From positions 1-64,000 of the forward strand of contig NZ_QXFM01000057.1 of assembly GCF_003584015.1 (NCBI RefSeq): a stretch of 64,000 bases of DNA, read 5' to 3'. The position numbers were made by a program, and so were the translations under genes. The notes under the pieces are model-generated. The model made no database searches and was not told the DNA's origin. It worked only from the letters and a program-made list of their open reading frames with translations. The DNA is from Aurantiacibacter xanthus. Its GTDB lineage: Bacteria > Pseudomonadota > Alphaproteobacteria > Sphingomonadales > Sphingomonadaceae. Of the stretch, positions 1 to 64,000 are shown piece by piece (the first letter of the stretch is position 1; every line of letters begins with the position of its first letter).

Positions 1-112
1 CCAGCACCCGCTCGGCCAGTTTCGCCTGGGCGGTGCGCCGCTGCTGCCCCTCGCTCGCGCAGCCCGCCAGCATGGCGAGGCATCCGGCGGCAAGAACGGC
101 GCGCATCAGCAT
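1..112 (-). CDS. Lipoprotein N-terminus, partial
   Basis: The first 37 codons of a gene that runs off the left edge. Two in-frame ATGs (112 and 106) precede a hydrophobic signal segment ending in LAGC, a good lipobox, so the mature protein should be a lipid-anchored periplasmic or outer-membrane protein starting CASEGQQ. It lies 4 bp downstream of the yggT stop on the same strand and is probably cotranscribed with it. The visible part is too short to name a family. Confidence 0.55.
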   Translation of the reverse strand, partial: MLMRAVLAAGCLAMLAGCASEGQQRRTAQAKLAERVL

Positions 113-116
113 GATG

Positions 117-410
117 TCAGAGCGTCGCCATGGCCGCGTTGGTGAGCACGATGTCGAGCACCCGCAGCCCCACGATCAGCACCAGCGGCGAGAAGTCGAT
201 CGCGCCCGTGTTCGGCATGATCTTGCGGATCGGCCCGAGCAGCGGATCGAGCAGCGCGTTCACCGCGCGATAGATCGCCACCACGAAATCGTTCGAGGTG
301 TTGACCACGTTGAAGGCCATCAGCAGACTGAGAACGAACTGTACGATCACCAGAAAGATGACGATCGAAATCAGATAGCCGACGATCTGCGACAAGGTCA
401 GAAGCAACAC
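117..410 (-). CDS. YggT family membrane protein
   Basis: A 97-residue integral membrane protein. An N-terminal hydrophobic helix (about residues 5-33) is followed by the family's amphipathic stretch (ALLDPLLGPIRKIMPNTGAIDFSP, in part) and a second hydrophobic helix. The P-x-R-x-I-MP...DFSP pattern and the length fit the YggT family, whose role is poorly defined. The start codon in this frame is GTG at 410. argB lies upstream on the same strand. Confidence 0.85.
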   Translation of the reverse strand: MLLLTLSQIVGYLISIVIFLVIVQFVLSLLMAFNVVNTSNDFVVAIYRAVNALLDPLLGPIRKIMPNTGAIDFSPLVLIVGLRVLDIVLTNAAMATL

Positions 411-511
411 TGGCGAATACCCTTTATGTTTGCGTCCCGCCGCGCAATCTAGGCGTTCGGGCGAGGTGTATCAACTGAGTAACACGGGATGCGCGTGGCG
501 CAACCCCGCCC

Positions 512-1411
512 TCAGCCCTTGCTGACCAGCGTGCCCGCCCCGCGGCTGGTGAAAAATTCGAGCAGCATCGCATGCGGCACCCGCCCGTCGAGGATCACCG
601 CCGCCTCGCAGCCCGATTCGACCGCCTGCACGCAGGTCTCCAGCTTCGGGATCATGCCGCCGGTGATGATGCCCTGATCCTCCAGCCGCGCAATGTCGGA
701 GGGGCGCAGGTCGGTGAGCAGCTTGCCCTCCTTGTCGAGCACGCCGGGAACGTCGGTCAGCAGGAACAGCCGCGCCGCGCCCAGCGCCGCCGCGATCGCG
801 CCCGCCATGGTGTCGGCGTTGATGTTGTAGGTCTGGCCGTGGCCGTCGGTGGCGATGGGGGCGATGATCGGGATCATCCCCGCCGCGCTCAGCGTGTTGA
901 GCACCGTGGTGTCGACATCCTTGGGCTCGCCCACGAAACCGAGGTCGACCGCCTGTTCGATCTGGCTGTCGGGGTCTTTCACCGTGCGGCTGACCTTTTC
1001 GGCCCGCACCATCTTGCCGTCCTTGCCGGAGAGGCCAATGGCGGTGCCGCCGGCGCGGTTGATCCAGCTCACCAGCTCCTTGTTGATCGCGCCCGAGAGG
1101 ACCATTTCGGCCACCGAAGCGGTCTGCTGATCGGTGACGCGCAGGCCGCCGACGAACTCGCTTTCCACACCGAGTTTCTTGAGCATGGCGCCGATCTGCG
1201 GGCCGCCGCCGTGGACCACCACCGGGTTGATGCCCACGGCTTTGAGCAGCACGATGTCCTCGGCGAAATCGCGCGCGGCCTCGGGGTTGCCCATCGCGTG
1301 GCCGCCATATTTCACCACGAAGCTGCGCCCGGCATAGCGCTGGAAGTAGGGCAGCGCCTCGATCAGCGTCTCGGCCTTGGCGAGCATCTGTTTTTCGGTG
1401 GTCTGGTTCAT
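512..1411 (-). CDS. argB: Acetylglutamate kinase
   Basis: Phosphorylates N-acetyl-L-glutamate with ATP, the second step of arginine biosynthesis, in the cytoplasm. The amino-acid kinase fold is clear: VVKYGGHAM near residue 32, [11 protein letters not shown] near residue 64, NINADTMAG in the ATP/substrate region, [10 protein letters not shown] and the C-terminal GGMIPKLE. The ATG at 1411 (MNQTTEKQM) is chosen over the longer frame to 1441 because it gives 299 residues, the usual length, and fits the family N-terminus. No other arg genes are in the window. Confidence 0.96.
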
Positions 1412-1524
1412 GGCGCGGGCCTTAGCCGGTCCGAAGGGCAAAGCCTAGACCGATCGGACTGTCGTCGCACGCCCTGATGGCTCCGTTAGGGACTTGTTGA
1501 CCCGTGCTCCGCCATCGTGGCGCG

Positions 1525-2055
1525 ATGGGCAATGTGCATTTCATGCGGAACGGCAAACCGGCGCGCGGCAAGCGATCCCGCCAAGGCTGGTTCCCCTTCG
1601 TGCTGGTGGGGCTGCCGCTCGCGGCCTTTTGCGCCGTGCTGACGATACCGCTTGAAGACAGTATCGCCACAGAGATCCTTGTCCCCGCCTCCCTGTCTCC
1701 CGGCATCGATGCGCAGTTCGCGCGTTGCTCGGGCCGGGTCCGCTACACCTGCGTCGTCGATGGCGATACCTTGTGGGTCGAGGGCACGAAGATACGCCTC
1801 GCCGACATCAATACGCCCGAGATCAGCAAACCCGGCTGCGCTTTTGAAAGCGAACTCGGCGAAAGGGCGACCGCACGGCTGGTTACCCTGCTCAACAGCG
1901 GCCCCTTCGTGCTCGAACGCGACGGCCCCGACGAGGACCGATATGGCCGCAAGCTGCGCATCGCCGTGCGCAACGGGAAAAGCCTCGGCGACACGCTCGT
2001 CGCCGAGGGATTGGCTGAAGAGTGGACCGGGCGCCGCCGGAACTGGTGCGCCTGA
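1525..2055 (+). CDS. Membrane-anchored thermonuclease-like protein (SNase fold)
   Basis: About 176 residues. A basic N-terminus and one hydrophobic segment (FPFVLVGLPLAAFCAVL) form a signal anchor. The staphylococcal-nuclease-like domain follows: VVDGDTLWVEGTKIRLADIN, NTPE, and the DRYGRKL motif. The conserved Asp/Arg/Glu residues of the fold are present, so nuclease activity is plausible; many bacterial members have no known substrate. An upstream GTG at 1504 is in frame, but the ATG at 1525 is the better start. It is convergent with the lipoprotein gene at 2063. Confidence 0.8.
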   Translation: MGNVHFMRNGKPARGKRSRQGWFPFVLVGLPLAAFCAVLTIPLEDSIATEILVPASLSPGIDAQFARCSGRVRYTCVVDGDTLWVEGTKIRLADINTPEISKPGCAFESELGERATARLVTLLNSGPFVLERDGPDEDRYGRKLRIAVRNGKSLGDTLVAEGLAEEWTGRRRNWCA

Positions 2056-2062
2056 CCCTGAC

Positions 2063-2299
2063 TTATTCGGCAGGTGCCGATGTTTCCACCGCGCTGTCGA
2101 CCGGGGTCATCGGCGTTTCGGGCAGGTCGACACCGACCGCTTCCTCATCCGCCGGGGTGGCGATCAGTTCGCCGCCGCTCAGGTCCACGGTTTCGACTTC
2201 GGTGGTCGGCTCGGCGGCCTCTTCCTTCTGGCAAGCGGCGAGCGCGAAGGCCCCGGCAAGCGCAAGAACGGCGGCGGTGCGGGCGGGAATAGGGCGCAT
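2063..2299 (-). CDS. Small acidic lipoprotein
   Basis: A 78-residue protein with a signal peptide (MRPIPARTAAVLALAGAF) ending in a lipobox (LAAC), then an acidic, low-complexity tail rich in Glu, Thr and Pro. The ATG at 2299 has an AGGAG ribosome site about 7 nt upstream, which decides it over the longer frame. No domain is recognised. Confidence 0.65.
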   Translation of the reverse strand: MRPIPARTAAVLALAGAFALAACQKEEAAEPTTEVETVDLSGGELIATPADEEAVGVDLPETPMTPVDSAVETSAPAE

Positions 2300-2399
2300 G
2301 GTAGTCTCCTTGAAACGTTCACGGGGCACTGCGCCTATGATGCCCGCCCGGCGCGCGACTGGCCAGTGCAATGTGCAACCGACGAGCGGGCACGGTGGC

Positions 2400-2546
2400 T
2401 CAGGCGGTGAGCACCTGCTTGAGCACGGCGATGCGCTCGCGTTCGGCGGTCAGGTCGTGCTCGGGATGGGCGGCGACCTTGTCGAGCAGGACTTTGAGTT
2501 CCTTGCGGCGATCTTCTTCGGTGGTTTCGTGCTTGGCGTCAGTCAT
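2400..2546 (-). CDS. Small hypothetical protein, 48 aa
   Basis: A short, highly charged, probably helical protein (MTDAKHETTEEDRRKELKVL...). The ATG at 2546 is preceded by AAAGGAG at good spacing. The longer frame reaching 2903 runs through a repeat and is not credible. No function can be assigned. Confidence 0.5.
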   Translation of the reverse strand: MTDAKHETTEEDRRKELKVLLDKVAAHPEHDLTAERERIAVLKQVLTA

Positions 2547-2626
2547 CGGTTTACTCCTTTCCTGACCTTTCAATTCGTCAGGCGGGCAGAGGTTCCAGCG
2601 GAGCGCGAATTGCAGGGACTTACCAT

Positions 2627-2724
2627 CCGTTCGTCCTGAGCCTGCCTGAGGACTGCTTTCCCTTGCGACCGCGCGGGAGGCGGGAAGAGAAGGACGGCCC
2701 TTCGACAAGCTCAGGGCGAACGGG
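2627..2724. repeat. Inverted intergenic repeat, TTCGACAAGCTCAGGGCGAA type
   Basis: The left arm at 2627-2653 (CCGTTCGTCCTGAGCCTGCC) is roughly the reverse complement of the right arm at 2697-2724 (CCCTTCGACAAGCTCAGGGC). About 43 bp separate the arms. The element fills the gap between two small minus-strand genes. This motif is common between genes in sphingomonads. Confidence 0.75.
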
Positions 2725-2748
2725 GGTTGGGTTCGTGCGGCGCGGGGC

Positions 2749-2997
2749 TCAGCGCTGCTCGGAGGCGGGCTGTTTGGCCCAGGGATTGACGTGTTTTGTG
2801 GGCTTGTCCTGCGCCGGGCCGCCCGCCGCCTCGACCAGCGCGGCGACCGCCTGCTGCTCGGCCTGAGCGTCGGCGTCGTTTTTCGCGGAGGGGTCGCCCG
2901 CATGGGGGACGGTGCAATAGGCGGTCAGGCAGACCCCACCCGCCCAGAGCAGGGCCCGCCAGCGGCTGCGAAAGACTGCCTGGTACTTGCCGAACAT
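2749..2997 (-). CDS. Small hypothetical protein with N-terminal hydrophobic segment
   Basis: An 82-residue protein with one hydrophobic stretch (RALLWAGGVCLTAYC) after a basic start, then a soluble tail rich in Ala, Gln and Asp. It could be a membrane-anchored or exported protein. No family is recognised. Confidence 0.45.
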   Translation of the reverse strand: MFGKYQAVFRSRWRALLWAGGVCLTAYCTVPHAGDPSAKNDADAQAEQQAVAALVEAAGGPAQDKPTKHVNPWAKQPASEQR

Positions 2998-3090
2998 GGC
3001 GGCGGGTATGGCATGCGGAGGGTTAAGGTTTGGTGGGTGTCGGGAAGGCGGAGGCAGCTGAATTGCAAACCTCCGCCCCTTTTGGTCAAC

Positions 3091-3345
3091 TCACCGATTG
3101 TCGAGTTGTGCGCGGACAGCAGCGAGCCCGGACCTTGTGATCCGGTAAGGCTTGCCACCGTTGCTCACAATAAACCCCCGGCGACGAAGCCGATTGAATG
3201 TTTCGAGCTCGCAATCAACGAGGTGAAAGCCGTCGCGCGTATAGCATTCCGCTACGACGATCTTGCTACCTTGCTTGAGGACAGTGATCTTGCCCCCTTG
3301 CGCCAACGCATGGAGCGTGCGCTGTTCTTTCTTGGATATATTCAT
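3091..3345 (-). CDS. YjhX / UPF0386 family protein
   Basis: An 84-residue protein matching the YjhX family along its whole length: MNISKKEQRTLHALAQGG at the start, VVAECYTRDGFHLVDC in the middle, and the C-terminal GKPYRITRSGL...VRAQLDNR. In E. coli YjhX is described as a putative toxin; the biochemical role is not established. The start at 3345 is chosen to match the family, because the longer frame to 3384 adds an unrelated N-terminus. No obvious antitoxin partner lies alongside. Confidence 0.8.
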   Translation of the reverse strand: MNISKKEQRTLHALAQGGKITVLKQGSKIVVAECYTRDGFHLVDCELETFNRLRRRGFIVSNGGKPYRITRSGLAAVRAQLDNR

Positions 3346-3599
3346 GGAAGTGATCCGTGTTCGCGAACAAGCGCGCGCAAGCATCGCTGCGCGCGCGTTC
3401 AGGCGAGCAATTTGCCCACCCGGCGAATGGGACGCTTCACCAGCCGATCAGGCTGGCACCGTCCGTTAGCGGATCACAATCTCTGTCATAAATTCCTGTG
3501 AAGCGGCTTTTGGCACAGGAGCGGGGCCGTGTCTCTAGCGATTTGACGAGGGGCCTTGGCGCCTTGCCAAGCGCAGGAGGCAGCTCCATTCTCCCCCAT

Positions 3600-3959
3600 G
3601 TGCCTGATTGGAAACGCCGCAACACTGATCGAGCCCGGACGTTACGGCGCGAGGCCACGCCTGCCGAACGCTTGTTGTGGCAACATTTGGCGCGCAGTCA
3701 GGCCGGAGCGAAGTTCAGTCGGCAGATGCCGGTCGGACCGTTCTTCGCCGACTTCCTGTGCCGTGAATTAAAGCTGGTGGTGGAACTTGACGGGTTCAGC
3801 CACGATTTCCGGCCCGAGGCAGATGCGGGGCGCGATGCATGGATGGCAGCGGAAGGCTACCGGGTGCTGCGGTTCACAAATCGGGACGTGCTGGAGAATG
3901 CCGAAGGGGTGGTCATGGCGATCAGGAAAGAAGTGCAAGGCCTGAAAAAACAGGGCTGA
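3600..3959 (+). CDS. DUF559 endonuclease-like protein
   Basis: A 119-residue protein of the DUF559 family, which has the restriction-endonuclease-like fold related to Vsr. Visible landmarks are RARTLRREATPAERLLWQHL, FSRQMPVGPFFADFLC, LVVELDGFSHD and a C-terminal GYRVLRFTNRDVLEN. The acidic residues of VVELDG and the upstream ADF form the expected active-site cluster. No ATG lies near the N-terminus. GTG at 3600 gives the usual short N-terminus; GTG at 3498 is an alternative. The role is unknown. Confidence 0.75.
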   Translation: MPDWKRRNTDRARTLRREATPAERLLWQHLARSQAGAKFSRQMPVGPFFADFLCRELKLVVELDGFSHDFRPEADAGRDAWMAAEGYRVLRFTNRDVLENAEGVVMAIRKEVQGLKKQG

Positions 3960-3962
3960 CAC

Positions 3963-4110
3963 TCCCTCCCGCCTGCGGGAGGGAAGCGAGACTTGCGAGC
4001 TTGCTCGCTAGTCGCAGCTGGGTGGGCTGGGGCGACGCCTGTTTAAGGTCGCGGTGGAGCCTTGCGGCTCCATGCCCACCCCCGGCCCCTCCCGCAAGCG
4101 GGAGGGGAGG
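3963..4110. repeat. Paired CCCTCCCG...CGGGAGGG hairpins
   Basis: Two hairpins of the same kind flank about 100 bp between the convergent DUF559 and nrdB genes: CCCTCCCGCCTGCGGGAGGG at 3965-3984 and CCCCTCCCGCAAGCGGGAGG near 4086-4108. A phrase similar to GGTGGAGCC...GGCTCCATGCCCACCCC lies between. It is related to the elements at 5708 and 43498. It may also act as a bidirectional terminator. Confidence 0.65.
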
Positions 4111-4113
4111 CGA

Positions 4114-5178
4114 CTACTCCGCCGCCACGCTCCCGCCGGAAACCTCACCGAACATATCCGGCCCGGCGTCTTCCTCGCCCTCGTTCGCAGCGACGGCCTT
4201 CGCGTTCTGGCGCTTGTCGAAGCTCGCCCAGACGTCCTGCCAGTTGCCCTTGGTCGCGCCCTTCGAATATTCGGTCGCGCGGGTTTCGAAGAAGTTCGCG
4301 TGCTCCACCCCGTTCAGCAGCGGGGTCAGCCACGGCAGCGGGTGCTCGTCGATCATGTAGATCGCGGGCAGGCCCAGCTGGCCCAGACGCCAGTCGGCGA
4401 TGTAGCGGATATATTTCTTGATCTCCTTCGCCGTCATGCCGGGCACCGGGCCCTGCTCGAAGGCGAGGTCGATGAAGGCGTCTTCCAGCCTCACCGTCTT
4501 CTGGCACATGTCCATGATGTCTTCCTTCACCGCCTTGGTCAGGCAGTCGCGCTCGGCGCAGAAGGCGTGGAACAGGCGGGTGATGCCCTCGCAGTGCAGG
4601 CTCTCGTCGCGCACCGACCAGCTCACGATCTGCCCCATGCCCTTCATCTTGTTGAAGCGCGGGAAGTTCATCAGCATCGCGAAGGAGGCGAACAGCTGCA
4701 ACCCCTCGGTGAAGCCGCCGAACATCGCCAGCGTGCGCGCGATGTCCTCGTCCGAATCGACGCCGAATTCCTGCAGATAGTCGTGCTTGGCCTTCATCTC
4801 CTCGTATTCGAGGAACATGCCATATTCGCTTTCGGGCATGCCGATGGTGTCAAGCAGGTGCGAATAGGCGGCAATGTGGATCGTCTCCATATTCGAGAAG
4901 GAGGCCAGCATCATCTTGACCTCGGTCGGCTTGAACACGCGGCCGTATTTCTCGTGGTAGCAATCCTGCACCTCGACGTCGGCCTGGGTGAAGAAACGGA
5001 AGATCTGCGTGAGCAGGTTGCGCTCGTGCTCGGTGAGGTTCTGCGCCCAGTCGCGGCAGTCCTCGCCGAGCGGCACTTCCTCGGGCATCCAGTGGACCTG
5101 CTGCTGTCGCTTCCAGAACTCGTAGGCCCAGGGGTATTCGAACGGCTTGTAGGTCTTGCGGGCTTCGAGCAACGACAT
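4114..5178 (-). CDS. nrdB: Ribonucleotide reductase class Ia, beta subunit
   Basis: The 354-residue radical-generating subunit, partner of NrdA in making deoxyribonucleotides. The di-iron and radical residues are visible: METIHIAAY (E98, H101, Y105), GFTEGLQL and the second helix pair RDESLHCEG. The spacing of E, H and Y matches the tyrosyl-radical type. The ATG at 5178 (MSLLEARK) is chosen over the frame to 5253. The N-terminus shows no ATP-cone. The C-terminal tail is acidic (EEDAGPDMFGE), as expected for docking to the large subunit. nrdA lies upstream on the same strand. Confidence 0.95.
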   Translation of the reverse strand: MSLLEARKTYKPFEYPWAYEFWKRQQQVHWMPEEVPLGEDCRDWAQNLTEHERNLLTQIFRFFTQADVEVQDCYHEKYGRVFKPTEVKMMLASFSNMETIHIAAYSHLLDTIGMPESEYGMFLEYEEMKAKHDYLQEFGVDSDEDIARTLAMFGGFTEGLQLFASFAMLMNFPRFNKMKGMGQIVSWSVRDESLHCEGITRLFHAFCAERDCLTKAVKEDIMDMCQKTVRLEDAFIDLAFEQGPVPGMTAKEIKKYIRYIADWRLGQLGLPAIYMIDEHPLPWLTPLLNGVEHANFFETRATEYSKGATKGNWQDVWASFDKRQNAKAVAANEGEEDAGPDMFGEVSGGSVAAE

Positions 5179-5310
5179 CTGGTATCTCCGGTGATCAGCG
5201 CGAACAGCCGATATAGCGATTGTGCACCCATTTTCGAAGCACCGCGAGGGCATTTCGGCGGGGATAAGAGTCGCCTCGGCGCAGGTGCCCGAGGGCGGCG
5301 GGCAGCGCGG

Positions 5311-5610
5311 CTAGATTTTCGGGCGGCCCAGCCGGCGCGACAGTTCGAGCACGGTCATGATCGGGGTGCCCCACAGCCACGTGAGCAGGGCCGCTTCGCG
5401 CCAATGGCCGCTCTCGGGCAGGTGCATCGAGCAGGCATAGACCTCGAACAGATCGTCGGGCGTGCAGGCCGAGGGCCAGAGGGCCGTGGAGCAGAGATAG
5501 ACCCCGAGCGCGCTCCATCCGAGCAGCACGAGAAACAGCGCCAAGTAGCGCGAGACCTTCACCTCGCCATAGCCGTGATGCGTCGGAAATCGTTTCGCGC
5601 GCGGTGTCAT
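5311..5610 (-). CDS. Small hypothetical membrane protein
   Basis: A 99-residue protein with a hydrophobic segment (YLALFLVLLGWSALGVYLC), a Cys-containing middle part and a second moderately hydrophobic stretch near the C-terminus. It lies between nrdA and nrdB on their strand. No family is recognised, and a tie to ribonucleotide reductase is suggested only by position. Confidence 0.55.
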   Translation of the reverse strand: MTPRAKRFPTHHGYGEVKVSRYLALFLVLLGWSALGVYLCSTALWPSACTPDDLFEVYACSMHLPESGHWREAALLTWLWGTPIMTVLELSRRLGRPKI

Positions 5611-5707
5611 GGTGATCCCAGCATAACCGGCGGGCGGTTAACACCGGCTTGCGTGGCCCCGGCGGTAGATGGCCTAAAGCGGGATGACATAGCATCGACC
5701 CACAAAG

Positions 5708-5794
5708 CCCTTCCCCTGCGGGGAAGGGTTGGGATGGGGGTTCGACACCAGCGTTGAGCCCCCACCCCCAACCCCTCCCCAAGGGGAGGGGAGC
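5708..5794. repeat. Intergenic hairpin repeat, copy 1
   Basis: Starts with the hairpin CCCTTCCCCTGCGGGGAAGG, continues GTTGGGATGGGGGTTC, has a centre with GAGCCCCCACCCCC, and ends with the hairpin CCCCTCCCCAAGGGGAGGGG. The same arrangement recurs at 43498-43591. It lies in the nrdA-nrdB interval, downstream of nrdA. Confidence 0.8.
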
Positions 5795-5870
5795 GAGGTG
5801 GAGCAGATACGAAAACGGCGGCGCGTCCCACTGGACCCGCCGCCGCCTGATTTTCCGCTTCGGTCTCGCC

Positions 5871-7910
5871 TTACTGGCAGGCGAGGCATTCCTCGTAGTC
5901 GGTCTGGCCGCCACCCTGCGCGCTGAGTTCGAACTTCTGCGCATCGGGCGTGTTGTCGGCCTCGACCCCGCCCGCGAACCCGGCGCGCTGCACCGACTTC
6001 GAGCGCAGATAGTACAGCGACTTGATGCCCTTCTCCCAGGCCTGGAAGTGCAGCATCATCAGATCCCACTTGTCGACATCGGCGGGGATGAACAGGTTCA
6101 GCGACTGCGCCTGATCGATGAACGGCGCGCGGTCGGCCGCGAATTCGAGCAGCCAGCGCTGGTCGATCTCGAAGCTGGTCTTGAAGGTGTTCTTCTCTTC
6201 CGCCGTGAGGAAGTCGAGGTGCTGGACCGAGCCGTTCTTCTCAAGGATCGAGTTCCACACGTTGGTGGAGTTCTTGCTCTTCTTGTCGAGCACCTTTTCA
6301 AGGTACGGGTTCTTCACCACGAAGCTGCCCGAGAGCGTCTTGTGGGTGTAGATGTTGGCGGGGATCGGCTCGATACAGGCCGAGGTGCCGCCGCAGATGA
6401 TGCTGATCGAGGCCGTCGGCGCGATCGCCATCTTGCAGCTGAACCGCTCCATCGCGCCCACTTCGGCCGCGTCGGGGCAAGGCCCACGCTCCTGCGCCAG
6501 CATCAGCGAGGCCTCGTTGGCCTTGGCGTTGATGTGCTTGAACATCTTGAGGTTCCACGCCTTGGCCATGGCGCTTTCCATGCCAATGCCCTTCATCTGC
6601 AGGAACGAGTGGAAACCCATCACGCCCATGCCGACCGACCGCTCGCGCGCCGCCGAATACTTGGCGCGGGCCATCTCGTCGGGCGCGCGGTCGATGTAGT
6701 CCTGCAGCACGTTGTCGAGGAAGCGCATCACGTCCTCGATGAAGCGCTTGTCGCCGTTCCACTCGTCCCACTTCTCAAGGTTGAGCGAGGACAGGCAGCA
6801 GACCGCCGTGCGGTCGTTGCCGAGGTGGTCGATCCCGGTGGGCAGCGTGATTTCCGAGCACAGGTTCGAGGTCGAAACCTTGAGCCCCAGCTCGCGGTGA
6901 TGCTTGGGCATCATCCGGTTCACCGTGTCGGAGAAGACGATGTAAGGCTCACCCGTGGCCAGCCGCACCTCGACCAGCTTCTGGAACAGCGAGCGGGCAT
7001 TGACCTTGCCGCGCACCGAGCCGTCCTTCGGGCTCAGCAGTTCAAAGTCCTCGCCCGCGCGCACGGCTTCCATGAACTTATCGGTGAGGAGCACGCCGTG
7101 GTGCAGGTTCAAGGCCTTGCGGTTGAAGTCGCCGCTGGTCTTGCGGATTTCGAGGAACTCCTCGATTTCCGGGTGGTGCACGTCGATGTAGCAGGCCGCC
7201 GAGCCGCGCCGCAGCGAGCCCTGCGAGATCGCCAGCGTGAGCGAGTCCATCACGCGCACGAAGGGGATGATGCCGCTGGTCTTACCGTTGAGGCCGACCG
7301 GCTCACCGATGCCGCGCACATTGCCCCAATAGGTGCCGATGCCGCCGCCCTTCGAGGCCAGCCACACGTTCTCATTCCAGGTGTTGACGATGCCTTCGAG
7401 GCTGTCCGACACCGAGTTCAGATAGCACGAAATGGGCAAGCCGCGCCCGGTGCCGCCGTTCGAGAGCACGGGGGTGGCGGGCATGAACCACAGGTTCGAG
7501 ATATAGTCGTAGATGCGCTGGGCGTGGTCCTGATCGTCCGAATAGGCATCGGCCACGCGCGCGAACAGATCCTGATAGGTCTCGTTCGGGAGGAGATAGC
7601 GATCCTTCAGCGTTTCCTTGCCGAAATCGGTCAGGTTCGCGTCGCGCGCCGCGTCGGTGGCAATCGTGAACCGGCGCGGATTGACGGTCTTGGAATCGGG
7701 CTTGGCCGCCTCGGCTGCGGCCACGGCCGCACCGGCCATCGCACCGGCCACTGCGCCGGAAACGGCCTCGGCGTCCACCAGCTGTTCGCTGCCCTGGTCC
7801 TTGCGGTCCATCGTCACTGCCTTTTTGCCCTTTTCCTTGGGCGCGCCAGCGGCTGCGCCCGTCGTCTCATCAAGTGCCAAGTTCGCCTCGTCGGTGTTGC
7901 GAAATTCCAT
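5871..7910 (-). CDS. nrdA: Ribonucleotide reductase class Ia, alpha subunit
   Basis: The 679-residue catalytic subunit that reduces ribonucleotides to deoxyribonucleotides. Landmarks are FMPATPVLSNGG and PISCYLN (first active-site Cys), SKGGGIGTYWGNVRG, the substrate-site NLCSEI motif with its Cys and Glu, SVGMGVMGFHSFLQ, and the C-terminal redox pair CLACQ. About 70 Ala-rich residues precede the catalytic core (NPRRFTIATD) where E. coli NrdA has an ATP-cone; no cone is visible. The ATG at 7910 (MEFRNTDEA) has GGAG upstream and is preferred to the frame extending to 8069. nrdB follows 693 bp downstream. Confidence 0.95.
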   Translation of the reverse strand: MEFRNTDEANLALDETTGAAAGAPKEKGKKAVTMDRKDQGSEQLVDAEAVSGAVAGAMAGAAVAAAEAAKPDSKTVNPRRFTIATDAARDANLTDFGKETLKDRYLLPNETYQDLFARVADAYSDDQDHAQRIYDYISNLWFMPATPVLSNGGTGRGLPISCYLNSVSDSLEGIVNTWNENVWLASKGGGIGTYWGNVRGIGEPVGLNGKTSGIIPFVRVMDSLTLAISQGSLRRGSAACYIDVHHPEIEEFLEIRKTSGDFNRKALNLHHGVLLTDKFMEAVRAGEDFELLSPKDGSVRGKVNARSLFQKLVEVRLATGEPYIVFSDTVNRMMPKHHRELGLKVSTSNLCSEITLPTGIDHLGNDRTAVCCLSSLNLEKWDEWNGDKRFIEDVMRFLDNVLQDYIDRAPDEMARAKYSAARERSVGMGVMGFHSFLQMKGIGMESAMAKAWNLKMFKHINAKANEASLMLAQERGPCPDAAEVGAMERFSCKMAIAPTASISIICGGTSACIEPIPANIYTHKTLSGSFVVKNPYLEKVLDKKSKNSTNVWNSILEKNGSVQHLDFLTAEEKNTFKTSFEIDQRWLLEFAADRAPFIDQAQSLNLFIPADVDKWDLMMLHFQAWEKGIKSLYYLRSKSVQRAGFAGGVEADNTPDAQKFELSAQGGGQTDYEECLACQ

Positions 7911-8459
7911 TTGCGTCTTGCTCCCGGCCCCTGCGTTGCAACACCGGACGAGGCCGCTGCCGCATATGATATGTTCCACACATGTTCCGGACAAGCAGCA
8001 ATCGTCATGCCGCCCGTTTCCGTCACCCGTGCCCTGCGATCCTGCCAGCCAGCGCCCACCTCCTGCCATCGAATCGCCCCTCGTCTGCCAAGTGGGGCTG
8101 CGCAGGGGGAAAACTAGGTCTAGTAGGTGTCACTGGCCCTTCGACCACAACCCTTAGTGAATCGGTGCGCGCAAAGGCGCAATAGGGCAAACCCGGTTTT
8201 GAGCCGAACTGACCAGATCTCCACAAGGTGTTTTATATGACCAACACACTGCGACGCGTGGTCCCTCCTCGGGTCGCGTCCTGTGCAAGACCTAAAACGC
8301 AGTTGAGGAAAAATATCTGCGCCGTTTCGGCCTTGCATTTCTTTCGAATCGAGCCCCGCAACAAAGCTGCGCAGGTAGGGATTCCTTAACCGTGTTTGCA
8401 CTATGCGCGAGCCCTGTCAGCCGCGCAAGCGCCGTGCCGCACCGCAGGAGAACGAGACG
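7911..8459. other. Divergent intergenic region, nrdA / small membrane gene
   Basis: About 550 bp without a convincing gene. It holds the nrdA promoter region and two possible NrdR boxes (8111-8160). A 49-codon ATG frame at 8237-8386 has no ribosome site or recognisable product. Antisense frames here are extensions of shadows. The stretch near 8370-8405 (CCTTAACCGTGTTTGCACTATG) may serve the gene at 8460. Confidence 0.5.
8111..8160. promoter_or_regulatory. Possible pair of NrdR boxes upstream of nrdA
   Basis: NrdR boxes follow acaCwAtATaTwGtgt. Two imperfect matches are AAACTAGGTCTAGTAG (8111-8126) and CCACAACCCTTAGTGA (8145-8160). They are 18 bp apart, slightly more than the usual 15-16, and about 200 bp upstream of the nrdA start. 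Both keep the outer half-sites better than the AT centre. Regulation by NrdR is inferred. Confidence 0.35.
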
Positions 8460-8681
8460 ATGATTGCCTTGTTCAAGGCCATACCCTTCGGCATTTTCCT
8501 GAGCCTGATCGTGGCCCTGTTCATGGGCTCGGGCGGGGCCACCGGCGGCATGCTCGCCGTCGAGCCGTTTCATGTCAACATCCCCGAGCTGGGGATCGCC
8601 ATGAAGCTCTACTGGAGCTGGTATCTGTTCCTCGGCGGCACCCTGCTCAGCTGGTTCCTGCTGCTGATGATGGGCGACTGA
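8460..8681 (+). CDS. Small hypothetical membrane protein
   Basis: A 73-residue protein with two hydrophobic segments: near the N-terminus (FGIFLSLIVALFMG) and at the C-terminus (YLFLGGTLLSWFLLLMM). The ATG at 8460 follows CAGGAG by about 9 nt, which fixes the start over the upstream frame at 8403. It is convergent with nadB and 8 bp from its stop. Function unknown. Confidence 0.65.
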   Translation: MIALFKAIPFGIFLSLIVALFMGSGGATGGMLAVEPFHVNIPELGIAMKLYWSWYLFLGGTLLSWFLLLMMGD

Positions 8682-8689
8682 TCGCCCGC

Positions 8690-10270
8690 CTAGGGCACCA
8701 GTACCGTATCGACCGGCAAGGGCGCGGTCTCGGGATAGTCGAGGATATAGTGCAAGCCCCGGCTTTCATGCCGCTTCAGGGCGCTTTGCACGATCAGGTC
8801 CGCGCATTGCAGCAGGTTGCGCAGTTCGACGAGATCGGTGGTGACCGTGAAGTGGCCGTAATAGTCCTCCACCTCGGTGTGCAGCAGCTTGATCCGGTGC
8901 GCCGCGCGTTCGAGCCGCTTGGTGGTGCGCACGATGCCGACGTAGTTCCACATGAAGCGGCGGATCTCGGTCCAGTTCTGCTTGATCACCACCTCTTCAT
9001 CCGAATCGGTAACGCGGCTTTCGTCCCAGCCGCTGATCGGCGGGACGGCCTCGAAGCTGTCCCACCGCGCAAGGATGTCGCGCGCGGCGGCATCGCCGAA
9101 CACGAAGCATTCGAGCAGGGAGTTCGACGCCAGCCGGTTCGCCCCGTGCAGCCCGCTCTCGGTGCATTCGCCCGCAGCATAGAGCCCCGGCAGATCGGTG
9201 CGGCCATCGAGGTCGATCACGATCCCGCCGCAGGTATAGTGCTGCGCGGGCACCACCGGGATCGGCTCTTTGGTCATGTCGATGCCGAGCGTTTCGAGCT
9301 TGTCGTAGATGGTGGGGAAATGCTCCATCACGAATTCGGGCGGCTGGTGGCTGATGTCGAGATGGACATAGTCGAGCCCGTAGCGCTTGATCTGATCGTC
9401 GATGGCCCTTGCCACGACGTCACGAGGCGCCAGTTCCATCCGCTCGGGGTCGTAGTCGACCATGAAGCGGTGGCCGGTCTCGGGGTGGAGCAGATGCCCG
9501 CCCTCGCCGCGCACGGCCTCGGTGATGAGGAAGTTCTTGATTTCGAGGTTGTAGAGGCAGGTCGGGTGGAACTGCATCATCTCCATGTTGGAGACGCGCG
9601 CGCCCGCCCGCCAGGCCATGGCGATGCCGTCGCCGGTGGCGCCGCGCGGGGCGGTCGAAAACTGGTAGACGCGCCCCGCCCCACCGCTCGCCAGCACCGT
9701 TGCGCGGGCGGTATGGGCGACGACCTTGCCCGTCGTGGTGTCGAGCGCATAGGCACCCCAGACCCGGCCCGAGCCCGAATAGCGCTCCTCGTGCCGCCCG
9801 GTGATCAGCTCGACGCAGGTCTGGTTGGGCAGCAGGGTGATGTTGGGATTTTCCTCCGCCGCCTTGAGCAGTGCAGCCTGCACCGCCCAGCCGGTGGCGT
9901 CGTCGACATGGACGATCCGGCGGTGCGAGTGCCCGCCCTCGCGGGTGAGGTGAAGGTGGTCGCTCTCACGGTTGAACGGCACGCCCAGCTCGCACAGCCG
10001 GTCGATCGCCTCGGGCGCGTGCGAGATCACGAATTCGACCGTCTCGCGGTCGTTGAGGCCCGCGCCCGCCACCATGGTGTCGCGGATATGGTCCTCGAAG
10101 GTATCGCCCGCATCGAGCACGGCGGCGATCCCGCCCTGCGCCCAGGCGGTGGAGCCGCTGGTGAGCTTGCCCTTGGCCAGCACCAGCACCTTGAGCTTCG
10201 TTGCAAGCGTGAGCGCGGCAGTAAGGCCGGCGGCGCCCGAGCCGATGATGAGGACGTCGTGCGATGTCAT
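8690..10270 (-). CDS. nadB: L-aspartate oxidase
   Basis: A 526-residue flavoprotein that oxidises L-aspartate to iminoaspartate, the first step of de novo NAD synthesis. The FAD-binding GSGAAGLTAA is near residue 10. The fumarate-reductase/succinate-dehydrogenase-type signature STAWAQGGIAA, the REGGHSHRRI substrate region, YTCGGI and GLHGANRLASNSLLE follow. The length matches the family. nadA and nadC are not adjacent. Confidence 0.93.
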   Translation of the reverse strand: MTSHDVLIIGSGAAGLTAALTLATKLKVLVLAKGKLTSGSTAWAQGGIAAVLDAGDTFEDHIRDTMVAGAGLNDRETVEFVISHAPEAIDRLCELGVPFNRESDHLHLTREGGHSHRRIVHVDDATGWAVQAALLKAAEENPNITLLPNQTCVELITGRHEERYSGSGRVWGAYALDTTTGKVVAHTARATVLASGGAGRVYQFSTAPRGATGDGIAMAWRAGARVSNMEMMQFHPTCLYNLEIKNFLITEAVRGEGGHLLHPETGHRFMVDYDPERMELAPRDVVARAIDDQIKRYGLDYVHLDISHQPPEFVMEHFPTIYDKLETLGIDMTKEPIPVVPAQHYTCGGIVIDLDGRTDLPGLYAAGECTESGLHGANRLASNSLLECFVFGDAAARDILARWDSFEAVPPISGWDESRVTDSDEEVVIKQNWTEIRRFMWNYVGIVRTTKRLERAAHRIKLLHTEVEDYYGHFTVTTDLVELRNLLQCADLIVQSALKRHESRGLHYILDYPETAPLPVDTVLVP

Positions 10271-10357
10271 CGTGGCGTCATGGCCCGAGCTTTGAAGCTC
10301 GGCAAGTGAGGTCAGGCAAGTTTTTCGTCGCTGGGCAGCCCCGCACGCCGCATCGGC

Positions 10358-12268
10358 TCAGGCCGGATCGAAGATTTCGTCGGCGACGGCCACCGAGCCT
10401 TCTTCCTCGCCGGCCATGCAGGTCTGATTGCGACCGCGTTCCTTCGCGCGATAGAGCCGCCGGTCGGCGAGCGTGATACATTCGTCCATCCGCTCCGCCT
10501 CGTCCAGCCGGGCGACCCCCGCGCTGAACCGGAGCCGGTAGTCGGCGGAGAAATCGAACCGCTCCTGCTCGGCAGCCTCGCGAATCCGCTCGACGATGCG
10601 CGCCGCCTCGTGCGCCTTCGCGCCCGGCGCGATCAGGAGAAACTCCTCCCCGCCCCAGCGACCGACCACATCGCCGGGCCGCACATTGCCTTCGACAATG
10701 CGCGCAAACACGCTCAGCACCTGATCGCCCGCATCGTGACCGAACCTGTCGTTGCAGGCCTTGAAGTGGTCGATGTCGATCAGCGCCAGCGAGGCGCGCG
10801 GCGCGGCAAGGCTGGAATGGCGCAGCGCCTCGTCGGCCATTTCCAGCGTGGCCCGGCGATTGCACAGACCGGTCAGCGGGTCGGTCATGGCGAGATGGCG
10901 GAACCGGCGCCGATGGCGCAGCAGGATGAAGACGATCGCGCCCAGCAACGAAAAGATGATGACCGCCCCGGCAATGACCACGCTGGCCAGCCATAGCCGC
11001 GCTTCGCTCCTGCGTTGCTCTTCGGCGAGGTTGCCTTGCAGTTCCTCCGTTTGGAAACGCGCCCGCATAGCGGTTATCCCGCTTTGCAGCTCCGACTTGT
11101 AAAAAGCGTCCGCCACTTGGCGGGCCCTGCGCAAATCGGCATAGGCCTCGCCATTCCGGTTCAGCGCGGCGAGGGCCTGGGCACGCGTGTCCAGAGCCAT
11201 GACCAGGTCGTCCTGCTGTGCGGTTGCGGATTCGTTGGCAATCAGCGGATCGAGCAAGCGCAGCACACCGGCGGCATCACCCCGTTCGCCGAGCAATCTG
11301 GCCATCAGGGCAGTGACCGAAAACCGCATGGGTTCCCCTTCCTCGGTCAGGGCCGCGTAAGCCTGTTCGCAAGCCGGAATGGCTTGCGCGAGAGCCTCGC
11401 CCTCCAGCGCAGCGCGACAGGTGCCAAGCTGCGCATAGGCGACCGCATAGGCATTGCCGACATGGCGCGCCTGATCCGCCGAAGCGCTGAAATCGCGCAG
11501 CGCGCGATCCCAGTCGCCGGCAGAAAGTTCGACCGAACCACGCAGGAACAGATCGTTCGCGGCAAGATCGCTCATCCCCAGCGCCAGCTCGATCTTGAGC
11601 GCTTCGGAATGGAGCTGCTCGGCATAGGCGAAGTCGTAGCCCTGCGAGACGAAATAGCCGAGCATCGAGGCCGCCTGTGCTCTGGGGGCAGACATCCGCT
11701 TGCCGGCGCTGTTGCGATAGGCCTGCGCGGCAAAGGCAAATGCCTCACGCGGCCGGTCCAGCTCGGAAAAGTAATAGGCAAAATCGATGGCGCGACAGAT
11801 TTTGGCAGTGCTGCCCGATGGCAAGGCATGGAACTCGCGCTCCAGCGCTTCGAGCATCTGCAAGGCTTCGCCCCGATCCTCCATCTCGCCGACCCCATCG
11901 AGGCGCAGAAACAGCCGCAGCTGCTCGGAAGATGCGAGAGATGCGGCGGCACGGCGCGCCTGTTCTCTGGCGTCCGAGACAGTTTTTCCGGTCATCGCAA
12001 GGGCAATGGTTTGCGCCGCATAGAGCTCGGCGATGCGGAGCTTGCTGGCCGGATCGGTTTCGGCGATTTCCCTGGCGATATAGCTTACCGCAGCCACAGG
12101 ATCGCGCCCGATCTCGATCTCCACCCGGGTGATCGCAGGATCCTCGCTGCCGACACAGCGGGCCGCCGCCTCAGCGCTTTGCAAAGTGCAGGCCACCGCG
12201 ATCCCGGCGGCGAACACGCGGAGGCCTCGCCGAAGCGGCGCAGGACAAGAAGGGGCCTGTTCTCGCAC
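10358..12268 (-). CDS. TPR-containing diguanylate cyclase (GGDEF)
   Basis: A 636-residue membrane signalling protein. A signal peptide (about residues 15-36) leads into a helical, TPR-like periplasmic region to about residue 400. A transmembrane helix follows (LWLASVVIAGAVIIFSLLGA), then a C-terminal GGDEF domain. The catalytic signature is GGEEF (in GRWGGEEFLLIAPG), and the IDIDHFKACNDRFGHDAGD motif is intact, so c-di-GMP synthesis is likely. The allosteric RxxD site is not obvious. The start codon is GTG at 12268. The signal sensed is unknown. Confidence 0.87.
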   Translation of the reverse strand: MREQAPSCPAPLRRGLRVFAAGIAVACTLQSAEAAARCVGSEDPAITRVEIEIGRDPVAAVSYIAREIAETDPASKLRIAELYAAQTIALAMTGKTVSDAREQARRAAASLASSEQLRLFLRLDGVGEMEDRGEALQMLEALEREFHALPSGSTAKICRAIDFAYYFSELDRPREAFAFAAQAYRNSAGKRMSAPRAQAASMLGYFVSQGYDFAYAEQLHSEALKIELALGMSDLAANDLFLRGSVELSAGDWDRALRDFSASADQARHVGNAYAVAYAQLGTCRAALEGEALAQAIPACEQAYAALTEEGEPMRFSVTALMARLLGERGDAAGVLRLLDPLIANESATAQQDDLVMALDTRAQALAALNRNGEAYADLRRARQVADAFYKSELQSGITAMRARFQTEELQGNLAEEQRRSEARLWLASVVIAGAVIIFSLLGAIVFILLRHRRRFRHLAMTDPLTGLCNRRATLEMADEALRHSSLAAPRASLALIDIDHFKACNDRFGHDAGDQVLSVFARIVEGNVRPGDVVGRWGGEEFLLIAPGAKAHEAARIVERIREAAEQERFDFSADYRLRFSAGVARLDEAERMDECITLADRRLYRAKERGRNQTCMAGEEEGSVAVADEIFDPA

Positions 12269-12362
12269 ATGGTGGGCGTACGAGACAGGCCTTTACCAAT
12301 CGTTATTCCCGTTATGGGTACCGCGACCTCGTGCCTTCGCGTGGTCTGGACTGACTCTCCCG

Positions 12363-13298
12363 TCAGGCCCCGGCGCTGGTCAACTGGACGAACACGTCTT
12401 CCAGATCGGCCTCGCGCGTGGTCACATCTTCGATTGCGAAGCCTGCCTCCTGCAACCGCGCCAGCACCTTGCCCGCATTGCTCTCGCGTTTGTCGTAAGT
12501 GACCTCGATCAGCCGCTCGCCCGCTTTCTCGACCTTGCGGAAATGCGGATCGGACGGCAGTTCGGTCACTTCCTTGTCGACCGTGACGGCGACGATCTTT
12601 TCGCCCATCTGGCCGATCAGCTCAGCGGTGGGCTTGTTCGCCACCAGCTCGCCGTGGTTGATGATGGCGATGCGGTCGCACAGCTGCTCGGCCTCTTCGA
12701 GATAGTGCGTGGTCAGCACCACGGTCACGCCTTGCGCGTTCAGCTCCTGCACCAGCTCCCACAATTGCCGCCGCAGCTCCACGTCGACGCCCGCGGTCGG
12801 CTCGTCGAGCACGAGGATCGGCGGCGAGTGGACCATGGCCTTGGCGATCAGCAGCCGCCGCTTCATCCCGCCCGACAGCGTGCGGGCATAGGCATCGCGC
12901 TTGTCCTCCAGCCGCACCGCGCGCAGCAGCTCTTCGGAACGGCGCAGCGCCCTGGCGATACCGTACATCCCGCCCTGATTCTCCAGCACCTCGAACGGGG
13001 TGAAGAACGGGTCGAACACGATCTCCTGCGGCACGATCCCGATCGAGAGCTTCGCATTACGCGGATGCGCGTCGATATCGTGGCCCCAGATGCTTATCGA
13101 GCCCGAGGTCTTGTTGACCAGCCCGGCCATGATGTTGATCAGGGTCGACTTGCCCGCGCCATTGGGGCCGAGCAGGCCGAACACGCCGCCCTGCGGCACG
13201 TCGAAGGAAAGGCCTTTCAGCGCCAGCTTCGGCTCGGCCTTGCCCGACCCTGCATAACGCTTCACCACATCGCGGATTTCAATCGCTGCCTCGCTCAT
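12363..13298 (-). CDS. ABC transporter ATP-binding protein
   Basis: A 311-residue ATPase of the ABC-2/drug-export type. It has Walker A GPNGAGKST (about residue 44), signature LSGGMKRR, Walker B ILVLDEPTAGVD, the H-loop TTHYLEEAE, and the C-terminal extension usual in this group. The ATG at 13298 (MSEAAIE) is chosen over the frame to 13403. No permease gene adjoins it on either side, so its partner must lie elsewhere. Confidence 0.88.
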   Translation of the reverse strand: MSEAAIEIRDVVKRYAGSGKAEPKLALKGLSFDVPQGGVFGLLGPNGAGKSTLINIMAGLVNKTSGSISIWGHDIDAHPRNAKLSIGIVPQEIVFDPFFTPFEVLENQGGMYGIARALRRSEELLRAVRLEDKRDAYARTLSGGMKRRLLIAKAMVHSPPILVLDEPTAGVDVELRRQLWELVQELNAQGVTVVLTTHYLEEAEQLCDRIAIINHGELVANKPTAELIGQMGEKIVAVTVDKEVTELPSDPHFRKVEKAGERLIEVTYDKRESNAGKVLARLQEAGFAIEDVTTREADLEDVFVQLTSAGA

Positions 13299-13390
13299 GG
13301 CGCATCCAATGCGCGCTCGCCCGGCCCGAGGCAAGGGGCAGGGCGCCAACCATATTGCGAATCCGCCCGCTCCGCAGTAGGGCTGGCGGC

Positions 13391-13618
13391 ATGGATACGG
13401 CACCTGAAACCACCATCGTCGACACCCACCGCGTCTGGTGCGACGGCGCCGGCGATATTCGCGGCGGAGAGAACTATCGCCCCGCCTCGCTCGGCCATCC
13501 GCGCGTGTGGATGGAAATCGACGAAAAGGGCTATGTCGACTGCGGCTATTGCGACCGGCGCTTCGTGCTGGCCGGCGGTGCTGCGGACGAGGGAACCGTT
13601 ACCGGCGCTGCCGCCTGA
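13391..13618 (+). CDS. CHCC zinc-finger protein (NDUFS6-like)
   Basis: A 75-residue protein with the zf-CHCC pattern: VWCDG, then HPRVWMEIDEKG, then CGYCDRRF. The Cys, His, Cys and Cys ligands are all present. The domain is found in the mitochondrial complex I subunit NDUFS6 and in many free-standing alphaproteobacterial proteins. A role in respiratory complex assembly is possible but not shown. It is divergent from the ABC gene. Confidence 0.8.
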   Translation: MDTAPETTIVDTHRVWCDGAGDIRGGENYRPASLGHPRVWMEIDEKGYVDCGYCDRRFVLAGGAADEGTVTGAAA

Positions 13619-13736
13619 GCGCGCAGCTGCCCCCCCCGGTGGGGACAGAACGAAAAAACTCTCCTTCCCGTTCTGAGGTCATGGCAGGTTCATTCCGTCT
13701 ATGAGATGGTACTGCCATAAGAACAGGAGAGCATCC

Positions 13737-14135
13737 ATGAAGCCTCTAATTGCACTTGCCGCCATCTCCGTGCTGGCACTTGGTGTGGCACCGGCCTCCG
13801 CAGAAACGCCGGCAGAACGGGCCGAAGCCCGCCTTGCCGAACGCCTCGAAGGCCGCACTGCGGGCGAACCCCGCAACTGCATCACGGTGATGAACAACAA
13901 CAAGCTCGAAGTGGTCGAGCGGGTTGGCCTCGTTTACGAGCAGGGCGACACCATCTGGGTCGCGCGCACCACCAGCCCGAATCAGCTGCGGTATGACGAC
14001 ATTCCGATCATCGAGCGGATGGGCAGCCAGCTGTGCCGCCAGGACGTGATGCGCACCGTGGACCGGTCGACCGGCTCGTTCACCGGCGCGCTGTTCCTCG
14101 ATCAGTTCGTGCCCTACACCCGCGCCGCCGACTGA
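13737..14135 (+). CDS. Secreted hypothetical protein
   Basis: A 132-residue protein with a clean Sec signal peptide (MKPLIALAAISVLALGVAPA, cut after ASA). It then has a charged helical stretch and two Cys (NCITVMN and SQLCRQD) that could form a disulfide in the periplasm. The ATG at 13737 has AGGAGA 6 nt upstream. A strong terminator follows. The family is unknown, but similar small secreted proteins are common in this order. Confidence 0.7.
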   Translation: MKPLIALAAISVLALGVAPASAETPAERAEARLAERLEGRTAGEPRNCITVMNNNKLEVVERVGLVYEQGDTIWVARTTSPNQLRYDDIPIIERMGSQLCRQDVMRTVDRSTGSFTGALFLDQFVPYTRAAD

Positions 14136-14161
14136 TCGTTTCCGCCCGCCGCGGCAAGACG

Positions 14162-14200
14162 AAACCCGCCCGCGCCCCGGCGCGAGGCGGGTTTTGTTTA
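14162..14200 (+). terminator. Intrinsic terminator
   Basis: Stem AAACCCGCC / GGCGGGTTT with an inner CGCGCC/GGCGCG stem, followed by TTTGTTTA. It lies 26 bp after the stop of the secreted protein gene. Confidence 0.8.
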
Positions 14201-14214
14201 TCCGGCGCCGGGCG

Positions 14215-15159
14215 CTATTCGCGGATCACGCAGCGGAAGCCGATATGGCTGGTCGAGCTGTCGATCGCCTGCCCCTGCCGCGCCGCGGGGCGGTAGCGCT
14301 GGCAGTAGTTTTCCGCGCACAGGTGCGATCCGCCCTTGGTCACGCGCCGCCCCATCTTCGGGCTGGCGCTCTGGCGGTCGAAGCTTTCGGATTTGCGCCC
14401 CCCGCGCGGATTGTCGATCACGCAGCAGGCATCGGGCTTGCGCTTCTCCACCGCCTGCGGCTGGGAATACCAGTCGGCGGTCCACTCCCACACGTTGCCG
14501 ATCATGTCGTAGAGCCCGAAGTCGTTGGGCGGGAAGCTGCGCACCGGGCTGGTGCGCTCCCAGCCGTCTTCCATGGTGTTGGCGAAGGGGAACAGGCCCT
14601 GCCAGTAGTTCGCCAGCATCGCCCCGCCCGGTGCCAGTTCATCGCCCCAGGCATAGGCGCGGCCATCGGTGTGGCCACCAAGCGCGGCATATTCGAACTC
14701 GGCCTCGGTCGGCAGCGCCTTGCCCGCCCACTGCGCATAGGCCAGCGCATCGCCATGGGTGACATGGACCACAGGGTGATCCTCCAGCCCCTCGAGCGAA
14801 CTGTCCGGCCCGGTCGGATGGCGCCAGTCCGCACCCGCCATGAAGGTCCACCACTGGCCATAATCGTCGAGCCGCACCGGTGTTGCCGTGCGCTGGAACA
14901 CCAGCGATCCGGGCACCACCATGGACAGGTCGAGATCGGGATAGTCCTTCGGGTCGGGCGCGATCTCGGCGAAGGTGGTGAACCCGGTCTCCTCCACGAA
15001 GCGGGCGAACTCGCGGTTGGTCACCGGTGCCTCGTCGATCAGGAACGGCCCGACCTGCACCTGCCGGACCGGTCGCTCCTCGGGGTAGAAGCTCTCCGAC
15101 CCCATCGGGAAGACACCGCCATCGAGGCGCACCATTCTGTCAGTTTTCATCTCGGCCAT
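14215..15159 (-). CDS. Formylglycine-generating enzyme family protein
   Basis: About 314 residues of the SUMF1/FGE fold. These enzymes oxidise a sulfatase active-site cysteine to formylglycine. Typical motifs are GGVFPMGS, RPVRQVQVGPFLIDEAPVTN, HPVVHVTHGDALAYAQWAGK, LPTEAEFEYA, MIGNVWEWTADWY and GFRCV. The two catalytic cysteines of true FGEs are present in GGSHLCAENYCQRYRPAAR, so this is probably an active FGE and not one of the related enzymes that lack them. Start 15159 (MAEMK) or 15150 (MKTD) cannot be separated. No sulfatase gene is in the window. Confidence 0.87.
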   Translation of the reverse strand: MAEMKTDRMVRLDGGVFPMGSESFYPEERPVRQVQVGPFLIDEAPVTNREFARFVEETGFTTFAEIAPDPKDYPDLDLSMVVPGSLVFQRTATPVRLDDYGQWWTFMAGADWRHPTGPDSSLEGLEDHPVVHVTHGDALAYAQWAGKALPTEAEFEYAALGGHTDGRAYAWGDELAPGGAMLANYWQGLFPFANTMEDGWERTSPVRSFPPNDFGLYDMIGNVWEWTADWYSQPQAVEKRKPDACCVIDNPRGGRKSESFDRQSASPKMGRRVTKGGSHLCAENYCQRYRPAARQGQAIDSSTSHIGFRCVIRE

Positions 15160-15198
15160 CTCGCACAATGCGGCGCGCCGGAAGCACGCCGTCAAACG

Positions 15199-16671
15199 TC
15201 AGCCCGGCTTTTGACGACCCACAGCCACTTCGTAAAGCCGGCCGTCTTGCCGCAGCGCTCCGTCGATCATTCCGAGCAACCGGCGGCAGTCCTGCTCCAC
15301 CTGCCGTTCGCGCACATTCGCCACGGCCAGCATCAACCCCGAACGCGGCTGCGAAGCCCCGGCGAACCACGGCGACAGCGGCGCGGGGCCGAGGCCATGG
15401 GCGCGTGCCGCGCGCGCCAGATGCTGATCGTCGAAACCATCGGGCAAGGGCAGCAACACCGACAGCGCCGCCGGAGCCGCCTGCTCCACGCCCAGCCCGG
15501 CGAGCGTTTGCAGCAACCGCTCGCGCCGCTGCCCATAGAGCCGCCGCATCCGCCGCAGATGGCGCAGGTAGTGCCCCTCGCGCAGGAAGCTGACCAGAGC
15601 GCACTGCGCGGCGGGATTGGGCGGGGCCGTCAGCCAGGTCGCCACGTCGATCAGCCGCCGCGCCAGTGGCAGCGGCGCGACGAGAAATCCGATCCCCACC
15701 ATCGGCGCAATCGTCTTGCTGAATGTGCCGATATGGATGACCCGCTCGGCCCCCTCGTCCGCCGCCATCGCATCGGGCGAACGTCCGGCAAGATGCAGCT
15801 CGGCCAGATAGTCGTCTTCGATGATCCAGCTGCGATTACGGGCGGCCCATGCGATCAGCGCCTGCCGCCGATGCGGCGCCAGCAACACGCCGCGCGGGGC
15901 CTGCTGGCCGGGCGTGACGATGGCCAGCGCCGCGTGCGGGGCCAGTTCGCACCCACGCTCCACCACCAGCCCTGCGTCATCGACCGGCACCGCAACCGGA
16001 TGAATACCCGACAGCTCCAGCGCGAAGCGGGTCACAGGATAGCCGGGGTCTTCGATCCAGGCCTGCTTGCCGCCCGCACCGATGGCCCGCAGCGCAATGC
16101 CGAGCCCGTCGCGATAGCCGCTGGTGACGATCACCTGCTCCGGTGAGCAGGTGATCCCGCGCGCGATGGCAAGGTGCGAGGCGATCGCCGCGCGCAGCTC
16201 GGGCAGGCCGCGCGGATCGCTGTAGGCGGATTGCAACGATGTCGCCTGCACCGCCTGCCGGTGCAGCCGCGCCCACAGCGTGGCGGGGAAGGCATCATGC
16301 GCCGGAACGCCCATCTGGAACACCAGCGCGCTGCCCGAGCGAAAATGATAGTCCTCGGGCAGCAGCCCGGCGCCGTCTGCGGCAACCGCATGGAGGCCCG
16401 CCGGCAACCGGGCGACCACACGGGTGCCAGCCGATCCGGCGGCATGGAGCAGGCCCCGGTCGATCAGTTTCTCATAGGCCGCCCTGACCGTGCCGCGCGC
16501 AACGCCCAGCTGAGAGGCAAGATCACGCCATGATGGCAGCCGCGCGCCCGGCGGCAACACACGCTGCGCGATAGCCGCCTCGATATGGCCCGCGATCTGA
16601 TCGACCAGCGTCGCCGGGCCTGCCCGGTCAAGCGTCAGTTCGCAGGTCTGCCAGGGCACCTGTGTCGTCAT
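15199..16671 (-). CDS. MocR/PdxR-type GntR-aminotransferase regulator
   Basis: A 490-residue transcription factor. The N-terminal GntR winged helix (LPPGARLPSWRDLASQLGVARGTVRAAY, in part, residues 35-65) is fused to a fold-type I aminotransferase-like domain. The PLP-lysine region is GTFSKTIAP and the DDY motif is IIEDDYLAE. Such proteins sense PLP or amino compounds. Its ATG at 16671 overlaps the azoR stop by 4 bp (ATGA), so it is translated with azoR from one operon instead of lying divergent, as many MocR genes do. Confidence 0.87.
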   Translation of the reverse strand: MTTQVPWQTCELTLDRAGPATLVDQIAGHIEAAIAQRVLPPGARLPSWRDLASQLGVARGTVRAAYEKLIDRGLLHAAGSAGTRVVARLPAGLHAVAADGAGLLPEDYHFRSGSALVFQMGVPAHDAFPATLWARLHRQAVQATSLQSAYSDPRGLPELRAAIASHLAIARGITCSPEQVIVTSGYRDGLGIALRAIGAGGKQAWIEDPGYPVTRFALELSGIHPVAVPVDDAGLVVERGCELAPHAALAIVTPGQQAPRGVLLAPHRRQALIAWAARNRSWIIEDDYLAELHLAGRSPDAMAADEGAERVIHIGTFSKTIAPMVGIGFLVAPLPLARRLIDVATWLTAPPNPAAQCALVSFLREGHYLRHLRRMRRLYGQRRERLLQTLAGLGVEQAAPAALSVLLPLPDGFDDQHLARAARAHGLGPAPLSPWFAGASQPRSGLMLAVANVRERQVEQDCRRLLGMIDGALRQDGRLYEVAVGRQKPG

Positions 16672-17276
16672 GCAACTCCTGTCAGATCCAGAGCCGCCAG
16701 CGTTCTGTTCCGCGCCGCGGCGACCTCGTCTGCTTCGAGGAAAGCCGTAGCCTGTAGCGGCAGGAATTGCAGGGACTTCAGCCCCACGCAAGCGAAGGCG
16801 GCGGTGAGATAGGGCGTCAGGAAATCCGGCTGGTTGGCGCCTTCCCCTGTGAACACCCCGCCGGCGGCAATCCCGATAAACACCGGACGATCGGCCAGCA
16901 TGCCTGTCTTGCCCTCGGGCGTTGGCATGATCGTGCGGCCCACACGCAGCAACTGGTCGAGCCACGCCTTCAGCACCGAGGGGACGGTGAAATTGTGCAT
17001 CGGGGTGCCGATCACGATGGCATCGGCGACCTCGACCTCGCCGATCAGTTGCTCGGACAGGTCCAGCGCCGCGCTTGCCGCCGCCCGCATCGCCGCCGGA
17101 GACGACAGCGCGACCGCATAGTCGGGGCTGGCATGTGGCAGCGGCGCAGTACCGAGGTCGCGCCTGCTGACAGCCGCGCCGGGGGCCGCCTCGACAAGTT
17201 TGTCGACGATGGCCGCCGAAAGCCAGCGGCTGTGCGAAGCGAGCCTCGGGCTGCAATCGATATGAAGAATGGTCAT
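16668..17276 (-). CDS. azoR: FMN-dependent NADH-azoreductase
   Basis: A 202-residue flavodoxin-like quinone/azo reductase. The FMN-binding start ILHIDCSPR...SHSRWLS, the central GTPMHNFTVPSVLKAWLDQL and the later GGVF region match AzoR. It reduces quinones and azo compounds with NADH. It overlaps its neighbours by 4 bp on both sides and so is part of a tight GNAT-azoR-MocR operon. Confidence 0.9.
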   Translation of the reverse strand: MTILHIDCSPRLASHSRWLSAAIVDKLVEAAPGAAVSRRDLGTAPLPHASPDYAVALSSPAAMRAAASAALDLSEQLIGEVEVADAIVIGTPMHNFTVPSVLKAWLDQLLRVGRTIMPTPEGKTGMLADRPVFIGIAAGGVFTGEGANQPDFLTPYLTAAFACVGLKSLQFLPLQATAFLEADEVAAARNRTLAALDLTGVA

Positions 17277-17749
17277 GCCAGCTCCCGCAGGGGTTTCACA
17301 AAGCCGATAGCGATATCGACCAGACCTTCGCGCTTGTAAAAGCGGCGCGCGCTTTCGTTCTCGGCAGCCGTATCGAGCACCAGCCGCGCACAGAACTCAT
17401 CGCCGCCAATCACGCTCAGCTCCGCCAGCAGCGCGGCGCCAAGGCCGTTACCGCGCTCGCTCTCCGCCGTCACGAGGTCGTCGACATAGAGGAAGTCGTC
17501 GTGGATCAGGTTTTCCATCACCCGGTATCCGGCGATGGCGAGCACCCGGTCCCGGTCCCATGCGGCAAGCACACGGTAGCCTTCGGCCGCCATTTCCACC
17601 GCCCGCTCGACCCATTCCTCGACCCCCTTCAGGCGCGGACGCAGTTGCGAGATTACCGGAAAGCAGGCGGCCAGCTCCTCGGGGCTGCGCGCGTGGCGCA
17701 GAACAATCCCGTTGGGCAGGATAACAGGCGAATAGATCTGAGCGTGCAT
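17273..17749 (-). CDS. GNAT family N-acetyltransferase
   Basis: A 158-residue protein with the GNAT acetyl-CoA signature: VDDLVTAESERGNGLGAALLAEL, then NESARRFYKREGL near the C-terminus. The substrate is unknown. It is the first gene of the overlapping set with azoR and the MocR regulator, and its stop overlaps the azoR start (ATGA). Confidence 0.85.
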   Translation of the reverse strand: MHAQIYSPVILPNGIVLRHARSPEELAACFPVISQLRPRLKGVEEWVERAVEMAAEGYRVLAAWDRDRVLAIAGYRVMENLIHDDFLYVDDLVTAESERGNGLGAALLAELSVIGGDEFCARLVLDTAAENESARRFYKREGLVDIAIGFVKPLRELA

Positions 17750-17860
17750 GACAAGGTCTCACGAAGTGGCGGAATTCGCCACGAAGTAATGGCACCGGGG
17801 CGGCCTGATCAGCACCAGGAATGGCCAATGCGACTGGACCAAACCGCCCCTTTCCAACGC

Positions 17861-19075
17861 CTACGCCGCCAGCAGTTCGTCGGCCGGACCGAAGAACTCG
17901 TAGTGGATGCGATTGGCCGCCACCCCCGCCAGCGACAGCCCGCCGACCAGCGCGCGCAGGAACGGCTTGGGACCGCACAGGAAGATGTCTGCCTCGTGCA
18001 GCGGGGTATTGGCCTTCAGCCAGTCGACCGTGATGACGCCGGGCACATCGTAAGTCTCGCCCACGACATCGAGCGGCCCCGGGTCGTCGTAGAAGGTCGA
18101 GACCGAAATCGCGCCATGGCGCGCCGCCAGCGTGCGGACATGGTCGTCAAGCGCATGGGTGTCGCTGTTGAGCGTGCCGTGGACATAGTGGGTCGCAAGG
18201 CCCGGACAGTGCGCGGCGATGGTCTCGACCATGCTCACCATCGGCGTGAGGCCGACCCCGCCCGACAGCAGCACGACGGGCCGCTGCGGCTCTGCCTCAA
18301 GGAAGAAATCGCCCGCCGGAGGGGTGATCTCCAGCACGTCCCCCACCAACACCTGATCGTGCAGGAAGCGCGAACCGCCCTGCCCCCTGGCCTCGCGCTT
18401 GACCGAGATCCGGTAGTGATCGTCGTTCGGCGCGCAGGAAATCGAATAGTTGCGCTTCATCACCGGTTTGCCCGGCGCGCCCAGACGGAAGGTGAGATAC
18501 TGCCCCGGCTTGTGGCGCATGACCGGCCCGCCATCCCTGGGCCGCAGCACGAACGAGGTGATGACCGCGCTCTCACGCAGCTTCTCGGCGACCACGAATT
18601 CGCGCCAGCCGGTCCAGCCGCCGGAAGCCGCCTCGATCTGCTCGCGCATCACCGCCTCCCGGCCCTTGAGGATATCGGCCAGGAACCAGTAGGCCTCGCC
18701 CCAGGCGGCCAGCACCTCGTCGGTGGCGGCATCGCCCAGCACCTCCTTGATCGCCCCCAGCAGAGCCGTGCCGACATAGGGATAGTGCTCGGGCAGGATG
18801 TGATAGCCGATATGCTTGTTGGCGATCCGTTCGACCATCGGCGCAAGCGCGCCGAGGTTATCGATGTTCTGCGCATAGCTGAGGATGGAGGCGGCCAGCG
18901 CATGAAGCTGCGCGCCGTCATCGCCCTGATTGCTGTGGTTGAACAGCTCGCGGATATGCGCATCCTCGAACAGGCGGGCATACATGGTCTTCGTGATCCG
19001 CGGGCCGTGGTCGGCCAGTGCGGGCACGGTGGCCTTCACGGTTGCGATGGTCTGCGGGGAAAGGGGCTCGGTCAT
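17861..19075 (-). CDS. hmp: Flavohemoglobin (nitric oxide dioxygenase)
   Basis: A 404-residue fusion of an N-terminal globin (about 1-140), an FAD domain and an NAD domain. It converts NO to nitrate with O2 and NAD(P)H. The globin has the proximal-His helix (VERIANKHIGY). The reductase part shows RNYSIS (FAD), GGVGLTPMVSM (NAD pyrophosphate) and CGPKPF near the C-terminus. It is the last gene of the set led by the truncated globin, whose promoter carries the NsrR-like boxes. A 113-bp gap with a GC hairpin separates it from the DUF1971 gene. Confidence 0.95.
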   Translation of the reverse strand: MTEPLSPQTIATVKATVPALADHGPRITKTMYARLFEDAHIRELFNHSNQGDDGAQLHALAASILSYAQNIDNLGALAPMVERIANKHIGYHILPEHYPYVGTALLGAIKEVLGDAATDEVLAAWGEAYWFLADILKGREAVMREQIEAASGGWTGWREFVVAEKLRESAVITSFVLRPRDGGPVMRHKPGQYLTFRLGAPGKPVMKRNYSISCAPNDDHYRISVKREARGQGGSRFLHDQVLVGDVLEITPPAGDFFLEAEPQRPVVLLSGGVGLTPMVSMVETIAAHCPGLATHYVHGTLNSDTHALDDHVRTLAARHGAISVSTFYDDPGPLDVVGETYDVPGVITVDWLKANTPLHEADIFLCGPKPFLRALVGGLSLAGVAANRIHYEFFGPADELLAA

Positions 19076-19188
19076 ATAGTCTGCCTTTGCTGGAAAGCTG
19101 GCGCGCGGTGACCGGCCGCGCGGGGGGATGTCCGCGCGGCCTTTGTCATGTCGCCACTGTCTGTTTGTGTCGTGGGTTGGCGGCGGCC

Positions 19189-19464
19189 TTAGCCGCCGGG
19201 AGGCCGGTCGTAGAAATCGACCTGCATCTGCATCTCGCCCATGGGGGTGACGAAATGCGGCTGCTGCGGGAGCACGAGGCCGGGCTCGCCGGGGCGCAGC
19301 ACCGTCTCCGACTCGGGATCGAGATGGGTGAGCTTCAGCTCACCCGCGATCACGCGGATCACGCCCCAGACCCCGGCCTTGGTCTGGTGTCGGCCACGCA
19401 GCGCAGCCGGCAGCGTGTCGTGGTCGAAGACCGGGGTCGAACGATAGGGAACCGGGCTCTCCAT
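19189..19464 (-). CDS. DUF1971 (TehB-like cupin) protein
   Basis: A 91-residue protein of the DUF1971 type: VPYRSTPVFDHDTLPAAL, GVWGVIRVIAGELKLT, PGEPGLVLPQQPHFV and QVDFYDRP. This matches the small cupin domain also found at the N-terminus of some TehB tellurite-resistance proteins. The ATG at 19464 (MESPVPYR) lies 1 bp after the alternative oxidase stop and is preferred over the frame to 19494. Its place in the NO-defence operon suggests a role in NO stress; its activity is unknown. Confidence 0.8.
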   Translation of the reverse strand: MESPVPYRSTPVFDHDTLPAALRGRHQTKAGVWGVIRVIAGELKLTHLDPESETVLRPGEPGLVLPQQPHFVTPMGEMQMQVDFYDRPPGG

Positions 19465-19465
19465 C

Positions 19466-20152
19466 TCAGCGCACCATGCGGATGTCGCTGGCATGCTCGG
19501 GATAGGGCGCCGGCTTTGCCGCAGGCGCGATTCCCGCCAGTTCGCTGGCGAACCCGTGGTTCACATCGCGGTGATGTGCCTCGTCGGCACGGACCACCAC
19601 GACCACATCGCGCAGGGTCGCGTCGTCGGGCATCTTCCAGTAGTGGCGCGCGATGGCGGGCGCCGGCAGGTTGGGGCTGCGGCCCTCGTCGATTTCCTTG
19701 AGGTAATAGGTGTAGCTCAGCACGGCCTCTTCCTCGAAATAGCCGACCACGCGGTGCGCGGTGCGCGCGCTCACGAGGTAGAGCACGAAGAAAGCCACGT
19801 AGAACACCCACTGCACGGCCAGAATGACCAGCCGCTCGAACAGCGTCGGCCTGGCCACCTCGATGAAGGTCATCAGGTGCATCCGTTCGTTCTCGGCTTC
19901 CTCCATCAGGGTGCGGATCCAGCCGTTGTCGTCGCACATCCGGCGCAGGCACTTGAGATGGTTGATCGTCGCCCCGACCATGCCCGGCACGGCGGCCACG
20001 GTTTCGAGCACGATCGCGCGGTGGCCATAGCGCTTGGCGAAGAAGGTGTCGGCGCAGAAGCGCAGCGTCTTGGTAAAACCGAACGCGATATGATCGCGCA
20101 GGCCGCGCGGCTGGTGATGGGCGTTGATATCGACGTAAGGAAGGTCACTCAT
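19466..20152 (-). CDS. aox: Alternative oxidase
   Basis: A 228-residue di-iron ubiquinol oxidase that reduces O2 to water without pumping protons and resists NO and cyanide. Ligand motifs are in order: [21 protein letters not shown] (ExxH), GYFEEEAV and [12 protein letters not shown] (ExxH). Two hydrophobic stretches ([19 protein letters not shown], in part) fit monotopic membrane attachment. Its ATG overlaps the globin stop by 4 bp. In Vibrio fischeri, aox is NO-induced through NsrR, and the same logic is inferred here. Confidence 0.93.
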
Positions 20153-20577
20153 CGCATTGCACTCCGTTGGAGGTGGCCTGCCGCCGGGGCGGGCCGGGGA
20201 ACCGGCTGCGGTTCGAGCCGGAAGAACATCGCCAGCTGGAGGCTTTGCGCGATCCGTCTGGCCTTGGCCTGCAGAGCTGCGGCATCGTCGCGCGCCATCA
20301 GCTCGTCGGTGGTCTGCGCCCAGAGCGCGAGCCAGCGCTCGAACAGCTCGGGCGTGATGCGGTCCTTGTGCTTCACGTGGACGGGCACCGGCTGACCCTT
20401 GTAGCGCCCGCTGGTCAGCATGATCGACGACCAGAAATCGGTGAGCCGGGCGAGGTGGTCGGGCCAGTCGTCGATGGCATCGTTGAAGATCGGCCCGAGC
20501 GCCTCGTCCGCACGGACGCGGGCGTAGAACGCATCGACCAGCTGTTGCAGTCCTGCGTCGTTCAGCGGGAGGGGCAT
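20149..20577 (-). CDS. Group III truncated hemoglobin
   Basis: About 142 residues of the group III truncated globin family. The proximal-His region is in [11 protein letters not shown], the conserved F-W is in LTDFWSSIM, and [16 protein letters not shown] is at the N-terminus. A longer reading from ATG 20601 lies inside the NsrR-like operator. The ATG at 20577 (MPLPLND) has GGAG 8 nt upstream and is preferred. It is the first gene of the NO-response set and overlaps aox by 4 bp. Confidence 0.87.
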
Positions 20578-20592
20578 CGTCTCGACTCCATA

Positions 20593-20615
20593 ATCATGCA
20601 TTTGATATGCATCTA
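20593..20615. promoter_or_regulatory. NsrR-like operator 1
   Basis: ATCATGCATTT G ATATGCATCTA is an 11-1-11 inverted repeat close to the NsrR consensus (AAGATGCATTT n AAATGCATCTT). It lies 16-38 nt upstream of the preferred globin start. Confidence 0.75.
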
Positions 20616-20630
20616 TACGGCGAGCCAGAA

Positions 20631-20653
20631 ATGATGCAATAGATATACATCTT
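20631..20653. promoter_or_regulatory. NsrR-like operator 2
   Basis: ATGATGCAATA G ATATACATCTT is a second, slightly weaker 11-1-11 inverted repeat. Its centre is 38 bp from that of operator 1 and 31 bp from the nsrR start, so nsrR may repress itself. Confidence 0.65.
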
Positions 20654-20672
20654 TATTTTGGAGGATGGGCCG

Positions 20673-21125
20673 ATGCGCCTCACGCGCTACACGGACTATG
20701 CGATGCGGGTGCTGCTCTACCTTGGGCGGCAGCCCGACCAGCTCAGCTCAATCGCCGAGATCGCGCGCGCCTATGGCGTGTCGCAGAACCATCTGATGAA
20801 GGTGGTGAGCGATCTGGTGAGCGCAGGCTATGTCGAAAGCGTGCGCGGGCGCGGCGGCGGCATCCGGCTGGGCCGGCCTCCCTCCGAGATCAATGTCGGC
20901 GCACTGATCCGTCATACCGAGGACGACTTCGATCTGGTCGGCTGCGGCGCGTGCATCATCGCCCCGGCCTGCGGGCTGACCAGTGTGCTCGACGAAGCCA
21001 TGGCGGCGTTCCTGGCGGTGCTGGAACGCTATACGCTCGCCGATGTGCTGGCGCGCAAGGGAGACTTTTCGCACCTCCTGCACGGTTTCGACGCGGCCGC
21101 CAGCCGTGCTGCCGGCCGCGCCTGA
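20673..21125 (+). CDS. nsrR: Rrf2-family NO-sensing repressor NsrR
   Basis: A 150-residue Rrf2 regulator. The winged helix is at residues 1-65 (MRLTRYTDYAMRVLLYL; SQNHLMKVVSDL; RGRGGGIRLGRPP). Three cysteines (C91, C94, C100 in CGACIIAPACGL) should bind the Fe-S cluster that reacts with NO. The first two are closer together than in E. coli NsrR (C-x2-C against C-x4-C). The ATG at 20673 has GGAG upstream and is preferred to TTG at 20658. It is divergent from the globin-aox-hmp genes. Confidence 0.9.
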   Translation: MRLTRYTDYAMRVLLYLGRQPDQLSSIAEIARAYGVSQNHLMKVVSDLVSAGYVESVRGRGGGIRLGRPPSEINVGALIRHTEDDFDLVGCGACIIAPACGLTSVLDEAMAAFLAVLERYTLADVLARKGDFSHLLHGFDAAASRAAGRA

Positions 21126-21224
21126 CGGCATGGTCCACTGCAATTGGCCGTTCCTGGTGCTGTGATCGGCACCCCAGGGCCACGATATCCGCAGCGCATG
21201 GGCAGATGACAGCAAGGAGCATCC

Positions 21225-21686
21225 ATGAGCATTCGCATCGACTACGAAAAGGTCGCCCCCGCCGGGTACAAGGCTCTGGGCGGGGTCTATAGCTATGTCA
21301 GCCAGTCCGACCTCGACGAGGTGCTGGTCGATCTGGTCTATCTGCGCGTCTCGCAGATCAACGGCTGTGCCTATTGCCTCGATCTGCACACGCGCGATCT
21401 GGTCCGCCATGGGGTCGCCCCGGAAAAGCTGGCGCTGGTGCAGGTGTGGGACGAAGCCGGCCCGGTGTTCACCGAGCGCGAGCGCGCCGCGCTGCGCTGG
21501 GCCGAGACCGTTACGCTGGTGGCGCAGACGGCCATTCCCGACAGCGATTTTCAGGCGGTGGCCGCCGTCTTCACCGAGAAGGAAATCGCCGATCTCACCA
21601 TCGCCATCGGCATCATGAACGCGTTCAACCGTCTCTCGGTCGGCTTCCGCCGTCCACCGCGCGCCGCCCTCGCCGCTGCGGAGTGA
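21225..21686 (+). CDS. AhpD-like carboxymuconolactone decarboxylase family protein
   Basis: A 153-residue alkylhydroperoxidase (AhpD/CMD) fold. The redox motif is CAYCLDLHTRD (CxxC and His), with a C-terminal helix pair ending in NAFNRLSVGF. A peroxidase or thiol-redox role is likely. AAGGAG lies 6 nt before the ATG. It follows nsrR by 100 bp and may belong to the same stress response. Confidence 0.87.
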   Translation: MSIRIDYEKVAPAGYKALGGVYSYVSQSDLDEVLVDLVYLRVSQINGCAYCLDLHTRDLVRHGVAPEKLALVQVWDEAGPVFTERERAALRWAETVTLVAQTAIPDSDFQAVAAVFTEKEIADLTIAIGIMNAFNRLSVGFRRPPRAALAAAE

Positions 21687-21756
21687 CAGGGCTGTAGTGA
21701 CAGGGCTGTCTGGCCTGCCGATGTCACCCGGTTGAGCGCGGAGAGACAGCGGCAGG

Positions 21757-22488
21757 TCAGCGGGCGGGAGCACTCCCGATTCGGCTCCCGCCCCTTCCCG
21801 TCTCGCACAGCGCTTGCGCCACGCAGTTAGCGCAGTCGGGGCGGGCCGGACGGCACCATGTCTGGCCCACCTTCTTCATCAGCAGATGATGCTCGTCATA
21901 GTCGGCGGCGTGCCATTCGGGCGGCATGACAGGCATGATCGCGGCATAGGCGCGCGCGGTATCGGCCCTGGCCGGAACCAGCCCCATGCGCTGCAGAATC
22001 CGGCGGTGATGGCTGTCGAGCACCAGCACCGGGCGATCGAGCGTCGAGGCGTTCATCACCCCGGCGGCGATCTTGCGCCCGACACCGGGCAACTGTTCGA
22101 GCCAGTCCATCGCCTCCGGCGTGGCCATGCCTTCAAGGTGTGACAGATCGACCGCTCCGCGCCGCGCGATCAGATCGGTGAGCGAGGCCTTCAGCCGCTC
22201 CGCCGCGATGTTGGGGTAGGTCTGGGTGGACAGCGCATCCTGCAACTGCGCCAGCGGCGCATCGGCAACGCGCTCCCAACTGCCGTAGCGTTCGAGCAAA
22301 CGGTCAGTCGCGATGTTGGAAACCCCGGACTTCGTCCGCGCGCCGATCACGCCCTGCACCAGCACCCATTCGGGCGCGCGCCACTCGGCGGCGGCGCGCC
22401 GGATATGCCCGAACCGCTGCACCAGCAGCGGCTGGAGGCGGCGCAACGTTTCGGTGCGCGGATCGGGGCCGAGGGGGAGTTCGCTCAT
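21757..22488 (-). CDS. Endonuclease III-like DNA glycosylase
   Basis: A 243-residue member of the HhH-GPD superfamily. The helix-hairpin-helix is LPGVGRKIAAG with the catalytic-type Lys, and the Asp lies in VLDSHHRRIL. The C-terminal 4Fe-4S motif is C-x6-C-x2-C-x5-C (CRPARPDCANCVAQALC). The sequence departs from standard Nth (LDSH instead of VDTH), so its lesion range may differ. The ATG at 22488 lies 26 bp after the guaA stop, and the two are probably cotranscribed. Confidence 0.83.
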   Translation of the reverse strand: MSELPLGPDPRTETLRRLQPLLVQRFGHIRRAAAEWRAPEWVLVQGVIGARTKSGVSNIATDRLLERYGSWERVADAPLAQLQDALSTQTYPNIAAERLKASLTDLIARRGAVDLSHLEGMATPEAMDWLEQLPGVGRKIAAGVMNASTLDRPVLVLDSHHRRILQRMGLVPARADTARAYAAIMPVMPPEWHAADYDEHHLLMKKVGQTWCRPARPDCANCVAQALCETGRGGSRIGSAPAR

Positions 22489-22513
22489 TCGGCGACGAGG
22501 CGCACCCGCCCGC

Positions 22514-24088
22514 TTACTCCCACTCGATCGTGCCGGGCGGCTTCGAGGTATAGTCGTAAACCACGCGGTTGATGCCCTGCACCTCGTTGACGATGCGGGT
22601 GGCGCAACTGGTGAGGAAAGCGGCGTCGAACGGATAAACATCCGCCGTCATGCCGTCGGTGCTGGTGACAGCGCGCAGGCCACAGACGCTGTCGTAGGTG
22701 CGGTGATCGCCCATCACGCCCACCGTCTTCACCGGCAGCAACACCGCGAAAGCCTGCCAGATCGCGTCGTAAAGCCCCGCCTTGCGGATCTCGTCGAGAT
22801 AGATCGCGTCGGCCTTCCGCAGAATGTCGCAGCGTTCCTTGGTCACCTCGCCGGGGATGCGGATCGCAAGGCCCGGTCCGGGGAACGGATGGCGGCCCAC
22901 GAACTGGTCGTTAAGGCCCAGCTCGCGGCCCAGTTCGCGCACCTCGTCCTTGAACAGTTCGCGCAAGGGCTCGACCAGCTTCATGTTCATCCGCTCGGGC
23001 AGGCCGCCGACATTGTGGTGGCTCTTGATCGTCACCGAGGGGCCGCCGGTGAAGCTGACGCTTTCGATCACGTCGGGATAGAGCGTGCCCTGCGCGAGGA
23101 AGTCCGCCCCGCCGAGCTTGTTCGCCTCTTCCTCGAACACGGCGATGAATTCCGCGCCGATGAACTTGCGCTTCTTTTCCGGGTCGGTGACGCCGTCGAG
23201 CCCGGCCATGAACCGCTCCTCGGCATCCACGACCACGAGCGGGATATTGTAATGGTCGCGGAACAGGGTCTCGACCTGCTCGCGCTCGTTCAGCCGCAAC
23301 AAGCCATGGTCGACGAAGACGCAGGTGAGCTGGTCGCCGATCGCCTCGTGGATGAGGATCGCCGCCACCGACGAATCGACCCCGCCCGACAGGCCGCAGA
23401 TCACCCGGCCCTCGCCCACCTGCTGGCGGATTTCGGCGACCTTGGTCTCGCGGTAGGCGGCCATGGTCCAGTCGCCCGCAAGGCCGCAGACCTTGTGTAC
23501 GAAGTTCGCCAGCAGCTTGCCGCCGTCGGGGGTGTGGACCACCTCGGGGTGGAACTGCGTGCCGTAGAACTTGCGCGCCTCGTCGGCGATCACCGCGAAG
23601 GGCGCGCCGTCGGATACGGCGACGATCTCGAAGCCGGGGGCGAAGCGGGTGACCGTGTCGCCATGGCTCATCCACACCTGATGCCGCTCGCCCTCGGCCC
23701 AGAGGCCATCGAACAGCGCGCAGTCCTTCGTCACGGTGAGATAGGCCCGACCGAACTCGCCGCCATCGCCCACCTCGTGGCCGGGGCGCACTTCGCCCCC
23801 GAGCTGCTTGCTCATCACCTGCTGGCCATAGCAGATGCCGAGGATCGGCACGCCGGCCTCGAACAGCGCCATCGGCGCGCGCGGGCTGCCCTCTTCGGGC
23901 ACGCCGGCAGGGCTGCCCGAGAGGATAATGCCCTTGGGCTGCATCCGGGCAAAGGCCTCTTCGGCCAGCGTGAAGGGCGCGATCTCGCAATAGACCCCGG
24001 CTTCGCGCACGCGGCGCGCGATCAGCTGGGTCACCTGGCTGCCGAAATCGACGATAAGGATGGAATCGGGGAGGATATGTGCCGTCAT
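22514..24088 (-). CDS. guaA: GMP synthase (glutamine-hydrolysing)
   Basis: A 524-residue enzyme making GMP from XMP, glutamine and ATP. The class I amidotransferase domain holds GICYGQQVM (catalytic Cys) and the QFHPEVVHT triad His/Glu. The ATP pyrophosphatase P-loop is [12 protein letters not shown]. The C-terminal dimerisation domain holds [13 protein letters not shown] and ends in KPPGTIEWE, as in the family. The ATG at 24088 (MTAHILPDS) is chosen over the longer frame to 24127. Confidence 0.97.
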
Positions 24089-24277
24089 GATGTGCCGATA
24101 GGAAGCCCGCGCGCCGCTGTCCAGCATGCGCGCGCCTCAGGACGGCCCGCGCGCTTTGCGCAACAGACGTCCGGCTTTTTGCAATTGCGCTGCCTTGTTC
24201 GCACCCACACACTGGGCGGACAGTCTAAGGGATGGACCTGTCAAAGGCGTTTGCAACCTTATCAAGGAGATAACGCC

Positions 24278-24580
24278 ATGAAGAAGCTGACCACTCTCGC
24301 CCTGCTTTCGACGCTTGCCTTTTCGTCCGCCGCGCAGGCCCAATCGGCCTTCGTCATGGTCATCGGCAAACGCACTTACGAACAGAGCCGCCCCGCGCCC
24401 GCTCCGCTGACCGACGAACGGCGGATCGAAATCGCTGCCGAGCGGGCCTGCGAAAAACCCTTCATCCGCGACCTCAAGGGCCAGCAGCTTTATGGCGAAT
24501 GCCTGACCGAAGCGCGCGCGCAGGCCGTGGCGCAACTGGCAGCCCATCAATCGCGACTGGCGCAGCTCTCGCTTCGGTAA
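24278..24580 (+). CDS. Small secreted protein (UrcA-like)
   Basis: A 100-residue protein with a Sec signal peptide (MKKLTTLALLSTLAFSSAAQ). Two cysteines sit in RACEKPFIRDL and LYGECLTEARAQAVAQL. The ACxxP...YxxC...A..AV pattern resembles the small UrcA-type secreted proteins of Sphingomonadales and Caulobacterales, of unknown role. The ATG at 24278 follows AAGGAGA at 8 nt. It is divergent from guaA. Confidence 0.75.
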   Translation: MKKLTTLALLSTLAFSSAAQAQSAFVMVIGKRTYEQSRPAPAPLTDERRIEIAAERACEKPFIRDLKGQQLYGECLTEARAQAVAQLAAHQSRLAQLSLR

Positions 24581-24623
24581 TCCTTTCGTAAAAACGGTTT
24601 ACCGCTTCTGCACAGGCTCGCAC

Positions 24624-24650
24624 CATGTGTTGCATAATACGCAACACATG
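24624..24650. promoter_or_regulatory. Perfect 10-bp inverted repeat, possible operator
   Basis: CATGTGTTGC, a 7-bp AT-rich spacer (ATAATAC), then GCAACACATG: a perfect palindrome. It lacks a T-run and so is not a terminator. It sits 98 bp upstream of the first 27-codon gene. The spacer resembles a -10 box, so a regulator here could cover a promoter. Confidence 0.5.
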
Positions 24651-24747
24651 CCGAAGTTTTCGCATTTGCACAATAATGTTGCGACGCACATATGCGGCTC
24701 AAGCCAAGGGGCGATCAACAAGACCCCGGCAATGCAGGAGCAACACA

Positions 24748-24831
24748 ATGCGCAATTTCGCCCAGATCATGTTCACCACGCTCGCCGCGGTGGCGATCAG
24801 CGGCACGCTGTTCACCAGCGTCCTCGCCTGA
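24748..24831 (+). CDS. Very small hydrophobic protein, 27 aa
   Basis: A 27-codon gene with AGGAG 7 nt before ATG. The product (MRNFAQIMFTTLAAVAISGT...) is a single hydrophobic helix with a short polar start, resembling a small membrane protein or bare signal peptide. It is followed by a second 27-codon gene with its own ribosome site and then a terminator. Function unknown. Confidence 0.5.
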   Translation: MRNFAQIMFTTLAAVAISGTLFTSVLA

Positions 24832-24881
24832 TCCCATTCCGCGCCGCGCCAAGCCAACCCCTCTTCATTCGGAGACCCACG

Positions 24882-24965
24882 ATGAAAGCTCTGCTGATCC
24901 GCATTTTCAACGCCTACTTCGATAGCCTGGCGCGCAGCCCCTATCCCGCCGCCTGGATGTTCTGA
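24882..24965 (+). CDS. Very small protein, 27 aa
   Basis: A second 27-codon gene with GGAG 7 nt before ATG. The product (MKALLIRIFNAYFDSLARSP...) is amphipathic with aromatic residues and ends in AAWMF. It lies 50 bp after the first very small gene and 35 bp before an intrinsic terminator, which supports a short two-gene transcript. Function unknown. Confidence 0.45.
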   Translation: MKALLIRIFNAYFDSLARSPYPAAWMF

Positions 24966-25000
24966 TCTCTCCTCTCCCTAAGGAGCATCAGGCTGGCGAT

Positions 25001-25034
25001 TGGCCGCCTTCCCATCTGGGGAAGGCGGCCATTT
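25001..25034 (+). terminator. Intrinsic terminator
   Basis: Stem TGGCCGCCTTCCC, loop ATCT, near-perfect complement GGGGAAGGCGGCCA, then TTTACGTTT. It closes the transcript of the two 27-codon genes. Confidence 0.7.
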
Positions 25035-25066
25035 ACGTTTCTGGCCCCCGCCATCCGGCACGGCGA

Positions 25067-28397
<3,331 letters not shown>

Positions 28398-28437
28398 GCG
28401 CGATTCCCAGGGCTGAGACTGGCGGGCAGCGGGGCGA

Positions 28438-29103
28438 TCAGTCGTCCTGCGGCCCGTCGATCGGCAGCGGCGGCAGCGGCATGCGCGCGAAGCGAAAGGC
28501 CTCCTCGCGCTCCACCCCGAGGCCGCACAGCGCGAAGCCGGCAATTTCTTCGGGGAAGTCCTCGGGCAGCTCGCTGCGCAACACCGAACCCATCGCCGCT
28601 ATCGTCGTCCCCAGCAGGATGTCGCGCCCGATCTCGCTCGACGGGACGGGCCACACCCCTTCCTTCATCCCTCGCGCAACGGTCCGTTCGGCCCGGCGAT
28701 AGGTCTCGCGTCCGAACAGCAGGCCCGATGCGCTCATATTGAGCATCGACCAGCCCCAGCGCGGATCGCGGCGCGCGCGGCGCACGTAGAAGCGCACGCC
28801 CGCCGCCGCCCGCTGGCGCGCATCGGGCACGCTGTTGAGCACCTCCGTCACCGCCCTGAGGAAATCGTGCGTGACCTCGTGCACGAGCGCTGCGCGCAGA
28901 TCAGCCATGCCAGCGAAGTGGTTGTAGAAGGTCGCCCGGGTCACGCCCGCAGCCTCGACGATTTCCTCGATGCTGACGAACAGACCGTTCTCGTCGCCAA
29001 ACTTCTCGAAGGCGGCAGCAATGATCGCTGCGCGTGTCTTTGCGCGCCGCTGTTGGCCGACCCTTGCCCGCCCGTCGACAGTGCCGCTCCCGCTTTGTGT
29101 CAT
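28438..29103 (-). CDS. TetR/AcrR family regulator
   Basis: A 221-residue repressor-type protein. The N-terminal TetR helix-turn-helix is at residues 20-70 (AKTRAAIIAAAFEKFG; VEAAGVTRATFYNHFAGM). The C-terminal ligand domain contains FYVRRARRDPRWGW and is of the kind seen in regulators of efflux or lipid-metabolism genes. Ligand and target are unknown. It is convergent with gyrB. Confidence 0.87.
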   Translation of the reverse strand: MTQSGSGTVDGRARVGQQRRAKTRAAIIAAAFEKFGDENGLFVSIEEIVEAAGVTRATFYNHFAGMADLRAALVHEVTHDFLRAVTEVLNSVPDARQRAAAGVRFYVRRARRDPRWGWSMLNMSASGLLFGRETYRRAERTVARGMKEGVWPVPSSEIGRDILLGTTIAAMGSVLRSELPEDFPEEIAGFALCGLGVEREEAFRFARMPLPPLPIDGPQDD

Positions 29104-29193
29104 GGCATGACCTATAAGCGAGCCCCACGTATTGCCAAGAGGTACTACGCGATTTCGCTAGCTATTCCGCCAAAAACGGGCCGTCGTCGCCCG

Positions 29194-29712
29194 CTAACGA
29201 TTGCTCGCAGCAGGAGCAGTTGCTGCGGTGGCAATTGACGGCGCGACCGCGCCGGGCCCATCTTCTGCGACATAGTCTGAGCGCCGGTACATTCGGCCCG
29301 GATCTATTTCACTGAAGGGACTGTTTTTCTCGGCCAGACGATAGAGCGCGCCCGGAGCAATGGAGAAATAGGCCTCGCCGCCCTCGAAGCCCGCCAGCGC
29401 AATGCGCGCTCCATCGAGTTTGCGATAACGGCCCGAAGTGGTGCCGTCGGGGCTGACATATTCGTAGGTGCCCGCATTCTTGTCGATGGTGAGGGTCGAT
29501 TGCGAGCCGTCTAGTCTCGTGAAGGTATAGCTTCCCGAATAGTCGACCGAATCAGCGCCGTCGGCGCTCGGGGTGGGCATCTGGGCGGGGGTTGGCTTCC
29601 TGACAGCCAGTTCGCTGGGCTCGTCCATCATGGGCGCGTCCTCGCCCGGCTGATCGCCACCACAGGCAGCGAGCAGCGCAAGAGGAGCCAGGACGAGAGC
29701 GAATCTGATCAT
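29194..29712 (-). CDS. Hypothetical lipoprotein
   Basis: A 172-residue protein with a signal peptide and lipobox (LLAAC, mature CGGDQPGED). The beta-rich part (YSGSYTFTRLDGSQSTLTI; GTYEYVSPDGTTSGRYRKL) looks like a small barrel fold. The ATG at 29712 is preferred over the longer frame. No named family. Confidence 0.7.
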   Translation of the reverse strand: MIRFALVLAPLALLAACGGDQPGEDAPMMDEPSELAVRKPTPAQMPTPSADGADSVDYSGSYTFTRLDGSQSTLTIDKNAGTYEYVSPDGTTSGRYRKLDGARIALAGFEGGEAYFSIAPGALYRLAEKNSPFSEIDPGRMYRRSDYVAEDGPGAVAPSIATAATAPAASNR

Positions 29713-29798
29713 CTGTTTCTCCTTTCTGACGCTGAAGAAACGGACGGTCACACGGCTGGGTTCCACGCCTTGGCGAAAACCCTTATGCGGGTGAAAAA

Positions 29799-30848
29799 TC
29801 AGTCGCGGGTCATCGCGATATGGCTGGCCACCCAGGGCAACACCACGGTGCTGAACCGCGGCCCGATCCTGTCGACATGCGTGCCTTCATAAACCGCCCA
29901 GTCGTGCGCGATGCCAAACTTGTTCAGCTCCTCGTGCATCAGCAGATCGTCAGCCATCAGGCTGTCCTGATCGCCGACATCGGCCCCGATGGCAGTGAAG
30001 CTTGCAAGCTGTGTGACGTGGCTGGCGACCTGCGCCAGCGGGGAATTGTTCGCCCACTTGGCCATCACCAGCTCGTCGACCTTGCCCGCCGCATCCACCG
30101 GCCAGTCGACGAAGTATGGCGGATTGGCGGGGTTGGGCGCCCAGGCGACCGCACTCGCCAGCCCCGCGCGCATACCGAAGCCCGAAGCGTCCGCCCCATC
30201 GCGCGGCACGGCGGCCATCGCCGCTCCCGTCTCAGGCGTCTCCCGGCGCGGCGATACGCAGCACGCGCTTTGCGCCCAGATCACGGCGAACTGCTCGGGA
30301 TGGGCCATGCCGACCATCCAGGTGCCATAGCCGCCCATCGAATGGCCGACGAGCGCGCGCGAGCCGCGCTCGGGAATCGTGCGATAGGTCGCGTCGATAT
30401 AGGCGACGAGATCGGTCGCCACGAAATCGCGGAAGTTCCCGGTGGTGACCGAGTTGGCATACATCGAGCCGCCCATCGCGGTCAGCGTATCGGGCACCAC
30501 GACGATGAACTCGCGCCCGGCGGCGGCGTTGTCGGCCACGGCGGTGGGCACCTGCATGAAATCGTAGAAGTCGCGGCCAGAGATGGCGAAACCGTGCAGG
30601 TAGTAGACCACCGGATAATGCCGGTTGGGATTGCTGGCGTAGCTCGGCGGGAGGACCACCATCACCTCGCGATCCGCGCTGTTGCCTTCAAGGTTGCCTT
30701 CCAGCGACGCACCGTGAACCATCACGCTTTCGACCGTGATCCCCGCCGGCACCACGGCGTCGGGCGCGGTGATGTTCTGGGCCAGCACCGGGCTGGCAAG
30801 GGCAAGCGCCAGAGCGGCGCAAGCGGAAGAAGCGAGATGCCTGATCAT
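29799..30848 (-). CDS. Secreted esterase, alpha/beta hydrolase (esterase D-like)
   Basis: A 349-residue exported hydrolase with a Sec signal peptide cut near ALAQ. The putative-esterase fold shows VVYYLHGF, the nucleophile elbow GHSMGGYG and a late His (YEGTHVDRIG). Members hydrolyse acyl or feruloyl esters and formylglutathione; the substrate here is unknown. Confidence 0.85.
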   Translation of the reverse strand: MIRHLASSACAALALALASPVLAQNITAPDAVVPAGITVESVMVHGASLEGNLEGNSADREVMVVLPPSYASNPNRHYPVVYYLHGFAISGRDFYDFMQVPTAVADNAAAGREFIVVVPDTLTAMGGSMYANSVTTGNFRDFVATDLVAYIDATYRTIPERGSRALVGHSMGGYGTWMVGMAHPEQFAVIWAQSACCVSPRRETPETGAAMAAVPRDGADASGFGMRAGLASAVAWAPNPANPPYFVDWPVDAAGKVDELVMAKWANNSPLAQVASHVTQLASFTAIGADVGDQDSLMADDLLMHEELNKFGIAHDWAVYEGTHVDRIGPRFSTVVLPWVASHIAMTRD

Positions 30849-31002
30849 CTAACAATTCCTGTTTATAAGCACTGTGTGCTGCGTTACAGCGAGGGAGGCC
30901 TCCGGGGCAATCCCATTCGTCCGCTCGTCCGCCATTTGGCCGCAAGCCACACGCGCGCTTGGCCTGCGGTGCCGCACAGTCTAGACTGCCGCCCGGAATA
31001 CG

Positions 31003-32538
31003 ATGATGACACGCGAGACCACGCTGCACGGCGGCACCCACCACGCCCTCGAAGGCACCGCCACAGATCATGCCGCTGAAGGCGCGCGCCGCGCGGCGGT
31101 GCTCTCCAGCTTCGCGCTCGACGGTCTCGAAGACGATCCCGAATTGCAGGCGATCACCCGCTTTGCCTCCAGCCTGTGCAAGGTGCCGGTGGCGCTCGTT
31201 TCGATTGTCGAAGACAGTCGCCAGTGGTTCCTCGCGCGCGAAGGCCTGCAAGAGCGCGAGACACCACGCGATGTCTCGTTCTGCGCCCACGCCATGGCCG
31301 GTGAGGGGGCCATGGTGGTGCCCGACGCCACCCGTGACCCGCGCTTTGCCGATAACGCGCTGGTAACCGGGCCGCACCACATCCGCTTTTACGCGGGCCA
31401 GCCGCTGGTCTCGCGGGAGGGCACGCCACTCGGTGCGCTGTGCGTGATCGACGTGCAGGAACGCCCCGCCAGCCTCGACGAGTTCCAGCGCGAAGGGCTG
31501 GCCGTGCTCGCACAGGCGGTGATGCGATTGCTCGAAGCCCGCCGCGAGGATCTGCGCGCGCGGCGGGCGATTGCCGACCGCGAAGACCAACTGCTGCGGA
31601 TGATCGATGGCGTACCGCAGATCGCGTGGTCGCTGACGACCCTCGGCCAGTTCGACTATGTCAATTCGCGCTGGAAGGAAGTGACCGGGGCCGAGCCGCC
31701 CAAGTGCGCCGAGGACTGGCGCGCCTTCATCCACCCCGACGATGCCAACGCCACGCTCGACAACTGGCGCAAGTCTCTGGCCGAGGACGAGCCGTTCGAA
31801 TCGGAATTCCGCCTGCGCAAGGCCGACGGATCGTGGAGCTGGATGCTCGCTCAGGCCTCGCCCGTCGCGCGGGTGGAGGGTGAGCAACACCGCTGGTTCG
31901 GCACCCTTACCGATATCGACGAGGTCCATCGGGCGATCGAGGCGCGCGATCTGCTCGCCGGAGAGCTGTCGCACCGGATCAAGAACATCTTTGCCGTGGT
32001 GATCGGGCTCGCCCGTCTCAAGGCCGCCAATGCGCCCGAACACAAACCCTTTGCCGAGGATCTGGCCGAAGCTCTGTTTGCGCTCAGCCGCGCGCATGAG
32101 TTCGTGCGCCCCGCAGGCGAGGCCGGGCAGGAGCGGCTGCACGGCCTGCTCAGCGCGCTGTTCGCCCCCTATCGCGACCGGATGGGCCAGCCGCGCGTGA
32201 CCATCAGCGGCACCGACAGCACCGTGGTGGCGCGCGCCGCCACGCCGCTGGCGCTGGTGTTCCACGAACTGGCCACCAACTCGGCCAAGTACGGTGCCCT
32301 TTCCTGTGCCGATGGCACGGTCGAACTGACGATCACCGACAAGGGCGACGATCTCCTGCTCGAATGGCGCGAGCGAGGCGGCCCGAGGCTCACCGATGCG
32401 CCGAGCAAAAGCGGCTTCGGCTCGCGCCTGATCGAAATGAGCGTGACCGGGCAGTTGCGCGGAAGCTGGGAACGCCGCTTCGAACCCGAGGGGCTGGTGG
32501 CCGAGCTGACCGTGTCCAAGGCCGCCATCGCGCCTTAG
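31003..32538 (+). CDS. GAF-PAS sensor histidine kinase (HisKA_2/HWE type)
   Basis: A 511-residue soluble kinase. An N-terminal GAF domain (about 30-180; ITRFASSLCKVPVALVSIVED) is followed by PAS/PAC (about 195-310; QIAWSLTTLGQFDYVNSRW) and a HisKA_2-like H-box (GELSHRIKNIFAVVIGLARL). The ATPase holds FHELATNSAKYGALS and WRERGGP, as in HWE and related kinases. No response regulator is adjacent, which is usual for this family in alphaproteobacteria. Confidence 0.87.
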   Translation: MMTRETTLHGGTHHALEGTATDHAAEGARRAAVLSSFALDGLEDDPELQAITRFASSLCKVPVALVSIVEDSRQWFLAREGLQERETPRDVSFCAHAMAGEGAMVVPDATRDPRFADNALVTGPHHIRFYAGQPLVSREGTPLGALCVIDVQERPASLDEFQREGLAVLAQAVMRLLEARREDLRARRAIADREDQLLRMIDGVPQIAWSLTTLGQFDYVNSRWKEVTGAEPPKCAEDWRAFIHPDDANATLDNWRKSLAEDEPFESEFRLRKADGSWSWMLAQASPVARVEGEQHRWFGTLTDIDEVHRAIEARDLLAGELSHRIKNIFAVVIGLARLKAANAPEHKPFAEDLAEALFALSRAHEFVRPAGEAGQERLHGLLSALFAPYRDRMGQPRVTISGTDSTVVARAATPLALVFHELATNSAKYGALSCADGTVELTITDKGDDLLLEWRERGGPRLTDAPSKSGFGSRLIEMSVTGQLRGSWERRFEPEGLVAELTVSKAAIAP

Positions 32539-32559
32539 CTCCGCCTGCGCCAGACTCCG

Positions 32560-33624
32560 CTAGAACCCGGCGCCATCCGGCCAGTCGGGCGCGGCCAGCG
32601 CCATCACCTTGAACAGGCTGCCCATCTCGGAGGGCAAGGTCAGCCGGTCGCGCGCGGCCATCAGCGCCTCACGGTGCTGCGGGGCCTTGCCGGCCAGCGT
32701 TTCCGCGCGCGCGTCGATGCCGAGCGCCTTGAGGAACGCGCCTTGCTCCACCGTTCCCAGCCAGCGCGCCCCGCGTGACTGTGCCACCGCCGCGCATTGC
32801 GCGAAGTCGACGTGGGCGGAGATGTCGGCCACGCCCGGCTCGGCCAGCCAGTCCACCTTGCGATGCGCGCGCACCGCCTGCACCGAAGAGCCGCTGCGGC
32901 TGGTGGCATAGCCATAGTCGATGAACAGCGCCGCTCCGCCCTGTTTGCCGAGCCTGCCCGCCACTTCGAACAGCGTCGCCGCCGCACCGGGGCAGGTCTC
33001 GATCACGGTTCCGGGCGGGGCATCGCGGCGTGCTTCGGGCACGGCGGCGTCCATCGGCACCTGCCCCGGCACCTCGATGAAGCGGTCTTCAGCGTCGAGC
33101 CCGATCATGACCTCGCGCCAGCCTTGCTCGGTCATCACCAGCTGGCGCACCGGCAGCGCATCGAGAAACTCGTTCGCCACCAGCAGCACCGGCCCTTCCA
33201 TCGGCACGCTCGACAGGTCATCGTGAAACTGCGCCTCGGGCACCTGCTGCAATTGTTCGCTGCGCAAGGCCAGCGAGCCCTCGACCAGATGCAGGCGCGG
33301 TTCGCAGCCATAGCGCTTCATCGCCCGCACCGCATCGCGCGCGAGCGTGCCGCGCCCCGGCCCCAGCTCGACATAGTGGGCGGGCCCGGTGCGCCCGGCA
33401 CGGATCCACATGTCGGCCAGCCACAGGCCGATCAGCTCGCCGAACATCTGGCTGATTTCGGGCGCGGTGATGAAGTCGCCCGCCTCGCCGAACGGCTCGC
33501 GTCGGGAATAGTAGTGGGCGTTCGATTCGCCCATGAACTGCATCAGGCTGATCGGCCCATGCGCCCGGATCAGGCGGCGGAAGCTATCGGCCAGCGCCGC
33601 AGGGGGCTCGCTCGGCTTGCTCAA
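32560..33624 (-). CDS. SAM-dependent methyltransferase, MidA/NDUFAF7 family
   Basis: A 354-residue DUF185 protein. Motifs: GPISLMQFM near the start, YYSRREPFGEAGDFITAPEISQMFGELIG, YVELGPGRGTLARD (SAM site), VANEFLDALPVRQ. NDUFAF7 methylates an Arg of a complex I subunit in mitochondria; bacterial substrates are less clear. The start is TTG at 33624, whose last bases form the lgt stop (TTGA overlap). No ATG precedes the conserved N-terminus. It is cotranscribed with lgt. Confidence 0.85.
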   Translation of the reverse strand: MSKPSEPPAALADSFRRLIRAHGPISLMQFMGESNAHYYSRREPFGEAGDFITAPEISQMFGELIGLWLADMWIRAGRTGPAHYVELGPGRGTLARDAVRAMKRYGCEPRLHLVEGSLALRSEQLQQVPEAQFHDDLSSVPMEGPVLLVANEFLDALPVRQLVMTEQGWREVMIGLDAEDRFIEVPGQVPMDAAVPEARRDAPPGTVIETCPGAAATLFEVAGRLGKQGGAALFIDYGYATSRSGSSVQAVRAHRKVDWLAEPGVADISAHVDFAQCAAVAQSRGARWLGTVEQGAFLKALGIDARAETLAGKAPQHREALMAARDRLTLPSEMGSLFKVMALAAPDWPDGAGF

Positions 33625-34517
33625 TCCTTGCGCTCTTCCGGCGGCGTGAGCGGAGCCGGGCGGCTGAGCGACCACACCACCAGCCCGATCGCCGCCACGA
33701 TCAGCGGAATCGTCAGCCACTGGCCCATGCTGAGGCCGGTCCGCGCGGCGAATTCGGCCAGCTGCGCATCGGGCTCGCGGAAGAACTCGACCGTGAAGCG
33801 CGCCACCGAGATCACGGCGGCAAAGGTGCCCACCATCACGCCGGGGCGATAGCGCGCACGGGTCAGCCAGAACAGGCTCAGCATCACCACGATCACCACG
33901 AAGCCCTCGCCAAAGGCCTGATAGAGCTGGCTCGGGTGACGCGGCTCCGGCCCGGCGCCGGGGAACACCATGGCCCAGGGAATGTCGGAGCGGACCGCGC
34001 GGCCCCACAGCTCGCCGTTGATGAAGTTGGCCAGCCGTCCGAACATCATGCCGAAGCCAACGTTGACCGAGATATAGTCGCACACCCGGATGAACGAGAG
34101 CCCGTTCTTCCACGAGACCCAGGCAATCGCGATCACCACACCGATCAGCCCGCCGTGGAAGCTCATGCCCCCGTCCCACAGCCGCAGCACGCCCCACGAG
34201 ACGAAGGTATCGGGGACGAAGGTGGTCCACAGCTCGGGCTGGTAGAAGGTGGCATAGCCGAGCCGCCCGCCGATGATGACGCCGAGCGTGCAATAGAAGA
34301 ACAGGTCGTCGGCATGGCGCTGCGCCATCGGCGCGCCGGGCTGCCGGATCATCTTCGACAGGTGCCAGTAGGCGAGCAGGATGCCCGCCAGATAGGCCAG
34401 CGAATAATATTTGATGGTGAAGAACCCGAGGTCGATCCCCTCGACCAGTCCAAGGTCCGCCCAGTGCAGCGGCTGACTCGCCACCGCGCCCGCCGCACTT
34501 GCCGCAATCTCCAGCAT
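33621..34517 (-). CDS. lgt: Prolipoprotein diacylglyceryl transferase
   Basis: A 298-residue inner-membrane enzyme that attaches diacylglycerol to lipobox Cys. Seven hydrophobic helices are visible. The Lgt signature region is GRLANFINGELWGR, with HGGLIG earlier (SFHGGLIGV) and HPSQLYQA following. The ATG at 34517 (MLEIAASAAG) is chosen over the longer frame. It is divergent from glnD. Confidence 0.96.
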   Translation of the reverse strand: MLEIAASAAGAVASQPLHWADLGLVEGIDLGFFTIKYYSLAYLAGILLAYWHLSKMIRQPGAPMAQRHADDLFFYCTLGVIIGGRLGYATFYQPELWTTFVPDTFVSWGVLRLWDGGMSFHGGLIGVVIAIAWVSWKNGLSFIRVCDYISVNVGFGMMFGRLANFINGELWGRAVRSDIPWAMVFPGAGPEPRHPSQLYQAFGEGFVVIVVMLSLFWLTRARYRPGVMVGTFAAVISVARFTVEFFREPDAQLAEFAARTGLSMGQWLTIPLIVAAIGLVVWSLSRPAPLTPPEERKD

Positions 34518-34647
34518 ATTCGCCCTTTGTCTTGCCTGTGCTGCGGCATTCCGGCCGCGACCGGTCTGCGCTTTGGCACAGGCGGATGACGCTTGGAAGG
34601 CCCAGCGGCTTTGCAATTCGCCCATCCGCCCTCTATTTGCTCTGGTC

Positions 34648-37425
34648 GTGAGCCTTCCGACGATCCCCAAGCAACGCGCGGTCATCGACCGGCGCGCCCT
34701 CGCCCAGAAGATAACCCGCGTGGTCGAGGACAAGGGGGCCGAGGCCGGGCGAGGCGAAATCGTCGAACTGCTGCGCGCCGCGCTCGCCGCCGGTCGCGCC
34801 GAGATGGCGCGCCGCCTGACCGAACGGCCCAGCGCCGGTCACGAAATCGCCCATGGCCACGCCTTCCTCGCCGATCAGCTGATCCGCGTGGTCCACGATC
34901 ATGTGATCGACAACGTCTATCCCTCGCACAACCGCAGCACCGGCGAGCGGCTGACGCTGGTCGCGGTCGGCGGCTATGGCCGTTACGAGATGGCGCCACA
35001 TTCGGATATCGACATCGCCTTCCTCACCCCCGGCAAGCCGACCGCCTGGTGCGAACAGGCGATCGAGGCGATGCTATACTTCCTGTGGGATCTGAACCTC
35101 ACCGTCGGCCATTCGAGCCGCTCCCTCGACGAGATGGTGCGCATGGCGAAGGAAGACCTGACGATCCGCACCGCGCTGCTCGAAGGGCGGTTCCTGTGGG
35201 GCGATCAGGCGCTGTACGACGAGGCCACCGCGCGCTTCTTCGCCGATGTGGTGAGCGGGAGCGAGAAGAAGTTCGTCGCCGAGAAGCTGGCCGAGCGCGA
35301 GGCCCGTCACAAGCGGATGGGCGATTCGCGCTATGTCGTCGAGCCCAATGTGAAAGACGGCAAGGGCGCGCTGCGCGACCTGCAGACGCTCTACTGGATC
35401 GGCAAATACGTTTACCGCGTGCGCAACGCCGCCGAGCTGGTCGACAAGGGCCTGTTCACGCAGCGCGAATATGGCACCTTCCGGCGGGCGGAATCGTTCC
35501 TGCTGGCGGTGCGCGCCCACCTCCACACCATCGCCAAGCGCGGCGAGGACCGGCTGACCTTCGACCTCCAGCGCGAGGTCGCAAGGCGGATGAACTATGC
35601 CGACCGCCCCGGCAAAAGCGCGGTCGAGCGGTTCATGCAGTTCTATTTCCTGCAAGTGCAGCACGTCGGCCACCTCACCGGCGTGTTCCTCGCCCACTTC
35701 GAGGAAGAGGCGGTCGAGAAAGGCCGGGTTGCCGGGTTCTTCTCCTCACTGCGCAACAAGAAGACCGAGACGGTCTCGGGCTATCTGCTCGACGGCGGGC
35801 GGCTGGCCGCGCCTGAGGATGACTGGTTTCAGGCCGATCCGGTCCGCCTGATCGAGGTGTTCAAGGTCGCCGAGGCGCAAGGGGTGGAGATTCACCCCGC
35901 CACCCTGCGCATGCTGCGCCGCGATTCCGGCCTGATCGACCGCGCGCTGCGGCGCGATCCGCGCGCCAATGCGCTGTTCCTCGATGTGCTGTGTGGGCAC
36001 AGGGACCCCGAGACCATTTTGCGCGCAATGAACGAGGCAGGCGTGTTCGGCCGCTTCGTGCCCGATTTCGGCAAGGTCGGCGGGCAGATGCAGTTCGACA
36101 TGTATCACCACTATACGGTCGACGAGCATACGATCCGCGCGATCGGCCTGCTGGCCAGGATTGAGCGCGGCGAGTTTGCCGAGGATCACCCGCTCGCCAC
36201 CCAGATCCTGCCCAAAATCGCCAACCGGCGAGTGCTCTATGTCGCGACGCTCTTGCACGATATCGCCAAGGGGCGCGGCGGCGACCATTCGGTGCTCGGC
36301 GCGGAAGTGGCGCTCAAGCTGTGCCCGCGGCTGGGGCTCGACGAGGACGAGACCGAACTGGTCAGCTGGCTGGTCGCCAAGCACCTGTTGATGAGCGCGA
36401 CCTCGTTCAAGCGCGACCTCACCGACTACAAGACCATCACCGATTTTGCCGGTGAGGTCAGTTCGATGGAGCGGCTGCGGCTGCTGACGGTGCTCACCAT
36501 CGTCGATATCCGCGCGGTCGGCCCCGGCATCTGGAACAGCTGGAAACGCCAGTTGCTGACCGAGCTGTACGAGCTGACCGAGGAGCGGCTGCGGCTCGGG
36601 CACAAGGCGCACGGGCGCGAGGCGCGGGTGGCCGACAAGAAGGCACGGGTGGCCGACATTCTCGGGTCGCAGGCAGAGCTTATCGAGCAGCTGGAAGACC
36701 GCTTCGACGATTCCTACTGGATCGCCGAGCCCGAGGACATCATCGCCATCAACCTGCCGCATTACGAGGCGGCGCGGCTGCTCGATCACAAGCTGTCGAT
36801 CCACACCGAGTTCTACCCTGCGCTCGGAGCCACGCTCGTCACCGTGATCGGCAACGACCATCCTGGCCTGTTCTTCCGCATCGCCGGCGCGATCCATCTG
36901 GCGGGCGGCAACATCATCGATGCGCGCATCCACACCAACCGCATCGGCAAGGCGGTCGACAATTTCCTGGTGCAGGACCCGCTCGGCAAGCCGTTCGACG
37001 AACCCGCGCAGTTGCAACGGCTGAAGACCGCAATCGAGGATGCGCTGGCCAACCGGATCGATATCGTGCCCCGGCTGGAGAAACGCCCGCTCAAGAGCCG
37101 CCGGGCCGAGAACTTCCACGTCAAACCGATGATCCTGTTCGACAACGAGGCCTCCAACCGCTTCACCGTGATCGAGGTAAACGCCACCGACCGGCCCGCG
37201 CTGCTCAACCGGCTGACACGGGCGATGTTCGAAACCAGCCTGCTGATCAACTCGGCCCACATCACCCAATATGGCGAACGCGCGGTCGATACCTTCTATG
37301 TGACCGACCTGCTCGGCACCAAGATCACCAGCAAGGAGCGGCTCGACAAGGTCAGGCAGGCCCTGCTCGAAGCGATTGCCGCGGGCGAACCCGAGTTCGA
37401 AGCCGAGGCGGCCACAGCGCAGTAG
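34648..37425 (+). CDS. glnD: Protein-PII uridylyltransferase / uridylyl-removing enzyme
   Basis: A 925-residue nitrogen sensor that uridylylates PII when glutamine is low and removes UMP when it is high. Domains in order: nucleotidyltransferase (GGYGRYEMAPHSDIDI), GlnD linker, HD phosphohydrolase (HHYTVDEHTIRAIG; LLHDIAKGRGGDHS), two ACT domains at the end (VTVIGNDHPGLFFRIAG; VIEVNATDRPALLNRLTRAM). No ATG fits. GTG at 34648 matches the expected length and TTG at 34573 is the alternative. Confidence 0.95.
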   Translation: MSLPTIPKQRAVIDRRALAQKITRVVEDKGAEAGRGEIVELLRAALAAGRAEMARRLTERPSAGHEIAHGHAFLADQLIRVVHDHVIDNVYPSHNRSTGERLTLVAVGGYGRYEMAPHSDIDIAFLTPGKPTAWCEQAIEAMLYFLWDLNLTVGHSSRSLDEMVRMAKEDLTIRTALLEGRFLWGDQALYDEATARFFADVVSGSEKKFVAEKLAEREARHKRMGDSRYVVEPNVKDGKGALRDLQTLYWIGKYVYRVRNAAELVDKGLFTQREYGTFRRAESFLLAVRAHLHTIAKRGEDRLTFDLQREVARRMNYADRPGKSAVERFMQFYFLQVQHVGHLTGVFLAHFEEEAVEKGRVAGFFSSLRNKKTETVSGYLLDGGRLAAPEDDWFQADPVRLIEVFKVAEAQGVEIHPATLRMLRRDSGLIDRALRRDPRANALFLDVLCGHRDPETILRAMNEAGVFGRFVPDFGKVGGQMQFDMYHHYTVDEHTIRAIGLLARIERGEFAEDHPLATQILPKIANRRVLYVATLLHDIAKGRGGDHSVLGAEVALKLCPRLGLDEDETELVSWLVAKHLLMSATSFKRDLTDYKTITDFAGEVSSMERLRLLTVLTIVDIRAVGPGIWNSWKRQLLTELYELTEERLRLGHKAHGREARVADKKARVADILGSQAELIEQLEDRFDDSYWIAEPEDIIAINLPHYEAARLLDHKLSIHTEFYPALGATLVTVIGNDHPGLFFRIAGAIHLAGGNIIDARIHTNRIGKAVDNFLVQDPLGKPFDEPAQLQRLKTAIEDALANRIDIVPRLEKRPLKSRRAENFHVKPMILFDNEASNRFTVIEVNATDRPALLNRLTRAMFETSLLINSAHITQYGERAVDTFYVTDLLGTKITSKERLDKVRQALLEAIAAGEPEFEAEAATAQ

Positions 37426-37743
37426 CGCAAAGCCAACAGGCGCATGCGCACCAAGGCCCGCTGCCTCGCGCGGGCGGTGGCGAGGGCGCCGCAGTTCCTT
37501 GCCCGAGCCTTAATCCGGGCTCCGGTCTGGTTGACCGTACAAGACGCGATGACTGCGGTCAGAGAACTGACAAATGCCCCATTTGCATGTTTTACAATCG
37601 CTTTTTTCCGCCAACCGCACGCCAGCCGGTTAACCGCAACTTCAGAAATAAGTGTATTTACTTATGCGATCCGTTGTGAAAACTTGATTACCGTGTTCGG
37701 ATAAGGGAAGTCACGTAGTTAGGTGACATGAAGGAAAGCAAGA
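37426..37743. other. Intergenic region upstream of a LuxR-type regulator
   Basis: A 318-bp gap. Its right part is more AT-rich (TTTACTTATGCGATCC and GTTGTGAAAACTTGATTACC near 37664-37695) and probably holds the promoter of the regulator at 37744. The open frame at 37444-37704 has no ribosome site, an odd composition and no recognisable product, so I do not call it a gene. Confidence 0.45.
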
Positions 37744-38373
37744 ATGGTTGCACAAGCCCAGGGAATGGCACCTCTTGACCGCATTTATGTCATCGATTCT
37801 GACAGCCGCCGCCGCGCGCAAATCGCAAAAATGAGCTACGAGGTCGGCCTCCATGCCGAGCCGTGCCAGGATCTCGACGAGTTTGCGAAACTCGTGCGGC
37901 GCGATGGCTATGTCCTGTCCGCCGATAACGACGGCACGGCTACGATCGCCGAGGTCATGCGCACGACGCAGGCCGTCGAATTCAGCCTGCCGGCATCGGT
38001 TTATTCGGAAGATCCCTCGCCGCAGCGGATCGTTTCGGCGATGCTTAACGGCGCGCTCAACTATCACGTCTGGCCGCTGACCAAGGAAGATCTGAAGCGC
38101 GCCGTCACCATGACACCCGAACAGCTTTCGCTGGCGCGCCTGCGTTCGAAGCAATCGGCGGCCAATTCCGCCATTTCGCAGCTTTCCCCGCGCGAAGTCG
38201 ACGTGCTGCGTCAGATGACGCGCGGCCATTGCAACAAGGTGATCGCGCTCAACCTCGGGATCAGCCCGCGCACGGTGGAGATTCACCGCGCCAACCTGCT
38301 CAAGAAGCTGCCGATGCAGTCGACCTCCGATGCCATCCGCATCGGCATCTATGCCGGGCTCGACGAAGACTGA
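37744..38373 (+). CDS. LuxR-family regulator with degenerate receiver domain
   Basis: A 209-residue FixJ-like regulator. The C-terminal LuxR helix-turn-helix is intact (LSPREVDVLRQM; ISPRTVEIHRANLLKKL). The N-terminal 125 residues have receiver-like layout (RIYVIDSD, ADNDG, NYHVWPLTKED). The usual Lys-Pro of receivers is replaced by Trp-Pro, and the phosphorylatable Asp is uncertain. It may work without phosphorylation. Confidence 0.8.
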   Translation: MVAQAQGMAPLDRIYVIDSDSRRRAQIAKMSYEVGLHAEPCQDLDEFAKLVRRDGYVLSADNDGTATIAEVMRTTQAVEFSLPASVYSEDPSPQRIVSAMLNGALNYHVWPLTKEDLKRAVTMTPEQLSLARLRSKQSAANSAISQLSPREVDVLRQMTRGHCNKVIALNLGISPRTVEIHRANLLKKLPMQSTSDAIRIGIYAGLDED

Positions 38374-38380
38374 GGACTAG

Positions 38381-39049
38381 CTAGCCCTCGCGCGCACCGA
38401 ACAGCGCGCTGCCCACGCGCAGGTGCGTTGCGCCCAGCTTCACCGCGGTGGCAAAGTCGCCGCTCATGCCCATGCTGCGACCGGGCAGGCCGTGATCGTC
38501 GGCGAGCTTGGCCAGCAGCGCGAAGAACGGGGCCGCCTCGATCCCTGCCGGCGGCACGCACATCAGCCCGACCACCGGCAGCTCAGCCGCGCGCGCCTGA
38601 TCGAGCAGGCCCGGCAGATCGGCAATCGCACAGCCGCCCTTCTGCTCCTCGGCACCGATGTTCACCTGCACGAACAGGTCGACCCGTTTATCGCGCTTGT
38701 CCATCGCCTTGGCCAGCGCCCCCACCAGCGAGGGCCGGTCAAGCGAGTGAATGCAATCGAACAGCGCCACCGCGTCCTCGGCCTTGTTCGACTGCAACTG
38801 GCCCACGAGGTGCAGCGCGATGTCGCTGTGGCGCTCGATCAGTTCGGGCCACTTGCCCTGCGCTTCCTGCACCCGGTTTTCGCCGAACACGCGCTGGCCC
38901 GCTGCGATCAGCGGGGTGATCGCCTCAGCCGGGTGCGTCTTGCTGATCGCGATCAGCGTGACATCTTCCGGCTTGCGGCGGGCGATCTTGCAGGCCTGCG
39001 CCACTTCGGCGCGGATCTCTGCCAAACGGGAACTCGCATTCTCAGTCAT
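38381..39049 (-). CDS. YggS family PLP-binding protein
   Basis: A 222-residue PLP-homeostasis protein (YggS/PROSC family). The PLP-Lys region is VTLIAISKTHPAEAI, and the other motifs are FGENRVQEAQGKW, HLVGQLQSNK and LSMGMSGDF-like SMGMSGDFATAV. It buffers PLP and has no known catalysis. Its start is 20 bp from the divergent ThiE-like gene. Confidence 0.92.
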   Translation of the reverse strand: MTENASSRLAEIRAEVAQACKIARRKPEDVTLIAISKTHPAEAITPLIAAGQRVFGENRVQEAQGKWPELIERHSDIALHLVGQLQSNKAEDAVALFDCIHSLDRPSLVGALAKAMDKRDKRVDLFVQVNIGAEEQKGGCAIADLPGLLDQARAAELPVVGLMCVPPAGIEAAPFFALLAKLADDHGLPGRSMGMSGDFATAVKLGATHLRVGSALFGAREG

Positions 39050-39069
39050 GCGAGCGCTATAGCGATGCC

Positions 39070-39612
39070 ATGCCCCAAAGCCAGTCCCTCCCGCACCTTT
39101 GGCTGATCTCGGACGCCCGCAACGACAGCGTGCTCGAAACGGCCCTCATGCGCCTGCCGCGCGGCAGTGGCTTCGTTTACCGGCACTACCACCTCCCTCC
39201 GCACGAGCGCATCGCCCGCTGGTGGACCTTGCGCGACCTGTGCCTTGCCCGCGGCCACCTTCTGGTGCTCTCCGACAGCGCCCTGACCGCCCGCGAGTGG
39301 GGCGCTGCGGGCACCTATGGTGCACCGCTCGCGCTCTACCCGCAGCGCAAGGGGCTGGTGCAGATCGCCACCGCGCACTCACTGCGTGAGATCGCGCAGG
39401 CCAACCGCAAGCGCGCCGATGCGGTGATGCTCTCGCCCGCCTTCGCCACCCGCTCGCACCCCGGCGCGCCGCACCTGGGGCCGGTGCGCTGGCGCCTGCT
39501 TGCCGCCCATGCGCAAATGCCCGTCATCGCGCTCGGCGGGATGACCGCGCTGACGGCCCGCCAGCTCGGCGCACAGCGCTGGGCGGCCATCGACGGGCTA
39601 AGCGCGCTCTAG
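39070..39612 (+). CDS. Thiamine phosphate synthase-like protein (ThiE/TenI)
   Basis: A 180-residue ThiE/TenI-type TIM barrel. LWLISDARN starts the barrel, then AVMLSPAFATRSHPGAPHLGP (the phosphate-binding region) and VIALGGMTALTA (second phosphate loop). It is shorter than typical ThiE, and several substrate residues cannot be confirmed. It may be a TenI-like paralogue and not the main thiamine enzyme. Confidence 0.75.
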   Translation: MPQSQSLPHLWLISDARNDSVLETALMRLPRGSGFVYRHYHLPPHERIARWWTLRDLCLARGHLLVLSDSALTAREWGAAGTYGAPLALYPQRKGLVQIATAHSLREIAQANRKRADAVMLSPAFATRSHPGAPHLGPVRWRLLAAHAQMPVIALGGMTALTARQLGAQRWAAIDGLSAL

Positions 39613-39680
39613 CCAGCGAACTTGACCCCGCCGCCGCCGTCTGCGATTCTCGCAGCGGGACGCTTATCGAGGACACCCAC

Positions 39681-42053
39681 ATGGCAAGCCGCTCTGCCCC
39701 TTCGGCGGGGACCAATGACAGCGCGGACTGGCGCGCCGTCTTCCGCTATTCGCTGACCCGCAGCCTGCAGCTGACCGGGGGCGCGCTGCTGTTCGCCTTC
39801 ACGCTGTTCCTCGCCTTCGCCCTCATCAGCTACACCCAGACCGACGCCTCGCTCTCCACCGCAGCGGGCGACACCATCGGCAACTGGATGGGCGCGCCCG
39901 GCGCGATAGTGGCCGATCTGGCGCTGACCGGCTTCGGCTTCGTCTCGGCGCTGCTGCTCCCGCTCACCTTCGTGTTCGGTCGCAAGCTGTGGCGCGACGC
40001 CGACGAGGACGAGCACTGGGACGGGCGCTGGTGGCGCACGGTCGGGCTGCTGCTGGTGGCGATGGCGCTGCTCGCCAGCGTGCTGTCGCTGGTTTCGACC
40101 CCGCGCGACTGGAGCCTGCCCGCCTCGACCGGCGGCCTCGTCGGCCTGCTCGGCGAGCGGCTGATTACCGCGCTCGCCTCGCTGCTGCCCGCTGGTGTCC
40201 AGCCCTGGGCGATTGGCGCAGCGGGCGTTGCCTGCCTTGTCGGCGGAGCGATTTTGGCCGGACGGGTCTTCGCGCTCGACTGGAGCCGTTTCCTCACCCT
40301 GCCCGAGCTGCTGCGCAATCCGCCCCGGCTGTCGCAGCCCGCCAACCCGTTCCGCGAGGAAGCCCGCCAGCGCCAGCGCAAGGCCGACACCCTGCCCGAG
40401 GCCGACGACGAGAGCGATGCAGGCGACGAGCCAGCCACCTCCCCCGCCGCCGCGCGTCGCCAGACCACGATTGTCGACCCCGCCGCCGCTCCGCGCCGCG
40501 CCACCCCGTCGAAGGCCAAGGACCAGACCGACCTCTTCGCCGACTACCAGCTCCCCGGCCTCGACATCCTCGCCGACCCGCCCGAGAACGCGGCTCCCAA
40601 GCTCGACAAGCTGGCGCTTGAGCGCAATGCCCGCCTGCTCGAAACCGTGCTCGACGACTTTAACGTCAAGGGCGAGATCACCGCCGTGCGCACCGGCCCG
40701 GTGGTCACGATGTACGAGCTGGAGCCCGCCCCCGGCATCAAGGCCAGCCGGGTGATCGGCCTTGCCGAAGACATCGCCCGCAACATGAGCGCGATCTCCG
40801 CGCGCGTGGCCCCGATTCCCGGCAAGACCGTGATGGGCATCGAACTGCCCAATGCCCAGCGGCAGATGGTCAACTTCAAGGAGATGGTCGCCTCGGCCGC
40901 CTTTGCCGACCACGGCGGATCGCTGCCGATCATCCTCGGCAAGGATATCGCGGGCGAACCGATCGTCGCCGACCTTGCCGCCATGCCCCACCTGCTGGTG
41001 GCGGGCACCACCGGCTCGGGCAAGTCGGTCGGGCTTAACACCATTCTGCTATCGCTGCTTTACCGCTTCGGGCCGGACCAGTGCCGGATGATCCTGATCG
41101 ATCCCAAGGTGCTCGAACTGAAAAGCTACGAGCATATCCCGCACCTGCTGGCCGAGGTCGTGACCGAGCCGCCCAAGGCCGTGCGCGCGCTGAAGTGGGC
41201 GGTCGAGGAAATGGAGCGGCGCTACCGGATGATGAGCGATGTCGGCGCGCGCAACCTTGCCGGGTTCAACGAGCGGGTGCGTGCCGCCGCCGCCAAGGGC
41301 AAGCCGCTCCAGCGCACGGTGCAGACCGGGTTCGACCCCGACACCGGCGAACCGCTGATCGAGGAAGAGCTGCTCGAATATTCGGTGATGCCGCAGATCG
41401 TGGTCATCGTCGACGAGCTGGCCGACCTCATGCTGGTGGTCGGCAAGGAGATCGAGGGGCTGATCCAGCGCCTGTGCCAGAAGAGCCGCGCCGCCGGCAT
41501 CCACGTGATCACCGCCACCCAGCGCCCCTCGGTCGACGTCATCACCGGCGTCATCAAGGCCAACCTGCCGACCCGCATCAGCTTCGCCGTCTCCAGCCGC
41601 ATCGACAGCCGCACGATTATTGGCGAACAGGGCGCCGAGCAGCTGCTGGGCAAGGGCGACATGCTCTATAAACCGCTCTCGGGCGCGATCATGCGCGTGC
41701 ACGGGCCCTTCGTCTCCGACGAGGAGGTCGAGCGGGTGGCCGAGCACTGGCGCAAACAGGGCACGCCGCAATATGTCGATTCGGTCACCGAGGAACCGGC
41801 TGACGGCGGCTTCGACTTCGAGGACGAGTTCACCGCTTCGGACAATCCCGAAGAGCGCAAGTACCGTCAGGCCTGCCAGATCGTGATCGAGAACCAGAAG
41901 GCGAGCGGCTCCTGGCTCCAGCGGCAGATGGGCGTGGGCTACAACACCGCCGCCAAGTGGATCGAGCGGATGGAGGAGGACGGCCTCGTCGGCCCGGCCA
42001 ACCATGTCGGCCGCCGCGACATTTATCGCGACAAGGACGGCAATCCGCTCTAA
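39681..42053 (+). CDS. ftsK: DNA translocase FtsK
   Basis: A 790-residue divisome DNA pump. The N-terminal membrane domain has about four helices (residues 30-210). A linker rich in Pro, Ala and charged residues (about 220-300) leads to the RecA-like motor: Walker A GTTGSGKS near residue 445, Walker B VVIVDELADLMLV. The C-terminal gamma winged helix (SWLQRQMGVGYNTAAKWIERM) recognises KOPS sequences. GAGG precedes the ATG. The linker is short for an FtsK. Confidence 0.95.
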   Translation: MASRSAPSAGTNDSADWRAVFRYSLTRSLQLTGGALLFAFTLFLAFALISYTQTDASLSTAAGDTIGNWMGAPGAIVADLALTGFGFVSALLLPLTFVFGRKLWRDADEDEHWDGRWWRTVGLLLVAMALLASVLSLVSTPRDWSLPASTGGLVGLLGERLITALASLLPAGVQPWAIGAAGVACLVGGAILAGRVFALDWSRFLTLPELLRNPPRLSQPANPFREEARQRQRKADTLPEADDESDAGDEPATSPAAARRQTTIVDPAAAPRRATPSKAKDQTDLFADYQLPGLDILADPPENAAPKLDKLALERNARLLETVLDDFNVKGEITAVRTGPVVTMYELEPAPGIKASRVIGLAEDIARNMSAISARVAPIPGKTVMGIELPNAQRQMVNFKEMVASAAFADHGGSLPIILGKDIAGEPIVADLAAMPHLLVAGTTGSGKSVGLNTILLSLLYRFGPDQCRMILIDPKVLELKSYEHIPHLLAEVVTEPPKAVRALKWAVEEMERRYRMMSDVGARNLAGFNERVRAAAAKGKPLQRTVQTGFDPDTGEPLIEEELLEYSVMPQIVVIVDELADLMLVVGKEIEGLIQRLCQKSRAAGIHVITATQRPSVDVITGVIKANLPTRISFAVSSRIDSRTIIGEQGAEQLLGKGDMLYKPLSGAIMRVHGPFVSDEEVERVAEHWRKQGTPQYVDSVTEEPADGGFDFEDEFTASDNPEERKYRQACQIVIENQKASGSWLQRQMGVGYNTAAKWIERMEEDGLVGPANHVGRRDIYRDKDGNPL

Positions 42054-42064
42054 CGGCGCGCGCC

Positions 42065-42559
42065 ATGCCCAAACGCGCTTCCGCCAAGCCTGCCCCTGTC
42101 GCCAAGAAGGTCGGCTGGCTGGAGCATGTCGATCTGCCCGAACTCGGCCTTGTGCGCGAGAAGGCCAAGATCGACACCGGCGCGCGGACCTCCTCGCTCC
42201 ATGTCGACCGCATCGCGCCCTATGTCGATGCGAACGGACAGCACCGGGCGAGGATCACCAAATATGTCCGCCCTCCCGGCGAGCGGCGCAAGACCGTGCA
42301 CTGGGACGTCGAAATCCGCGATTTCCGGGCTGTGAAAAGCAGCAATGGCGCGGTCGAGGAGCGGGCCGTGATCGTGACCATGCTCAAACTCGGAAACGTA
42401 ACACGAAAGCGCGAGTTTACGCTGACGAATCGCAAGGAGATGCGCTATCAGATTCTCGTCGGTCGCAAGGGACTGGGTAAGCTGTTCCTTGTCGATCCTT
42501 CCGCAAAATTCCTGCTCGACCACGATGTGCCTGCCAAGGCCAAGGACCTCTCTGCATGA
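42065..42559 (+). CDS. RimK-associated zinc protease-like protein
   Basis: A 164-residue protein of the PF05618 type (ATP-dependent zinc protease, RimB-like). [25 protein letters not shown] and [19 protein letters not shown] are typical. The retropepsin-like D-T-G-A motif is intact. It starts 11 bp after ftsK and overlaps rimK by 4 bp (ATGA), which suggests a joint role in S6 glutamylation or its removal. Confidence 0.87.
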
Positions 42560-43467
42560 AACTGGCGATGCTCGCCCGCAATCCCAATCTCTACACCCAC
42601 CGCCGGCTGGTCGAGGCGGCGGAGGAGCGCGGTCATACGATCGAGATCCTGAACACGCTGCGCTGCTTCATGGACATCACCTCGCACCGGCCCACGGTGC
42701 ACTATGATGGCCGCGTGATCGGCCCCAAGGATTTCGACGCGGTGATCCCGCGCATCGGCGCCTCGGTCACGTTCTATGGCACCGCCGTGCTGCGCCAGTT
42801 CGAGATGATGGACGTCTACCCGCTGAACGAGAGCGTCTCGATCGGGCGCAGCCGCGACAAGCTGCGCTCGATGCAGCTGCTGGCGCGGCGCGGGATCGGC
42901 CTGCCGGTCACCGCCTTTGCCCACTCCGCCAAGCAGGCCGAGCAGGTGCTGGCCATCGCGGGCGGTGCACCGGTGGTGATCAAGCTTCTGGAGGGCACGC
43001 AGGGGATCGGCGTGGTACTGGCCGACACGCCGCGTTCGGCCAAGTCGGTGTTCGAAGCCTTCCGCAGCGCCAACGTGCATATCCTCGCGCAGGAGTTCAT
43101 CAAGGAAGCGAACGGCACCGATATCCGCGCGCTGGTGGTGGGCGGCAAGGTGGTCGCCGCGATGCAGCGCACCGGGGCGGCAGACGATTTCCGCAGCAAC
43201 ATCCACCGCGGCGGCCATGCCGAGAAGATCCGCATTACGGCGGAAGAACGCTCGACCGCCGTCCGCTCGGCCAAGATCATGGGGCTGAACGTGTGCGGCG
43301 TGGACATGCTGCGCTCGAACCATGGGCCGGTGGTGATGGAGGTCAATTCCTCGCCCGGTCTGGAGGGACTGGAGAAGGCGACCAACACCGACGTGGCGGG
43401 CAAGATCATCGCCTTCCTTGAGGAAAACGCCGCCAAGGGCCGCACCAAGACGCGCGGCAAGGGCTGA
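42556..43467 (+). CDS. rimK: RimK-type ATP-grasp ligase (S6 glutamate ligase)
   Basis: A 303-residue ATP-grasp enzyme that adds glutamate residues to ribosomal protein S6. Motifs: [45 protein letters not shown] (ATP lid), [36 protein letters not shown] (Mg2+ site). It overlaps the upstream zinc-protease-like gene. Confidence 0.93.
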
Positions 43468-43497
43468 GCCCGGCCTTCCCAGAGCGGAGCGTTGCTA

Positions 43498-43591
43498 AGC
43501 CCTTCCCCATGGGGAAGGGTTGGGATGGGGGTTCCACGCCAACCAGCGTCGAGCCCCCACCCCCAGCCCCTCCCCAAGGGGAGGGGAGCAA
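43498..43591. repeat. Intergenic hairpin repeat, copy 2
   Basis: The same arrangement as the element at 5708-5794: CCCTTCCCCATGGGGAAGGG, GTTGGGATGGGGGTTC, GAGCCCCCACCCCCAGCC and a final CCCCAAGGGGAGGGG hairpin. It lies between the convergent rimK and tannase-like genes and may serve as their shared terminator. Confidence 0.8.
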
Positions 43592-43608
43592 GGCATATGG
43601 GGGGCGTC

Positions 43609-45183
43609 CTAGGAAGAGGGCATCCGGCAGGTGTAACTGCCCGCGCGCAAGGCCTCGCCGCTTTCGTAGTGCGCGTAGGACGGGTGCGGGCATAGTTTCA
43701 TACTCTCCGGCCCGCCGCTCATGCGGAACGCGTCAACCGCGCCCGGCGCCTTGCCCTGCTCGACCCAGTCGACCATCGGCCCAAGCAGGTCGAACTGGTC
43801 GAAGGTGTCGCCGCCCGCGCAGTGCGACATTCCCGGCACCATGTAGAAGCGCGCGGCGTTGTCCCATTGGTCCACGCCATTGGCCTCGCGCGCACGCTGG
43901 AAATAGTCCCAGGTGTCGAAGGCCGAGAACCACGGGTCGGACACGCCGTGGAAGAACATCAGCTTCGAACCGCGTCCGAGGTAGGTGGAAAGGTTCGTCC
44001 AGTAGGGGGTATCGGTGAGGCGGCCCACCGCATCCCAGCGCACCGCGTGCAGCCGCGCATCGACATCCATCTCGCGCGCGGTGCTGGCGGGGCCGAACAC
44101 ACCCGGCTGGCCCATCGGCACGAAACCGGGGAGGCCCGCTCCGTCGAAGGCGATGCCCGTATCCCACGGATAGGCGACGTAGCTGGCCCGCCCGCTGCCG
44201 TCGCGCGGCCCGGCAAGGCCAGCGGCCAGCGCATCGGCCTGCGACTGGCTGAGACAGCTGCCGCTCTCGCCCGGCTTGCACACGAGGCCCTGCGGATCGA
44301 AGGCGCGGCAGGCCTCGACGTTCATAATCATCCCATCGGCCTTGCCGTCGAGTGCGTCGCACTGGCGCAGCACCTCGCGGCGGATGGCAGCGCGCTGCTC
44401 GCCCACGATCCCCGCCGGGCCTTCCTCGCCCGCAGCCAAAGTGCGGTTGAGCATCACCTGCGCATATTCGATACTGAGGTTCGAATGGCCCGGCCGCATC
44501 GCGGGTGCGCCGATCACGATCCCGTCGAACAGCTCGGGATAGCGCTGGCTCGCCAGCATCCCTTCGCGCCCGCCCGTCGAGCAACCCGCCATATAGGAAT
44601 GATGCGGCGCTTGCCCGTAATAGCGGCCGGTCAGCGCGCGGGTCACTTCGGTTACGCGCGGCACCGCCGCTTCGGCAAAGTCGAGCGCGGCGCGCTGATC
44701 GGCCATGAAGCTCTGGTCGAACACCTCACCCTTGTGCCCGCTGTCGTGGCTGGCGACGGCGAACCCCCGGCTGAGCGCGTTGTCCTTGCCCGCTGCGACC
44801 GGGCCGACCGCCGGGCGCACCACGCCGTTCAATCCGCCCCCGCCTTGCAACAGATAGCGCCCGTTCCACTCCACCGGCAGCGCCAGCTCGAAGCCGATCC
44901 CATATTCGACCCCGCCCGCGCCCACGCGGCGGTTGATCACACCCTCGACCAGGCAATGCGGCGGCTTGGTGATGGGGGGCGAGCCGGGCGTCGCGGGAAG
45001 CGTGCTGCCCTCGGGATGGAAGCTGGCCGAGGTGATCTCCACCCCATCCGCCACCATGCCGGCGAGCGCCGTGCAACGGGCGGCGGCGTCATTGGCCGCG
45101 AGGCTCGCCTGCTGGGCAGGAGCGCTTGCCAGCGGCAGCGTAGCGGAGGCCAGCAGGCTGGCGATAACGATGGACTTGCGCAT
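43609..45183 (-). CDS. Tannase/feruloyl esterase family protein
   Basis: A 524-residue exported hydrolase with a Sec signal peptide (MRKSIVIASLLASATLPLAS). The family's CS-D-HC motif is visible: nucleophile Ser in MAGCSTGGREG, Asp in GVSDPWFSA, His in GMSHCAGGD, with neighbouring Cys residues for a disulfide. A lid-like insertion holds several more Cys. It probably cleaves esters of plant phenolics. The start at 45183 fits the signal peptide; the frame to 45243 does not. Confidence 0.87.
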   Translation of the reverse strand: MRKSIVIASLLASATLPLASAPAQQASLAANDAAARCTALAGMVADGVEITSASFHPEGSTLPATPGSPPITKPPHCLVEGVINRRVGAGGVEYGIGFELALPVEWNGRYLLQGGGGLNGVVRPAVGPVAAGKDNALSRGFAVASHDSGHKGEVFDQSFMADQRAALDFAEAAVPRVTEVTRALTGRYYGQAPHHSYMAGCSTGGREGMLASQRYPELFDGIVIGAPAMRPGHSNLSIEYAQVMLNRTLAAGEEGPAGIVGEQRAAIRREVLRQCDALDGKADGMIMNVEACRAFDPQGLVCKPGESGSCLSQSQADALAAGLAGPRDGSGRASYVAYPWDTGIAFDGAGLPGFVPMGQPGVFGPASTAREMDVDARLHAVRWDAVGRLTDTPYWTNLSTYLGRGSKLMFFHGVSDPWFSAFDTWDYFQRAREANGVDQWDNAARFYMVPGMSHCAGGDTFDQFDLLGPMVDWVEQGKAPGAVDAFRMSGGPESMKLCPHPSYAHYESGEALRAGSYTCRMPSS

Positions 45184-45301
45184 GGTGGTCTCTCCCGGCC
45201 CCTGTTTTGCGCGAAGATTAGCAAGCGCAGCGCCGAGCGACAATTGTTCCGATTGCCTCTCAAGCAGGCAAGGCTAGTCTGTCTCGAAACAGGAGAGGGA
45301 A

Positions 45302-46543
45302 ATGATGATGATGCGGCATGTTCTCGCAACGGCGGCGCTGACCGCGATGCTCTGGACCGGCGCGGCCCATGCGCAGGAAGGCCGCTGGGTCGGCAGCTGG
45401 ACCGCCAGCCCCCACGCCCCGCTCACCACCGAAGGACCGTTCGCCGCCCCCGGCTTCGAGGACGTTACCCTCGCGCAGACCATCCGCCTGTCCGAAGGCG
45501 GCTCGGCGCTGCGGGTGCGCTTCACCAACCGCTATGGCCCCGCCCCCTTGCGCATCGACGAAGCGCGCATCGTGCTGCTCGACGACAGCGGCGCGGAGGT
45601 TCCGGGCACCAGCCGTCCGCTCACCTTCGGCGGGGCGGAAGAGGCGGTGATCCCGCGCGGCGCGCCTTTCGTCAGCGATGTGGTGGAGCTGGCCAGCGAG
45701 GACTTCCAGAAGGCCAGGGTCGTGATCTATCTGCCCGAAGCGACCGGTCCCTGCTCCTGCCACCTGACCGGCCTTGATGATCTCACCGTGTCGGCTCCGG
45801 GCAACCATGTGGACGAGGACTTCGCCCCGGTCACAACCGCGCAGTATCGCGCCTTCCTGCAAACGGTCGAGGTGCTCTCGCCCGATGCGATGGGCACCAT
45901 CGTGGCCTTTGGCGATTCGATCACCGACGGGGTCGGCTCGACACCGGGCGCGGACCGGCGCTGGCCCGATGTGCTGGCCGAGCGGCTCGAAGCGGCGGGG
46001 ATGGAATATGCGGTGGCCAATGCCGCGATCTCGGGCAACCGCGTGCTCAGCCCCGGCATGGGCGAAAGCGCGCTCGCCCGGTTCGACGAGGATGTGCTCT
46101 CGCTGCCCAATGTCACCCACATGATCGTGTTCGAAGGCGTGAACGACATCGGCAACCGCTATGGCCCCCAGCGGGGAGGCATGCCCGGTCTCACGTTTGA
46201 CCAGCCGGAAATCGACGTGGCGCAGATGATCGCGGGCTTCCGCCAGCTGATCGCCCGCGCGCACGAGAAGGGCATCACGGTGATTGCCTCGCCGATCGGG
46301 CCATACAAGGGCGCGGCCTATTGGAGCGAGGAAGGCGAAGCCGCGCGGCAGGCGATCAACGACTGGATCCTCACCTCGGGCGAGTTCGACGCAGTGGTTC
46401 GCTTCGACGAAGCCTTTGCCGATCCCGCCGATCCGCAGCAGATGCGCGAGGGCTATCACATGGGCGATCACCTGCACGGCTCCGACGCAGGCCTGCGCGC
46501 GGTTGGCGAGAGCATTGATCTGACGCTGTTCTCCGCCGACTGA
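45302..46543 (+). CDS. Secreted SGNH/GDSL hydrolase
   Basis: A 413-residue exported esterase-type protein. A Sec signal peptide is followed by an N-terminal beta domain (about 25-185; GSWTASPHAP). The SGNH domain has block I AFGDSITDGV, Asn block SGNR, GVNDIG and the C-terminal D-x-x-H pair in GDHLHGSDAG. Likely substrates are carbohydrate esters. Four ATGs in tandem at 45302 leave the start slightly open. Confidence 0.88.
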   Translation: MMMMRHVLATAALTAMLWTGAAHAQEGRWVGSWTASPHAPLTTEGPFAAPGFEDVTLAQTIRLSEGGSALRVRFTNRYGPAPLRIDEARIVLLDDSGAEVPGTSRPLTFGGAEEAVIPRGAPFVSDVVELASEDFQKARVVIYLPEATGPCSCHLTGLDDLTVSAPGNHVDEDFAPVTTAQYRAFLQTVEVLSPDAMGTIVAFGDSITDGVGSTPGADRRWPDVLAERLEAAGMEYAVANAAISGNRVLSPGMGESALARFDEDVLSLPNVTHMIVFEGVNDIGNRYGPQRGGMPGLTFDQPEIDVAQMIAGFRQLIARAHEKGITVIASPIGPYKGAAYWSEEGEAARQAINDWILTSGEFDAVVRFDEAFADPADPQQMREGYHMGDHLHGSDAGLRAVGESIDLTLFSAD

Positions 46544-46550
46544 ACGCGCT

Positions 46551-46871
46551 ATGGGGCGCTTCATGCGCCTCATGGTGATCCTTGCTGTCCTGCTGGCCGC
46601 ACTGGCGATGGGCCAGCCACGCCCGGCGCAGGCTGCCAATGCGCCGGCCATGGCCGATTGCCACACCATGCCCGCGCCCGATCACCAGCAGCATCCCGAG
46701 GGCGACCAACGCCAGCTCGCGCACAGCTGCCCCGGTTGCGCCCTGCCCTTCGCAAGCGCGCTGCCAGACCGCGCGCCCACGACCTATCGCCTGCCGAAAG
46801 ACCGCCCGCTCGCCCGCCCGCTTGCTTCGCTGGCGAGCGCCCCGATCCCGCCCCCTCCGCGAGCCGCCTGA
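46551..46871 (+). CDS. Small Cys/His-rich exported protein
   Basis: A 106-residue protein with a signal peptide cut near AQAAN, a short metal-ligand-like cluster (DCHTMPAPDHQQHP and HSCPGCALP) and a Pro/Arg-rich tail. This resembles small proteins next to copper-resistance genes. It begins 8 bp after the SGNH stop and 42 bp before the Met/His-rich gene, so the two are probably linked. A copper role is inferred. Confidence 0.65.
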   Translation: MGRFMRLMVILAVLLAALAMGQPRPAQAANAPAMADCHTMPAPDHQQHPEGDQRQLAHSCPGCALPFASALPDRAPTTYRLPKDRPLARPLASLASAPIPPPPRAA

Positions 46872-46913
46872 CCGCAAACGAAGCCCTCGTTTCGATCAGT
46901 CAGGATTAGTTCG

Positions 46914-48277
46914 ATGAAAATTGCATTGCTTGCCGGCGCCGCTGTGGCGCTGGTGCCCCTGCCCGTGCTGGCGCAGGATCACTCCACCATGGACCATTCG
47001 GCCATGGATCACTCGTCCATGGACCACACGGCCATGGACCACACGGCCATGGACCACTCCGCCATGGGTCACGGCCCAATGGACCACAGTGCCATGGATC
47101 ATCCCGCCATGGGCCACTCCGCCATGATGTCTCCCAACCCCAGCGGCGCCGCCGGCGGCTCGGGCACCGCGCTGCTGCCGGCTGCCGAGGGCATGATGCC
47201 CGGCATCCACATCGACCTCGGCGGCGAGTGGCAGGCCATGGCGCACGGCTATGGCTGGCTCGTCCACTCCGAGCAGACCGGCCCGCGCGGTGACGACCCA
47301 CCTATGTCCAGTCGATGGCCATGCTGATGGCCGAGCGGCCCTTCGCGGGTGGCCGGGTGCAACTGCGCACCATGCTCAGCGCCGAGCCGCTGATGTCGGC
47401 GCGCGGCTATCCCAACCTCTTCGCCACCGGCGAGACCGCCAACGGCGAACCGCTGGTCGACCGCCAGCACCCGCACGATCTGTTCATGGAGCTGGCCGCG
47501 CGTGTCGACCTCGATCTGGCCGACAATCTCACCGGCTTCGTCTACGGCGGCCCGGTTGGCGAGCCTGCGCTCGGCCCCTCGGCCTTCATGCACCGCGCTT
47601 CGGCCCGGCTCAATCCCGAGGCCCCGATCACCCATCACTGGTTCGATTCCACCCACATCACCTATGGCGTGGTCACGGCTGGCCTCGCCGGGCGCGGCTG
47701 GCAGCTCGAAGGAAGCGCCTTCCGCGGCGCCGAACCCGACGAGGAGCGCTGGGGCATCGAAACCCCCAAGCTCGATAGCTGGTCGGTGCGCGCCAGTCTT
47801 GCCCCGTCCGACAACTGGCTGGTGCAGGCAAGCTACGGCCGGATCAAGGAACCCGAAGCGCTCCACCCCGGCGAGGACGAGGCGCGCACCACCGCCAGCG
47901 TGCAGTACAATTCGGGCAAGGGCCTGTCGGCGCTCGCCGCTTTCTCGGCCAAGAACCGCGTTCCGGGCGACACGCTAACCGCCTGGCTGGGCGAGGTGAA
48001 CTGGGACATAACCAAGCGCCACAGCCTGTTCGGCCGGGTCGAAAACGTGCTCAACGATGAGCTTTTCCACGATCATGACGATCCGCTGCACGATCAGGCC
48101 TTCCGCATCACCAAGCTGCAGGCAGGCTATGCCTATACCCTGCCGCTGGGCGATGCGTTCAGCCTTGCGCTGGGCGGCAGTGCGGCGAAGTTCCTCAAAC
48201 CCTCGGTGCTCGATGCGGCCTATGGGGATAACCCGATGGGCTACACCCTGTTCGCCAAGCTTTCGCTTGGGCGATAG
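46914..48277 (+). pseudogene. Met/His-rich outer-membrane metal protein, frameshifted
   Basis: Two frames together make one protein of about 454 residues. Frame 1 (46914-47327) has a signal peptide, ten DHSAM-type pentapeptides, then GGEWQAMAHGYGWLVHSEQT and GPRGDD before running off-family (PPMSSRWPC). Frame 2 resumes in register from about 47300 (TYVQSMAMLMAERP), ending at 48277 with an amphipathic beta-rich domain that looks like an outer-membrane barrel. One base seems missing at 47298-47299. The Met/His repeats resemble copper-binding segments of CopB-type proteins. It could be a true mutation or a sequencing error. Similar full-length proteins of unknown function sit in metal-resistance loci. 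Confidence 0.75.
46977..47126 (+). repeat. Ten 15-bp tandem repeats encoding DHSAM-type pentapeptides
   Basis: Ten in-frame units of the form [D/G]H[S/T/G/P]xM, for example DHSTM, DHSAM, DHTAM, GHGPM. The DNA units keep a GCCATGGACCAC core with synonymous changes, so the array is degenerate but still in phase. Each unit offers a His and a Met for Cu(I)/Cu(II). Confidence 0.9.
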
Positions 48278-48295
48278 GGTGCAAGCACTGGATAA

Positions 48296-49816
48296 ATGAC
48301 ACAGGCGGCCTTTCCGCCCGCAGTCCCATCGCCTAAGTCTGCCCCGATGCGGGCGCAGATCGAAATAGGACAGGATTCGGGTGGCGGGGCCGTCCACGTC
48401 GATGTCGAGGAACTGCTCGCCACGCGCCTGCTGGTGCAGGGCAATTCGGGCAGCGGCAAGTCGCACCTGCTGCGCCGCCTGCTCGAACAGAGCGCACAAA
48501 TGGTGCAACAGGTGGTGATCGACCCCGAGGGCGACTTCGTCAGCCTGGCCAAAGAGTATGGTCATATCGTGATCGAGGGCGGCAGCTACACCAGCCGCGA
48601 GATCGAGGCGCTGGCCGGGCGCATCCGCCAGCACCGCGCCTCGGTCGTGCTCAGCCTCGACGATCTGGAAGTCGAACAGCAGATCCGCTGCGCCGCGCTG
48701 TTCCTCACCGCCATGTTCGACGCCCCGCGCGAACACTGGTTCCCGGCGCTCGTAGTGGTCGACGAGGCGCAGATGTTCGCGCCCGCCGCCGCCGGCGAGA
48801 TGGCCGAAGACACCCGCCGGATGACGCTGACGGCGATGACCAACCTGATGTGCCGCGGGCGAAAGCGCGGCCTCGCCGGAATCGTCGCCACCCAGCGGCT
48901 GGCCAAGCTCGCCAAGAACGTCGCCGCCGAGGCCTCGAACTTCCTGATGGGGCGCACCTTCCTCGATATCGACATGCAGCGCGCCGCCGACCTGCTCGGC
49001 ATGGACCGCAAGCAGGCCGAGCGTATCCGCGACCTGCAATGCGGCCACTTCCTCGGCCTCGGTCCGGCGGTGAGCCGCAAGCCGGTGGCGGTGAAGATCG
49101 GCTCGGTGACGACCGGTGGCAAGAACGCTGCTTCCGGCCTCGTGCCGCTGCCCGGCCTCTCGACCGAGGGGATGGAGGCGCTGCTCCACGATTCGCTGGC
49201 CGAGGAAGCCGCTGCCCCGCAACCCCAGCGCCCCGCCCCGCCGCCGCGCCCGGCGATGGAGGACCTCGCCGACACCATCGCCCACGCGCAGGACGACGAT
49301 GCCATTCCCGCCGCTGCCGATAGGGACGGCCCGGAAACTCCCGCCGCCCCGCCGCCGCCCGATGGCTCGGTCGAGCAGGTGCTGGCCGAGATGGCGCGCG
49401 AAGAGGGCGCGACCTTCCAGTCGCTGGCGAGCCTGTTCCGCAGCTTCGCGATCCGCTGCCGCGAGCGCCGCGTGCCCAGCGCCCATATCGACATGGCGCA
49501 GTTCCGCCGCCTGTTCGCCCATGCCAGCGCCGGACTCGAACGGCTCGATCCCTCACGCCGCGCGGCGGTGGAGCAACTCGCGCAAGGGGTCGACGACGAT
49601 GTCCTCGCGCCGTTCCTCGCCATTGCCGCCGCCGCCGCCGAGGGCCGCAACGCGCCCGACGAGGAAGAACTGGCCCGCGTCTATGGCAGCTCGTCGCCGG
49701 GGCGCATCCGCCGCCTGCTCGACCATCTGGAAAAGACCGGCCTGATCACGGTGCGCGAGGACTTCGGCGGAGAACGCACGATCACCGTGCCGGGACTGGA
49801 AGAATTCGCGAGCTAG
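48296..49816 (+). CDS. HerA/FtsK-superfamily ATPase
   Basis: A 506-residue P-loop ATPase of the HerA type. Walker A is GNSGSGKSH (residues 49-57). Walker B is LVVVDEAQMF, and a sensor-like region is RGLAGIVATQRLAKL. A Pro/Ala-rich linker (about 300-350) and a helical C-terminus with a winged-helix-like end (ARVYGSSSPGRIRRLLDHLEKTG) follow. HerA proteins pump DNA with NurA nucleases, but no nuclease adjoins it here. The stop overlaps the convergent flavin-reductase stop. Confidence 0.82.
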   Translation: MTQAAFPPAVPSPKSAPMRAQIEIGQDSGGGAVHVDVEELLATRLLVQGNSGSGKSHLLRRLLEQSAQMVQQVVIDPEGDFVSLAKEYGHIVIEGGSYTSREIEALAGRIRQHRASVVLSLDDLEVEQQIRCAALFLTAMFDAPREHWFPALVVVDEAQMFAPAAAGEMAEDTRRMTLTAMTNLMCRGRKRGLAGIVATQRLAKLAKNVAAEASNFLMGRTFLDIDMQRAADLLGMDRKQAERIRDLQCGHFLGLGPAVSRKPVAVKIGSVTTGGKNAASGLVPLPGLSTEGMEALLHDSLAEEAAAPQPQRPAPPPRPAMEDLADTIAHAQDDDAIPAAADRDGPETPAAPPPPDGSVEQVLAEMAREEGATFQSLASLFRSFAIRCRERRVPSAHIDMAQFRRLFAHASAGLERLDPSRRAAVEQLAQGVDDDVLAPFLAIAAAAAEGRNAPDEEELARVYGSSSPGRIRRLLDHLEKTGLITVREDFGGERTITVPGLEEFAS

Positions 49817-50454
49817 TCGCGCCCAAGCTCGGACCAGCTCTTGCGGTCCAGATGCAGCGGCGCGGCATTGCGGACATATTCGCCCGCACCATAGGTGCGC
49901 CCCACCAGCTGCATCGCCGGATTGTCGATCCGCAGCCGCCCGTTTTCCTCACCAAGAAAGCGGTCCTCGATATGGGTGACGAGCACCTCGCCAAGCACGA
50001 TCCCGGCGTGGGGGGCGGTCTCGATGAACTGCCACAGGCGGCATTCGAACTGCACCGGCGCGCCCTTCAACAGCGGCGCGGCAACGCGCGTGGCCGCTAT
50101 CGCCTCAAGGCCCGCCAGCTCGAACTCGCTCACTTCGGGCGGGGCATTGGTCGCGCTGAGGCTCATCGCCTCGGCCTGCGGCTCGCTCACCAGCGCCACC
50201 GCGAACTCGCCGGACGCGCGGATATTGGCGAGGCTGTCCTTCTCGGCCACGCCCTCGCGCTGCCCATCGGGAGACACGCCGATCGCCAGCAGCGGCGGAG
50301 TGCCCCCCATCGCGTTGAAGAACGAATAGGGCGCAGCGTTGTGCCGCCCCTCGCCGTCCTGGCTCAGCACCCAGGCAATCGGGCGCGGGGTGATGGTGTT
50401 GACCAGCAGTTTGTAGCGGGTCGCGGGATCGAGTGCGTCCATCGTGAATTGCAT
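49813..50454 (-). CDS. Flavin reductase family protein
   Basis: A 213-residue FMN-binding split-barrel protein. It has TPRPIAWVLSQDGEGRHNAAPYSFFNAM near the N-terminus (in part), a mid-domain with KDSLANIRASGEFAVALV, and VLGEVLVTHIED. These proteins reduce flavin with NAD(P)H or act with oxygenases. The ATG at 50454 (MQFTMDAL) is preferred. Its stop shares the CTAG with the HerA stop. Confidence 0.85.
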   Translation of the reverse strand: MQFTMDALDPATRYKLLVNTITPRPIAWVLSQDGEGRHNAAPYSFFNAMGGTPPLLAIGVSPDGQREGVAEKDSLANIRASGEFAVALVSEPQAEAMSLSATNAPPEVSEFELAGLEAIAATRVAAPLLKGAPVQFECRLWQFIETAPHAGIVLGEVLVTHIEDRFLGEENGRLRIDNPAMQLVGRTYGAGEYVRNAAPLHLDRKSWSELGRD

Positions 50455-50550
50455 TCGCATCAAGTAACTACTGGCCTGCACCAGTGCAACGTGGCGATTG
50501 CACCGATACAGTTTCATATGTAACTATATTCACCAGCCAAGGAGACGGAC

Positions 50551-51666
50551 ATGCGCATCGGTTGCCCCCGCGAGATCAAGAACCGCGAATATCGGGTGGG
50601 CCTGACCCCCGAGAGCGCAAAAGAGCTGGCCTCGCACGGCCATGAGGTGTGGATCGAAAGCGGCGCGGGGGAAGGCATCGGCGCGCACGATGCACAATAC
50701 GTGGCCGCCGGGGCAAAGATCGTCGCCGGGCCGGAGCCGATCTTCGCCGAATGTGAGATGGTGGTGAAGGTGAAGGAGCCGCAGGCCGAAGAGCGCGCCC
50801 AACTGCGCGAGGGCCAGTTGCTTTACACCTACCTTCACCTCGCCCCCGACCCCGAGCAGACCGCCGATCTGGTGAAATCGGGCGCGACCTGTATCGCTTA
50901 CGAGACCGTCACCGGCCCGAACCGCACCCTGCCCTTGCTCAAGCCGATGAGCCAGGTGGCCGGGCGCATGAGCATTCAGGCGGGTGCGACCGCACTGGAG
51001 AAGGCCCATGGCGGGCGCGGGGTGCTGCTGGGCGGGGTGCCGGGGGTGATGCCGGGCAAGGTCGTGGTGATCGGCGGCGGCGTGGTCGGGTTCAACGCGG
51101 CGCAGATGGCGGCGGGGCTTGGCGCGGACGTGGTGATCATGGACCGCGACCCCGAAGTGCTCGAACGGGTCGGCACCCATTTCGAGGCGCGGGCCTCGAC
51201 CCGTTTCTCGAACAAGGCCAACCTTGAGGACGCGGTGAGCGAGGCGGACCTCGTGATCGGCGCGGTGCTGGTGCCCGGCGCCGCCGCGCCCAAGCTGGTG
51301 ACGCGCGCGATGCTCGGCACGATGAAGCCCGGCGCAGTGCTGGTCGATGTGGCGATCGATCAGGGCGGCTGCTTCGAGACCAGCCGCGCGACCACCCATG
51401 ACGATCCGACCTATGTGGTGGACGGCGTGGTGCACTACTGCGTCGCCAACATGCCCGGCGCGGTGAGCCGCACCTCGACCTATGCCCTGAACAACGTGAC
51501 GCTGCCGCATGCCTTGCGGATCGCCGACTTGGGCTGGAAGGAAGCGCTGCGGAGCGATCCGCATCTGGCGCAGGGGCTGAACGTCCACGCGGGCCGCGTG
51601 ACCTATCCGGCGGTGGCGGAGGAGCTTGGGTATGAGCTGCTGCCGGTGGGTGAGGTTCTGGGGTAG
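50551..51666 (+). CDS. ald: Alanine dehydrogenase
   Basis: A 371-residue NAD-dependent L-alanine dehydrogenase (alanine to pyruvate and ammonia). [20 protein letters not shown] at the start, [12 protein letters not shown], then the Rossmann motif [16 protein letters not shown], then [17 protein letters not shown]. The residues that bind pyruvate and NAD in the family are in place. GGAG lies 8 nt before the ATG. No Lrp-type regulator adjoins it. Confidence 0.95.
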
Positions 51667-51818
51667 GCGGGGCTGCTTCTGGAGCTTCGGTCGCAGTAGC
51701 CGGCTGTCAGCAAACGCCACGAAGCGGGCACCAGGAGCTTGCGAGAGAATGTTCGCTGATCACCCGCTTGCGGACAACGAATGGACTGATCTCGGCGCGA
51801 CGCTTAGACGCTTCCATT

Positions 51819-52913
51819 ATGGCAGAAAAAGACGCGCCTCCGGCCTCCTCTTTTCGTGAATTTGTACGGCGGGAATACGTAGAGTATTTCGCCCCCAGCA
51901 AGAGCGACCGCCCTTGGCAGTTACCCTTTGCCATAGCTGTGGCCTCTGGCCTGCCGATGATGCTCGGTGCCTGGCTGGGAAACCTTGCCGCGGGCGCCAT
52001 CGCCTCGATCGGGGCCATGACGATCGTCTACCTGCCGCGAACCAAGCTTGACCTGCGCATGGTGACTGTGATGGCCGTATCTTGCGCCATGATCGCCAGC
52101 TTCGCCCTTGGACACACGGCGAAACTGGTGCCGGAATTGCGCGTGCCCATAATCGCACTCGTATCCCTGCTGGTGACCATGGCTTGCCGCTATTTCAGGA
52201 TTGCACCGCCCGGGCCCTTATTCTTCGTGATGGCGGCGGCCATTGGCGCATATGCTCCGGGCACAATCGGGCAGCTTCCCCGGAATCTCGGATTGTTTGC
52301 CCTGGGCAGTGTGTTCGCCGTGGCAGTTTCGTTCATCTACAGCCTGCACATATTGCGGAGACGCGATCCCTTGCCGGTCCAGAGCCCGCCAAGCGATATT
52401 CTTGACGAGGTGCTGGTCGATTCCGTGATTATCGGCGTCGTTACGGGATTGTCGCTCGCGTTTGCCGAGCTTCTGTCATTCGACAAGCCCTACTGGGTTC
52501 CCGTCAGTTGCCTCGCCGTCATACAAGGTTCGCGGCTTCGGCTGGTGTGGAACCGGCAGGTACAGCGGGTGGTCGGCACTCTGGTCGGATTGGGGCTGAC
52601 CTGGCTGTTGTTTCGCTTCGCGACTTCGCCATGGCACTTTGCCATTGCGGTGCCATTGTTGCTCTTTTGCGTAGAGACGATCATCGTCCGGCACTACGCA
52701 ATGGCCGCAGTGTTTATCACGCCGTTAGCGATTGCCCTGGCGGAATCGACACATACCGGCAGCGCCGATGCCACCCCTCTGCTGATCGCCAGATTTGCTG
52801 ATACCGTACTCGGCTCGCTGATGGGCGTGCTTGGCGGGGTATGTATCCATCGACCATCGATCCGCAGGCACATTCTGGCCGCGCTCGAACGCTTGGCACC
52901 ACGTAGGCGGTAG
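51819..52913 (+). CDS. FUSC-family-like membrane protein
   Basis: A 364-residue protein with about ten hydrophobic helices in two halves. The second half (VIIGVVTGLSLAFAEL; PYWVPVSCLAVIQGSRLR; QRVVGTLVGLGLTWLL) matches the FUSC/aromatic acid exporter-type domain. It may export small aromatic or other organic acids. The codon third positions are less GC-rich than in the flanking genes, which suggests transfer. Confidence 0.75.
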   Translation: MAEKDAPPASSFREFVRREYVEYFAPSKSDRPWQLPFAIAVASGLPMMLGAWLGNLAAGAIASIGAMTIVYLPRTKLDLRMVTVMAVSCAMIASFALGHTAKLVPELRVPIIALVSLLVTMACRYFRIAPPGPLFFVMAAAIGAYAPGTIGQLPRNLGLFALGSVFAVAVSFIYSLHILRRRDPLPVQSPPSDILDEVLVDSVIIGVVTGLSLAFAELLSFDKPYWVPVSCLAVIQGSRLRLVWNRQVQRVVGTLVGLGLTWLLFRFATSPWHFAIAVPLLLFCVETIIVRHYAMAAVFITPLAIALAESTHTGSADATPLLIARFADTVLGSLMGVLGGVCIHRPSIRRHILAALERLAPRRR

Positions 52914-53243
52914 CATTCCCGGAATGCTGGCCTGTCGGAAATCCGGCCATATCCACCACCGCTAAGCGTGAGCCTATCGGAAGCGCATCTGGGCCGAAGG
53001 CAGAACGCCACGCGCCGTGCATGCCTCAACCTTCCTGCCGATTTTGCACCATGCGCATCGCTATGTTGTCCGGATAGCTGGCAGGGTAGCTGCCGCTATT
53101 GGAGCGCAAGTGATAGGTGAGGATTTTCAGATCTTGGCGCTAGTAGCTGGCGCTCAAGCTTTTCTCGCTGCAGAACTCGCCCTAGACAAGCATTGCATAT
53201 CGCATTGCACGCCCAGAAACGCGCAAAAATAAAAAGGTGGATA
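52914..53243. other. Intergenic region with a short palindrome
   Basis: A 330-bp gap. AGCATTCCCGGAATGCT (52912-52928) is a palindrome right at the FUSC stop. The rest has weak coding frames only (a 71-codon frame at 53017-53232 starts without a ribosome site and has no known product). It is less GC-rich, like its neighbours. It could hold the methyltransferase promoter. Confidence 0.45.
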
Positions 53244-53912
53244 ATGACCGAGCCGACCAAGGACTTCGACATTGAGGGCAACGACCGCTTTGCAAACAAC
53301 GAGGCGGAGAGCGCCAAGAACTACTGGTCCGGCGTTGATTTCGAATACTACAAAACGAAACAACCATGGTCCGACTTTATCGCTGATAGAATCGCCCAGC
53401 TGGATCCAGCGTCAGTTTTCGAATTTGGCTGCAACGCGGGAAAGAACCTCGCGGTAATCTCAGAGAAGCTGCCCGGCACCTTTATCTCTGGTATCGACAT
53501 TAACGAGGCCGCGATTGCCTGGGGACGTGAGCAGGGGCTGAACTTGGCGGTTGCCGATGAACGCGCTTTGGAAGTGCTCCCGGACAACGCCTTCGACGTA
53601 ATCTATACGGTGTCTGTCCTTGATCATCTGCCTGACCCTGAAACAGTATTTCGATCGATGATACGAGTCGCGAAGCGCGGTGTGTTCCTTCTTGAGCCTT
53701 GGCTCGGCGAAGAAGGAAAAGTCATTCGAAACCGCAACCTGGCTGACAACAGGATGGTGGATACGACACCGTTTTCCTATTCATGGGACTATGTGAGGAT
53801 AGGCAAGGTGGTTGCCCCGGACTGGCACCTTGACGTCGAGCCCTTTCCTATGCGCTCGAACCTCGGACGGTTTTACCAGCTTTATCGCTTTACGCCCGTT
53901 ACTCAGGGATAA
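53244..53912 (+). CDS. Class I SAM-dependent methyltransferase
   Basis: A 222-residue methyltransferase. SAM-binding motif I is SVFEFGCNAGKNL, followed by SGIDINEAAI, the acidic end of strand 4 (FDVIYTVSVLDHLPDP) and FLLEPW. The substrate is unknown. AAGGTGG lies just before the ATG. Codon use is more AT-rich at third positions than in the flanking genes, and the gene overlaps the convergent thioesterase by 14 bp. Confidence 0.85.
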   Translation: MTEPTKDFDIEGNDRFANNEAESAKNYWSGVDFEYYKTKQPWSDFIADRIAQLDPASVFEFGCNAGKNLAVISEKLPGTFISGIDINEAAIAWGREQGLNLAVADERALEVLPDNAFDVIYTVSVLDHLPDPETVFRSMIRVAKRGVFLLEPWLGEEGKVIRNRNLADNRMVDTTPFSYSWDYVRIGKVVAPDWHLDVEPFPMRSNLGRFYQLYRFTPVTQG

Positions 53913-54315
53913 AGCCGCCCTCAGGCGCAAACGGCTTCGCCACCTCGGCGGGCACGCGCATCACCCGGAACGTATCGCGCGCGACCATCGCCCAGCTTGT
54001 TCTGGCGCGGACCAGTTCGCGGCCCTCGGCGTCGGTGAAGGCGAAGTGGCGGGTGAAGCGCACACCCCTCGGCCCCTCGCGGATCTCGGTCACACCCATA
54101 ACCTCCGCGCCCAGCTGCACGTTGCCGCGATAGTCGATCTCGTGCCGGGTCACGACCCAGGCATAGGCCTCGACATGCTCGGGCAGAGCATCGGCCAGCC
54201 AGTGCGCCACCGCCAGCTCCTCCATCCAGCGCACCCACACCGCGTTGTTCACATGGCCGTTGGCATCGATGTGCTCCGGCAAAGCGGTGAAGGTCTGCTG
54301 GTGGCGGTTGCTCAC
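53899..54315 (-). CDS. Acyl-CoA thioesterase (4HBT hotdog fold)
   Basis: A 138-residue hotdog-fold thioesterase. Landmarks are EHIDANGHVNNAVWVRWMEE (active-site Asp and helix), YRGNVQLGAEV and FAFTDAEGRELVRARTSW. It hydrolyses an acyl-CoA of unknown chain. The start is GTG at 54315, whose GTGA overlaps the ptrB stop by 4 bp, so the two are translated together. Confidence 0.85.
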   Translation of the reverse strand: MSNRHQQTFTALPEHIDANGHVNNAVWVRWMEELAVAHWLADALPEHVEAYAWVVTRHEIDYRGNVQLGAEVMGVTEIREGPRGVRFTRHFAFTDAEGRELVRARTSWAMVARDTFRVMRVPAEVAKPFAPEGGFIPE

Positions 54316-56375
54316 TGCTCGATCCCCAGCTGCCACAGGATGAAGGCAACCTCCTCGGCCACTTCCTTGAGGCCCTCGAAGCGCCCGGTCTTACCCGCGT
54401 GGCCCGCGCCCATGTTGGTCTTGAGCAGCAGCACGTTCCCGTCGGTCTTCAGCTCACGCAGTTTCGCCACCCACTTGGCGGGCTCCCAGTAGGTCACGCG
54501 CGGATCGTTCAGCCCCGCCGTCACCATCAGCGGCGGATAGCCTTGCGCGCGCACCTGATCGTAAGGCGAGTAGCTGGCGATAAGGTCGAAGGCGGCCACG
54601 TCCTCGATGGGGTTGCCCCACTCGGGCCATTCGCCGGGCGTCAGCGGCAGGCTCTCGTCGAGCATCGTGTTAAGCACATCCACGAAGGGCACATGCGCCA
54701 CCACCGCGCCGAACAGTTCGGGCGCCTGATTGATCACCGCGCCCATCAGCTCGCCGCCCGCCGAGCCGCCGCTCGAACTGATCTTTCCCGGCGCGGTGTA
54801 GCCCAGTGCGATCAGACCGCGCGCGACGTCTTCGAAGTCGTTGAAGGCATTGGTGCGCTGCTCGCGCTTGCCCGCGTTGTACCATGCGCGGCCCAAATCG
54901 TCGCCGCCGCGGATATGGGCGATGGCATAGGCAAAGCCCCGGTCAACGAGGCTCAGCCGCGTGGTCGAGAACGAGGGGTCGATGGCGATGCCGTAAGCGC
55001 CGTAGCCATAGAGGTGCAGCGGGCCGCCCTGAGCACGATCCTTGCGATAGACCACACTCACCGGAATTTCCGTCCCGTCGCGCGCCGGGATCATCAGCCG
55101 CTCGCTGGTGTAGAGCGAGGCGTCGTAGCCGGAGGGTATCTCCTGCACCTTGCGTGTTTCCAGCTCGCCGCTGGCGACATGATAGTCGTAAACCGTGTGC
55201 GGCGCGACCATCGAGGAATAGGTGAGCCGGATCGTGTCCACGTCCCACTCAGGGTTGCCGACAAGGCTCGCCGAATAGGTCGCCTCGGGGAAGGTGATCG
55301 GCTTGCCCTCGCGCGGTGCGTCGTAGGAGTGGATCGCGATCTGGTCGAGCCCGGCCAGCCGCCCCTCGGTGACGAAGAAGCCCTCGTAAAGGTCGAAGCC
55401 GGTGAGATAGAAGTCGTCCGAACCGGGGATCACCTCGAGCCAGTTGCCCGGATCGGCGAGCGGGGCCTTGGCGAGGCGGAAGTTGATGTGGGTGTCGTTG
55501 GTCCAGATGTAGATCGTTTGCCCATGCACATCGATGCCATATTCGACCTCCTCGCGCGCTGGCTTGACGAGCAGCGCCTCGCCCAGCGGATCGCCCACCG
55601 GCAGCAGGCGGATCTCGCTGGTGGCATGGTCGCCGGTCGAGACGATCAGCCAGTCGCGCTTGCCCGTCAGGCCCACGCCGGCGGTGAAGCCGGTGCGGTC
55701 CTCGTGGAAGATCTCGACATCCGCCGCCGCATCGCTGCCCAGCCGGTGCACGAGGATCGAATCGACCCGCCACTGCGCATTGGCGCGGCCATAGACCAGC
55801 ATGGTGTCGTCCGCCGCCCAGACCAGCGCGGTGTTGGTGTCTGGGATGACGTCGCTCAGGGCCTCGCCGGTCTCCAGATCGACCACTTTCGCGGTGTAGC
55901 GTTCCGAGCCGTTGGTATCGACCGAATAGGCGAGCAAGCGCCCGTTCTCGCTCACCGATACGTCGTTGAGACTGAAATAGTCGTGCCCCTCGGCGAGCTT
56001 GGGCCCGTCGAGGTAGCACTGCGCCTCGCCGCCTTCCGCCGGACGACGCCAGTAGCGGGCATATTCGCCGCCTTCCTCGTATTCGGTCCAGTAGACCCAG
56101 TCGCCGTCCTTCTGCGGCACCGAGCTGTCGGCCTCCTTGATCCGCCCGCGCATCTCGGCGAACAGCGCGTCGACCAGCGGCTTGCGCGCGCCCATCTGCG
56201 CTTCGAAGAAAGCGTTTTCGGCCTTCAGGTGATCGAGCACCGCCGGATCGTCAATCTCCGGATATTTCGGATCGCGCAGCCAGGCATAGGGGTCGGAAAT
56301 CGTGCGGCCATGGTGGCTGACCTCGTGCGCGCGCATCTCGGCAACCGGCGGCGACACTTCACTATTCTTGCTCAC
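54312..56375 (-). CDS. ptrB: Oligopeptidase B (S9 family)
   Basis: A 687-residue serine peptidase cutting after basic residues in small peptides. An N-terminal beta-propeller (about 1-420) is followed by the alpha/beta hydrolase: nucleophile elbow GGSAGGE, Asp in AGLNDPRV, and His in MGAGHAGKTG. YGAYGIAIDPSFS and IRGGDDLGRAWY are typical. The start is GTG at 56375. Confidence 0.93.
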   Translation of the reverse strand: MSKNSEVSPPVAEMRAHEVSHHGRTISDPYAWLRDPKYPEIDDPAVLDHLKAENAFFEAQMGARKPLVDALFAEMRGRIKEADSSVPQKDGDWVYWTEYEEGGEYARYWRRPAEGGEAQCYLDGPKLAEGHDYFSLNDVSVSENGRLLAYSVDTNGSERYTAKVVDLETGEALSDVIPDTNTALVWAADDTMLVYGRANAQWRVDSILVHRLGSDAAADVEIFHEDRTGFTAGVGLTGKRDWLIVSTGDHATSEIRLLPVGDPLGEALLVKPAREEVEYGIDVHGQTIYIWTNDTHINFRLAKAPLADPGNWLEVIPGSDDFYLTGFDLYEGFFVTEGRLAGLDQIAIHSYDAPREGKPITFPEATYSASLVGNPEWDVDTIRLTYSSMVAPHTVYDYHVASGELETRKVQEIPSGYDASLYTSERLMIPARDGTEIPVSVVYRKDRAQGGPLHLYGYGAYGIAIDPSFSTTRLSLVDRGFAYAIAHIRGGDDLGRAWYNAGKREQRTNAFNDFEDVARGLIALGYTAPGKISSSGGSAGGELMGAVINQAPELFGAVVAHVPFVDVLNTMLDESLPLTPGEWPEWGNPIEDVAAFDLIASYSPYDQVRAQGYPPLMVTAGLNDPRVTYWEPAKWVAKLRELKTDGNVLLLKTNMGAGHAGKTGRFEGLKEVAEEVAFILWQLGIEQ

Positions 56376-56564
56376 ATGCGATCCTTGCTGTCTGGCCCGC
56401 GAGGTTGCGGGACGCCTTTCGAGAGGCGCGCTACCGAAATGTCAACATTCCGGCTCTATTGCGCCTCCGTCAGGCGCGCCGCGAACAGGCGGGTCTGGCT
56501 TTCACAGGCTGACAGAGATAACGCCTCATACCGCATTGCAGCAAAGCGCAAGGAATAGTCTGAT

Positions 56565-57578
56565 ATGAGTGACGGCAAGCAGGTTCCGGTTCTGGTTACG
56601 GGCGGAGCAGGATATATCGGCAGCCACGCGGTCCTCGCGCTGAAGGATGCCGGCTGGCCCGTCGCCGTGATCGACAACCTGACCACCGGCTTTCGCTTCG
56701 CCGTGCCCGATGACGTGCCTTTCTATGAGGGCGATATCGAGGACCCCGCGCTGCTGGCGCGTATCTTCGCCGAGCAGGGCACCAAAGCGATCATGCATTT
56801 CGCCGGCTCGATCATCGTGCCCGAATCGGTCGAGAACCCGCTCAAGTACTATCACAACAACACCGTCAAAAGCCGCGCCCTGATCGCGGCGGCGGTGGAA
56901 GCCGGCGTGCCGCATTTCATCTTCTCCAGCACCGCGGCGACCTATGGCGTGCCCGAAAACTCGCCCGTACGCGAGGACGATGCCAAGCGCCCGATCAATC
57001 CCTACGGCTGGTCGAAGCTGATGACCGAGCAGATGCTCGCCGATGTCAGCGCGGCCCATCCGCTCAACTTCTGCGTGCTGCGCTATTTCAACGTCGCGGG
57101 CGCCGATCCGCAAACCCGCACCGGCCAGTCCACCGCGGGCGCTACGCATCTGATCAAGGTCGCCTGCGAGGCGGCACTCGGCAAACGCGACAAGGTCGGC
57201 GTGTTCGGCACCGACTACGACACGCCCGACGGCACCGGCGTGCGCGACTATATCCATGTGAGCGACCTCGCCGCCGCCCACGTTCAGGCACTCGCCGCGC
57301 TGGTGGCGGATCCCGCCCGCTCGCTGACGATGAACTGCGGCTACGGGCGCGGCTTCTCGGTGCTCGAAGTGCTTGATGCGGTGGACCGCGTGACCGGCGG
57401 CACGGTCACGCGCGAGATGGGCCCGCGCCGTGCGGGCGATCCGGCCCAGCTGGTGTCCGACCCCTCGCGCATCCGGGCCACCCTGCCCTGGGTTCCGCAG
57501 TATGACGATCTCGACACGATCATCACCCATGCCCTTGCCTGGGAGGATCGGCTCGGTCCGCATCGCCCCAATCACTGA
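56565..57578 (+). CDS. galE: UDP-glucose 4-epimerase
   Basis: A 337-residue short-chain dehydrogenase-type epimerase converting UDP-glucose and UDP-galactose. GGAGYIGSH binds NAD near residue 13. VIDNLTTG, FAGSIIVPESVENP, SSTAATYGVP and the catalytic Tyr in NPYGWSKLMTEQ follow. YFNVAGAD and the C-terminal DYIHVSDLA match. With the dehydrogenase downstream it probably feeds polysaccharide synthesis. Confidence 0.95.
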   Translation: MSDGKQVPVLVTGGAGYIGSHAVLALKDAGWPVAVIDNLTTGFRFAVPDDVPFYEGDIEDPALLARIFAEQGTKAIMHFAGSIIVPESVENPLKYYHNNTVKSRALIAAAVEAGVPHFIFSSTAATYGVPENSPVREDDAKRPINPYGWSKLMTEQMLADVSAAHPLNFCVLRYFNVAGADPQTRTGQSTAGATHLIKVACEAALGKRDKVGVFGTDYDTPDGTGVRDYIHVSDLAAAHVQALAALVADPARSLTMNCGYGRGFSVLEVLDAVDRVTGGTVTREMGPRRAGDPAQLVSDPSRIRATLPWVPQYDDLDTIITHALAWEDRLGPHRPNH

Positions 57579-57729
57579 TCGGCGTCGGGCGGGCGACCAG
57601 CCTCCTGTCTGACACGAGAAAAGTGCAGAACTTTCGCTGCCTGGGCCAGTGTTCGACATGTCCTTTTCATTCCCCCACACGATCCCTAAAGGTGCACCGC
57701 AGTGCACACATCCACGAGGAAGATCCTAG

Positions 57730-59031
57730 ATGCGCGTGACAATGATCGGCTCGGGCTATGTCGGCCTGGTTTCCGGGGCTTGCTTTGCCGACTTCGGCCA
57801 TGACGTCACCTGCGTCGACAAGGACCAGACCAAGATCGACGCCCTCAAGCAGGGCAAGATTCCGATCTACGAGCCCGGCCTTGAGGCGCTGGTCGAGAAC
57901 AACGTGCGCGCTGGCCGCCTGACCTTCACCACCGATCTGAAGGCGGGCGTAGTCGGCGCCGATGCGGTGTTCATCGCGGTCGGCACCCCGTCGCGCCGCG
58001 GCGATGGCCATGCCGACCTCACCTATGTTCACGCCGCCGCCGAGGAAATCGCGCAGAGCCTCGAAGGCTTCACCGTGATCGTCAACAAGTCGACCGTGCC
58101 GGTGGGGACGGGCGACGAAGTGGCGCGGATCGTCAAGGAAGCCAACCCGCAAGCCGATTTCGCGGTGGTGTCGAACCCCGAGTTCCTGCGCGAAGGCGCG
58201 GCGATTGACGACTTCAAGCGCCCCGACCGCATCGTGATCGGCGGCGACGATGCGCGCGGCCTCGAAGTTATGCGCGAGATTTACCGTCCGCTTTATCTCA
58301 ACAAGTCGCCCATCGTCGAGATGAGCCGCCGCTCGGCCGAGCTGACCAAGTATGCGGGCAACGCCTTCCTCGCCACCAAGATCTCTTTCATCAACGAAAT
58401 CGCCGATCTGTGCGAAAAGGTCGGCGGCGATGTGCAGGATGTCGCGCGCGGGATCGGGCTCGACAACCGCATCGGCCCCAAGTTCCTCCATGCCGGCCCC
58501 GGCTATGGCGGCAGCTGTTTCCCCAAGGACACGCTCGCCCTGCTCAAGACCAGCCAGGACTACGACGCGCCGCAGCGCATCGTGGAGGCCGTGGTGTCGG
58601 TCAACGACAACCGCAAGCGCGCGATGGGCCGCAAGATCATCAACGCGCTGGATGGCGATGTGCGCGGCAAGACGGTCGCCCTGCTCGGCCTGACCTTCAA
58701 GCCCAACACCGACGACATGCGCGACAGCCCCTCCATCGCCATCGTGCAGACGTTGCAGGACGCCGGAGCGAAGGTGAAGGTCTACGATCCGCAGGGCGAG
58801 GAACAGGCGCGCCTGGTGTTGCAGGATGTCGAATATTGCAGCTCGCCCTACGAGGCTGTCGAGGGCGCGGATGCGCTGTCGATCGTGACCGAGTGGGACG
58901 AGTTCCGCGCGCTCGACCTGCGCCGGGTGCTGACCATGCTGAAGCAGCCGGTGCTGGTCGATCTGCGCAACATCTACGACCGCGATCAGGCCGAAAGCCT
59001 CGGCTACAAATATGTCGGGATCGGTCGCTGA
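57730..59031 (+). CDS. ugd: UDP-glucose 6-dehydrogenase
   Basis: A 433-residue enzyme oxidising UDP-glucose to UDP-glucuronate. The Rossmann motif MIGSGYVGLVSGACFADFGH, VAVGTPSR, STVPVGTGDEV, the catalytic Cys in GYGGSCFPKDT and the LTFKPNTDDMRDSPS C-terminal domain are all present. GAGG precedes the ATG. The sugar base (glucose versus mannose) is inferred from the close match to Ugd. Confidence 0.93.
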   Translation: MRVTMIGSGYVGLVSGACFADFGHDVTCVDKDQTKIDALKQGKIPIYEPGLEALVENNVRAGRLTFTTDLKAGVVGADAVFIAVGTPSRRGDGHADLTYVHAAAEEIAQSLEGFTVIVNKSTVPVGTGDEVARIVKEANPQADFAVVSNPEFLREGAAIDDFKRPDRIVIGGDDARGLEVMREIYRPLYLNKSPIVEMSRRSAELTKYAGNAFLATKISFINEIADLCEKVGGDVQDVARGIGLDNRIGPKFLHAGPGYGGSCFPKDTLALLKTSQDYDAPQRIVEAVVSVNDNRKRAMGRKIINALDGDVRGKTVALLGLTFKPNTDDMRDSPSIAIVQTLQDAGAKVKVYDPQGEEQARLVLQDVEYCSSPYEAVEGADALSIVTEWDEFRALDLRRVLTMLKQPVLVDLRNIYDRDQAESLGYKYVGIGR

Positions 59032-59069
59032 CCGGCCCTGAGGGCTGACCCTTTACGTGAAAGCCTGTC

Positions 59070-59102
59070 GGGGGCTGGCTGCTGTGACGGCGGCCAGCCC
59101 CC
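59070..59102. terminator. Hairpin between convergent genes, likely bidirectional terminator
   Basis: GGGGGCTGGC (59070-59079) pairs with GCCAGCCCCC (59093-59102). ATTTT follows on the plus strand. It sits between the ends of ugd and the nucleotidyltransferase gene. Confidence 0.55.
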
Positions 59103-59124
59103 GCAGCATTTTGCGGCCAGTGCC

Positions 59125-60198
59125 TTACGAGATCTCTTCGTAATGGCGGCGCATGTCGCCGAGCCGGGCCTGGCCGAACTCCCGCGCAAACCGTAGCGGC
59201 CGTGCAACAGCCCCGTCGGTCCACTGCCATAACAGGCCCGAACGCCGCCAGCGGCGCTCCTGATCGCCCTGCGCATGGAGCAAGGCGGCCATCCAGCGCG
59301 ATTCGGCAGCGGTGGTGGGGGCATCCTCACTATCGCCATCGCGCAACCGGAACGCCGCCGCGGCCAGATCGGTGGCAAAGGTCCACAGGCGCAACACCCC
59401 GATCTCGCGCGCATAGTCGTCGTAGGCCGCGCGCTGAGCCGCTTCGAGCGCGGAGGTGACGACGAACAGCTCGTGCGCGTAGTGCAGCCACACCTCATCG
59501 TTTCTTATCGCCTTGCCGAGGCTGCTGGCGGTGAGCATCGCTGCATCCATGTCGCTCATCACCGGGACCTCGCGCCCGCCGACCCCGGCGATCCGGGCCG
59601 CCGCGATAATCCGCGCGATGTCGGTCGGCGCGGGCGTTCCGGGTTGCCGGACCTTGTGATGGAGATCGACGGTGGTTCCGCCGTTGACCGGCAGATGCGG
59701 CGATTCGCCGAGATAGTCGTGCCACCACTTGCTGGTCGCAGGAATCGGCGAATGGAATCCGTTGGCCGCCAGCACATCGATGGCCGAGCGGTAATCCGCG
59801 CTGGTCACCAGAATATCGGTATCCTGCGCAGGCCGGGCGTCATAGCTGCCATAAATGGCGTGCGCCCGCAGCACGCCCTTCATCGAGATGGCCCTGATCC
59901 CGTGGGTCCGCAGGATGCTGCACACCGTGGCCGTAACCCCGAGGTTGGCCATGTTCCGGAACAGACAGGCCTCGCGTCTGGCCTTCACCTCGGCCAGGCG
60001 ATTCGCTGGTATAACGATTCGCGCCCGGTTCAGTCCTTCGGCAACGAGCAGCAGGCACTTGTTCTCGCTGGCCAGGTCAAGCACCGCAGACCAGTCGGTT
60101 GCGCGATGCCGCCAAGGCGCATCCTCGCCCGGATAGACCCATTGGCGCAGTGCCCCCAACAAGGGCTCCAGAATCATTTTTGAGGCATTATCAGTCAT
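59125..60198 (-). CDS. Nucleotidyltransferase family protein (NTP_transf_5 type) of lasso cluster
   Basis: A 357-residue protein of the uncharacterised nucleotidyltransferase group (PF14907-like). Residues SMKGVLRAHAIYG and then RPAQDTDILV give the K-G...(R)x3-D-x-D nucleotidyltransferase signature (K107, D126, D128). A Rossmann-less C-terminal helical part follows. Such genes often accompany lasso kinases, where they are thought to modify the phosphorylated peptide further, but their reaction is unproved to my knowledge. ATG 60198 has GGTGGA upstream; GTG at 60210 is the alternative. It is divergent from the precursor. Confidence 0.78.
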   Translation of the reverse strand: MTDNASKMILEPLLGALRQWVYPGEDAPWRHRATDWSAVLDLASENKCLLLVAEGLNRARIVIPANRLAEVKARREACLFRNMANLGVTATVCSILRTHGIRAISMKGVLRAHAIYGSYDARPAQDTDILVTSADYRSAIDVLAANGFHSPIPATSKWWHDYLGESPHLPVNGGTTVDLHHKVRQPGTPAPTDIARIIAAARIAGVGGREVPVMSDMDAAMLTASSLGKAIRNDEVWLHYAHELFVVTSALEAAQRAAYDDYAREIGVLRLWTFATDLAAAAFRLRDGDSEDAPTTAAESRWMAALLHAQGDQERRWRRSGLLWQWTDGAVARPLRFAREFGQARLGDMRRHYEEIS

Positions 60199-60469
60199 TT
60201 GATCCACCACGCCTTGCTGCTTCCAAAGCTTTACCGCCTCGGAGACAAGACGAATATGGCCTCCTGATAACGAACATCAATTGTGACAGGACTGTCCCAT
60301 TTTAGCACCCACTGCTGCACCGCACCACAATATGGTTGCTAAGACGTTAACTCTATGTGATCGGACTCATCAGACGAGCCTGGCAATCAGCATTCAGTGC
60401 CGGGCACTCGCTGGGGTCGCACCCATGTGATGCAAACAAACACCTGTTTAACAACGTAAATGGAGGCAA
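60199..60469. promoter_or_regulatory. Divergent promoter region of the lasso cluster
   Basis: A 271-bp gap between the nucleotidyltransferase start and the precursor start. It is more AT-rich than its neighbours, as expected for two promoters. TGTTTAACA (60445-60453) is a near-palindrome just before the precursor. No clear -35/-10 pair or known operator was found. Confidence 0.5.
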
Positions 60470-60472
60470 ATG

Positions 60473-60613
60473 ATGGCCAAGAAGACCTACGAAGCTCCGA
60501 AGTTCGAAAAGCTGGGTTCGTTCGAAGCGATGACCAAGGGTTCGTCGGACGGCAACTTCACCGACGCCGTGTTCCCGAGCGACACGCCGAGGGGCGAGCT
60601 GACCTTCTCGTAA
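60473..60613 (+). CDS. Lasso peptide precursor (A)
   Basis: A 46-residue precursor (47 from the in-frame ATG at 60470); GGAGG lies 6 nt before 60473. The leader carries YEAPKFEKLGSFEAMTK, matching the lasso leader pattern Y-x2-P-x-[LF]-x3-G-x5-T-x, in which the B1-binding Tyr and Pro and the penultimate Thr are conserved. The core is 24 residues. It starts with Gly1, has Asp9 as ring acceptor (GSSDGNFTD, a nine-residue macrolactam), and ends G-E-L-T-F-S with Ser24 last. Bulky Phe12 and Arg18 in the tail are possible plugs. It is missed by simple long-frame searches. Function of the product is unknown. Confidence 0.9.
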   Translation: MAKKTYEAPKFEKLGSFEAMTKGSSDGNFTDAVFPSDTPRGELTFS

Positions 60614-60630
60614 GGTTCGGCAATCAAGAG

Positions 60631-60659
60631 AAACGGCCGCTTCGGCGGCCGTTTTTTTT
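60631..60659 (+). terminator. Strong intrinsic terminator after the precursor
   Basis: AACGGCCGC, TTCG loop, GCGGCCGTT, then a run of eight T. The UUCG loop adds stability. It lies between the precursor and B1, and should let precursor mRNA greatly exceed that of the processing enzymes, with partial read-through. Confidence 0.85.
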
Positions 60660-60722
60660 GGCAGGTTCCGACAGGCGGCGGGCTCTTGTGCCCTTGCTGC
60701 GTTCGAGATAGAGCTCAAGTGG

Positions 60723-61010
60723 ATGAATTCAGGGGATTCAAGCGCTATGTATCGTCGCTGCGAGGATCTTGTGGTGTGCGATCTGGATGGCGGAAGCGCA
60801 TTGCTCGATCTCAATACGAGCACCTATTTCAAGCTCAACGGCACCGCCAGTTTCATCTGGGAAAAGCTCGGCGATCAGCCGATGGATGCCGATATGCTCG
60901 CCGAAGAGCTGATCAAGGTCTATGATGTCGAGAAGGCCGTGTGCCTGCCCGACATCCAGTACGTTCTCAACGAACTCGCAACGGCGAATCTGATCACGGA
61001 TCAACCCTAG
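60723..61010 (+). CDS. Lasso leader-binding protein B1 (PqqD-like RRE)
   Basis: A 95-residue PqqD-like RiPP recognition element, which binds the precursor leader and hands it to B2. The fold is seen in DLVVCDLDGGSALLDLNTSTYFKLNGTASFIWE (in part), then the helical part with IQYVLNELATANLI. Start is ATG 60723; ATG at 60747 (MYRRCEDL, 87 residues, AGGGG about 11 nt upstream) is equally likely. Its stop abuts the B2 start. Confidence 0.88.
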   Translation: MNSGDSSAMYRRCEDLVVCDLDGGSALLDLNTSTYFKLNGTASFIWEKLGDQPMDADMLAEELIKVYDVEKAVCLPDIQYVLNELATANLITDQP

Positions 61011-61433
61011 ATGAATGTGCGGCGCGCTTTCGTCCTCGGCTCCAGACATTTCGCACTGCTTTGCAAGACTCTGGCCGTAGTGGTCACGATGCGTCTGGCT
61101 CTGCTGGTGACGAAGCATCGGCACATTGCCCAGCACATCACGGTTAAGCCCGCCCCTTCCGGTTACGTGCGCGAGGCTTCCACGCTGGCCTGGGCGGTTC
61201 GGAACACCGCCCGCATCGTTCCCTTCGCCCATTGCCTGACGCAGGCGCTCAGCCTGCAATACCTGCTCGGCCAGCAGGGCATGACCTCGACCATCCGGGT
61301 CGGCGTGCAGATGGCCCGCAACGGCACCCTCGATTCGCATGCCTGGCTGATTCATGACGGCACCGTCTTGTTGGGGGGCAGCGAGAACGAACTTGCCGCT
61401 TTCACCAAGATGGTCGACCTGACCCCGTCCTGA
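61011..61433 (+). CDS. Lasso leader peptidase B2 (transglutaminase-like)
   Basis: A 140-residue cysteine protease of the Transglut_core3 type that cuts the leader from the core. The catalytic triad is readable: Cys74 in FAHCLTQAL, His110 in DSHAWLIHDG, and Asp116. The N-terminal part is hydrophobic and helical. It follows B1 directly and ends 1 bp before the cyclase start, giving a tightly coupled B1-B2-C order. Confidence 0.88.
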   Translation: MNVRRAFVLGSRHFALLCKTLAVVVTMRLALLVTKHRHIAQHITVKPAPSGYVREASTLAWAVRNTARIVPFAHCLTQALSLQYLLGQQGMTSTIRVGVQMARNGTLDSHAWLIHDGTVLLGGSENELAAFTKMVDLTPS

Positions 61434-61434
61434 G

Positions 61435-63276
61435 ATGGCTGGCTTCGCCCTGGCCTGGTCGCGCTCGCAAGGGGCGCTGTCCTTTGCGCGGCTGACCTCT
61501 GCCGCACCCGCCTCCACTGCCACGACCATCGACGACACCGTCTTCGCCGCCGCCGACCGCGCGCGTGGGCTGGAACTGGCCGGCATCTGGCGCGCCGACA
61601 ACGGCGCCGACCTCATTCGCGAGCTGGGACTGCCGACCGCGTCGCGCCCGCAGGATATCCTCGCCGCCGGATGGAGCAAATGGTCAACCGGCCTGGCCGA
61701 CCGCCTGCGCGGCCCCTTCGCCATTGCCATCCTCCAGCGCGATACCAACTCGCTTTACCTCGCGCGCGATTTCATGGGCGTCGAGCCGCTGTTTTACACG
61801 CGCACCGCCGATGGGCTGGCGCTGTCGTCCTCGCCGGTCGCGGCCCGCTCGCTCGCCGATGCGCCCGGCGCTGTCCGTCTTGCCGCCGTTTCGAGCTTTC
61901 TCGCTGGTTTCCCCGCCGACAAGACCGGCACCTACTACGATAACATCGCCAGGCTGGCCCCCGGACACTGGATGACGATTTCGCCCGCGGGCGAACGGAC
62001 CGAGCCGTACTGGACGGTGCAGGCCATCGCGAGTCGCCCGGCGCCAGCCGATGCCGGCGAGCGCTTCCGCGCCCTGCTCGACCGCTCGGTGGCCAACAGC
62101 GCCAGCGATGCGGAGCCGATCGGAGTGCTGCTGAGCGGCGGGCTCGATTCCTCGGCCATTTCCGGGGCGCTCATGCATGGACGCACAGGCGGCCCTGCCG
62201 TCCAGTCGCTGTCGCTGACCTATCCCGGCAACGAGGGCTGGGCCGACGGGAAGTATATCGAAGCGCTGCGCGCCTATTTCCCGATGGAACACCACAGCCT
62301 GCCGAGCAACGAACACGATCCGCTCGCCAATCTGGAGAGCTACTTTCCCGTCCTCGACGGACCGAGCTTCGGCTATGGCCTGTCGGTCTCCAACCGGCTG
62401 CTGCCGATGGCAGCAGAGCTGGGCTGCCGCTCGCTGTTCCACGGCCACGGCGGCGACGAGGTCGTCAGCTATGGCACCGGCAGGCTGAATGAACTGGCGA
62501 TGCAGGGGCAGTGGCGGCAATTGTGGGCCGAGGCCGAAGGCGCGGCCCAGCTCTGGTCGATGCCGCGCTGGCGCGTGTTGGACAGATACCTGTTTCACAA
62601 GCCGCAGCGACGCTGGCTCGATCGGCAGTGGAAGCGCCTGCACCGGCGCGCGCAAGCCGATTCGGCGGCGGAGCTGGAAGTCCAGAGCGAGGCCCTGCTC
62701 GCCCATCGCCCCGCACACAGCGCGCCCGTGGCACAGCTCTCGCAGGCCCGCCATACCGAGCGCGACGTGCAGGAAACCGCCATCGCTTCGCCGCTGCAAC
62801 CGCATGCATTGGAGACCTTGGTTCTGAGCGGGCGGCATCACGGGCTTCAGGTCAAGCTGCCGTTCTTCGACCGCGATCTGCTCGAATTCTCGGTCAGCCT
62901 GCCCTCGGACTGGAAGCTGCGCGACGGCTACACCCGTTATGTGCTGCGCAAGGCCATCGAAGGCCGCGTGCCCGACAGCGTCACCTGGCGCCGCGACAAG
63001 AACGACTTTACCGACGATTTCAAGATCGGCCTGATCGAACGCAGCCCGCACCTGCGCGATCTCGTATCCTCGGCAAACGGCGACTTGCAGGGCCTTGTAA
63101 ACCCGCAATGGTTTGGAAAAATCTGGTCCAAAGTAGCACACGACGGATCATCGATAACCACTTCCGATGCACGCGCGCTATGGCGCGTCGCAGTGCTGGC
63201 GATGTGGCTCGGCAGCGACCGGCGACCGCAGGCGCCGCCCAGGTTGCAGCCGATTGGAGTTGAGGGCAATGTTTGA
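61435..63276 (+). CDS. Lasso cyclase C (asparagine synthetase-like)
   Basis: A 613-residue enzyme that activates the ring-acceptor side chain as an acyl-AMP and closes the macrolactam with the Gly1 amine. The N-terminal glutaminase-like domain lacks the catalytic Cys2 (it starts MAGFALAW), which is usual for lasso C proteins. The ATP-pyrophosphatase P-loop is LLSGGLDSSA near residue 232. HGHGGDEVVSYG and VKLPFFDRDLLEFSVSLP are present as in asparagine synthetase B. Its last 8 bp overlap the kinase start. Confidence 0.93.
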   Translation: MAGFALAWSRSQGALSFARLTSAAPASTATTIDDTVFAAADRARGLELAGIWRADNGADLIRELGLPTASRPQDILAAGWSKWSTGLADRLRGPFAIAILQRDTNSLYLARDFMGVEPLFYTRTADGLALSSSPVAARSLADAPGAVRLAAVSSFLAGFPADKTGTYYDNIARLAPGHWMTISPAGERTEPYWTVQAIASRPAPADAGERFRALLDRSVANSASDAEPIGVLLSGGLDSSAISGALMHGRTGGPAVQSLSLTYPGNEGWADGKYIEALRAYFPMEHHSLPSNEHDPLANLESYFPVLDGPSFGYGLSVSNRLLPMAAELGCRSLFHGHGGDEVVSYGTGRLNELAMQGQWRQLWAEAEGAAQLWSMPRWRVLDRYLFHKPQRRWLDRQWKRLHRRAQADSAAELEVQSEALLAHRPAHSAPVAQLSQARHTERDVQETAIASPLQPHALETLVLSGRHHGLQVKLPFFDRDLLEFSVSLPSDWKLRDGYTRYVLRKAIEGRVPDSVTWRRDKNDFTDDFKIGLIERSPHLRDLVSSANGDLQGLVNPQWFGKIWSKVAHDGSSITTSDARALWRVAVLAMWLGSDRRPQAPPRLQPIGVEGNV

Positions 63277-64000
63277 GCAAAGCGGGGGGCTTTACGACGC
63301 TTTCGGGCTAACCATCGAAAGCGATATCCCCCTCAACGAACTTCGCCCCGCCGCTCCCGGCGCGGTGCCCGATATCCGTTTCGTCAACCGGCCCATCGGG
63401 CGCGACCTGCCCCGGCTCGAAGACGGCATCGTCATGGACTATGCCGATCCCGCCGGCGTGGTGATGGCGTGGCCCGACGTCGCCGCCTTCCGGCTGGTCG
63501 ACAAGGGGACGGTATGGGTCGAGAAATATCCCGACGTGCCCGAATCCTATGTCGCCTTCCCGATCCTCGGCCCGATCATGGCCTGGATGCTGAACTGGCG
63601 CGAGTTCTTCATCATCCATGCCAGCGCCATCGACATCAACGGCAAGACGGTTGCCCTGATGGGCGACAAGCTCGCCGGCAAGTCGACCACGGCGGCCGCC
63701 TTCATTCGCGCGGGCTATCCGCTCGTCACCGACGACCTGCTGGCAATCACCTTCGATGATGGCGGCACCCCGGTGTGCCATCCGGCCTTCCCCCAGCTCA
63801 AGCTGGCCGAGGACGCCGCCGCGAACATTCGCGTCGACGGGGCCGAGGCTTTGCCGCTCGTTTACGAGGGCTTTTCCAAGCGGCAGCACAAGCTGGCGGG
63901 CATGCGCACCGAAGCGGCCAGTCTCGACTATCTGGTCACGCTCGACCGCGGCGGGACCGCGCCCGGCCTGTTCCCGTTCGACACCGCCGCAGCAATCGCG
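63269..64000 (+). CDS. HPr-kinase-like lasso kinase (K), partial
   Basis: The first 244 residues of a kinase; no stop before the window edge. The HprK-like core has HASAIDINGK, P-loop GDKLAGKST (residues 132-140) and VTDDLLAI with two Asp (155-156), as in the HPr kinase family. Lasso kinases of this type phosphorylate the C-terminal Ser of the lasso precursor, and the predicted core ends in Ser. It overlaps the cyclase by 8 bp. What follows is not visible. Confidence 0.88.
   Translation, partial: MFEQSGGLYDAFGLTIESDIPLNELRPAAPGAVPDIRFVNRPIGRDLPRLEDGIVMDYADPAGVVMAWPDVAAFRLVDKGTVWVEKYPDVPESYVAFPILGPIMAWMLNWREFFIIHASAIDINGKTVALMGDKLAGKSTTAAAFIRAGYPLVTDDLLAITFDDGGTPVCHPAFPQLKLAEDAAANIRVDGAEALPLVYEGFSKRQHKLAGMRTEAASLDYLVTLDRGGTAPGLFPFDTAAAIA

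Follow-up and report, generated by a model that had tools for sequence, protein, structure and literature searches.

A lasso peptide gene cluster with a kinase and a nucleotidyltransferase gene in Aurantiacibacter xanthus

The locus and its genes

The window analysed here, a stretch of 64,000 nucleotides of Aurantiacibacter xanthus DNA which forms the first 64000 bases of contig C45, ends within a lasso peptide gene cluster with the following features.

59125-60210, minus strand: N, 361 aa, NTP_transf_5-family nucleotidyltransferase, divergent; proposed role in phosphoserine modification
60470-60613, plus strand: A, lasso precursor, 47 codons, above the cut-off of a lasso leader model
60473-60538, plus strand: leader of A, MAKKTYEAPKFEKLGSFEAMTK, with Tyr-17, Pro-14, Phe-12 and Thr-2
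60539-60610, plus strand: core of A, GSSDGNFTDAVFPSDTPRGELTFS, predicted ring Gly1-Asp9, predicted phosphosite C-terminal Ser24
60631-60660, plus strand: GC-rich hairpin with a UUCG loop followed by a U run in the A/B1 spacer, terminator- or attenuator-like
60723-61010, plus strand: B1, PqqD-type RiPP recognition element
61011-61433, plus strand: B2, transglutaminase-like leader peptidase
61435-63276, plus strand: C, asparagine-synthetase-like macrolactam cyclase
63269-64198 of the contig (63269-64000 in the window), plus strand: K, HprK-like kinase, overlapping the end of C
64195-65973 of the contig, outside the window: D, ABC exporter, directly after K

The open reading frames of the window and of the contig continuation give the gene order A-B1-B2-C-K-D with N divergent. 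A first-pass annotation of the window had described a lasso cluster with a kinase and a nucleotidyltransferase, in which A, B1, B2, C and K share one direction and N is divergent, and both the positions of the reading frames and the family searches and intact motifs bear this out. Genes A to K and N are intact and the cluster does run past the window, as K ends at 64198 and the exporter follows. Of the exporter, isopeptidase or receptor that had been anticipated downstream, the ABC exporter is indeed the next gene, but no isopeptidase or receptor was found among the five genes scanned 3' of it.

No internal stops occur in the seven cluster genes or in the compared homologues of three close relatives, a comparison which left out D of one of them (L061), where the gene ends at the contig edge. 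With dN/dS values of about 0.08-0.30 for the enzyme and exporter genes against close relatives, the cluster genes are under purifying selection. The loss-of-function changes in B1, B2 or C that would have spoken against the first-pass annotation are not seen, these genes being open and under such selection. Four syntenic copies of the cluster share an identical 22-residue leader, which together with the dN/dS values argues that the cluster is more than a chance arrangement.

Precursor and leader processing

By its sequence A is a classic lasso precursor (Y-17, P-14, F-12, T-2), with the RRE-binding leader motif and the Thr at -2 of such precursors and a score of 22.5 bits against the NCBIfam model lasso_leader_L3 (cut-off 19). 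A second ATG at 60473 would give 46 codons. The leader is identical in 4/4 close homologues, with zero nonsynonymous differences in 3/3 comparisons, and the core is compatible with ring closure, Gly1 being an allowed first residue and Asp9 lying within positions 7-9. The core had been noted as unfamiliar, and it remains so: a text search of the available papers and searches of plasmids returned no match to a characterised peptide. The spacer between A and B1 holds a hairpin in all four homologous spacers; the fold of 60610-60665 has an energy of -26.9 kcal/mol (z -5.2). This hairpin is terminator- or attenuator-like, and a pattern scan scored it only on the minus strand.

B1, B2 and C of the lasso gene set are all present and intact. 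B1 belongs to Pfam PqqD (E 6e-16), and its matches to the NCBIfam lasso PqqD chaperone models stay under their cut-offs. B2 matches Transglut_core3 (E 3e-19) and, above the cut-off, NCBIfam lasso_biosyn_B2; we take the Cys of FAHCLTQ and the His of DSHAWL to be its leader-peptidase residues. C matches Asn_synthase (E 7e-48), with an NCBIfam lasso cyclase match under the cut-off, and in the cyclase tree it clusters with 18 other alphaproteobacterial kinase-lasso cyclases.

The kinase and the nucleotidyltransferase

K is the weakest of the family calls. The Hpr_kinase_C and HprK-related matches of the longer open frame are under curated cut-offs, and the 309-residue form matches no Pfam family at E 1e-5; the putative HprK-like identity rests on motif and homologues. 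His117, Lys138, Asp155 and Asp156 are invariant in 13/13 aligned homologues, and this His-Lys-Asp-Asp motif matches that of published lasso kinases, as expected of the C-terminally phosphorylated lasso type. A sequence search against solved structures gave a weak match to HPr kinase/phosphorylase (E 0.008), and viral contigs held no relative of K.

N belongs to Pfam NTP_transf_5 (E 5e-30), with K111-G112, R126 and D130-x-D132 invariant in 12/12 aligned homologues and a dN/dS of about 0.2. The search of N against solved structures by sequence returned nothing useful, and its predicted structure, computed from 4 sequences at a mean pLDDT of 41, is no basis for any reading. K and N are each the sole such gene found in their own genome.

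Related clusters and the phosphosite

Among 298 genomes of the family, 7 have a strong N (E<1e-30), and the 6 with a strong K (E<1e-60) are all among them. The precursor profile alone led to 14 new places, 13 of which have B1, B2, C, K, D and N; in a sample of the class (385 genomes) it matched the window's own genome and one other, and the order and phylum samples gave more matches. N is found in 24/26 loci with both precursor and K. A plasmid-wide search at E 1e-5 found no N to go with the plasmid K loci of Sulfitobacter and Priestia, and in one genome (L054) N lies next to a divergent K where A, B and C are all missing. These loci are not all independent of one another (for example L042-L044 and L122-L127).

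The distinct related cores have ring Asp9 in 25/25, Thr16-Pro17 in 24/25 and C-terminal Ser in 24/25, counts that carry some circularity where a precursor was itself picked up by the precursor profile; three longer-tailed cores of 30 residues still end in Ser. Ser3 is found in 8/25, with Thr at that position in one more. When only the loci found via K or N and the present one are taken, 12/12 distinct cores have Asp9, Thr16-Pro17 and the C-terminal Ser, in a table that omits L068 of Paenibacillus and L065 of Halopiger, which were found via K as well; with these two, all cores together give 27/27 for Asp9, 25/27 for C-terminal Ser and 24/27 for Thr16-Pro17. One core (L128) has an Asn after the Ser, and that of the more distant archaeal Halopiger locus ends in Thr. 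One precursor from the Bacillota and one from the cyanobacteria carry a similar tail. In another from the Bacillota, that of Paenibacillus cellulosilyticus, Asp9 and the C-terminal Ser are retained and the Thr-Pro...LTFS tail is missing.

The present precursor ends in Ser as well. Other possible acceptors in its core are Ser2, Ser3, Ser14 and the Thr residues, and the frequencies of C-terminal Ser and Ser3 among the related cores make Ser24 very likely the phosphosite.

Comparison with known systems

The two tailoring enzymes which the first-pass annotation saw as additions to the minimal lasso set are present but not new, as K and N are known from the psm cluster and K, N and D from the bsf cluster; the present cluster is another of such sets. 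In pseudomycoidin of Bacillus pseudomycoides, PsmK is reported to phosphorylate the C-terminal Ser and PsmN to lead to its hexosylation (PMC9266682, PMC8498205). As there, a lasso set is joined by K and by an N which lies within the cluster and has an intact motif; the likeness is one of description, and the host of pseudomycoidin belongs to the Bacillota, that of the present cluster to the Alphaproteobacteria. The nearest characterised relative by description is likely the system of SyanK from Sphingobium yanoikuyae, a proteobacterial lasso kinase which, in the excerpts at hand, (poly)phosphorylates a C-terminal Ser; these descriptions do not mention the N that is present here.

The paeninodin-like kinases of Bacillota are described as HprK-like enzymes whose target is the precursor's C-terminal Ser, and their clusters often lie at capsular polysaccharide loci. 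An annotated paeninodin-family precursor of Priestia aryabhattai shares 14/24 core positions with the present core, but the leader motif is WxxP in Bacillota paeninodins and YxxP here, and the order C-A-K-B1-B2-D differs from A-B1-B2-C-K-D. Membership in this Bacillota family is put aside on the Tyr leader, the alphaproteobacterial host and the trees, in which K and C of Priestia fall outside the alphaproteobacterial clades, though weakly, as a single clade of Bacillota and alphaproteobacterial kinases was not rejected (p-AU 0.057), which neither establishes nor dismisses a common origin of the two.

The bsf cluster of Bradymonas sediminis comprises A, B1, B2, C, K, D and N, and in the accessible text BsfK acts on Ser3 of a core that ends in Asp (PMC10368454). 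Its ring Gly1-Asp8, Ile at -2 and Asp end contrast with Asp9, Thr at -2 and a Ser end here, and the Bsf type does not fit, given Thr instead of Ile/Val at -2 and Ser3 in 8/25 cores. LPP clusters have an RRE, an HprK-like kinase, an NTP transferase and an MsbA-like exporter at capsule loci, but unlike the present cluster they lack a cyclase, use a SipW-like leader peptidase and are phosphorylated at Ser3.

Polysaccharide genes beside the clusters

Polysaccharide genes flank the present locus and lie beside 19/23 kinase-bearing lasso loci versus 0/20 kinase-less ones. A mere base rate as the explanation was set against two controls with weak points of their own. The BLAST-based control is tilted towards kinase-bearing relatives, its seeds having been taken from the present locus and a Paracoccus plasmid. 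The Pfam-based count is free of this seed bias but covers 37 hand-picked, non-random genomes known to have B2, with the B2 places in G174, G220 and G257 entered approximately; 'kinase-less' there means no listed K match within 20 kb, and 19 of the 41 such loci, on contigs without either marker, were scored negative. Of its two positive controls, G041:C1:1490798 proved to have a divergent kinase at a distance of about 4 kb (L132). A link between phosphorylated lasso peptides and polysaccharide was reported for Bacilli in a 2026 paper and is now also seen in Alphaproteobacteria, with a kinase-less control.

A proposed pathway

The pathway proposed here builds on gene presence, integrity, motifs, purifying selection, acceptor conservation and K/N co-occurrence, as established above, and takes its putative catalytic steps from characterised relatives. 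B1 would bind the YxxPxF leader and K would phosphorylate Ser24 on the linear precursor, after which B2 would cut behind Lys-1, beside Thr-2, and C would close the ring between Gly1 and Asp9 around the tail. N would add a hexose, as for PsmN, or a nucleotide to the phosphoserine, and D would export the product. By this analogy, the product is with high probability a lasso peptide phosphorylated at its C-terminal Ser, and N, with somewhat less assurance, probably acts on that Ser phosphate.

A less probable but serious alternative is that N is a true nucleotidyltransferase whose action ends in a nucleotide-bearing or an activated phosphoserine, with any sugar added by other enzymes. The NTP_transf_5 fold family and the invariant K-G, R and D-x-D residues are consistent with this, and according to a review it was not excluded in the case of PsmN, where the hexose was observed only with E. 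coli as host; yet PsmN, the only functional homologue with a reported outcome, leads to one or two hexoses. It is improbable that K targets Ser3 in the ring segment instead of the C-terminal Ser. The present core does have Ser3, and the bsf cluster, where the kinase was mapped to this residue according to the accessible text, also has N and D; bsf-like Ser3 phosphorylation was put aside on the core comparison, in which C-terminal Ser (24/25) far exceeds Ser3 (8/25), and on the Asp end of BsfA. Nor is N at all likely to belong to the neighbouring polysaccharide genes with no role for the peptide, as its divergent direction and the flanking genes might suggest, since it accompanies K in 6/6 strong-K genomes and in 13/13 precursor-found clusters, and its occurrence among the latter in both orientations and at either cluster end ties it to the cluster rather than to any one flank. 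A linear phosphorylated peptide as product, which the RRE, HprK-like kinase, NTP transferase and exporter shared with LPP clusters might indicate, or a cluster that is no longer functional, is hardly credible given the open C and B2 under purifying selection, Asp9 in 25/25 cores and no SipW-like peptidase gene among the cluster ORFs.

Implications

Returning to the lasso peptide phosphorylated at Ser24, a broader and rather unlikely proposal would have the alphaproteobacterial clusters produce a single family of phospho(glyco)lasso peptides associated with polysaccharide. Their tail (Thr16-Pro17...Leu-Thr-Phe-Ser) would be kept, partly across phyla, to fit something general, for instance the polysaccharide or its assembly/export machinery, and the phosphoserine modification by N would tie the peptide to the neighbouring polysaccharide, perhaps covalently through a sugar phosphate. 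If true, such peptides would be components or regulators of the matrix rather than primarily antibiotics. For the Bacilli, the 2026 paper gives the role of phosphorylated lasso peptides as unknown and only speculates on biofilm. The present cluster and its relatives extend the kit, the shared acceptor and the polysaccharide setting to Alphaproteobacteria, where the kinase-less lasso loci offer a contrast that makes the biofilm idea testable in easily handled marine bacteria, and which provide a second lineage for learning what N attaches.

Gene set and its borders

The first-pass annotation had placed lasso genes A, B1, B2, C and K, with a divergent nucleotidyltransferase-family gene N, at 59125-64000. 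All six were found there in the directions stated: A (precursor), B1 (PqqD-type RRE), B2 (transglutaminase-like leader peptidase), C (macrolactam cyclase), K (HprK-like kinase) and N (NTP_transf_5). Family assignments by profile search fit all of them, except that K scores under the curated cut-offs. Of the genes thought possible downstream, an ABC exporter does adjoin K; no isopeptidase or receptor was found by family search among the five genes after the exporter or the two upstream genes (annotation reaches about C45:70600). The window makes up the initial 64000 bases of contig C45.

Features bordering the cluster on contig C45
56565-57578: sugar epimerase, upstream of the cluster
57730-59031: UDP-glucose/GDP-mannose dehydrogenase, upstream of the cluster
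64198, + strand: end of K, overlapping the start of the exporter
64195-65973: ABC exporter D, with ABC_membrane and ABC_tran domains
Past the exporter, five genes: hexapeptide acyltransferase; family-16 glycosyl hydrolase; O-antigen ligase-like; Wza-like polysaccharide exporter; family-2 glycosyltransferase

Judged from its sequence, this is a real and intact phospho-lasso cluster of an already known gene set (related systems: PMC10368454, PMC9266682, PMC8498205, PMC13352647 and PMC13381572), and it is probably working. The precursor leader carries Tyr -17, Pro -14, Phe -12 and Thr -2, which sets the core as GSSDGNFTDAVFPSDTPRGELTFS, with Asp9 predicted to close a nine-residue ring; this core matched no characterised peptide in the literature and plasmid records searched. 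In the A-B1 spacer, a U run follows a strong hairpin. This element is conserved in 4/4 aligned spacers, was scored by a pattern scan on the minus strand only, and would allow A to be expressed above the enzyme genes.

Set against Aurantiacibacter suaedae (L060) and two Erythrobacter MAGs (L061 and L062), close relatives that share the flanks of this locus, all enzyme genes have dN/dS of about 0.08-0.30. In each of the three comparisons the leader shows 4 to 8 synonymous changes and no nonsynonymous one, while the core shows about 9 to 18 nonsynonymous and 4.5 to 6.3 synonymous changes. The machinery is thus kept while the core varies. Residues His117, Lys138, Asp155 and Asp156 of K are conserved in 13/13 aligned kinases, in agreement with the motif described in lasso kinases (His-Lys-Asp-Asp; PMC10368454, PMC9266682 and PMC8498205). 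In N, Lys-Gly, Arg and Asp-x-Asp are conserved in 12/12 aligned homologues.

The phosphorylation site

The last core residue is Ser in 24 of 25 distinct cores, the exception being L128 (...LTFSN), whereas position 3 is Ser in eight and Thr in one. This table leaves out Paenibacillus (Ser-ending, no Thr-Pro tail) and Halopiger (Thr-ending); once both are added, C-terminal Ser stands at 25/27. The difference in frequency favours the C-terminal Ser of the window core, rather than Ser3, as the predicted phosphate site. Such an acceptor is described for paeninodin, Syan and pseudomycoidin (PMC9266682, PMC8498205). BsfA, by contrast, is phosphorylated on Ser3 and its core ends in Asp (PMC10368454), unlike the Ser-ending window core. 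Three loci (L118, L119, L120) have 30-residue cores with a six-residue longer tail, Cys4 and Cys23, and Ser still last; a ring-tail disulfide through the two Cys seems possible.

Relatives and the tie between kinase and nucleotidyltransferase

Of 298 family genomes, six have a strong K (E<1e-60) and seven a strong N (E<1e-30), the seven including all six. The seventh, G157, has N adjoining a divergent kinase (L054, 6501-8925); A, B and C were looked for around them without success, and the pair may be a remnant. L046 is a more distant full cluster whose N scores weaker. The precursor profile at E<=0.01 matched in 27/386 order genomes and 14/388 phylum genomes, most weak matches spanning the leader alone. 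The strong ones (E<1e-13) added 14 places, 13 with B1, B2, C, K, D and N; the exception, L119 (8904-9092), is a precursor without cluster genes, and its genome, G904, carries a full cluster at another place (L120). N is present in 24/26 listed loci bearing precursor and K, a set with some near-identical members and without Paenibacillus and Halopiger.

Among plasmid records, kinase clusters were found in Paracoccus, Sulfitobacter, Priestia, Paenibacillus and the archaeon Halopiger. The Halopiger xanaduensis plasmid locus (L065, 4734-12474) holds N, K-like, C, B2, B1 and exporter genes beside a sulfatase and flippase, and its precursor has YxxPxL and a terminal Thr. The predicted core of the Sulfitobacter precursor (L064, 3045-3185) has Thr as its first residue, which is unusual in lasso peptides. 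At L116 (8713-9138) a tandem pair of different precursors precedes a single enzyme set. Another kinase-bearing group (L129-L134; B1, B2, C and K in 5/6) has leaders ending ...SVRNLTG in 5/6; its cores are short and carry Asp/Glu near position 8.

A tail shared in part across phyla

Asp9 is present in 25/25 and Thr16-Pro17 in 24/25 distinct cores. The Priestia core (Bacillota, annotated paeninodin family) is identical to the window core at 14/24 positions and to L062 at 18/24, with 0/20000 shuffles as high; against the more distant L041, L064 and L063, 162, 32 and 2 of 20000 were as high. A Nostoc plasmid precursor (L071), with no cluster genes found within 12 kb, ends TGTPRGKLTFS and is 45.7% identical across all 46 residues (E 7e-5). 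The trees speak against simple common descent: the alphaproteobacterial kinases (n=22, 98/93) and cyclases (n=19, SH-aLRT 99 in a quick tree) each form a well-supported group excluding Priestia. One kinase clade including Priestia has p-AU 0.057 and is not firmly rejected, and the Priestia rows are long-branched and of odd composition; the trees omit near-identical rows and the Paenibacillus and Halopiger kinases. The Paenibacillus core lacks the tail, which is therefore not a general feature of Bacillota.

Kinase-less lasso loci of the same genome

Three more B-type (Transglut_core3) loci of A. xanthus have no kinase.

Kinase-less Transglut_core3 loci
C68, 7473-8345: L006
C74, 7593-10131: L007, with cyclase-like gene
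C87, 5841-7903: L008, with cyclase-like gene

Short ORFs resembling lasso precursors lie near the C74 and C68 loci (...ETKGAVGFYIDASGGQLANSPGLLDE; ...ETQGDGLEPFDIGGLQRVAGIADD). Between L007 and L152, in another genus (G036), identity is 100% for B and 99.7% for a cyclase fragment, which suggests recent transfer.

The polysaccharide neighbourhood

By Pfam, Poly_export and Bac_transf both lie within 23 kb in 7/7 kinase-lasso loci. Where no listed kinase lies near a B2 locus, in hand-chosen genomes, both are present in 0/41 and either within 30 kb in 2/41; five further B2 loci with divergent kinase gave 4 and 1. For Poly_export alone, kinase-lasso against kinase-less, Fisher p is 5e-7 with kinship ignored. 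By BLAST, polysaccharide genes lie within about 9 kb in 19/23 kinase-lasso loci versus 0/20 kinase-less ones; the four misses are L042-L044, with Pfam genes 17-18 kb off, and L061, whose contig stops on the side concerned. At least 17 of these 20 controls carry both B and C homologues of the A. xanthus kinase-less clusters; the remaining three had matches to kinase-type B or C genes.

A 2026 Nat Commun paper (PMC13381572) places paeninodin-like clusters of Bacilli in the same neighbourhood, calls the role of phosphorylated lasso peptides unknown and describes paeninodins as restricted to Bacillota. Among the openly accessible papers that a literature search listed, it alone joins lasso peptide, polysaccharide biosynthesis, kinase and HprK. 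The most useful additions here are the acceptor residue predicted for the peptide, the tie between K and N, and a controlled polysaccharide link in Alphaproteobacteria.
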